This document shows positions 1 through 32,829 of a stretch of DNA of 32,829 bases, piece after piece. The notes beneath the pieces were generated by a model that saw only the letters and a program-made list of their open reading frames with translations, was not told the origin of the DNA and searched no databases. A program made the translations under genes and the position numbers. Origin of the DNA: an uncultured Lachnospiraceae bacterium (GTDB lineage Bacteria > Bacillota > Clostridia > Lachnospirales > Lachnospiraceae); the NCBI GenBank assembly GCA_947167135.1, contig CAMVGV010000030.1:1-32829 (forward strand). Direction: 5' to 3'. The first letter of the stretch is position 1, and every line of letters starts with the position of its first letter.

Positions 1-96
1 CTTGAGGCGGGTTTAAGATTCAGTTATCAGCGTCCGGACTGTCAAACTTCCGATCATTATACCACAGAGCTCTTCAGATGTAACAGGTGAAAACGG

Positions 97-126
97 TTTG
101 ATGCGTTTTGATGCGCTTTGATGCGT
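97..126. repeat. Three tandem 10-base units
   Basis: Three consecutive 10-base units of the form TTTGATGCG plus T or C lie upstream of the first gene; a fourth, degraded unit (TTTATGC) follows. The array lies about 50 bases 5' of the likely -10 box, so it could be a regulator site or a chance slippage product. Nothing in the sequence decides between these. Confidence 0.6.
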
Positions 127-173
127 TTATGCTTCAGGCGAAAAAATCATTGCATGACTGAAACCGTTAGTTG

Positions 174-182
174 TGATATAAT
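174..182 (+). promoter_or_regulatory. Extended -10 promoter of the MFS/phosphatase cluster
   Basis: A perfect TATAAT (177-182) is preceded by TG at 174-175, giving an extended -10 element. The best -35 candidate, TTGCAT at 150-155, is 21 bases away, which is too long, but an extended -10 can work with a weak -35. Transcription would start near 189, leaving a leader of about 94 bases before the ATG at 283. It also argues against any start codon upstream of 177. Confidence 0.55.
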
Positions 183-282
183 AGCCTATTATTTATTATT
201 GTACAGACTTTATCATCCTCTTTCCATTTTGAGATCAGCATGCACCTTCCGTAGTGCCCTGCATCCGGGAAACAACACTGCA

Positions 283-3201
283 ATGAAGAACATAATACGC
301 AAATATCAGGACTTAATACTATTAATACTGCTGTTTCTAGTAGTACTTACTGTTTTCTTCCACAGGGACAGACTGTTTCAGGGTAAGGATTACGTCTTTT
401 CCTCAGTCAATGCAGCATATTTTGGGAAAGAGGGACGTGTTTATGCAATAGACCGTGGCAAGGAGGTTATCAGTGTTATAGCGGCTGACAATACCGTTTC
501 TAATATCCTGTACGGAGGAGATGTCAGGCGTTTCGGCTATGCGGAAGGTATTACCGAGGGAGCAGACGGTAAGATATATATTTCCGATTCTTCCTATGTC
601 ACCGATGAAGACGGAGTGACCTCCACCCAGTACCGTATAATAGAATACAGTAAAGGAAGATACAGAACCCTGTACAATGCAGGGGAGGATATGATCTATG
701 ATCTGCAGTACCTTGATGACGGATCTCTTCATTTCCTGAAATCAGAGAATTATGGTCTGGGATACTACATCCTGTCGGACGGTCCGGATCCGAAGCTGCA
801 GCAAAGGATATACACCGGAGATGTCCTGAATTATGCCAGCATTGATGTAAGTACCGGCACTGTTGCTGCTTCGACAAGGAGGGGCTCGGTACGGATCTTA
901 AAGCTCGACACCGGCAGCTGGATCACCTTAAAGAACAGGGATGAGCACCTGATGCCCCAGGGCATAGTGGCCAGAAACGGATATGTCTGGTTCACTGAAC
1001 ACTACGGAGGAAAGATATGCAGGTTTTCAGAGGATGATCCGGAGGTTTATTTGGATGTATACAGTGAACCTGATCTGAAAATACCCTTTCTTTCATCCAG
1101 CGAGGACGGGAGCTCTGTTTTGGGAGCGGATCTTCTCAGCTTTTACAGGATAAGTATAGACAGCGATGGCAGGGTAAATACATCCTACGAGGGGAATGTG
1201 CCGTATAAGGGATTCTATCAGACCGTGATCCTCTGGATACTTGTAGCTGCCGGAGCTCTGATGACATTGCGGCTCCTTCGTTTTCTCCCGGGTGTCCTCA
1301 TGGATCTTCTGTACAACGAGGCATCCCTCAGAATGGCAGCAGTTGTATTTGCAGTAGTGGTGGTATCCTCATTTATCGCAGGCTCGCTTTTATCCCAGGA
1401 ATACAGCAGGCAGAATAACGAAGAGATAAGCGGGATGAAGCTTTTCAGTGATCTCCTCTTAAGATCCCTTGATAACGAATCCCTTGATAGTATCCGTTCC
1501 GAAAGTGACTATATGGGATCTGCCTACACAAAGATCAGGGAAGAACTGGATCCCGTCATAGAAAACGCATGGAATGAGGGAAAGGATTATTATTACGTTC
1601 TTTACCGTATAGATGACGAGAGACTCTGTTATCTTATGAATTATTATGATTCAGTCATGTGTATGGAACCCTACGGCAGGACGGAAAATCCCTATTTTGA
1701 AAAGGTACTGGAGACCGGAAATGCGTATGCACTGACAAGCCGGGATTCAGATGGATCATGGTTATATATTTTCAGACCGGTCTATGATGAAAACGGGGAG
1801 AGAACAGCCATTCTGGAAGTGGGGACTGATCTCAGCTACAGGAACACCGAAAGAAGGGAAGAAATAAGGGATATCGTCCTCAATGTCTTCTGTTCCTCCG
1901 CAGTCATGATGATGCTTATAATAGAGGCTCTGTTCATGATAGGCTTCTTTGAAAGGAAGCGCAGGGAAAAGGTAGAGAAAGAGGAAGAAAGCATTGACAG
2001 AACCCATCTGGTGCCCTTAAGGAATATCATATTTTTCTCATATCTTGCATTTGCACTTCAGGACTCCTTTGTAACCGTGCTGTCCGGAAGGCTCTATAAT
2101 GGCGAACTTAATATACCTGAAAGCGTGGCGGCAGCTCTGCCACTGTCGTCCGAGCTTCTCATGATGGCAGTTTTTGCGGTCATAGGCGGCAGGATGAGTG
2201 AAAAAATCGGCAGCAAGAAGACCTTTTACATCGGACTGATCGTTGAAACCGCGGGGTTCATTCTATGCGTAGTGACAGGTACTTATTTTGGTATTCTTTT
2301 CGGCAATATACTTGCAGGTATCGGAATGGGTATCATCAATGTAAACTGCAATGTGATCGCGTCAATGGGTGATGGGATGGAATCTACTGCCAGTGCTTTT
2401 TCTGATGTAAATGCAGGGATACTTTCGGGACTCACGGTAGCGGCAGGTATCACTTCCCTTGCTTATGAATTCGGAGGAAGCACTCTTGTGTATTCCATAG
2501 CGGTGGTATTTATGATCCCCGCGCTTCTCCTTATCCGCTCTTCTGCAGATCTGAAGCCTGAATCGGAAAGCTTGAGTGAACAGGAGGAAAAGATCGAGAA
2601 AAAGGAAAAGATCGGCTTTGTCAGATTCTTCTTTAATCGCAGGGTTCTGGGATTCTTCTTCTTCGTACTGGTTCCCTTTATGACCTCCGTTTCCTACAGG
2701 GAATACTTTTTCCCCGTATTCGGACAGGACCACGGGATCAATGAGGTCAGGGTAGGACAGATATTCCTGATATGCGGACTCCTGGTAATATATGCAGGTC
2801 CCTATATCTCGAACAAGATCATCAGGAGATTCGGAACCTTCTGGAGCGTGATCATCGCAAGCATATGCATGGGTCTGAATATGATGCTGTTCGTTCTTAT
2901 GCCCTCAATACATACTGTCATCGCAGGAGTTGTGATCCTTTCGGTTCTGATATCATTTGCATACGCCTGTCAGTACACCTATTTTGAGCAGCTCCCCGAC
3001 AGCCTGATGTATGGAGACGGAAAGTCAATGGGTGTATATTCTGTCTTTGAAAATCTGGGACAGACCATAGGACCTATGATCTACGGATCTCTCCTGATGC
3101 TGGGCTACAGGACGGGAATAGGCTTATTCGCTGCAGTAATGCTTGTTTTTTCCGTTGCTTATACTATCATTATGAAGAGTGAGAGAAAATTCTACCACTG
3201 A
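283..3201 (+). CDS. Sensor-MFS fusion membrane protein
   Basis: A 972-residue membrane protein that joins an extracytoplasmic sensing part to a complete major facilitator transporter. Residues 8-26 are a membrane anchor. Residues about 35-300 are beta-rich with propeller/NHL-like short repeats (for example DGKIYISDSS and GYVWFTEHYGG). Membrane segments follow at about 312-330 and 350-370. A second extracytoplasmic region (about 371-525) contains PVYDENGERTAILEVGTD, a Cache-like ending. A membrane segment lies at about 530-556 and the MFS domain at about 582-970, with the loop GGRMSEKIGSKKT typical of the MFS motif between helices 2 and 3. The frame stays open upstream to 118, but the promoter at 174-182 and the hydrophobic N-terminus favour ATG 283, although its Shine-Dalgarno is weak. 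The substrate is unknown. It heads a cluster with a GNAT, a sensor phosphatase and an orphan BMP lipoprotein, so a ligand-regulated transporter is my inference. Confidence 0.8.
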   Translation: MKNIIRKYQDLILLILLFLVVLTVFFHRDRLFQGKDYVFSSVNAAYFGKEGRVYAIDRGKEVISVIAADNTVSNILYGGDVRRFGYAEGITEGADGKIYISDSSYVTDEDGVTSTQYRIIEYSKGRYRTLYNAGEDMIYDLQYLDDGSLHFLKSENYGLGYYILSDGPDPKLQQRIYTGDVLNYASIDVSTGTVAASTRRGSVRILKLDTGSWITLKNRDEHLMPQGIVARNGYVWFTEHYGGKICRFSEDDPEVYLDVYSEPDLKIPFLSSSEDGSSVLGADLLSFYRISIDSDGRVNTSYEGNVPYKGFYQTVILWILVAAGALMTLRLLRFLPGVLMDLLYNEASLRMAAVVFAVVVVSSFIAGSLLSQEYSRQNNEEISGMKLFSDLLLRSLDNESLDSIRSESDYMGSAYTKIREELDPVIENAWNEGKDYYYVLYRIDDERLCYLMNYYDSVMCMEPYGRTENPYFEKVLETGNAYALTSRDSDGSWLYIFRPVYDENGERTAILEVGTDLSYRNTERREEIRDIVLNVFCSSAVMMMLIIEALFMIGFFERKRREKVEKEEESIDRTHLVPLRNIIFFSYLAFALQDSFVTVLSGRLYNGELNIPESVAAALPLSSELLMMAVFAVIGGRMSEKIGSKKTFYIGLIVETAGFILCVVTGTYFGILFGNILAGIGMGIINVNCNVIASMGDGMESTASAFSDVNAGILSGLTVAAGITSLAYEFGGSTLVYSIAVVFMIPALLLIRSSADLKPESESLSEQEEKIEKKEKIGFVRFFFNRRVLGFFFFVLVPFMTSVSYREYFFPVFGQDHGINEVRVGQIFLICGLLVIYAGPYISNKIIRRFGTFWSVIIASICMGLNMMLFVLMPSIHTVIAGVVILSVLISFAYACQYTYFEQLPDSLMYGDGKSMGVYSVFENLGQTIGPMIYGSLLMLGYRTGIGLFAAVMLVFSVAYTIIMKSERKFYH

Positions 3202-3257
3202 TCTTTTGCAGCATTTATTAAGGGGTATCATCCTCGCAGAGGGGTAAACACAGTAAT

Positions 3258-3815
3258 ATGGAGTACAGGGATTTTACAGAAGCAGACACAGAGTATTATA
3301 TCAGGGATTACAATAAGTATCTGAATGAGGGGGTATTGACTGAGGATAAAGTGAGAAAAGCCCTGGCAAATGGTGATTATTTCGGGTCAATAGCCGTGGA
3401 AAACGGAGAGATCGCAGGTTATTTTACCTTTACCGACGGTATAGCCTTTACCTATCCCCATAAGCGCCTGCAGGAAAAGGTTAAAAATGCAGCCGGTTCC
3501 CGTCACATCAATACCGCGGATGCGCTTCTCGTGATCCCTGAATTCAGGAGAAGGGGTGTTGCTACAGGTCTCGCTGAAAGAAATAAAAGTATCCTGAAAA
3601 AAAGGGGTCAGGAGCTTTTCCTGACAGAGATATGGATATATCCCGACGGGCGATCTCCTGCCAAAAGCGTATATGACGGGATGGGAAAGGTTGTATGGTC
3701 GGAAACCATACCCCTTTTCTACAGTGAGGCGCAGAAGTACGGCATATCCTGTCCGTTATGCGGAAAAAATTGCCGCTGCGGTGCTTATATACAAGTGATC
3801 GATGTGAAGGAATGA
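3258..3815 (+). CDS. GNAT-family N-acetyltransferase with C-terminal Cys cluster
   Basis: A 185-residue cytoplasmic acetyltransferase of the GNAT fold. The acetyl-CoA pyrophosphate-binding loop is visible as RRRGVATGL (about 97-105), preceded by the typical beta strand ending in LLVIPEF. The C-terminus carries CPLCGKNCRCGA, four cysteines in a knuckle-like spacing that could bind zinc and is not part of the core GNAT fold. A GAGGGG ribosome site lies at 3239-3244, about 13 bases before the ATG. The gene lies 56 bases after the transporter gene and 17 bases before the phosphatase start, so it is probably cotranscribed with both. The acetylated substrate cannot be predicted. Confidence 0.85.
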   Translation: MEYRDFTEADTEYYIRDYNKYLNEGVLTEDKVRKALANGDYFGSIAVENGEIAGYFTFTDGIAFTYPHKRLQEKVKNAAGSRHINTADALLVIPEFRRRGVATGLAERNKSILKKRGQELFLTEIWIYPDGRSPAKSVYDGMGKVVWSETIPLFYSEAQKYGISCPLCGKNCRCGAYIQVIDVKE

Positions 3816-3832
3816 AAGGAGTAAAAGATCCT

Positions 3833-5449
3833 ATGAATAATAAAACAAACAGTGTCGGGCTGAATAAGAAGATAACCGCCCTTCTCTTAGTCCTCATGAT
3901 CATCATGACGGTGATAATCATGATCATAAGCGCCACCTCCCTCCGGGATACTTATTACAGACTTTATAATGAAAAGGCTCAGGATCTGGTAAAAAACATC
4001 GCCAATGACATTGACGGCGACTGGGTAAATGAGTTCTCAAAGACATACACCAAAGACAGCACCTATGAAGAATTAAAGGTGCATCTGAATAAAATAAAGA
4101 CGGATTTCAGAGGGATCAAGTATCTCTATGTTTTTGTTCCGGGAACTGACAGCTTTACGTATATAGTCGAAGCACAGAATGAAAATGATGACCCCTCCAT
4201 TATTGCGGAACCGGGAGTTGTCTATGACTACACCTATTCCGAATACAATAACCTGCTTCCTGATGTCCAGGCAAAAAAGGCTTCGGAGAAGTTAATATTG
4301 GGACCGGATGCCGGATATGGAAGAACCATATCAGCCTGGGCTCCGGTATTTGATTCCAAGGGAGAAGTTGCGGCAATGGTGGAGGCGGATTATATCCTGG
4401 AAAACCTGAATCCGCAGATCTTCACCCATATTTCAAAGATAGCCCTGGTGCAGGCAGTATGCATAATCCTGGTGCTTATTCTGGTGATAATCTGCCTTAG
4501 AAAGCTGGTCATCATCCCTCTGACCTCCCTCACGGATCTGGTGAAGTCCTATGAGCATGGGACGCTTATGGGGGATATCTCCGTTCTTGAAAAGAATAAT
4601 GATGAAATAGGATCTCTTGCCTTGTCCTTTAAGGACATGACTGTCAGAATTGAGAAATACATCCAGGATCTGACAGAGGTGACCGCAGAGAAGGAAAGGA
4701 TAGGAGCCGAACTGAATCTTGCCACAAAGATTCAGGCAGATATGCTTCCCAGAATATTCCCGCCCTTCCCTGACAGGAAGGAGTTTGAGCTCTTTGCGAC
4801 CATGAATCCCGCTAAAGAGGTGGGAGGCGATTTTTATGACTATTTTCTTATCGATGATGACCACCTGGGTGTAGTTATGGCGGATGTTTCCGGAAAGGGT
4901 GTTCCTGCCGCTCTTTTCATGGTCGTAGCAAAGACCCTTATTAAAAACAGGGCTCTTACCGGAAATATCTCAGGTCCCGGAGAGGTTCTTGCAGATATAA
5001 ACGATCAGCTCTGCGAAGGTAATGATGCCGATCTCTTCGTTACGGTATGGTTTGGGATACTGACTCTGTCCACGGGAGATCTCTCATTCTCCAGCGGCGG
5101 ACACGAATACCCTGCCGTATGCAGGAATGACAGGGGATTTGCACTTGAAAAGGATAAGCACGGTCCTCCTGTTGCCACAATGGAGGGACTGCACTTTAAG
5201 GAGCATAAGACCGTACTGAATAAGGGTGAGATACTGTATCTCTACACAGACGGGGTCACTGAGGCAACAAACGCCGATAAACAGCTTTTCGGGGAGGACA
5301 GGATGATAGAATCCCTGAACAGGTATAAGGATCAGAGTATGGAGGATATCCTGAAGAACGTGAGAAAGGATATCGACAGCTTTGTAGGAGATGCTCCGCA
5401 GTTTGATGATATCACAATGCTGGGGTTAAAGTATTACGGTAATGATTAA
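3833..5449 (+). CDS. Membrane sensor with HAMP and SpoIIE-type PP2C phosphatase
   Basis: A 538-residue signalling protein. In order: a membrane helix (about 12-34), an extracytoplasmic sensor (about 35-195, Cache-like, ending APVFDSKGEVAAMVEADY), a second helix (about 200-222), a HAMP segment (about 223-277), a coiled linker, and a SpoIIE/RsbU-type PP2C domain (about 305-537). The metal-binding PP2C motifs are intact: GGDFYDYF, MADVSGKG, LYTDGVTEA and FDDITML. Such proteins dephosphorylate serine on anti-sigma antagonists (STAS proteins), but no STAS or anti-sigma gene is present here. The frame is open from 3758, and an ATG at 3812 overlaps the GNAT stop. I prefer ATG 3833 because AAGGAG at 3815-3820 precedes it and the signal-anchor helix then starts properly. 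The next gene starts inside its last codons, so translation is probably coupled. Confidence 0.9.
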   Translation: MNNKTNSVGLNKKITALLLVLMIIMTVIIMIISATSLRDTYYRLYNEKAQDLVKNIANDIDGDWVNEFSKTYTKDSTYEELKVHLNKIKTDFRGIKYLYVFVPGTDSFTYIVEAQNENDDPSIIAEPGVVYDYTYSEYNNLLPDVQAKKASEKLILGPDAGYGRTISAWAPVFDSKGEVAAMVEADYILENLNPQIFTHISKIALVQAVCIILVLILVIICLRKLVIIPLTSLTDLVKSYEHGTLMGDISVLEKNNDEIGSLALSFKDMTVRIEKYIQDLTEVTAEKERIGAELNLATKIQADMLPRIFPPFPDRKEFELFATMNPAKEVGGDFYDYFLIDDDHLGVVMADVSGKGVPAALFMVVAKTLIKNRALTGNISGPGEVLADINDQLCEGNDADLFVTVWFGILTLSTGDLSFSSGGHEYPAVCRNDRGFALEKDKHGPPVATMEGLHFKEHKTVLNKGEILYLYTDGVTEATNADKQLFGEDRMIESLNRYKDQSMEDILKNVRKDIDSFVGDAPQFDDITMLGLKYYGND

Positions 5450-6548
5450 GAGACTTATTTTCATTTTAACAGCTTTGTCGGTGCAGCTCCTCCTGTCAGG
5501 ATGTGCAGACGATTCCGGAGCGGTAAAGCTTGTAAAAACCTGGGAAAACGTTGACGGGCTGCAATCGGCTGATGAGGACACCCATGCGTCAGATGTTCTG
5601 TCTGAAGCTCCGCTTGTAGGTATGGTAACGGACGTCGGAGGCATCGACGACCAATCCTTTAACCAAAGTGCCTGGGAGGGACTGCAGGGACTGTCCGAAA
5701 ACGGTCTGGCCCGTGTGACCTACAGGGAATCCGCTTCTGAAGAGGATTTCGCAGAGAATTTCAAGAGTCTGGCAGATGAGGGCTGTACACTATGCTGGGG
5801 TGTCGGGTATGCCTGTGCCGATGCGCTGGAAGAGGCAGCAAAGGCCAATCCCGGTATTAACTATGCCATAATAGACAGTGCCTTTGAAGCTCCTGCGGAA
5901 AACATGACCAGTGTGGTCTTCAGGGCTGAGGAGCCCTCCTTTATCGTGGGATTCATAGCCGGAGCCTCCACAGATACCGGAAGGCTTGGATTTGTGGGCG
6001 GAGTCAGGGGAGAGATAATCGACCAGTTTGAATACGGATTCCGGGCCGGAGTGGAATATGCTTCTAAGGTTTACGGCAGGCATATTGATGTAAGCGTCGG
6101 GTATGCGGACAGCTTTACTGATGTGGATAAAGGCTACGCTCTTGCTTCAAAAATGTATGACAGCGGCTGCGATATCATATATGCCGCAGCCGGAGCCACG
6201 GGACTCGGAGTCATAGATTCTGCAAAAGGCAGAAACAGGTACGTGATCGGCGTTGACAGGGATCAGTCCTATCTGGCACCTGACAATGTACTGACCAGTG
6301 CTATGAAGCTCGTCAATGTGGCTGTTGTCAGGGTTTCCGAAAGTTACCTGTCAGGAGATAATATTGGCGGAGAAACCATGAGCTTCGGGCTTACCGAAGG
6401 AGCGGTGGGTATACCGGAGGAGCATCCAAACTTCAGTGATGAGATCTATGACGAAGCTTTGAAGATAGCAGACAGTATCAAGTCCGGAGAAATTGATCCT
6501 CCTGCGTCGGAAGCGGAATATGCCGGATTTATGGAAAACCGGAAATAA
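5442..6548 (+). CDS. Orphan BMP/PnrA-family substrate-binding lipoprotein
   Basis: A 368-residue extracytoplasmic lipoprotein. Residues 1-20 are a signal peptide with lipobox LSGC, so C21 would be lipidated. The mature part starts with the BMP signature GMVTDVGGIDDQSFNQSAW and continues with family features such as the glycine-rich CWGVGYACAD strand, FRAEEPSFIVGF and GFVGGVRGEIIDQFEYGF. Family members bind nucleosides (PnrA/TmpC) or related ligands for ABC uptake. No ABC ATPase or permease is adjacent. The gene overlaps the phosphatase gene by 8 bases, with no clear Shine-Dalgarno beyond a distant GGGG, so it is likely translated by coupling. It may present a ligand to the neighbouring sensor or serve a transporter elsewhere, such as the BMP/ABC system at 21018-26022. 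That role is inference; the family assignment is firm. Confidence 0.88.
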   Translation: MIKRLIFILTALSVQLLLSGCADDSGAVKLVKTWENVDGLQSADEDTHASDVLSEAPLVGMVTDVGGIDDQSFNQSAWEGLQGLSENGLARVTYRESASEEDFAENFKSLADEGCTLCWGVGYACADALEEAAKANPGINYAIIDSAFEAPAENMTSVVFRAEEPSFIVGFIAGASTDTGRLGFVGGVRGEIIDQFEYGFRAGVEYASKVYGRHIDVSVGYADSFTDVDKGYALASKMYDSGCDIIYAAAGATGLGVIDSAKGRNRYVIGVDRDQSYLAPDNVLTSAMKLVNVAVVRVSESYLSGDNIGGETMSFGLTEGAVGIPEEHPNFSDEIYDEALKIADSIKSGEIDPPASEAEYAGFMENRK

Positions 6549-6565
6549 GGATAAGGTAAAAGAAA

Positions 6566-7588
6566 ATGAAGATTATCAAAGAAGAACCCTCATATTACAA
6601 GGATTACCAGTGTACGGGAAATACCACCTGTACCTATATCTGCTGCTTTGCCAGAGACCTTCCGATGGATAAAGAGACTCTGGAGCTTTACCAGAAGGAG
6701 GAAGGGGAATTTGGAGAAAGACTTAGAGAAAATATCTTTCAGGATAAAAGAAACGGTGTCTGGTATATCAAGCCAAAGGAAGACGGATGCTGTCCCTTCC
6801 TTACGGAGGATAAGCTCTGTGATGTAAGACTCCATATGGGAGAACACGCGCAGATCAATATCTGTGAGATATATCCCCGGGAAAGAGATATCAGGGTGGG
6901 AAATTACAGACTGAACCGTCTTCTGATCGCCTGTCCCGAGGTAGGAAGGCTGCTCTACAAGGAAACAGACGGACCCTTACAGTTTGTGCGTGAATATGAG
7001 GAATCCGATGAAAAGATCCCGGCTGAGCTTTTGGAAAAGACAAGGCTTTTGATCGCATTCCGGGACGGCTTTGTGGATTCCATAGAGAAAGGCTCCTATG
7101 ACAGGATTCTTTTTGAAGAAGAGTGCGACACAAAAGGACTGAAAAGGATAATGGACGAAGCTTTGTTCTTTGAAGGACACGAGCCTTCTGACAGACTTTT
7201 TAGGGAGGTAAAAAAGATACTTCCTCTCTCCGAAGAGCTTAAGAAAAGCTTTTATGAAAAAACTCCAGAAGCGAAAACATGGATCAGACGGACGGCCGCA
7301 TATTTTGCCCACAGAATGCTTTTAGATGCAGTAGAGGACGGTTCGCTTGACGGTCCCATAATGCAGGTCTTCCGCTCCGTAAAGATGCTGGAGCTTATGT
7401 GTATCGCCTCCTTCCAGGCAAAAGGTTCATTCGATGCAGATGATATGATAGAGTGTGGCAGGCTCTTTGGATTGAATTTTGAGCTTTCCATGCATAATTT
7501 TGCTCTGTTTAAGGAAAAGCTTGACAGTGTAAAGGATGTTTATCCGGACAATGAGAATTCGGAGATACGTCCCTATCTCTATCCGTAA
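6566..7588 (+). CDS. fliB: FliB-like flagellin lysine N-methylase (Cys-rich)
   Basis: A 340-residue cytoplasmic protein resembling flagellin lysine-N-methylase FliB, which methylates lysines of flagellin, probably through a metal or Fe-S centre. Seen directly: an N-terminal YYKDYQC....C...CC cluster (C16, C22, C26, C27), then CCPFLTEDKLCDVRLHMGEH and CEIYPRERD, the characteristic cysteine and YPR pattern of this family. The remaining two thirds are helical with no recognisable motif. It starts 17 bases after the BMP gene with ATAAGGTAAAAG upstream and seems to end the cluster. No flagellar gene is nearby, so the methylation target is inferred from the family only. A general YkgJ-like metal-binding Cys cluster is the alternative. 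Confidence 0.75.
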   Translation: MKIIKEEPSYYKDYQCTGNTTCTYICCFARDLPMDKETLELYQKEEGEFGERLRENIFQDKRNGVWYIKPKEDGCCPFLTEDKLCDVRLHMGEHAQINICEIYPRERDIRVGNYRLNRLLIACPEVGRLLYKETDGPLQFVREYEESDEKIPAELLEKTRLLIAFRDGFVDSIEKGSYDRILFEEECDTKGLKRIMDEALFFEGHEPSDRLFREVKKILPLSEELKKSFYEKTPEAKTWIRRTAAYFAHRMLLDAVEDGSLDGPIMQVFRSVKMLELMCIASFQAKGSFDADDMIECGRLFGLNFELSMHNFALFKEKLDSVKDVYPDNENSEIRPYLYP

Positions 7589-7652
7589 GCCTGTCTCCGC
7601 TTTTCTCTTACCTCCCTGCTGCAGCCTTACCCCGGGCCTGAAAAATAAGCCC

Positions 7653-8600
7653 TTACACCGCAACCGGGAATTTATGGTCAAATTCACTGTATTTATATCC
7701 GGGAAGTGTAAAGTCATCCTTTGTGAAATCATAAAAATCATGTATATCCGGATTGATCTTTAGCTTTGGAGCCTCATACTGCTCATTTTTAATAAGCTCC
7801 TTCACCGCTTCGATATGCCTGTCGTAAAGATGGCAGTTTGCAATGACATGCACAAGCTCGCCCGGTTCAAAGCCGTAGGCCGATGCGAATGCATACACAA
7901 GAAGTGCAGCCTGCACTGTATTCCAGGAATTTGCAACTGCCATATCCTGGGAACGCTGGGAAAGCATCCCGTTTAATCTCCCGTCCATTACGTTAAAGGT
8001 CATGGAATAAGCGCAGGGTGCCAGTGCCATTTCCGACAGATCCTCAGGGATAAACATCATACTCATGATCCTTCTTGACCCGGGGTCGTTTACGAGCTGG
8101 TATATTATCCTGTCTGTCTGGTCCAGGGTCCAAAGCCCCCTCCCGTTCTTCCTGGAAATGATCCCCCTCTTTTCGGAGACAAAGGCGCTGCCGTTTTCCG
8201 CAAAACGGCCGTCCTTAAAGGCTCTTTCAAGTCCCTCCGCACTAACGTCCTTATAGCCGCTTTTTACACTCATCTGATAGCCGTAGGCCTTGCCTATGGA
8301 TCCCTCTTCATCAGCCCAGGCATCCCAGACATGAGAAGATAATTCATGCACATTATTCGATTTTTTCTGCCATATCCAGAATATTTCGTCGAGGGCGGAC
8401 TTCCAGAAGGTCCGTTTCAATGTCATTATGGGAAACTCCTTCGAAAGATCGTATCTGTCAACGACTCCGAAAAGCGCCAATGTATGGGCGGGACTCCCGT
8501 CATCCTCCCATACCGGACGTACCTCCATACCCTTATCACTGACCCCGTGATCAAGTATATTATTTATGTTTTCAATAAAAAGCCTGTCTGCTGAACTCAT
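7653..8600 (-). CDS. thyA: Thymidylate synthase, divergent ThyA
   Basis: A 315-residue enzyme that would make dTMP from dUMP with methylenetetrahydrofolate. Recognisable parts are the N-terminal substrate arginine region, SRRIMSMMFIPED (the RR pair from the partner subunit), the catalytic loop MALAPCAYSM with nucleophile C196, the QRSQDM block, NSWN, and CHLYDRH near the C-terminus. Compared with E. coli ThyA (PCHAFFQ, QRSCD), the histidine after the catalytic cysteine is alanine, the following glutamine is threonine, and the cysteine in QRSCD is glutamine. The nucleophile, the dUMP-binding RS, D and N, and the H-x-Y pair remain. It is longer than E. coli ThyA (264). AGGAG sits eight bases before the ATG. 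It lies 114 bases downstream of the HAD gene across a repeat cluster and converges on the FliB-like gene. Confidence 0.92.
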   Translation of the reverse strand: MSSADRLFIENINNILDHGVSDKGMEVRPVWEDDGSPAHTLALFGVVDRYDLSKEFPIMTLKRTFWKSALDEIFWIWQKKSNNVHELSSHVWDAWADEEGSIGKAYGYQMSVKSGYKDVSAEGLERAFKDGRFAENGSAFVSEKRGIISRKNGRGLWTLDQTDRIIYQLVNDPGSRRIMSMMFIPEDLSEMALAPCAYSMTFNVMDGRLNGMLSQRSQDMAVANSWNTVQAALLVYAFASAYGFEPGELVHVIANCHLYDRHIEAVKELIKNEQYEAPKLKINPDIHDFYDFTKDDFTLPGYKYSEFDHKFPVAV

Positions 8601-8648
8601 CTGTTACTCCTGTTTTCTTTTCCTTATTATCCGACTGACGTCAAATAT

Positions 8649-8759
8649 AATCCTGAGGAACCCCACCTTGTCATCCTGATATGTAATGACCTTTGTCATC
8701 CTGAGCGACCTTTGTCATCCTGAGCCCACTTTGTCATCCTGAGCGAAGCGAAGGATCTT
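8649..8759 (+). repeat. TGTCATCCTGAG repeat cluster, one full 28-base copy
   Basis: A run of partial heads followed by one complete copy. Degenerate or truncated heads lie at about 8649, at 8669-8680 (TGTCATCCTGAT), 8694-8706 and 8713-8725; the full short-form copy is 8732-8759 (starts TGTCATCCTGAGCG, ends GAAGGATCTT). Successive copies start 25, 19 and 19 bases apart. The full copy lies inside the 3' end of the HAD gene, on the opposite strand. Confidence 0.85.
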
Positions 8760-9572
8760 TTCGATTATCTCCGCGATCGCCCCATGGTCATTGTCATTCA
8801 CTGTCACCCTGTCAGCCACTGACTTCACTTCGTCCCGGGCATTGCTCACGGCGTAGCCGGTACCCGCTGCCTCTATCATTGAGATATCGTTTGCCTCGTC
8901 TCCAGCGGAAACGGTGTCCTCTATCGCCGTCCCCGTGTACTCCGCAAGATATTCAAGGGCATGTGCCTTGGTGGCGCTTAATCTCCCGAATTCCAGCAGT
9001 CTGTCACTGGAAAAAAGACTGAAGAGCCTGTCACTTATCATCGGGGTAATATATTTCCTGAAGTCTTCAAGCTTCGGCCTGTCATTTAAGGCCGCACAAA
9101 CTACCTTAAACGGAGGATGGGGAAGATATTTAAGAAGAGAATCCAGATCCTCCATCAAAAGAGGCTTCAGGGTCTTCCCGCTGGTATAGCTTTCCAAAAA
9201 GGGATCGTCGTGAAGGGCAACAACATTTTTCTCTGTATAGGTCTGGCAGAAAACCTTTTTTTTCTCCGCTTCCTCAAAAATAAAGCGGGTATCCTCTATG
9301 GAAACCGGTTCTTCAAATACTGTGTTCCAGCCTGAACCGTCAAAGGATGAAATAAGCGCCCCGTTAAAGCTTGCGATAAAAAAGCCCTTCCGTAAAAGGG
9401 AAAAGCGCTCTGCTATGGGCACAGTGTCCTCAAAGGGTCTTCCCGTCACAAAGGCAAAGAGGTTTCCCTCTCCGAGAAAACGGTCTATTGCATCAAGATC
9501 CTTATCGCTTATCCTCTTATCCTTTGTTAACAGGGTTAGATCCAGATCCGTAAATAAAAATTTCCTACTCAA
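8715..9572 (-). CDS. Cof-type HAD hydrolase with repeat-derived C-terminus
   Basis: A 285-residue cytoplasmic phosphatase of the HAD superfamily, Cof/YbiV type, acting on small phosphorylated metabolites such as sugar phosphates or flavin intermediates. Motif I is TDLDLTLL, motif II VTGRPF, and motif III/IV SAGDEANDISMIEAAG near the C-terminus, with the large Cof cap between. The start is TTG at 9572-9570: a GGAG lies eight bases upstream and the codon overlaps the PHP gene stop as TTGA. The last residues, KILRFAQDDK, are the translation of a TGTCATCCTGAG repeat read on the opposite strand, followed by VGSG and the stop. The native end was probably around EIIEKI. Confident in family, not in substrate. 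Confidence 0.9.
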   Translation of the reverse strand: MSRKFLFTDLDLTLLTKDKRISDKDLDAIDRFLGEGNLFAFVTGRPFEDTVPIAERFSLLRKGFFIASFNGALISSFDGSGWNTVFEEPVSIEDTRFIFEEAEKKKVFCQTYTEKNVVALHDDPFLESYTSGKTLKPLLMEDLDSLLKYLPHPPFKVVCAALNDRPKLEDFRKYITPMISDRLFSLFSSDRLLEFGRLSATKAHALEYLAEYTGTAIEDTVSAGDEANDISMIEAAGTGYAVSNARDEVKSVADRVTVNDNDHGAIAEIIEKILRFAQDDKVGSG

Positions 9573-10462
9573 AGATGATCTCCGTATTCTTTAAGCTGCT
9601 CATAAATTTCATAGGGGACATTAAGATTCCCGTATCCTACGGCAAGATCCACATCCGGTTTGTTTTTCCCGTGAAAGTCCGATCCTCCCGACTCCAGAAG
9701 ACCGTACTTTTCCGTAAGGAGCTGTAAACGCCTCACATCCGAGGAACTGTGGGTCGTGTACCTGGTTTCCATTGCTGCAAGCCCCGCTTCTTTAAGAGAG
9801 GCGATAAGCTTTTCCAGCCTTTCCGCTGAAAGCTTATATAGGAGCGGATGGGCAAGTACCGGTATTCCTCGGGCCTTTCTTATAAGCTCCACTCCCTTTT
9901 CCGGAGGAACCTTCTCCCTGGGGATAAAATAAGGCCCGTCGTCGCCTATCCAGCGTTCAAAGGCCTCATGAACCGAACGGGTATACCCGTTCTCAAGCAT
10001 ATATCTTCCGTAATGGGCTCTGGTGATAACGGCGCCGGGAAATCTCTCCTTTAGCTGTTCTATGGAGATATCCATATTGAGACCCTCCCGGAGCTTTTTA
10101 CACATCTTCCGGTTCCTTTCATCCCTTGAATCCCGGAAGTCCTTTAAATAGGCCGTAAAGGAAGGCTCCTTATAGTCTATGAAGAGTCCGACTATATGTA
10201 TGTCCTTTCCGTCCCTGTCGGTGGAAAGCTCCACTCCGTTTACGATCTTTGGTGCATTGGGAACCGACTCCGCCTCTGAATGGATCTCATCAAGACCCAG
10301 AACGGTATCGTGATCCGTAAGGGCCATAACCTTTAAGCGCTTCTCTGCCGCATAGGCAACAAGCTCAGGTATGGTGTATGTACCGTCGGATTTCACGGAA
10401 TGTACATGGAGGTCGATATAGTCCTTTTCCGTAACCCCGTCACGGATATTCCCCTCCAGCAT
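9569..10462 (-). CDS. PHP-domain phosphoesterase (YciV/RNase AM-like)
   Basis: A 297-residue metal-dependent phosphoesterase of the PHP family, similar in plan to YciV/RNase AM, which removes phosphates from 3',5'-nucleoside bisphosphates or degrades short RNA 5' to 3'. All PHP metal-ligand motifs are visible: YIDLHVHSVKSDG, ALTDHDTV, ELSTD, RAHYGRYM, PVLAHPLL and GGSDFHG. Two possible starts lie side by side, TTG at 10465 and ATG at 10462. I choose ATG 10462, which overlaps the ABC-F stop by one base (TGATG) and suggests coupled translation. The downstream HAD phosphatase overlaps it by three bases. The exact substrate is inferred from the family. Confidence 0.87.
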   Translation of the reverse strand: MLEGNIRDGVTEKDYIDLHVHSVKSDGTYTIPELVAYAAEKRLKVMALTDHDTVLGLDEIHSEAESVPNAPKIVNGVELSTDRDGKDIHIVGLFIDYKEPSFTAYLKDFRDSRDERNRKMCKKLREGLNMDISIEQLKERFPGAVITRAHYGRYMLENGYTRSVHEAFERWIGDDGPYFIPREKVPPEKGVELIRKARGIPVLAHPLLYKLSAERLEKLIASLKEAGLAAMETRYTTHSSSDVRRLQLLTEKYGLLESGGSDFHGKNKPDVDLAVGYGNLNVPYEIYEQLKEYGDHL

Positions 10463-12099
10463 CAATTTTCATCATCCTCAATTGCCGCCGTGTATACCGT
10501 GGACTTTCTGGCCGACTCGTTGGCTGCCAGATATTCGTCGTAGGTGGTGATCTTGTCCGTAAGTGTCCCCTCGGGGCTTATCTCCATTATCCGATTTGCG
10601 GTGGTCTCCACAAACTGATGGTCGTGGCAGGTGAAAAGCTCCACACCCGGGAACTTGATAAGTCCGTTATTCAGGGCGGTTATGGATTCCATATCCAGAT
10701 GGTTCGTGGGCTCGTCCAGGATAAGGCAGTTGGCACCGGATATCATCATCTTTGATAAGAGGCAGCGGACCTTTTCTCCCCCGGACAGCACATTTACCTT
10801 TTTCACCCCGTCCTCTCCCGGAAAGAGCATACGTCCAAGGAAGCCGCGGACGTAGGTCACATCCTTTACCGGTGAATAGCCTGTGAGCCATTCGGTAATG
10901 GTATAATCGCTGTCAAATTCCTTCGTATAGTCCTTCGGGAAATAGGCCTGGCTCGTGGTCACTCCCCACTTGTAGGTACCGGAATCCGGCTCCATTTCAC
11001 CCATAAGTATCTGGAAGAGAACGGTTACCGCCTGTTCATTTCCTCCGACGAACGCCACTTTGTCATCATGCCCCAGAACAAAGCTTATATTGTCAAGTAC
11101 CTTCTTTCCTTCGATGGTCTTTGAGATCCCCTCTACCGTCAGAACCTCGTTTCCTATCTCCCTGTCCGGGCGGAAATCCACATAGGGGTACTTCCTGGAT
11201 GAGGGCTTGATATCGTCAAGCTGTATCTTTTCCAGCGCCCTCTTACGGCTGGTCGCCTGCTTTGACTTCGAAGCATTGGCGGAGAAACGGGATATGAATT
11301 CCTGCAGCTCCTTTATCTTCTCTTCCTTCTTTTTATTGGCTTCCTGCTGCTGCCGCTTCATCAGCTGGCTGGACTCGTACCAGAAGTCGTAGTTTCCTGC
11401 GTAGAGCGTGATCTTTCCGTAGTCAATGTCCGCGGTACAGGTGCAGACCTTATTCAGGAAATATCTGTCGTGACTTACCACTATGACGGTATTGTCAAAG
11501 TTTATGAGGAATTCCTCCAGCCAGTCAATGGCATCCAGATCCAGGTGGTTTGTAGGCTCATCCAGAAGAAGGATGTCCGGTGAACCGAAAAGAGCCCTGG
11601 CAAGGAGAACCTTTACCTTTTCGGAACCCTTCAGATTCTTCATAACCTCCCTGTGGAGCTCGGTTTCTATTCCGAGTCCGTTAAGGAGAGTCTCGGCATC
11701 AGCCTCCGCTTCCCAGCCGTTCATTTCAGCAAATTCGGCTTCAAGCTCTGCGGCCTTCACTCCATCCTCGTCAGAAAAATCCTCCTTTGCGTAGATCTCG
11801 TCCTTTTCCTTCATTATCTCGAAAAGTCTTTTATTTCCCGCAATTACCACGTCCAGCACCACTTCCTCATCATACTTGAAGTGATCCTGTTCGAGGACCG
11901 ACATCCTCTGTCCGGGGGTAATGGAGATATCTCCCTTTGTCGTTTCCAAAGCCCCTGAGAGTATCTTTAGGAAAGTGGATTTACCCGCTCCGTTTGCTCC
12001 TATGAGCCCGTAGCAGTTCCCTTCCGAAAACTTTATATTAACATCCTCAAAAAGTGCCTTTTTTCCTACCCTGTATGTAACGTTATTTGCCTGGATCAT
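10462..12099 (-). CDS. ABC-F family ATPase, degenerate second Walker A
   Basis: A 545-residue soluble protein with two ABC ATPase domains and no membrane part, as in ABC-F translation factors (YbiT-like group) that act at the ribosomal E site. Domain 1 has GANGAGKST, signature LKGSEKVKVLLARAL and LLLDEPTNHLDLD. The linker between domains (about 240-300) is lysine-rich and helical (KKKEEKIKELQEFISRFS, SKSKQATSRKRAL). Domain 2 has LSGGEKVRCLLSKMM and LILDEPTNHLDMES, but its Walker A reads GGNEQAVTV, with V358 at the usual lysine position. An AAAGGTTAG site precedes the ATG. The PHP gene follows with a one-base overlap. Whether it gives antibiotic protection cannot be judged from sequence. Confidence 0.92.
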   Translation of the reverse strand: MIQANNVTYRVGKKALFEDVNIKFSEGNCYGLIGANGAGKSTFLKILSGALETTKGDISITPGQRMSVLEQDHFKYDEEVVLDVVIAGNKRLFEIMKEKDEIYAKEDFSDEDGVKAAELEAEFAEMNGWEAEADAETLLNGLGIETELHREVMKNLKGSEKVKVLLARALFGSPDILLLDEPTNHLDLDAIDWLEEFLINFDNTVIVVSHDRYFLNKVCTCTADIDYGKITLYAGNYDFWYESSQLMKRQQQEANKKKEEKIKELQEFISRFSANASKSKQATSRKRALEKIQLDDIKPSSRKYPYVDFRPDREIGNEVLTVEGISKTIEGKKVLDNISFVLGHDDKVAFVGGNEQAVTVLFQILMGEMEPDSGTYKWGVTTSQAYFPKDYTKEFDSDYTITEWLTGYSPVKDVTYVRGFLGRMLFPGEDGVKKVNVLSGGEKVRCLLSKMMISGANCLILDEPTNHLDMESITALNNGLIKFPGVELFTCHDHQFVETTANRIMEISPEGTLTDKITTYDEYLAANESARKSTVYTAAIEDDEN

Positions 12100-12141
12100 T
12101 AAAACTCTAACCTTTCTTTAATGTTATCCTTCTTTCCTACG

Positions 12142-12176
12142 GGGCACTGACGCGCTTAGCGCGTCAATACGTGCCC
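12142..12176. repeat. Nested palindrome (GGGCAC...GTGCCC)
   Basis: An outer stem GGGCAC (12142-12147) with GTGCCC (12171-12176) encloses a perfect inner hairpin TGACGCGC-TTA-GCGCGTCA (12148-12166). There is no U-tract directly after it, so it resembles a small palindromic element rather than a terminator. It lies between ppk and the ABC-F gene. Confidence 0.8.
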
Positions 12177-12177
12177 G

Positions 12178-12200
12178 AAAAACGTCCACTGGACGTTTTT
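12178..12200. terminator. Bidirectional terminator-like hairpin
   Basis: A perfect 10-base-pair stem, AAAAACGTCC-ACT-GGACGTTTTT, with a run of five T on either strand. It sits just after the ppk stop codon on the minus strand, so it can end the polyphosphate operon before the ABC-F gene. Confidence 0.75.
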
Positions 12201-12226
12201 CCATCCTGAGCGAAGCGAAGGATCTT
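12201..12226 (+). repeat. TGTCATCCTGAG-family copy at the ppk stop
   Basis: A short-form copy lacking its first bases (CCATCCTGAGCG to GGATCTT). Its last two T bases are part of the ppk stop codon (TTA on plus, TAA on minus), so the element starts exactly where the reading frame ends. Confidence 0.85.
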
Positions 12227-14444
12227 AATTCTCCTCCCCCGCAGGACTCATCTCCGGAATGAAAACCCTGTCAGTCAGGACCTGCTGTCTCCTTCTGGCG
12301 TTTTCAAGTGCCTCCTTGCAGAGCTCCTTCTGGGAATTCACCGCCTTTTTCCCCCTCCTGTCGGGCTTTTCGTAATTTCCCTCGGGGGTGAGCACATGAG
12401 CCTTAATTGTATCAGAAAGCTCAAGGGAAAGGAAGTGCCTTAAATCTGCCCTTAATTCCTCGCGCTCTACAGGAAAGACTATCTCCACCCTTCTGTCCAG
12501 GTTTCTCGGCATCCAATCGGCGCTGCCGAGGTAGTACTCCTCGTTTCCCCCGTTCAGGAAGTAGAATATCCTGCTGTGCTCCAGGAAAAAGCCCACTATG
12601 GAGCGCACCGTTATATTCTCCGAAATACCGGGGATCCCTGTCTTCAGGCTGCAGATACCCCTTATTATGAGATCGATCTTTACACCGGCAGCGGAAGCCC
12701 TGTAGAGAGCCTCTATGATATCCGGATCACAGAGGGAGTTCATCTTTGCGATTATCCTTGCTTCCCTTCCTGCCTTTGCATGCATTTCCTCCCGGCCTAT
12801 CAGATAGATAAACCTGTCCTTTAGCCAGAGAGGTGCTACGGAAAGCTTATTCCAGGCAACAGGCTCCGAATAACCGGAAAGCATATTAAAGACAGCGGTA
12901 GCGTCCTCACCTATAGCCTCCGAGCAGGTTAAAAGCCCCATATCGGTATAGAATCTGGCGGTGGTATCGTTGTAGTTTCCGGTACCCAGGTGCACATATC
13001 TCCTTATGCCCTCTTCTTCCCGCCGTACCACAAGGGCTATCTTTGAATGGGTCTTTAAGCCGACAAGTCCGTAGATCACGTGGCAGCCCGCTTTTTCAAG
13101 GGTTCTCGCCCAGTTTATGTTATGCTCTTCATCGAATCTCGCCTTTAATTCCACCAGTACCATGACCTGTTTTCCGTTCTCTGCGGCCCTTGCAAGTGCC
13201 GCAATTATAGGCGAGTTTCCGCTGACCCTGTAAAGTGTCATTTTTATGGCAAGGGTATCCTTGTCATCGGCGGCGGTCCTTATGAAATCCACCACCGGTT
13301 CAAAGGACTCGTAGGGGTGCTGCAAAAGTATATCCCCCTTCCTTATCTGGGTGAAGATATCCTCGTCCTTTACCATGTACTTCGGCTGTCTGGGGGTCCA
13401 GCCCGGGATCTTTAAGTCATCATAGCCCGGAAGGGAAGCGATCTTTGACAGGAAGGCAAGATCCAGTGGTCCGTTTATCCTGTAAATATCCTGCTCTCCC
13501 ACATTCAGTTCTTCAATAAGGATATGAAGAAGCGCCGGATCTATCCCCTCTTCCACCTCAAGCCTTATGACCTCGCCCCACTGGCGCCGCTTTACCTGCT
13601 TTTCAATCTCTTTAAGGAGATCCTCGGCCTCATCCTCATCTATTGCGAGGTCGGCATTCCGCATGATCCTGAATGGATGGGCGCATTCTATCCTGTAATT
13701 AAGGAAAAGACGGCTGAGATTCCGCTCAATAACCTCCTCCAGAAGAATAAAGGTTCTTTCGCTCTTACTGTCGGAGCCCAGATCTGAAGGAATGGCTATC
13801 AGCCTGGGCAGCACATCCGGCACCTGAACCAGCGCAAAGTCCGTCTCAGCCGGCTTTTTTTCGCCGTCCTTTTCCCTCTCCCTGCTCAAAAGATTCGCGC
13901 TGTCAAGGGGAGTCATTATTGCCCCTATATTAAGCGTCTTGTTTCTAACGAGCGGGAAGGGTCTTGAGGAATCCACCGCCATGGGGGTAAGAACCGGGAA
14001 TATCTCCTCTTCAAAGTATTTGTCGAGATATGCCCCTTCCTTCGCCGACAGCTCCTCATGCCGCGAAATGATCCTTATGCCCTTTTCCTTCAAAAGAGGC
14101 AGCAGCGAACGTCTCCAGGTCACATACTGCAGATCCGTGAACTCATGTGTCACCGTGGAAAGCTCGGAAAGCTGTTCCTTCGGTGTCATCCCTGCGATAT
14201 CCCTTTTATTATAGCCTGCATGAACCATATCCTTTAAGGATGCCACCCGCACCATAAAGAATTCATCCAGATTTGATGCCGTGATCCCCAGCATTTTGAC
14301 ACGCTCTAAAAGGGGAAGGCTCTTGTCCCTCGCCTCTTCCAGAACCCTCTCGTCAAACTTCATCCAGGAAAGCTCCCGGTTAATGTAATACTCCGGAGAT
14401 CTGTAATCAATACCACCCGTTTTCTTTTTGTCCCATGTCTTCAT
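12225..14444 (-). CDS. ppk: Polyphosphate kinase 1
   Basis: A 739-residue enzyme that reversibly moves the gamma phosphate of ATP onto inorganic polyphosphate. The N-terminal domain opens with YINRELSWMKFDERVLEEA and SNLDEFFMVRVASL, both typical of PPK1. The two phospholipase-D-like catalytic domains follow. The autophosphorylated histidine is H466 in GLVGLKTHSKIALVVRREE, and the second conserved histidine is H623 in FFLEHSRIFYF. The nucleotide- and metal-contacting stretches KMTLYRVS and LVELKARFDEEHN are intact. Length is normal for the family. It starts 13 bases after the ppx stop with AAAGGAACAGGA upstream, so both opposing polyphosphate enzymes are in one operon. Confidence 0.97.
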   Translation of the reverse strand: MKTWDKKKTGGIDYRSPEYYINRELSWMKFDERVLEEARDKSLPLLERVKMLGITASNLDEFFMVRVASLKDMVHAGYNKRDIAGMTPKEQLSELSTVTHEFTDLQYVTWRRSLLPLLKEKGIRIISRHEELSAKEGAYLDKYFEEEIFPVLTPMAVDSSRPFPLVRNKTLNIGAIMTPLDSANLLSREREKDGEKKPAETDFALVQVPDVLPRLIAIPSDLGSDSKSERTFILLEEVIERNLSRLFLNYRIECAHPFRIMRNADLAIDEDEAEDLLKEIEKQVKRRQWGEVIRLEVEEGIDPALLHILIEELNVGEQDIYRINGPLDLAFLSKIASLPGYDDLKIPGWTPRQPKYMVKDEDIFTQIRKGDILLQHPYESFEPVVDFIRTAADDKDTLAIKMTLYRVSGNSPIIAALARAAENGKQVMVLVELKARFDEEHNINWARTLEKAGCHVIYGLVGLKTHSKIALVVRREEEGIRRYVHLGTGNYNDTTARFYTDMGLLTCSEAIGEDATAVFNMLSGYSEPVAWNKLSVAPLWLKDRFIYLIGREEMHAKAGREARIIAKMNSLCDPDIIEALYRASAAGVKIDLIIRGICSLKTGIPGISENITVRSIVGFFLEHSRIFYFLNGGNEEYYLGSADWMPRNLDRRVEIVFPVEREELRADLRHFLSLELSDTIKAHVLTPEGNYEKPDRRGKKAVNSQKELCKEALENARRRQQVLTDRVFIPEMSPAGEEN

Positions 14445-14457
14445 AAGTCCTGTTCCT

Positions 14458-16014
14458 TTATGCCTTTTTCCTTAGTACCGGTTTAAGTCCGAAAACCTCC
14501 TCAAAGAGACCTGTTTTTTCAAAGAACAGCCCTCTTTCCAGAGCAATGTTATTGTCAGTATCAACTGTTATGATAAGCTCCTTATCCTTGACAACGGCTT
14601 TAACACCGTTAAATCTCCTCTTATAGCTCCTGACCATTCCCGATGCCAGCCGGAGTATGGCGGTCAGCTTCACCACCGTAAGGTAATTTTTCTCGTCGAA
14701 TCCGCTTTCCATAACGTCTTCATAGGAGATATCCTTCGGATAGGAGGATGATACTATCACCGCAACCATCTCCCTTTCCACATGGGAGAGGCCGATTATC
14801 TCCGTCCCCATTATTATCGAATAGGCACTGGGACCGGGAGTTGACAGGGAGACAAATCTTCCCACATCCCGCAGTCTTGATGCTATCTCAAGGATCAGCC
14901 TTCCCCTGGCATCCAGACCGTGATACTTCTTCATACCGTCAAATACGGCAAGGGCGCTCTTTGAGAGGATATCCCCCATATTCTGTCCGCCCCGGTATCT
15001 TGTCGAGATATTCTCGACACTGGTAATGATATCCTGGCTGAAGTCATGGTCTGATCTTATTATCCTGTTCTTTTCGGCATAGTCATAGGCGATACCGTCG
15101 GACAGAGCCACTCCGGGGACAAAGATCTTTACGGCCTCCACCGCCTTTATTAAGTGCTTTACTATATATGCCGAGGGAATGAGGAGGGAGGCGCTCTCCA
15201 TGGGGATCCCGATCTCCCTTGATATCTGCTCCCCGGACATCTGCTTAAGCCTGTCGATGAACTTCACGAACTGTTCCGCCGTAACGGAGCGCTCATCGCT
15301 GTCTCCCTGAACCGCTGCATCGTACATTCCTTCTCCGGAAAGCTTATGCAGTATATAGGGAAGGTGGTCATCTATAACAATGATATTCTTTATGGAGAGC
15401 TTTTTCAGATACATCTTTTTGAAGCCATGTATCTCATTTTCGATAAGCTCGCTTAAAAGCTCCTCATAGCTGTAGCTTGCAGGCTCCAGCTCGCTTAGGG
15501 AGCGCCTTAGCCGGAGCTTCCCGAGCATCAGGTTCACCGTGGTTATAAGCTTTGATGAATCAAAGATCGAAACCTGTGTGCTGCCGCCTCCGATATCGAT
15601 AAGTGCGGTGCCGCTCTCGATTATGCTGTGGAAATTCCTGCTTTTCAGCGCCACAGACTTGATATCCAGAAAGCGCTGCTCCGAATTACTTAAAGGGAGC
15701 ACCGTGATCCCGGTCCTTAGCTTTATATGGTCAAGGATCACCTTTGTATTGTCGGTCTCCCTGATTGCGGAGGTTCCGAAGGCACGGAAGGAATCCACGT
15801 GGTAGGAATCCATTATCTCCTTAAAGCCCTTAAGCACGCTACAGAGCTCATCCATACGTTCATAGCTTATTTTACCGGTATTGTAGCTGTCCGTGCCAAG
15901 CTCTATCCTGTGCCTTATATAATCAAGCTCCTTAACCCCGTTTTTCCGGCTTAGCTCAAATATCTTCATTCCGATCTCATAGGAACCCACATCTATCGCT
16001 GCAAATAGCTTCAT
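14458..16014 (-). CDS. ppx: Exopolyphosphatase, Ppx/GppA family
   Basis: A 518-residue ASKHA-fold phosphatase that would remove terminal phosphate from polyphosphate, or the 5' phosphate of pppGpp. The phosphate 1 motif is AAIDVGSYEIGMKIFE, the conserved FGTSAIRE and the second phosphate loop LIDIGGGSTQVSIF are present, and the C-terminal third is an HD-like helical domain containing LDARGRLILEIASRLRDVGRF. In E. coli Ppx this domain extends the active site. The HHIGHHDH-type motif is not obvious here, so it may be structural. It lies between the AAA+ gene (28 bases upstream) and ppk (13 bases downstream). Ppx versus GppA activity cannot be separated by sequence; the ppk neighbour favours Ppx. 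Confidence 0.93.
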   Translation of the reverse strand: MKLFAAIDVGSYEIGMKIFELSRKNGVKELDYIRHRIELGTDSYNTGKISYERMDELCSVLKGFKEIMDSYHVDSFRAFGTSAIRETDNTKVILDHIKLRTGITVLPLSNSEQRFLDIKSVALKSRNFHSIIESGTALIDIGGGSTQVSIFDSSKLITTVNLMLGKLRLRRSLSELEPASYSYEELLSELIENEIHGFKKMYLKKLSIKNIIVIDDHLPYILHKLSGEGMYDAAVQGDSDERSVTAEQFVKFIDRLKQMSGEQISREIGIPMESASLLIPSAYIVKHLIKAVEAVKIFVPGVALSDGIAYDYAEKNRIIRSDHDFSQDIITSVENISTRYRGGQNMGDILSKSALAVFDGMKKYHGLDARGRLILEIASRLRDVGRFVSLSTPGPSAYSIIMGTEIIGLSHVEREMVAVIVSSSYPKDISYEDVMESGFDEKNYLTVVKLTAILRLASGMVRSYKRRFNGVKAVVKDKELIITVDTDNNIALERGLFFEKTGLFEEVFGLKPVLRKKA

Positions 16015-16042
16015 ATTATGCCGCTCCCTTCCGTCTTTTCCT

Positions 16043-17632
16043 TCAAACTCTGACTCCCTCCAGATACAGTATAAACTGCTCAGCTGTCCTGCCGCTCATT
16101 CCTCCGTGGGACAGTTCCCACTTATTTGCTTCATAGAGGAGCTCCTCATCGCTTATTTCAAGCCCTCTTCTTTTCGCAAGTGTCAGTACTATATTGTCGT
16201 ATTCCTTTTTTCCCGGACGTCCGAAGTAGATCTTTTCACCGAACCTCGCGGATAAGGACAGCTTTTCCTGCACCGTATCGCTCTCGTGGATATCATCGTT
16301 CTTTCCCCGGTCCAGCTTGTCGGAAAAGCCCTCGTGTATCAAATGCCTCCTGTTGCTCGTTGCGTAGATCAGGATATTGTCCGGCTTCTTTTCGAGACCT
16401 CCCTCGATAAGTGCCTTCAGATATTTGTACTCAACCTCAGAGTCTTCAAATGACAGATCATCCATATATATGATAAAGCGGTAATTCCTGTTCTTTATCT
16501 CCTTCACCACATCATTTAAGTCACCGGCCTGATGCTTAAATACCTCTATTATCCTTAGGCCTTCATCAAAGTAACGGTTAAGTATACCCTTTATGCAGCT
16601 TGACTTCCCGGTGCCCGCATCCCCGAAGAGCAGCACGTTGTTTGCGCTCCTCCCCTTCAGGAAGGCCTCGGTATTGTCAACGAGCCTCTTTTTCTGTGCT
16701 TCCATGCCCACAATATCCTCAAGCATGACATGCTTTACCCTTGTTATGGGCTCGATAACGAGCTTTTCCTTCTCGTCATGGCTTAGCCTGAATGCCTTAT
16801 GCTGTCCGTACTTTCCGACTCCGAAATCCCGGTAATACTCATTCAGGTTTCGAAGGAAGTCCTCATCGTCTTCAGATCCCTCAAGCTTTTCTGACAGCGC
16901 TACTATCCTGTCCCTTATCCTTTTATTGAAGGTTTCCCCTTCTCTCAGATGATCCGCATCGTAAGAATCTATCAGTACTTTTATCCCGTCTTCCCCGGAG
17001 TTAAAGATTCTTCCCGGGTCCAGCTTAAACAGTGATCTGAATATAGCTACATCGTGCAATGCCGCGTCCTTTAAGCTCCCGCCTATCTCTCCCCGTCTCT
17101 CTGCCGCCAGGGTGTACGGGTTTTCATTATTTATGAGAGTATAAGCCAGAAAGCAGTGCCAGAGATTCCCGTAAAAGCCGTAGCGCTCCGACAGTGCGAT
17201 AAGCTCCGATAGTACGGAATATGCCTTTCCTTCATCTGCCCCGTCTTTCCCTAAAGCGAGACCTTCTATGCTTTTCAGAATATCCTCGTGCTTAAGTCCC
17301 TTATAGAGTATAAGAGCATCGGTCCCAACCGGAGAGTCAAAGACCGTCTGTTCTCCAAGACCCCTTTCCTTCATAATTTTATACTGCTTCTTCCGGCTCT
17401 CGGACATAATATCCTCAAAAATCCTCGTCACCCCACCGGCATTGAAATCATTGTGGGTAAGCGTCTTCAGTCTTTCAAGCTTCGAGCGTTCTCTTTCTCT
17501 GTCAAGGACCTTCATCCCTTTTTCGATCTTATATCCCGCGATACTCTCGCTGACTGCCATCCTCTCCTCGTAGAGCGACACTATCCTTTCGTCTATTCCG
17601 TCTATTTTTTCACGTAATTCCTGCAGCTCCAT
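16043..17632 (-). CDS. Chorismate mutase (AroQ) fused to DUF815 AAA+ ATPase
   Basis: A 529-residue soluble fusion. Residues 1-85 match the AroQ chorismate mutase domain, as found at the N-terminus of PheA proteins. Aligned by eye to the E. coli enzyme, every active-site residue is present: R7, R24, K35, D44, R47, E48, S79 and Q83. Residues about 90-525 match the DUF815 AAA+ family: Walker A GDAGTGKSS (about 336-344), Walker B-like FIIYMDDLSFED (about 380-391), then EGGLEKKPDNILIYATSNRRHL and an arginine-bearing SARFGEKIYFG. DUF815 proteins have no settled function. AGGAGG lies five bases before the ATG. It is the first gene of the operon with ppx and ppk, so its job may be linked to phosphate or stress state. 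I know of no such fusion, but cannot search. Confidence 0.9.
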   Translation of the reverse strand: MELQELREKIDGIDERIVSLYEERMAVSESIAGYKIEKGMKVLDRERERSKLERLKTLTHNDFNAGGVTRIFEDIMSESRKKQYKIMKERGLGEQTVFDSPVGTDALILYKGLKHEDILKSIEGLALGKDGADEGKAYSVLSELIALSERYGFYGNLWHCFLAYTLINNENPYTLAAERRGEIGGSLKDAALHDVAIFRSLFKLDPGRIFNSGEDGIKVLIDSYDADHLREGETFNKRIRDRIVALSEKLEGSEDDEDFLRNLNEYYRDFGVGKYGQHKAFRLSHDEKEKLVIEPITRVKHVMLEDIVGMEAQKKRLVDNTEAFLKGRSANNVLLFGDAGTGKSSCIKGILNRYFDEGLRIIEVFKHQAGDLNDVVKEIKNRNYRFIIYMDDLSFEDSEVEYKYLKALIEGGLEKKPDNILIYATSNRRHLIHEGFSDKLDRGKNDDIHESDTVQEKLSLSARFGEKIYFGRPGKKEYDNIVLTLAKRRGLEISDEELLYEANKWELSHGGMSGRTAEQFILYLEGVRV

Positions 17633-17698
17633 GAATCCTCCTGATCCCGTGATCTACTGCCACGGCTTATTGTTCCACCCCTCAATATACACCCTGTT

Positions 17699-17728
17699 AT
17701 TGTAGCCCATTTTGCCTCTTTCTTTCAA
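17699..17728 (-). promoter_or_regulatory. Promoter of the polyphosphate operon
   Basis: On the minus strand TTGAAA (17728-17723) and TACAAT (17704-17699) are separated by 18 bases, a good sigma-A-type promoter. Transcription would start near 17692 and give a leader of about 60 bases before the chorismate mutase-AAA+ gene. Confidence 0.5.
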
Positions 17729-17742
17729 TCCTATTTTAATGA

Positions 17743-17911
17743 TGTCATCCTGAGCACCCCACTCCTGTCATTTCGCTATGCTCATCCTGTATTCCACTGT
17801 CATCCCGAGCGCTCCACTCCTGTCATCCTGAGGAGCGAAAGCGACGAAGGATCTTCTCGCACCAGCTTCCGGCAAATGTCATCCTGAGGAGCGAAAGCGA
17901 CGAAGGATCTT
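17743..17911 (+). repeat. TGTCATCCTGAG repeat cluster, two identical 35-base copies
   Basis: Heads only at 17743 (TGTCATCCTGAGCAC), a degenerate copy at 17768, and a head at 17798 (TGTCATCCCGAGCG). Two identical long-form copies follow at 17821-17855 and 17877-17911. The long form has a longer centre (GAGGAGCGAAAGCGACGAAGG) than the short form and can fold with a GAAA-capped inner stem. The cluster fills the gap upstream of the polyphosphate operon promoter. Confidence 0.9.
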
Positions 17912-17937
17912 TTTTGACGTTTTTTTAGTCCTGCCAT

Positions 17938-17970
17938 TTGGCACGTCTTTTATCAGACATCCGATATAAT
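17938..17970 (+). promoter_or_regulatory. Possible promoter of the XRE remnant
   Basis: A perfect TATAAT at 17965-17970 lies 26 bases before the ATG at 17996. The best -35, TTGGCA at 17938-17943, is 21 bases away, longer than usual, so this is a weak call. Confidence 0.35.
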
Positions 17971-17995
17971 GTAGAAGAGGGAGAGGGGTAGTGAA

Positions 17996-18195
17996 ATGTC
18001 GGAACCGGATTTTTGCCGTATAGGAAAAAAGATAAAGGAAAAACGGTAAAGATTACCGATATCCTGAAATGCAGCGTGGACTATTTTATAAACGAGGAGT
18101 ATTCCTTTATACCGGAATCCTCCGACGATCTCGATGAAAGGCTGCTGGCAGTCATAAAATACATTAGCAGGGAGGATAAGAAAAAAATATTGTAA
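17996..18195 (+). pseudogene. XRE-family regulator with helix-turn-helix deleted
   Basis: The ATG at 17996, with GAGGGG upstream, opens MSEPDFCRIGKKIKEKR and then hits a stop at 18047-18049. This is a typical N-terminus of a small Cro/CI (XRE) regulator, just before the helix-turn-helix. In another frame the sequence resumes at about 18046 with VKITDILKCSVDYFINEEYSF, the typical end of an XRE domain, and runs on to DERLLAVIKYISREDKKKIL and a stop at 18193-18195. Roughly 40 codons containing the DNA-binding helices are missing at the junction near 18045 and the frame has shifted. The downstream part can be read from a TTG at 18013 as a 60-residue peptide, but that has no Shine-Dalgarno. I read it as a decayed regulator. 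Confidence 0.75.
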
Positions 18196-18337
18196 CTATT
18201 CAGAACAGTCACTTGCGGAACCGCAAGTGACGTATGAAAACCAAGGCATTATGGCATTCGGCTCATCGTGCGAAGCACGATTTAATTAGCCGAATGCGCA
18301 GTATCTATTCAGAATCCGAAGGGTTCTGAATAGATAC
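18196..18337. repeat. Compact three-hairpin element bounded by CTATTCAGAA
   Basis: It begins directly after the XRE remnant stop. CTATTCAGAA at 18196-18205 recurs at 18305-18314 and inverted at 18324-18333. Hairpins: GTCACTTGCGG/CCGCAAGTGAC (18208-18231); GCATTCGGCT/AGCCGAATGC (18254-18297) around ATCGTGC-GAA-GCACGAT; and GTATCTATTCAGAA/TTCTGAATAGATAC (18301-18337). The last one could also end transcription weakly, but no T-run follows. It looks like a small non-coding palindromic element. Confidence 0.75.
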
Positions 18338-18371
18338 AAAATATTAAAGATCATTGAGATCCTCTGAGCTG

Positions 18372-19454
18372 TCATTGCTGCAAAAATGCCGACTGGAACT
18401 GAGTGTGGACACGCATAAATACGTCCACCACCGTGGGATCGAACTGAGTGCCCCTGCCCTCCTGTATGATGTCGCAGGCATGCCCGTGGCTCAAGGGCTT
18501 TTTGTATGGACGCTCGGAAACCAACGCGTCATAGACATCGCAGAGACCTACCATGCGGGCAAGGATGGGGATATTATCCCCCGACAGCTGATCGGGGTAA
18601 CCCCTGCCATCCCAGCGTTCATGATGACTTCTGCACATATGGTATGTGTACATAACAAAATTGTTGTTCGGAAGAAGATAGGAGAAATTCTGGATAGCTT
18701 CCGCAGCATAGAGCGTATGGTTCTTCATTATCGTAAATTCCTCATCGGTGTACTTCCCCACCTTTGAAAGAACCTCGTCCGGTACGCCGATCTTTCCCAT
18801 ATCGAATAGCTGCGATCCGAGGATTATGATATTCTGGTCTTCAGGCTCGAGATACAGTATCTTCTGGTTCAGCATTTCCTGCATCAGTATCTGCATAAGA
18901 CGTCCGACCCTCATGGAATGGATCCCCGTGAAACCGTCCTTTCTAGTTATAAGGCTGGTCATTATCCCGACAATGAACTGCTGCATGTTCATCACGTTCT
19001 GCATTGACATGGTAACGGCGTTCTGGAGATAGGAGCTGTTTCCTGCCAGCATGGTATTTGCCTGGACTAGGGAATCGTTCTTCTCTATCATCTTAAGGTG
19101 GATCTCTATTTTTCTTACCAGTGTTGCGATTACAAAGGGTCTTGTCTGGAAATCCACAGCCCCCAGCACATAGGCCTGAAGCTCAAAGGAAGGGGTATTC
19201 TTTTCGGAGATCACCATTACGGGAAGCTCCTTTGTCCTGCCGAAGTCCTTTATCCAGCCGAGAAGGTCTATCCCTTTCATGGAGGTGAGATCAAGATCCA
19301 GTATCACGATAGAGGGCAGCTTCTCGGCTCTCTTCAGATAGTCGAGGGCAGTCTGTCCCCTGTCCTTCACAACTATGGAATGCTTGTTTACAAGCTCACT
19401 TTTCAGAGCTTCCACTTCATCAGCTTTGTCACTGACTATAAGAATAGTATGCAT
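18372..19454 (-). CDS. Response regulator with variant HD-GYP domain
   Basis: A 360-residue two-domain signalling protein. Residues 1-120 are a receiver domain with phospho-acceptor D53 (VILDLDLTSMKG). The conserved lysine near the end of the domain is arginine (QTRPF). Residues about 165-355 are HD-GYP, the family that hydrolyses cyclic di-GMP. H179 (GIHSMRVG), KIGVPDEVLSKVG, HHERWDGRGYP and the DVYDAL block are present, but the HD motif itself reads FD (F217-D218, LFDMGKIG), so one usual metal ligand is absent. It may be an altered or inactive phosphodiesterase or a c-di-GMP receptor. AGGATA precedes the ATG. The divergent neighbour binds cyclic nucleotides. No histidine kinase is adjacent. 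Confidence 0.88.
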   Translation of the reverse strand: MHTILIVSDKADEVEALKSELVNKHSIVVKDRGQTALDYLKRAEKLPSIVILDLDLTSMKGIDLLGWIKDFGRTKELPVMVISEKNTPSFELQAYVLGAVDFQTRPFVIATLVRKIEIHLKMIEKNDSLVQANTMLAGNSSYLQNAVTMSMQNVMNMQQFIVGIMTSLITRKDGFTGIHSMRVGRLMQILMQEMLNQKILYLEPEDQNIIILGSQLFDMGKIGVPDEVLSKVGKYTDEEFTIMKNHTLYAAEAIQNFSYLLPNNNFVMYTYHMCRSHHERWDGRGYPDQLSGDNIPILARMVGLCDVYDALVSERPYKKPLSHGHACDIIQEGRGTQFDPTVVDVFMRVHTQFQSAFLQQ

Positions 19455-19508
19455 GTCTTTATCCTGCCCGTTTTATTCTTTAAGGAAAACGATCCTCTTT
19501 TTCCTCTG

Positions 19509-19538
19509 ATTTTATCACGGGAAGCTCTGTACTGTAAA
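19509..19538 (-). promoter_or_regulatory. Promoter of the HD-GYP regulator
   Basis: On the minus strand TTTACA (19538-19533) and TAAAAT (19514-19509) are 18 bases apart, with TG one base before the -10 (extended -10). The leader before the ATG at 19454 would be about 48 bases. Confidence 0.5.
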
Positions 19539-19588
19539 TTGCCAGTCGATTTCAGGATAGGATAAACACATCCTTATAGAAGAGTTAC

Positions 19589-19617
19589 TTGCTGTTTGTT
19601 AATAATACGTATATAAT
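19589..19617 (+). promoter_or_regulatory. Promoter of the tandem cNMP-binding protein
   Basis: TTGCTG (19589-19594) and a perfect TATAAT (19612-19617) are separated by exactly 17 bases. Transcription would start near 19624, giving a leader of about 117 bases. It faces away from the HD-GYP promoter about 75 bases to the left. Confidence 0.65.
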
Positions 19618-19640
19618 CAAATAACAAAAACTGATTTCGG

Positions 19641-19669
19641 CGAAATAGATTCAGGCTGATTCTATTTCG
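19641..19669 (+). other. Leader hairpin before the cNMP-binding gene
   Basis: CGAAATAGA (19641-19649) pairs with TCTATTTCG (19661-19669), and inside it TCAG (19651-19654) pairs with CTGA (19656-19659). No T-run follows, so it is not a terminator. A strong GGGGGGAGAG (19692-19701) lies some 40 bases before the ATG, too far to serve as its Shine-Dalgarno. The hairpin may stabilise or regulate the messenger. Confidence 0.5.
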
Positions 19670-19740
19670 ATTAATGCAGGAATACTATCCAGGGGGGAGA
19701 GCATTTCTTTTACAGCAGTTTAGATAGGTGTATTGAGACT

Positions 19741-20718
19741 ATGACAGAAAGACAATTTGTGAAAAATGAAGTAATATTCCATGAGGGAGAAAGGGGAGAC
19801 AGTTTTTTCCTTATCTCGGAAGGAACAGTGGGTATCTACGTGAATTACGGCTCCGCCGAACAGCAGAAGCTCACTGAGCTTAAAAAGGACCAGTATTTCG
19901 GGGAGATGGCCGTGATAGAGTCATATCCGAGGAGCGCCACGGCCGTTGCCGAGGATGAGGTGAAGGCTGAGGAGATCCCTTCCGGAGAGATCCTTGAGTA
20001 TTTTGCGACCGATCCGGACAAGGTCATGGATATGATGAGGCATCTGAGCAGAAGGATACGTGAGCTCACCGCGGATTATACCGAGGCCTGCGATACCATC
20101 GAGGAGCTTCAAATCGGAGCCGATCCCGCGGAACGTAAGCAGAGCATTGTTGATAAGATAAAGAAGTTTGTGAACGTCTATAAGCTGAATAAAAAGTCTG
20201 CCGATGCGGAAAGCGTGGAGGCTCTGAGAAAAATAGAGGGAAGCTCCCACTCCGAGGGTTTCTTCGATAATGTGGAAAGCTATAATAAGGGAACCGTGAT
20301 CTTTAAGGAGGGGGAGATCGGAAGCTGCATGTACGACATACATTACGGCGAGATCGGGATCTACAGGCATTACGGAACTCCGAAGGAGAAGCTCCTGTCA
20401 AAGCTCCCCATGAACAGGTTTTTCGGTGAGATGGCACTTCTTGAAAACTGCCCGCGCAGTGCCACAGCAGTGGTTATGGCGGACGACACCACTCTGGAAC
20501 GTATCGATGCAGATTATATGCGGGAGATCTTTAAGAAGAATCCTCCGAAGATCGAGATGATACTTTGCCATCTATCTTACAGGCTCAGGAAACTTACGAA
20601 TGACTATATGGATGCCTGCGAGCTGCTTTCCGACGTTTCGGATGCAGAGAGCCGGGGCAGTGTAAGTGATGAACTTAAGAAGAAGGCAGAGGGCTTTGAA
20701 CCCAAGATCTACGGATGA
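19741..20718 (+). CDS. Tandem cyclic-nucleotide-binding domain protein
   Basis: A 325-residue soluble protein of two cNMP-binding domains (about 5-110 and 175-285) joined by a helical, lysine-rich linker. It has no DNA-binding domain of the Crp type. Each domain keeps a full phosphate-binding cassette: YFGEMAVIESYPRSATAVA in the first and FFGEMALLENCPRSATAVV in the second, with the G-E and R-S-A residues that hold the cyclic phosphate. Each also opens with the family start (NEVIFHEGERGDSFFLISEG and KGTVIFKEGEIGSC). Such domain-only proteins act as regulatory subunits or receptors for cAMP or another cyclic nucleotide; the effector here is unknown. AGGTG about 11 bases upstream is the likely ribosome site. 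Confidence 0.9.
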   Translation: MTERQFVKNEVIFHEGERGDSFFLISEGTVGIYVNYGSAEQQKLTELKKDQYFGEMAVIESYPRSATAVAEDEVKAEEIPSGEILEYFATDPDKVMDMMRHLSRRIRELTADYTEACDTIEELQIGADPAERKQSIVDKIKKFVNVYKLNKKSADAESVEALRKIEGSSHSEGFFDNVESYNKGTVIFKEGEIGSCMYDIHYGEIGIYRHYGTPKEKLLSKLPMNRFFGEMALLENCPRSATAVVMADDTTLERIDADYMREIFKKNPPKIEMILCHLSYRLRKLTNDYMDACELLSDVSDAESRGSVSDELKKKAEGFEPKIYG

Positions 20719-20765
20719 TGCTCCCGTTATCCCCTAAAGAGGCAAACGCCGCGGACAAATTTGAG

Positions 20766-20794
20766 TTGCAAATAAAAATATAGCATGATAAAAT
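20766..20794 (+). promoter_or_regulatory. Strong promoter of the BMP/ABC operon
   Basis: TTGCAA (20766-20771), a 17-base spacer, then TAAAAT (20789-20794) with TG at 20786-20787 (extended -10). Transcription would start near 20801, more than 200 bases before the first codon. Confidence 0.65.
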
Positions 20795-20866
20795 TTTTTT
20801 ATAGAAATAATAAATGACGTGTGTGGATTGTCGCTGCGTCATGTTGGAAGAAGTTTTTTTCTGCAA

Positions 20867-20910
20867 GGTGGTGGAGAATCCGAAGGTCTTGGTTCTGCAC
20901 CCTTTTTTTT
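20867..20910 (+). terminator. Leader terminator 1
   Basis: GGTG (20867-20870) pairs with CACC (20898-20901) and AGAA (20875-20878) with TTCT (20893-20896), with a further inner CC/GG and AA/TT stem, followed by eight T bases (20903-20910). It lies inside the leader, well before the coding region, so it should act as an attenuator. Confidence 0.55.
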
Positions 20911-20970
20911 GTGTATCCTTGGCAGGCAGTCTTTCTTCAGGAAAGTATGCCGATCCATTGAGATATAGGT

Positions 20971-21002
20971 ATGGGTGAAATGGTTCATCCATAAGTTTTT
21001 TT
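20971..21002 (+). terminator. Leader terminator 2
   Basis: ATGGGTGAA (20971-20979) pairs with TTCATCCAT (20984-20992) across a four-base loop, with one G-T pair, and seven T bases follow at 20996-21002. The Shine-Dalgarno comes two bases later. Confidence 0.55.
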
Positions 21003-21017
21003 CAGGGAGGATATGGT

Positions 21018-22316
21018 ATGAAAAATCTAAAGAAATTATTGGCGCTGACAATGGCAGCAGCAATGGTTATCTCCATGACCGCCTGTGCGGCCGGAGGTAA
21101 AGGTGCCGAGAGCGGCGGAACCGGTGCGGCCGGAGATGCTGCGGCGGAAGCACCCGCCCAGGACAATGGTGGAGGAGACAGTGCAGATGCCGGAAAAACC
21201 GCGTCATCAGATCTGAAGGTAGGCTTTATTTTCCTGCACGACGAAAACTCAACCTACGACCTCAACTTTATCAACGCTGCAAAGGAAGCCTGTGAGGCGG
21301 CGGGAGTCGAGTATGTATTAAAGACCGGTATTCCTGAGGGACAGGAATGCTATGATGCAGCCTGTGAGCTTGCAGACGCCGGCTGCGGCATAGTTTTTGC
21401 GGATTCCTTCGGACACGAGGATTACATGATAGAGGCTGCAAAGGAGTATCCCGATATCCAGTTCTGCCACGCTACAGGAACAAAGGCTCATACGGAAGGC
21501 CTCAGCAATTATCACAATGCGTTTGCGACCATCTTCCAGGGCCGTTATCTTGCAGGAGTTGCGGCAGGAATGAAGCTTAATGAAATGATAGATTCAGGAA
21601 AGATCACCGCTGATCAGGCAAAGATGGGCTATGTAGGCGCCTATACCTACGCCGAGGTTATCTCCGGTTATTCCTCCTTCTATCTCGGTGCAAAGTCCGT
21701 ATGTCCTTCGGTCACAATGGAAGTAACCTTTACCGGATCCTGGTATGATGAGACAGCAGAAAAAGAAGGTGCAAATACCCTTATCCAGCACGGCTGTGTC
21801 CTTATCTCACAGCACGCCGATTCCATGGGCGCTCCCACCGCCTGTGAGACAGCCGGGGTTCCTGATATTTCCTATAACGGTTCAACGGAAAGTGCCTGCC
21901 CGAAGACATTCATTGTTTCCTCAAGGATCAACTGGGTACCTTATTTCAAGTACATCATAGATGCTGTTCAAAAGGGTGAGACTATTCCTGCAGATTGGAC
22001 CGGTGACCTTTCAACAGGCTCTGTTGAACTCACAAGCCTTGGCTCTGCAGCAGCTGAGGGAACAGCCGATGCCATCGCAAAGGCTCAGGCAGATCTGGAA
22101 GCAGGAACCATTCACGTATTTGATACAAAGACCTTTACCGTCGAGGGCAAGGAGCTCACAAGCTATAAGGCTGACGTGGATACGGATGCCGACTATACTC
22201 CCGATCATGAAGTTATTGTTAACGGATATTTTGACGAATCCGGTGCAGACTTCAGATCGGCTCCGTTCTTCAATGTAAATGTTGACGGTATCACACTTCT
22301 TGACACAGCATATTAA
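21018..22316 (+). CDS. BMP-family substrate-binding lipoprotein of ABC importer
   Basis: A 432-residue lipoprotein that delivers ligand to the ABC transporter encoded next to it. The signal peptide ends in lipobox MTAC (C23). Residues about 24-65 are a flexible Ala/Gly/Asp/Glu-rich linker to the membrane. The ligand-binding domain starts at DLKVGFIFLHDENSTYDLNF and shows BMP features such as GCGIVFADSFGHED, ATIFQGRYLAGVAAGM and MGYVGAYTYAEVISGYSSF. BMP proteins next to ATPases and permeases of this type carry nucleosides or purines. It is distant in sequence from the orphan BMP at 5442. A GGGAGG ribosome site sits seven bases before the ATG. A hairpin after the stop probably lets this gene be expressed above the ATPase and permeases. 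Confidence 0.93.
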   Translation: MKNLKKLLALTMAAAMVISMTACAAGGKGAESGGTGAAGDAAAEAPAQDNGGGDSADAGKTASSDLKVGFIFLHDENSTYDLNFINAAKEACEAAGVEYVLKTGIPEGQECYDAACELADAGCGIVFADSFGHEDYMIEAAKEYPDIQFCHATGTKAHTEGLSNYHNAFATIFQGRYLAGVAAGMKLNEMIDSGKITADQAKMGYVGAYTYAEVISGYSSFYLGAKSVCPSVTMEVTFTGSWYDETAEKEGANTLIQHGCVLISQHADSMGAPTACETAGVPDISYNGSTESACPKTFIVSSRINWVPYFKYIIDAVQKGETIPADWTGDLSTGSVELTSLGSAAAEGTADAIAKAQADLEAGTIHVFDTKTFTVEGKELTSYKADVDTDADYTPDHEVIVNGYFDESGADFRSAPFFNVNVDGITLLDTAY

Positions 22317-22330
22317 CGCTTTGGTTTATG

Positions 22331-22357
22331 GGGCGGCTTTATGGCCGCCCTTTATTT
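22331..22357 (+). terminator. Hairpin between binding protein and ATPase genes
   Basis: GGGCGGC (22331-22337) pairs with GCCGCCC (22344-22350), followed by TTTATTT. It lies 14 bases after the lipoprotein stop and 50 bases before the ATPase start. It probably acts as a leaky terminator or mRNA stabiliser that raises the binding protein above the transporter. Confidence 0.65.
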
Positions 22358-22408
22358 AAAAAGAGCAGCAATACCTTGGAGCTTAGGAAGGAGAGGTATC
22401 AAAGGGAG

Positions 22409-23929
22409 ATGAGCGAAGCAGCGGTTTCATTCAGGAGAGTCACAAAAACCTTCGGTTCGGTCATAGCTAATTCAAATATCAATCTGGATATCAAAAAGGG
22501 AGAGATCCTGTCACTTCTGGGGGAAAACGGAAGTGGTAAGACGACCCTTATGAATATGCTGGCAGGGATCTACTATCCTGATTCCGGACAGATCTATATC
22601 AATGACGAGCCCGTTATCATTAAATCGCCGAAGGATGCGTTTGATCTCGGGATCGGTATGGTTCATCAGCATTTTAAGCTTATCGATGTTCTGACCACAG
22701 CGGAGAACATAGTGCTGGGTCTGGAGGGAAGGCTTAATCTGAAGGATACCGAGAAAAAGATAAAGGAGATCTGCGACAAATACGGATTTGAAGTGGATCC
22801 CCAGAAAAAGATATATGATCTTTCGGTTTCGGAAAAGCAGACGGTCGAAATAGTGAAGGTACTGTACAGGGGTGCGGAGATCCTGATCCTTGACGAACCC
22901 ACGGCAGTACTCACTCCGCAGGAAACGGAGAAGCTTTTTAAGGTAATGCGGAATATGAAGGCTGATGGCAAATCCATAATCATCATTACCCACAAGCTTC
23001 ATGAAGTAAAGGCAATATCCGACAGGGTTGCCATCCTGAGAAAGGGCGAATTTATCGGTGATATGATCACCTCAGAATCAAATGAGGAGCAGATGACCCA
23101 GATGATGGTCGCCCGTCATCTCTTCCTGAATATTGACAGGAAAAAACCCGTGAATGTAAAGCCCAGGATCGAGGTTAAAGGGCTTACGGTAAAGGATCCT
23201 GCGGGAATATACAAGCTGAAGGATGTTTCGTTCACGGCGAATTCGGGTGAAGTGCTTGGTATCGCAGGTATTTCCGGCTGCGGACAGAAGGAGCTTCTCG
23301 AGTCCATCGCGGGACTTCAGAAGGTTGAGTCCGGCAGCGTATTATATAAGCCTGATGATAAAGAGCCTGTAGATCTCATAGGAAAGGATCCGAGACAGAT
23401 TCATGAAATGGGCATCTCACTTTCATTCGTTCCCGAGGACAGACTGGGAATGGGTCTCGTGGGAAATATGGATCTTGCGGATAATATGATGCTTAGAAGC
23501 TTCAGATCCGGAAAATCAAAGCTCTTCACCGACAGAAAGACCCCGAGAGAGCTTGCCAAAACGGTTGTCCGGGATCTCGAGGTTATCACTCCCAGTATAG
23601 AAACACCGGTCCGGAGGCTGAGCGGCGGAAATGTCCAGAAGGTGCTTCTCGGCCGTGAGATCTCATCCCATCCGAAGGTTCTTATGACCGCTTATGCCGT
23701 AAGAGGTCTTGATATCAATTCCTCATATACCATCTATGATCTCATTAATAAACAGAAGGAAGGCGGCACAGCCGTGATCTATGTCGGCGAAGATCTGGAT
23801 GTGCTTCTGGAGCTTGCGGACAGGATACTCGTTCTGTGCGACGGTGAGGTATCCGGTATAGTTGATGCGGAGACAACAGACAAAAATACTCTTGGTCTTC
23901 TTATGACCAAGAAAGGTGGTGCAGCGTAA
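22409..23929 (+). CDS. Nucleoside-type ABC importer ATPase, two domains
   Basis: A 506-residue ATPase with two ABC domains, the type that pairs with BMP proteins (NupO/YufO-like; also RbsA-like in plan). Domain 1: Walker A GENGSGKTT (38-46), signature LSVSEKQTVEIVKVL, Walker B LILDEPTAVLTPQE and switch histidine in IIITHKLHE. Domain 2 is the usual degenerate copy: GISGCGQKELLES in place of Walker A, signature RLSGGNVQKVLLGRE, then VLMTAYAVRGLD and VYVGEDLD without the switch histidine. The frame is open from 22328, but that ATG lies next to the terminator hairpin. ATG 22409, after AAGGAGAGG, begins where homologues begin. Its stop overlaps the next start by one base (TAATG). Confidence 0.94.
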   Translation: MSEAAVSFRRVTKTFGSVIANSNINLDIKKGEILSLLGENGSGKTTLMNMLAGIYYPDSGQIYINDEPVIIKSPKDAFDLGIGMVHQHFKLIDVLTTAENIVLGLEGRLNLKDTEKKIKEICDKYGFEVDPQKKIYDLSVSEKQTVEIVKVLYRGAEILILDEPTAVLTPQETEKLFKVMRNMKADGKSIIIITHKLHEVKAISDRVAILRKGEFIGDMITSESNEEQMTQMMVARHLFLNIDRKKPVNVKPRIEVKGLTVKDPAGIYKLKDVSFTANSGEVLGIAGISGCGQKELLESIAGLQKVESGSVLYKPDDKEPVDLIGKDPRQIHEMGISLSFVPEDRLGMGLVGNMDLADNMMLRSFRSGKSKLFTDRKTPRELAKTVVRDLEVITPSIETPVRRLSGGNVQKVLLGREISSHPKVLMTAYAVRGLDINSSYTIYDLINKQKEGGTAVIYVGEDLDVLLELADRILVLCDGEVSGIVDAETTDKNTLGLLMTKKGGAA

Positions 23930-25026
23930 TGACCGAAAAAACGCAGAAGGAGCCACTGTTTCATGTGGTCAAAAGAGACACAGTATCACGCAGGAAGGAA
24001 TGGACCATAAGAGCGGTTGCCATTATATCCGCACTGATCCTCTGCTCCGGAATAATTGCCATGTTTACCGGGGACAATCCTGTTGAGATTTACCGCTCCA
24101 TCTTTCTCGGTGCCTTCGGCTCGGAAAGAAAGACCTGGATAACCCTGCAGAATATTTCCGTGCTCCTAATTATTTCCCTTGCACTTACCCCCGCATTCAA
24201 GATGCAGTTCTGGAATATCGGAGGCGAAGGACAGGTTCTCATTGGCGGTCTTGCGTCCGCGGCCTGTATGATCTGCTTCGGAGAGAAGCTGCCAAACGGA
24301 ATGGTCATACTTCTGATGGTCATAACCTCCGTTGCCGCCGGTGCCGTATGGGCTCTGATACCGGCTGTATTAAAGGCCAGGTGGAACACAAATGAAACTC
24401 TTTCGACCCTGATGATGAACTATATCGCGATCCAGCTCACTGCATATTACATCATTGTATGGGAGGTTCCCAAGGGCTCCGGAAAAATAGGTATCATAAA
24501 CCAGAATACGGCAGTGGGCTGGCTTCCTAACGTGGGAAACAAATATCTCCTGCCGATAATAGTTGCTGTCATTGTTACGGCTTTTATTTACATATACCAG
24601 AAATACACGAAGCACGGCTTTGAGATCGCGGTAGTCGGAGAAAGCAGGAATACCGCCCTGTATGCCGGAATAAAGGTGGAACGGGTCATCGTCAGGACCA
24701 TGCTTTTATCCGGAGCCATATGCGGTCTTGCGGGACTGCTGCTTGTGGGCGGGATAAATCACACCGTCACCACTACCATCGTGGACAGTCAGGGCTTTAC
24801 CGGCGTTATGGTATCCTGGCTCGCCAAATTCAATCCCATAGCAATGATAGCCACCAGCTTCCTGATCGTTTTTATGGACAGGGGTGCCAGTGAGATTTCC
24901 ACGGCCTTCGGACTCAACCAGTCCTTTGCCGACATCCTGACCGGCATATTGCTTTTCTTCATCATAGGATGTGAATTCTTCATAAGATACAGGATCTCAT
25001 TCAGAACCGGAAAGGAGAAACATTAA
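23929..25026 (+). CDS. ABC importer permease 1 (NupP-like)
   Basis: A 365-residue inner-membrane permease of the branched-chain/ribose/nucleoside permease family (BPD_transp_2). About ten hydrophobic segments are visible, starting after a charged 28-residue N-terminus. The family block MQFWNIGGEGQVLIGG (about 90-105) and the cytoplasmic coupling region with GESRNTALYAGIKVERV are characteristic of nucleoside-type permeases. It overlaps the ATPase stop by one base and is followed with no gap by the second permease, so the two translate as a pair and form the channel heterodimer. Confidence 0.94.
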   Translation: MTEKTQKEPLFHVVKRDTVSRRKEWTIRAVAIISALILCSGIIAMFTGDNPVEIYRSIFLGAFGSERKTWITLQNISVLLIISLALTPAFKMQFWNIGGEGQVLIGGLASAACMICFGEKLPNGMVILLMVITSVAAGAVWALIPAVLKARWNTNETLSTLMMNYIAIQLTAYYIIVWEVPKGSGKIGIINQNTAVGWLPNVGNKYLLPIIVAVIVTAFIYIYQKYTKHGFEIAVVGESRNTALYAGIKVERVIVRTMLLSGAICGLAGLLLVGGINHTVTTTIVDSQGFTGVMVSWLAKFNPIAMIATSFLIVFMDRGASEISTAFGLNQSFADILTGILLFFIIGCEFFIRYRISFRTGKEKH

Positions 25027-26022
25027 ATGATCGATCTAGTTGCTTTTATCCCCAGAGCTATCCAGCAGGGAATACCCCTTATGTACGGAAGCTGCGGAGA
25101 AACCATAACTGAGAAATCCGGAAATCTGAATCTTGGTATTCCCGGTGTAATGTACGTCGGAGGCATCAGCGGTGTCATCGGCTCCTTTTTCTATGAACAG
25201 AGCTGCGCCGGAAAGGGAATGAACGGGGCTCTTGCCATTATGATACCCCTTGCCTGCTCACTTCTGGGATCGCTTCTGATGGGGCTTCTGTATAGCTTTC
25301 TCACGGTAAGCCTCAGGGCGAATCAGAATGTAACGGGTCTTGCGATGACGACCTTCGGCATAGGCTTCGGTAATTTCTTCGGCGGTTCCCTTATAAAGAT
25401 ATCGGGAGCGGATGTTCCCTCCATAGCCTTGTCTGCCACCTCCGGCTATTTCAGCAGATCCCTTCCCTTTGCGGGTTCCCTCGGCTGGTTCGGAAAGATA
25501 TTCCTGTCCTACGGTTTTCTTGCTTATACAGCTGTTGTGATCTCGCTTTTGACTGCCTATGTGTTTAAGCATACCAGAATGGGACTGCATCTCCGTTCCG
25601 TAGGAGAAAGCCCCGCAACAGCGGACGCCGCCGGAATAAATGTTACGAAGTACAAATATGTTGCTACCTGCATTGGCTGTATGATCGCAGGCCTTGGCGG
25701 ACTATATTATGTTATGGATTATGCCTGCGGCGTCTGGTCAAATGACGCCTTCGGAGACCGTGGATGGCTTGCTATTGCGCTTGTTATTTTCACGATCTGG
25801 AAGCCTGACATAGGTATCCTGTCCTCCGTTCTCTTCGGCGGACTGTATATCCTGTATCTCTACCTGCCCACAGGCATGGATCATATGGAATTGAAGGAGC
25901 TTTACAAAATGCTCCCTTACATTGTCACTCTGATAGTACTGATCATTACCAGCATGAGAAATAAACGCGAGGATCAGCCCCCACAGAGCCTCGGAACCAA
26001 TTATTTCAGGGAAGAGAGGTAA
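25027..26022 (+). CDS. ABC importer permease 2 (NupQ-like)
   Basis: A 331-residue permease of the same family, the partner of the gene before it. It starts directly after the previous stop; AAGGAG at 25012-25017 is its ribosome site. Typical blocks are GIPLMYGSCGETITEKSGNLNLGIPG near the N-terminus, SLRANQNVTGLAMTTFGIGFGNFFGG, the coupling region GLHLRSVGESPATADAAGINVTKYKY, and GDRGWLAIALVIFTIWKPD near the end. Eight to ten membrane segments are visible. With the BMP lipoprotein and the ATPase this makes a complete importer. The CotH-type gene follows 12 bases later. Confidence 0.94.
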   Translation: MIDLVAFIPRAIQQGIPLMYGSCGETITEKSGNLNLGIPGVMYVGGISGVIGSFFYEQSCAGKGMNGALAIMIPLACSLLGSLLMGLLYSFLTVSLRANQNVTGLAMTTFGIGFGNFFGGSLIKISGADVPSIALSATSGYFSRSLPFAGSLGWFGKIFLSYGFLAYTAVVISLLTAYVFKHTRMGLHLRSVGESPATADAAGINVTKYKYVATCIGCMIAGLGGLYYVMDYACGVWSNDAFGDRGWLAIALVIFTIWKPDIGILSSVLFGGLYILYLYLPTGMDHMELKELYKMLPYIVTLIVLIITSMRNKREDQPPQSLGTNYFREER

Positions 26023-26034
26023 TCCTGCTCTGAT

Positions 26035-28113
26035 ATGAGGCTTTTTCGGGACAGAACGAAATATATCCGGATTTTGACCGCGGCATTCGGCGCGGTCATT
26101 ATCTTTCTGGCGCTTTCCGGCCTGGAGTCTTATAACAGTTCTTCAGCCATATTCCTTAATGAAGTCTGCACCTCGAATTTAAGCTGTCTCTATGATGATG
26201 ACGGTAGAACTCCCGACTGGGTGGAATTAAAGAATATCTCCGACAGGGACGTGGATATCACCGGCTTTTATATCTCCAGAGGCTCCTATGATAAGGAATA
26301 CTGCCTTCCGTCCCTTATTGTGCCTGCCGGCGGCTTTCTGACCATTACCCTGCCATTAAACTTCAGTGCCGGGGACACCATAGTTCTTTCGGACAGAAGC
26401 GGCAGTATACTGGACAGCGTGAATCTCCCGTCTCTGGATTACGATACCTCATTTTCCAGAGGGGAGGGAAAGGAATGGGACAGGACTCTCCCCACTCCGG
26501 ATAAGGAAAATTCAAAAGAAGCGCTGGGCTTCCCGGAGCTTAATGAGCCCCTCTTTTCTGAGGAAAGCGGTTTTTTTGATGAGCCCTTTTATCTCTCCAT
26601 TAGCTGCGGTAACGGTGAAAGAATTTACTATACCCTGGACGGCAGCGAGCCGGATGAGGGATCTTTTCTCTATACCGGGCCCCTTCTTATCGGTGACAGC
26701 AGCACCGGGGATAATAAGTATTCCGCCATCAAGGATATCTCCGTCGCATATACCGCTCCGTTGCGCTATGTCCTCCCTGACTATAAGGTGGATAAGGCAA
26801 CTGTGATCAGAGCCCGGGTCTTTGATGATAAGGGCAGATACAGCAGATCCGTAGACAGGAGCTTTTTTGTTGGATTTCAGAACAGACCTGAGTATAATGA
26901 CACCCCCATCGCATCCCTGATCTTTGACCCTGCCGATCTCTTCTCGGATGAAAAGGGCATATATGTGCTCGGAGACAGATACAAGGCATATATTGACAAT
27001 AATGAAGAAGAGAGCTACGACAAAGCCGATATCTGGTGGTGGACCCCGGGCAACTATTCCCTCCGCGGCAGGGAATGGGAAAGAAGGGCGCACCTCTCCT
27101 TCTTTGATGAAGACAGGGATCTTTTATTTGACTCGGATGCGGGTGCCCGGATAAAGGGCGGCGGCTCCCGGGGCTTTGCGCAGAAAAGCCTGAAGCTTAC
27201 CGCCCGCACCTCCTACGGCAGGGATAACTTCGGGAGCATTGTGCCCGGAAATGTCAGGAAACAGAAAAAGCTGGCTCTTTCCAGTGGCGGGGACGACATC
27301 AACACCAAGCTTAAGGACTCTCTTATTGCCGGTCTGGCCGCTGACACGAACATCGCCACTCTTGCAAGCAGACCCTGCTTTGTTTTCTTAAACGGTGAAT
27401 ATTTCGGCCTTTACCAGCTTTCGGAGGAATTCGGACGGGACTATATTGCCCGGCACTACGGTGTAAATGAGGAAAACATCGTTATGATTAAAAATGACCT
27501 TGTGAAGGTTGGTTCTCCTGAGGATAAGGAGCTCTATGACAAGCTGAATTCCTTTATCACAAACACCGATTTTTCCAAGGACAGGGAATTTGAGACCTTA
27601 TGTGAAATGGTGGATATGGACAGCCTTATCGACTATTTCGCGGTAAATATCTATATTGAGCACACGAATGACTGGCCGGGAAGCAACTTTGCCCTGTGGC
27701 GCACAAAGGAAAAGGAGGACGGTGCCTACGGTGACTGCCGCTGGAGATGGATGCTCTTTGACGTTAATTCCGTTTCCATGGAAAAGGATAAGTATGACGC
27801 GGATACCCTGTCCGAGGTTCTTAATAAGAATTACATAATGAAATCGCTTATTAAAAGCCCTTTATTCAGGGATCGATTTGCTAAGCGTATGGAGGAGCTG
27901 CGGACCACGATTTTTGACCCGGCGAGGACCGATAAGGAAATTGACAGACTTGTTTCCGCCATGTCTCCCGGAATGGAGGGCTTCTACAGGCGCTATTACG
28001 GGGACAGGATGGATCTTGATCACTTTCTCTCAGAGGCAGAGGGACTTAAGGAATTCTACCGCCGCAGAGGCGACTATGTGCAGGAGCACGTAAAAAGGAT
28101 CTGCGGGGAGTGA
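26035..28113 (+). CDS. Surface CotH-kinase protein with lamin-tail domain
   Basis: A 692-residue exported protein. Residues about 9-31 are an uncleaved or signal helix. Residues about 37-150 resemble a lamin-tail domain (FLNEVCTSN, PDWVELKNISDRDVDITGFYIS). Residues about 185-290 hold a chitobiase-type beta domain with RIYYTLDGSEPDEGS. From about 295 it is a CotH-kinase domain with FDPADLFSDEKGIYVLG, GARIKGGGSRGFAQKSLKL, VFLNGEYFGLYQLSEEF, YIEHTNDWPGSNFALWR and WRWMLFDVNSVSM. Characterised CotH proteins are atypical kinases of the spore coat; in non-sporulating gut bacteria such proteins are mostly surface-anchored and uncharacterised. It is 12 bases after the second permease with GAGAGG upstream, so it is probably cotranscribed with the importer. 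Repeats begin five bases after its stop. Confidence 0.88.
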   Translation: MRLFRDRTKYIRILTAAFGAVIIFLALSGLESYNSSSAIFLNEVCTSNLSCLYDDDGRTPDWVELKNISDRDVDITGFYISRGSYDKEYCLPSLIVPAGGFLTITLPLNFSAGDTIVLSDRSGSILDSVNLPSLDYDTSFSRGEGKEWDRTLPTPDKENSKEALGFPELNEPLFSEESGFFDEPFYLSISCGNGERIYYTLDGSEPDEGSFLYTGPLLIGDSSTGDNKYSAIKDISVAYTAPLRYVLPDYKVDKATVIRARVFDDKGRYSRSVDRSFFVGFQNRPEYNDTPIASLIFDPADLFSDEKGIYVLGDRYKAYIDNNEEESYDKADIWWWTPGNYSLRGREWERRAHLSFFDEDRDLLFDSDAGARIKGGGSRGFAQKSLKLTARTSYGRDNFGSIVPGNVRKQKKLALSSGGDDINTKLKDSLIAGLAADTNIATLASRPCFVFLNGEYFGLYQLSEEFGRDYIARHYGVNEENIVMIKNDLVKVGSPEDKELYDKLNSFITNTDFSKDREFETLCEMVDMDSLIDYFAVNIYIEHTNDWPGSNFALWRTKEKEDGAYGDCRWRWMLFDVNSVSMEKDKYDADTLSEVLNKNYIMKSLIKSPLFRDRFAKRMEELRTTIFDPARTDKEIDRLVSAMSPGMEGFYRRYYGDRMDLDHFLSEAEGLKEFYRRRGDYVQEHVKRICGE

Positions 28114-28117
28114 AGTA

Positions 28118-28193
28118 TGTCATCCTAAGCTTTACTGTCATCCTGAGCGCACCACTAATGTCATCCTGAGGAGCGATAGCGACGAAGGATCTT
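28118..28193 (+). repeat. TGTCATCCTGAG repeat cluster after the CotH gene
   Basis: Two head-only copies at 28118-28130 (TGTCATCCTAAGC) and 28136-28150, then one full long-form copy at 28159-28193 that differs from the 17821 copies by one base (GATA for GAAA in the loop). Confidence 0.88.
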
Positions 28194-28232
28194 TTACACA
28201 GCGATGGATATTATACCGGGATACACCCTCGC

Positions 28233-28464
28233 CTGTGTCCCGGCCGGACAACTGTTTTTTTCGCGCTACGATCTCGCTAAGCTCATCCTTCGTCTTATGA
28301 CGAAATTTTGCTCGGCGCCGTTCCGCTCTTGCGTATTTTGTTTTTTGAATCATTTTTTTATTCATCGCAAGAGCGGCCTTCGCACTCGCAAAATTTATAA
28401 GCCTCGGATTCGCTAAGCGAATCGTGCTGATTGCTCAAAAAACAGTTATCCGTCCGGGACACAG
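28233..28464. mobile_element. 232-bp fold-back (MITE-like) element
   Basis: Terminal inverted repeats of 28 bases (28233-28260 and 28437-28464) match at all but two positions; they start CTGTGTCCCGG and end in AACTGTTTTTT on the inner side. Further nested inverted repeats lie inside: AAATTTTGC (28303-28311) with GCAAAATTT (28388-28396), and CCGCTCTTGCG (28323-28333) with CGCAAGAGCGG (28366-28376). The whole folds into one long hairpin. A small palindrome, GATTCGC-TAA-GCGAATC, sits at 28407-28423. There is no open reading frame of note and no clear target duplication. It is flanked on both sides by copies of the TGTCATCCTGAG family. Confidence 0.75.
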
Positions 28465-28479
28465 TTTATGGAGCCTTTT

Positions 28480-28507
28480 TGTCATCCTGAGCGTAGCGAA
28501 GGATCTT
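28480..28507 (+). repeat. TGTCATCCTGAG-family single short copy
   Basis: A complete 28-base short-form copy with one change (GCGTAGCG). It ends ten bases before the ATG at 28518. Its AAGGA (28499-28503) is the only Shine-Dalgarno-like string near that start, at a long spacing of 14 bases. Confidence 0.85.
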
Positions 28508-28517
28508 TTCACAATTT

Positions 28518-30140
28518 ATGCATATTACAGTAATAACACGAGAAAAAGAATATTCTCTGTCTGCGGAGAAGGGCGCTTCACTTTACAGACTGCTTCTAAG
28601 TGAAGGCATAGGATTGGCCGCGGTCTGCGGTGGAAAGGGCCGCTGCGGGAAATGCGGTGTACGGCTCTTATCCGGAAGGCTTGATATTACTGCTGCAGAC
28701 AGAGCCGTTTTTTCGGATGAAGAACTTGAAAATGGCTGCCGCCTTGCCTGCCGCGCCTCTCTCAATGATGACATCACTATTGAGCTTATATACAGCGGAG
28801 AAGAGATCCTTGCAGATCCTGATGGTATGCCTGTAAATAATGGAATATACGCAGACTCTGACGGTATGCCTGAGGACAATGAGAAAACAGCAGTCCCAGA
28901 AAACGTTTTCAGTAAGGCGGAATACGGCATTGCTATTGATATAGGAACAACAACTCTGGCTCTGGCCTTGGTTGACATAAATCAAGGCAATGTGCTTTGC
29001 TGCCGCACCTCAGAAAATCCCCAAAGAGCATACGGAACAGATGTGATATCAAGGATTGATGCTGCGGCAAAGGGCGCAGGCAGTGAACTAAAGAAGCTTA
29101 TCTCTTCAAAGCTCTCTACGGAAATGGCTGCCCTTATCAATGATAATAAGCCTGAATACGGCGAAATAAAGAGGATCGCAATAGCAGGAAATACCGCAAT
29201 GCTCCACATCCTCCGCGGATATGACACCTCCGCTCTTGGCAGCCACCCCTTTACTCCGGTTAACATAAATCATGAGGAACTGCTGCTTGGCACTCTTCTT
29301 TCTGAGGAGAAGCTCCCTGATGATCTAAAGAGGATACCCGTGACCATTCTTCCCGGGATCTCAGCCTTCGTCGGAGCGGATATTGTTTCGGGACTTTTTT
29401 CCCTTTGCTTTCAGGAAAGAGAAAAGCCCTGTTTATTTTTAGATCTGGGTACCAACGGGGAAATGGCGGTCGGAACCGAGAGTAAGCTTCTCGTTACCTC
29501 CGTTGCGGCAGGTCCTGCCTTTGAGGGCGGCAATATCAAGTGGGGAACGGGAAGTATTAAAGGTGCGATTTCAAAGGTGTCGATAAGAGACGGAAAGCCG
29601 GGGATTGAGACAGTAGGAGGTCTTCTCCCTCCAGTAGGCATCTGCGGTACCGGAGTTATCGAGACCACTGCGGAGCTCCTTGGAAATGGGATAATTGATG
29701 AAACGGGGCTTCTTTCCGATCTGTTCTTTGATTCAGGCTATCCTCTGTCTAAGAACGCTTCCGGTGAGCCCATCGTATTTACACAGGACGATATAAGGGA
29801 GGTCCAGCTGGCGAAGTCCGCAGTGAGAGCCGGCCTGGAGATCCTTCTCGAACGCTACGGGGCAGGATATAATGATATCGACAGGCTCTATATCTCCGGG
29901 GGCTTCGGACATTCACTTGACACTTCAAAGGCAGCAGAGATCGGCATGATCCCTGATGGATTAATGGGAAAATGCGAGGCAAAAGGGAACACCTCCCTCT
30001 CCGGCCTTATTTCCTTCCTCCGGAATCCCAAAAAAGGAAGAACGGCTTTCGAAAGGATTAGGAAAATAAGTAAAGAGCTGTATCTCTCGTCCGACGAAAA
30101 ATTTAACCGCTTATTTCTGGAGTATATGTCCTTTGAATGA
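28518..30140 (+). CDS. 2Fe-2S ferredoxin-ASKHA protein, corrinoid activator type
   Basis: A 540-residue protein with an N-terminal plant-type 2Fe-2S ferredoxin domain (cysteines C37, C43, C46 and C78) and a C-terminal ASKHA/DUF4445 region. Visible motifs are YGIAIDIGTTTLALALVD (phosphate 1), LFLDLGTNGEMAVGTE, GGLLPPVGICGTGVIETTAELL and LYISGGFGHSLD. This is the plan of RamA/RACE proteins, which use ATP to drive reductive reactivation of corrinoid methyltransferases. No corrinoid protein or methyltransferase is adjacent, so it is an orphan. It is shorter than many members (600 or more). Between the domains, about 96-120, a 13-residue unit is duplicated (ADPDGMPVNN and ADSDGMPEDN). Its 5' flank is made of repeats. 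Target protein unknown. Confidence 0.88.
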   Translation: MHITVITREKEYSLSAEKGASLYRLLLSEGIGLAAVCGGKGRCGKCGVRLLSGRLDITAADRAVFSDEELENGCRLACRASLNDDITIELIYSGEEILADPDGMPVNNGIYADSDGMPEDNEKTAVPENVFSKAEYGIAIDIGTTTLALALVDINQGNVLCCRTSENPQRAYGTDVISRIDAAAKGAGSELKKLISSKLSTEMAALINDNKPEYGEIKRIAIAGNTAMLHILRGYDTSALGSHPFTPVNINHEELLLGTLLSEEKLPDDLKRIPVTILPGISAFVGADIVSGLFSLCFQEREKPCLFLDLGTNGEMAVGTESKLLVTSVAAGPAFEGGNIKWGTGSIKGAISKVSIRDGKPGIETVGGLLPPVGICGTGVIETTAELLGNGIIDETGLLSDLFFDSGYPLSKNASGEPIVFTQDDIREVQLAKSAVRAGLEILLERYGAGYNDIDRLYISGGFGHSLDTSKAAEIGMIPDGLMGKCEAKGNTSLSGLISFLRNPKKGRTAFERIRKISKELYLSSDEKFNRLFLEYMSFE

Positions 30141-30227
30141 AAACCAGATGCGCTTGTACCTGAAGACCCGGCCGGATACCTGTTCGCAAGCCTGACAGAA
30201 CGTAACTGAAAAATCTAAATGATCCGG

Positions 30228-30761
30228 TCAGGAAAAGACATTCTCATCATGGACTATGATAATGGAAACCGGGGAATCCCAGGACTTCCTGATATCCGAA
30301 ACATCCCCGTGATCTCTGACATTCTCGTTTAATCTCCTGATATCAACGATAAACTCGGAGCAGCACCCGTTCTCTGAAAAGGTATTGCTTTTGTCGGTAT
30401 CCTCATCTGCCTTGATATCACCCACCACACAGGGAATCTCGGTACCGTTCTTTAATACGATGGTGATATACTGCCCCACCTTATCCGTGAAGCGTGTACC
30501 CACAGCAACGAGGAATCGCTTATTTACCCTTCTGAAGCCGTTCGTTGTGGTCTTCGCCATTTTCTGCAGCTCATACTGCCTTGTATTTTTATGAAAGATA
30601 CAGTGCCCGTTCTCAAGAACTCCTCTCTCATATGACTTGAAGCCATTATACTCCGGCACAAAATACGCTGTGGACTTCTCGGTGGAAGCATATACAGACA
30701 GTGACAGGAGAATTACTGCCGGAATGGTAAGACTGATGAACTTACATAACCTCTGAAACAT
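30228..30761 (-). CDS. Small secreted protein of unknown function
   Basis: A 177-residue exported protein. A signal peptide (about 1-26, FISLTIPAVILLSLSVYAS) is followed by a mature domain rich in beta strands, with KRFLVAVGTRFTDKVGQYITIVLKNG, EIPCVVGDIKADEDTD and a Cys pair in ENGCCSEFIVDIRRLN. The pattern resembles uncharacterised Lachnospiraceae extracellular proteins, and the VAVG...VGDIKAD stretch faintly recalls double-psi barrel proteins, but I would not assign a function. No Shine-Dalgarno is seen before the ATG; a TATACT lies about ten bases upstream on the minus strand, so the message may have almost no leader. Real gene likely, function unknown. Confidence 0.65.
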   Translation of the reverse strand: MFQRLCKFISLTIPAVILLSLSVYASTEKSTAYFVPEYNGFKSYERGVLENGHCIFHKNTRQYELQKMAKTTTNGFRRVNKRFLVAVGTRFTDKVGQYITIVLKNGTEIPCVVGDIKADEDTDKSNTFSENGCCSEFIVDIRRLNENVRDHGDVSDIRKSWDSPVSIIIVHDENVFS

Positions 30762-30831
30762 ATTGGCAGTATATCATATCCTTGTCATCGGTATCCAGTC
30801 CGGTTATACGGAATATGTAGTGTATGGATGT

Positions 30832-32493
30832 TTACAATGCCGATTTCTCAATCCTGCAGCTGTATTTACCGCTTTTCTTTGAGTAGTTGATGCCGACGAG
30901 GAGAATATCCCCCTTATATCCTGACAGGACTCCGGTATAATTCTTATCTCTTATCTGCTTTATGGCAGCCCTGGCACTTCTGTTCCACTTCAGTTCCACT
31001 ATCAGGGCCGGTTTCTCGCCCTCCCTTTTCGGTATAAAGGCAATATCCGCAAAGCCACGCCCTGCAGGAAGCTCCCTTATCACATGGTAGTCAGCACGGG
31101 CAGTATAGTAGCTTATCATTATAGCTACGGCAAGTGCATTCTCATCATGGAAGTTTATGATGGATGCGTAGTCCTGGTGGGATGCGGAGATTATCTCTGC
31201 AACCTTCCTTTCATCCATGGCTATGGTGGCAATTAAGAGATCTTCTGATTTTTCCAGCGCATCACTCACATCATCCCAGTCCCCGGTCTCTATGGCGCTC
31301 TGAAAGACCTCCGCCACCTCGCGGTTAGGAATAAACGCCTCCTTTGTATAAGCGTCATATCCGAGATATCCCATATGTATGAGGCAGGCTAAGACATCGT
31401 CTTTCTTTTTGAACTGTACAAGGTCATTCTGGAAGTTGTTGATATTAACCTTTCTCCGCCCTCCCGACAGCATAAATACCACGTCTTCCTTAAGCCCTGC
31501 ATAATTCAGGGTGATGAATTTTCTTAAGGAACCGAAAGAACCGGTGTTTTTCCAGTAAGAAACCAGGGGACCCCTCATCAAAGCTTCCACAACAGAGTTT
31601 GGATTGTAGATGTGATGCAGCCTCTGGTACCGGCTGTTTATTATTCGCACACTGCCGTTTTCATAATCATTACCCTCTTCAGCGTTTTTTTCCGGAGCAT
31701 CAGAATACATGTAGTATCCGTCATACCAGTCCCGGATCTCCTCCATATTCCGGTTATGGATTCTGCATTCTTTATCTACTTCAGTCTGCGTAAATCCAAA
31801 ATATCCGACCAGTTCCCCGGGATCCGTCATAGTGTACTCACTAAAGTTATTGAGGGCAGATTCTCCGTCAACCTTCTTAATGGGAAGTATACCCGTGATG
31901 TACCCAAGAGCGAGGAACTTCTTTGACTCCTCTGTCTTAAAGTAGCCCCGGAGATATTTAAGATAGTTCTTTATAAGTTCTGAATTCTCAGGATCGTCTC
32001 TGACAATACAGTCGTACTCATCTATGATTATGATGAAGCGGATGCCGTCATTTTTAAATACCAGATCTATTGCCTCTGCCGTATCCTCCGGTTTCAGCTT
32101 CTCCAGATACGGGAACTCTTCAATCATTTCCCGGAGAAGTCTTCTGTCCATCTTGGAAATAATATCATCCGGAGTTTTCGCGGCATTAAAAAAGGTCGCT
32201 ACATCAAAGTGGAGGACGTTGTATTTATTCAGGTGTTCCCCAAACTCCGGATCTTTTGCGATTACATAAGGTGCGAAAAGCTCTTTTGAATCACACCCCC
32301 TGCTGTAATACGCATCTATCATCCCGGCTGCCATGGATTTCCCGAAACGTCTTGCACGGCTGACAGCGAAATAGCGTTTAGTTCCTCCGAGGGCACTGTT
32401 CAGGATAGACAACATTCCTGTCTTGTCAACATATATGCTGCTGTGTGAATCCGAACTGAAACTCTCATTATTCGGATTTACATATGTCCCCAT
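30832..32493 (-). CDS. AAA-ATPase-like protein with PD-(D/E)XK nuclease fold
   Basis: A 553-residue cytoplasmic protein of the AAA-ATPase-like/DUF1703 group. Seen directly: VDKTGMLSILN near the N-terminus, Walker A-like SRARRFGKSMAAG (about 45-57), Walker B IIIIDEYDCIV (about 153-163), and a C-terminal PD-(D/E)XK domain where D in GFADIAFIPKREG and E-x-K in LIVELKWN are the catalytic-type residues, followed by ALIVELKWNRSARAAIKQIR and LLVGINYSKKSG. The family is common in gut anaerobes, often in many copies per genome, and its role is not established; mobility or defence has been suspected. AGGAGG lies eight bases before the ATG. It stands alone. Confidence 0.9.
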   Translation of the reverse strand: MGTYVNPNNESFSSDSHSSIYVDKTGMLSILNSALGGTKRYFAVSRARRFGKSMAAGMIDAYYSRGCDSKELFAPYVIAKDPEFGEHLNKYNVLHFDVATFFNAAKTPDDIISKMDRRLLREMIEEFPYLEKLKPEDTAEAIDLVFKNDGIRFIIIIDEYDCIVRDDPENSELIKNYLKYLRGYFKTEESKKFLALGYITGILPIKKVDGESALNNFSEYTMTDPGELVGYFGFTQTEVDKECRIHNRNMEEIRDWYDGYYMYSDAPEKNAEEGNDYENGSVRIINSRYQRLHHIYNPNSVVEALMRGPLVSYWKNTGSFGSLRKFITLNYAGLKEDVVFMLSGGRRKVNINNFQNDLVQFKKKDDVLACLIHMGYLGYDAYTKEAFIPNREVAEVFQSAIETGDWDDVSDALEKSEDLLIATIAMDERKVAEIISASHQDYASIINFHDENALAVAIMISYYTARADYHVIRELPAGRGFADIAFIPKREGEKPALIVELKWNRSARAAIKQIRDKNYTGVLSGYKGDILLVGINYSKKSGKYSCRIEKSAL

Positions 32494-32569
32494 GTCCTTG
32501 TCCTCCTGAAATAATACAGACTCCTGATAACCTTAGGATCTGTGCATAAATAAATCATTGCGTAATTTG

Positions 32570-32596
32570 ATTATACCACCAAAAGCGCCATCCCAA
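32570..32596 (-). promoter_or_regulatory. Promoter of the AAA-ATPase-like gene
   Basis: On the minus strand a perfect TATAAT (32575-32570) is preceded by TGG (extended -10). A weak TTGGGA (32596-32591) is 15 bases upstream. The leader would be about 70 bases. The -35 region overlaps the terminator hairpin to its right. Confidence 0.45.
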
Positions 32597-32620
32597 CTAT
32601 AGATTTGGAATGGCGCTTTT
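32581..32620 (-). terminator. Terminator of the gene at the right edge
   Basis: AAAAGCGCCATCCCAA (32581-32596) pairs with TTGGAATGGCGCTTTT (32605-32620) with one mismatch and an eight-base loop. On the minus strand the stem ends in TTTT. It begins at the stop codon of the reading frame at 32620-32622, so it belongs to the gene that enters from the right. Confidence 0.7.
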
Positions 32621-32829
32621 TATACTCTTTGAACTTTTGAATTTTCTCCGGAGGTCACATCAGTGGTAAAGGTCATATTGGCCTGGGTGGTCTTTTCGCT
32701 GACGCTTTAGGATTACGGGAGCGATGCTCTCAGTTAAGCTTTCGGCTTCCGTTCAGATTACCTCCGCTGAAGGACACGGTCTTTGAGGTCTTGTCGTAGC
32801 TGAATTCACCCTTCTTTACCTTGTAGTCC
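32620..32829 (-). pseudogene. 3' end of a probably frameshifted gene (partial)
   Basis: On the minus strand the window edge reads in frame as DYKVKKGEFSYDKTSKTVSF and SGGNLNGSRKLN, then stops at 32730-32732. A different frame downstream reads SEKTTQANMTFTTDVTSGEN and SKVQRV, ending at 32620-32622 directly before the terminator hairpin. Both look like parts of one extracellular beta-domain protein. The stretch of about 60 bases between them (about 32685-32745) is out of character and may be an inserted element. It could equally be two unrelated short ends; the rest of the gene lies outside the window. Confidence 0.4.

Follow-up and report, generated by a model that had tools for sequence, protein, structure and literature searches.

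The window, by which we mean the whole stretch of 32,829 nucleotides analysed from an uncultured Lachnospiraceae bacterium, carries on its minus strand at 16043..17632 a gene whose ATG-started translation of 529 amino acids joins an AroQ chorismate mutase (CM) domain to an AAA+ ATPase domain of the DUF815 family. A reading made from the sequence alone had placed a feature at these coordinates, which hold; what has to be corrected is the strand, as the plus-strand frame of 16043..17632 is full of stops. The fusion gene is followed after 28 nt by ppx of the Ppx/GppA family (14458..16014, minus strand, Pfam 92.2 bits), and ppx after 13 nt by ppk1 (12225..14444, minus strand, NCBIfam NF003920 with 991.1 bits against 935). 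These are the second and third genes of an operon read throughout from the minus strand, directly downstream of the fusion, which heads ppx-ppk as had been said.

Four nucleotides upstream of the ATG the sequence reads AGGAGG, a Shine-Dalgarno-like element (17637..17642, minus strand), and at 17699..17728 on the same strand there is a weak sigma-70-like promoter match, TTGAAA-18-TACAAT, in a region that yields three such sites against a mean of 3.3 after shuffling. Between the fusion gene and a gene for an HD-domain response regulator, at 17743-17911, a 35 nt unit occurs twice together with a related 29 nt pair. Elsewhere in the window lie a CotH kinase-like protein with Fn3-associated and lamin-tail-like matches (26035-28110) and a predicted AAA-ATPase_like/PDDEXK_9 protein (30835-32493); Rfam and tRNA scans over the whole 32,829 nt gave no matches.

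The CM domain occupies residues 6-84 (17381..17617, minus strand), as supported by Pfam, by alignment with the E. coli CM structure 1ECM and by an AlphaFold2 model, and accords with the sequence-only reading, which had given the first 85 residues to a mutase. The fusion clears the CM_2 (PF01817) cut-off with 78.4 bits against 27 (E 4.7e-22) and spans profile positions 1-80 of 80. All eight active-site positions that had been named agree with the 1ECM alignment: R7, R24, K35, D44, R47, E48, S79 and Q83, for which we take the E. coli equivalents, numbered along that alignment, to be R11, R28, K39, D48, R51, E52, S84 and Q88. In the model this part forms a three-helix protomer (3-37, 45-58 and 62-89), with pLDDT of 69-87 over residues 1-90 in blocks of ten. 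None of the NCBIfam equivalog cut-offs for CM is reached by the fusion (the best is TIGR01791, 54.7 bits against 66.95), and its Pfam matches include neither a prephenate dehydratase (PDT) nor an ACT domain, so that it does not classify as a P-protein (PheA).

The remainder of the protein begins with a variable linker (residues 90-105, 17318..17365, minus strand), in which pLDDT falls below 50 at 95-99 and which is the fastest-evolving stretch of four close fusions. A helical N-terminal region, delimited by alignments and the model (residues 106-276, 16805..17317, minus strand) and also found in stand-alone DUF815 proteins, leads to the DUF815 AAA+ domain, a Pfam match over residues 277-526 (16055..16804, minus strand). 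The DUF815 (PF05673) cut-off is cleared with 304.6 bits against 23.8 (E 5.4e-91); both Pfam scores thus bear out the earlier proposal of a complete CM domain fused to this ATPase. The motifs comprise a Walker A GDAGTGKSS at 337-345, a Walker B with D391 and D392, a sensor-1-like N427, an arginine-finger-like R463 and a sensor-2-like R515. All of these ATPase motifs are conserved across the 96 rows that cover Walker A, the fusion among them. The AlphaFold2 monomer model, built from 131 aligned sequences, reaches a mean pLDDT of 90 and a pTM of 0.78, and lays the protein out as three CM helices, a low-confidence linker, a mainly helical stretch to about residue 277 and then the AAA+ domain. The linker contains no in-frame ATG, GTG or TTG and the nearest preceding in-frame ATG is M87; because there is no in-frame start between M87 and the DUF815 part, the gene probably yields DUF815 solely as part of the fusion.

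Several lines of evidence bear on whether the fusion serves the cell as an enzyme. The source genome (2.9 Mb, 99.8% complete) has a single CM_2 match, the fusion itself, and no match of the CM_1/AroH type, and it also encodes chorismate synthase, prephenate dehydrogenase (PDH/TyrA) and PDT. Exactly one CM_2 match was found in each of the 13 genomes tested that carry a fused or stand-alone CM, and in the five fused members of the genus and in Butyrivibrio sp. SIG341 that sole match is the fusion. The eight active-site residues are kept in all six fused rows of the alignment and in a seventh fused protein, that of G600, and in the seven stand-alone-CM rows 55 of 56 such positions are kept, the exception being a G at position 79 in L192. 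Among the four close fusions the CM part has a dN/dS of 0.03-0.32 (four of six pairs, those with measurable dS) and the AAA+ domain one of 0.01-0.03, with linker dN at 0.08-0.50; by these values the fusion is under purifying selection. No other CM is recognisable, selection preserves this one, and chorismate synthase, PDT and TyrA are encoded alongside it, which makes the fusion very probably the cell's working CM; the sole occurrence, the residues and the selection together allow the CM half to be assigned with fair confidence.

The synonymous divergence of the CM part is out of step with that of the AAA+ part: between the window gene and Lachnospiraceae bacterium AD3010 dS is 0.21 for CM and 0.57 for AAA+, and the CM region of RGIG3735 is saturated against both the window gene and RUG14895 and stands at 2.98 against AD3010. 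This mismatch hints at recombination inside the gene.

The fusion extends well beyond the window. In the genus, 45 of 48 genomes searched gave a match, and in five of them the fusion is a single open frame: the source genome, G185 (96%), G159 (89%), G151 (90%) and G170 (56%). The window and the relatives at 89, 90 and 96% identity make four species with the fusion in common, and one of these three close relatives is AD3010, whose record bears no MAG label. Three further lineages beyond this group also have it, namely RUI563 and SIG341, each represented by one MAG, and G600, represented by one genome. The check in homologues that the sequence-only reading had asked for thus places the fusion in three close relatives and three further lineages, with the eight residues intact in all seven fused copies. 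A search of 397 genomes of the family (389 matched) gave at least two fusions free of internal stops, those of the window and G600, among the matches listed, and in an earlier search of 150 genomes (149 matched) the window held the only fusion among the matches listed; the census is to be read as a lower bound. Four relatives, G190, G164, G173 and G194, have instead a short CM gene at DUF815. Stop codons lie inside some matched stretches of G184, G175, G177 and G194. Long open frames suggested full-length pheA-DUF815 fusions in G790 and G806, which proved to be separate ORFs, and those of G429 and G230 were rejected as candidates for want of a CM match.

A frequent arrangement in the family is a pheA gene (CM-PDT-ACT, mostly 375-400 aa) followed by DUF815, ppx and ppk. 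Upstream states were assigned by BLAST over a distance of 1.5 kb, among others for 80 loci from named genomes, which were chosen for matching the fusion protein best and are not a random sample. Of these, 63 have pheA on the upstream side of DUF815 within that distance, five have a fused gene, four a stand-alone CM and seven neither, and one ends at a contig edge. Downstream of DUF815, ppx and then ppk follow in 72 of the 80, and in 58 of the 63 loci of the pheA type. DUF815 stands without an upstream pheA or CM in 11 of 135 Lachnospiraceae rows. In G153 DUF815 is missing from the group of pheA, ppx and ppk, and another contig encodes a DUF815 protein (49%).

Forty DUF815 loci were taken from outside the family, 20 from a class search in which 87 of 196 genomes exceeded the DUF815 cut-off and 20 from a phylum search (90 of 199). 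No neighbour recurs in more than five of these loci, pheA is absent within five genes on either side of DUF815 in all of them, and a ppx-like gene is near in one, two genes away, with none within five genes in the other 39. As no partner recurs across the 40 loci, no function can be given to DUF815 by association. Foldseek ranks highest Rpt subunits, spastin, RuvB and YjoB (TMq 0.24-0.32), all of them general AAA+ domains, and among the 50 matches listed there was nothing but such general domains. The papers found for DUF815, which we take to be the same as COG2607, are by title and abstract opening genome, proteome or metagenome reports.

These neighbourhoods bear on a proposal that the sequence-only reading had made, in which chorismate or prephenate is linked to polyphosphate metabolism. 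Here the CM would sense chorismate or prephenate, or serve to dimerise the protein, and would in this way adjust the ATPase and, by way of the operon, polyphosphate metabolism. The operon is indeed shared with ppx and ppk, and the CM fold, as in other AroQ enzymes, is likely dimeric; but the source genome, which encodes chorismate synthase, PDT and TyrA, has no other recognisable CM, so that a pure sensor would deprive phenylalanine and tyrosine synthesis of its first step, and DUF815 elsewhere does without a CM, with no ppx-like gene within five genes in 39 of the 40 outside loci. We therefore consider a sensor very improbable. Beyond neighbourhood nothing supports the link to polyphosphate, and since the pheA-DUF815-ppx-ppk adjacency is already common in the family we do not uphold it. 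That the CM fold dimerises the ATPase is possible.

The same distribution can be read as a sign of a functional partnership, in which the target of the AAA+ domain is the CM, and was earlier perhaps the PheA dimer, with ATP-dependent control or remodelling in place of the ACT control that was lost, and in which the fusion fixed a partnership that existed before. The 63 of 80 named loci with pheA within 1.5 kb upstream of DUF815 agree with such coupling, as do the recurrence of the fusion in four lineages of the DUF815 tree and the catalytic residues kept in both halves. On the other hand, pheA is missing within five genes of DUF815 in the 40 loci outside the family, 11 of 135 rows inside it have DUF815 with neither pheA nor CM upstream, adjacency and loss of the PDT would already be enough to make a fusion likely, and the linker is the fastest-evolving stretch of the protein. 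On balance coupling is a doubtful explanation. It is likewise unlikely that in Lachnospiraceae DUF815 uses ATP to regulate or assemble the PheA or CM dimer. If it did, the fused AAA+ domain would control chorismate flux after the loss of the ACT half, and aromatic amino-acid synthesis would be tied both to ATP and to the operon's polyphosphate genes.

The explanation that we favour, a working CM joined to a DUF815 protein that keeps its own role, has to account for the missing half of PheA, and here the PDT genes are informative. The single PDT match of the source genome lies on another contig than the fusion and has no ACT match. All nine members of the genus with a fused or short CM have a PDT frame of 179-214 aa, each adjoining DAHP synthase, and a separate PDT was present in all four further fused or stand-alone-CM genomes tested. 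In a PDT tree of 50 rows the PDT of the source genome falls in a second PheA lineage, apart from the PDTs that adjoin DUF815 (100/99). This second lineage holds CM-PDT-ACT genes (G079, G155 and G590) and PDT-ACT genes (G589, G585 and others), several of which adjoin DAHP synthase; in G079 and G155 the second PheA is whole and there is no pheA at DUF815. The separate PDTs of L152, L165 and L192 belong to the second lineage as well. SIG341 took a different route, as its separate PDT (319 aa) groups on a long branch (99/93) with the side of pheA1, the pheA that lies upstream of DUF815, and not with the second lineage. In G589 (L149) a short PDT adjoins DAHP synthase, yet there is no CM gene at DUF815. 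The 77% complete G156 has a PDT frame of 210 aa and no match to the fusion.

No genome seen had both pheA1 at DUF815 and a PheA linked to DAHP synthase, and the second PDTs of five pheA-type members of the genus fall on the PDT tree in a third group distant from both PheA lineages; an ancestor with two PheA enzymes is therefore one that we infer. These third-group PDTs (L061, L063, L064, L066 and L068) are 310-336 aa long in four cases and in L066 lie inside an ORF of 764 aa.

The junction between the two genes can be followed in the relatives. At DUF815 the stand-alone CM gene is 89-144 aa long, and its stop overlaps the DUF815 start by 11 nt in G164, G194 and L165 and by 41 nt in L152; the two genes are separated by 4 nt in G190 and G173 and by 60 nt in L192, and in G655 by an in-frame TAG and a gap of 6 nt. 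As the two genes overlap or nearly touch, most of these relatives are one indel or one altered stop away from a joined frame. A TAG in frame with DUF815 closes the preceding pheA or CM gene in G790 (L325 4888-4890) and G655 (L323 near 6046), both of which came up in the genome search as long open frames. The fusion junction of RUI563 retains a GGAGG and in-frame ATGs, and this gene could make both fused and separate forms of DUF815.

How often the frames were joined was read from trees. In a quick first DUF815 tree of 135 rows (distinct rows, with copies and pieces below 330 aa dropped and unknown residues removed) the fused state, known at that stage from six rows, took three changes. In a later DUF815 tree of 91 rows, made without eight long-branch rows (the stand-alone-CM row L192 included) and about half of the non-genus pheA rows and with three loci added, the seven fused rows amount to four changes, all forced by well-supported branches, and a single origin occurs in 0% of 200 bootstrap trees; the stand-alone CM state takes five changes, and rows of the pheA state do not enter these change counts. 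In a CM tree of 122 rows and 95 columns well-supported branches force one change for the fused state, and the stand-alone CMs of G190 group with those of G164, G173 and G194 (97/85), contrary to the DUF815 tree. Given this conflict a transfer or convergence of the CM part is conceivable. By the DUF815 tree the fusion thus seems to have arisen at least four times, which the weaker CM tree does not force.

Since the genes are separate in relatives and in places lie one indel or stop apart, one may ask whether a sequencing indel has simply joined them, or whether the CM is a dying stub. An error of this kind would not readily recur in four species, the AD3010 record included, and a relic would not be expected to keep the full set of eight active-site residues in each of the seven fused copies, to show a CM dN/dS well below 1 or to be the sole CM_2 match in five fused members of the genus and in SIG341. 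An artefact or relic is hardly credible.

We therefore prefer the reading, to which we give a probability of roughly 0.78, that the fusion is the working and sole CM of the cell attached to a DUF815 protein that keeps its stand-alone role, that it was born by reciprocal domain loss, and that its domains are largely independent. Under this reading the CM domain would make prephenate for TyrA and for the separate, ACT-less PDT, and the DUF815 domain would retain the role of the stand-alone AAA+ ATPase. AroQ enzymes dimerise, and the CM of the fusion is expected to do likewise; the two parts would act largely independently over a flexible linker. Many Lachnospiraceae already have pheA, DUF815, ppx and ppk side by side, so that the loss of the PDT-ACT half of pheA suffices to explain the fusion. 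On our reading PheA1, a CM-PDT-ACT protein encoded upstream of DUF815-ppx-ppk, lost its PDT-ACT part, a second PheA adjoining DAHP synthase lost its CM and ACT, the leftover CM stub came to touch or overlap the start of DUF815, and an indel or stop-codon change joined the frames. In the lineage of the window such reciprocal loss between two PheA enzymes is probable, with the order of events deduced from the genes and trees.

Comparison with known systems places the fusion close to PheA. Like the P-protein it has an N-terminal CM and the same place in the operon, and among the unfused CMs of the genus the highest-scoring matches are those in pheA from sister species (G184 62%, G180 61%, G158 61% and G162 60%), in line with the resemblance to PheA noticed earlier; it differs in having DUF815 in place of PDT and ACT, with the PDT encoded elsewhere without ACT. 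Fusions of CM to PDT-ACT and to PDH (the T-protein TyrA, CM-PDH) and a rare exported CM-CDT are described in PMC10520331, and a DAHP synthase-CM fusion is known by the name of NCBIfam NF009239. In T-protein TyrA, CM-CDT and DAHP synthase-CM, too, an AroQ CM is joined to another protein, but those fusions pair it with another enzyme of its own pathway, whereas in the window the partner is an AAA+ ATPase. For CM-CDT PMC10520331 reports that fusion brings no catalytic benefit, which fits a neutral reading of CM-DUF815. With stand-alone DUF815 proteins the fusion shares the helical N-terminal region and an AAA+ domain with intact motifs; they lack its CM extension of about 105 residues. The sequence-only reading knew of no account of this architecture, and in the openly licensed literature searched, by titles and abstract openings, we likewise found no description of a CM joined to an AAA+ ATPase.

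As far as that literature goes, an AAA+ ATPase is thereby added to the partners of CM. A likely consequence is that the fused CM escapes the feedback that phenylalanine exerts through ACT. The fusion can be seen forming stepwise, apparently several times, with intermediates that survive in relatives, and it probably exemplifies the reciprocal loss of domains by a pair of bifunctional PheA enzymes. Finally, it places DUF815 in a common Lachnospiraceae operon, pheA-DUF815-ppx-ppk, where its function is open to testing.
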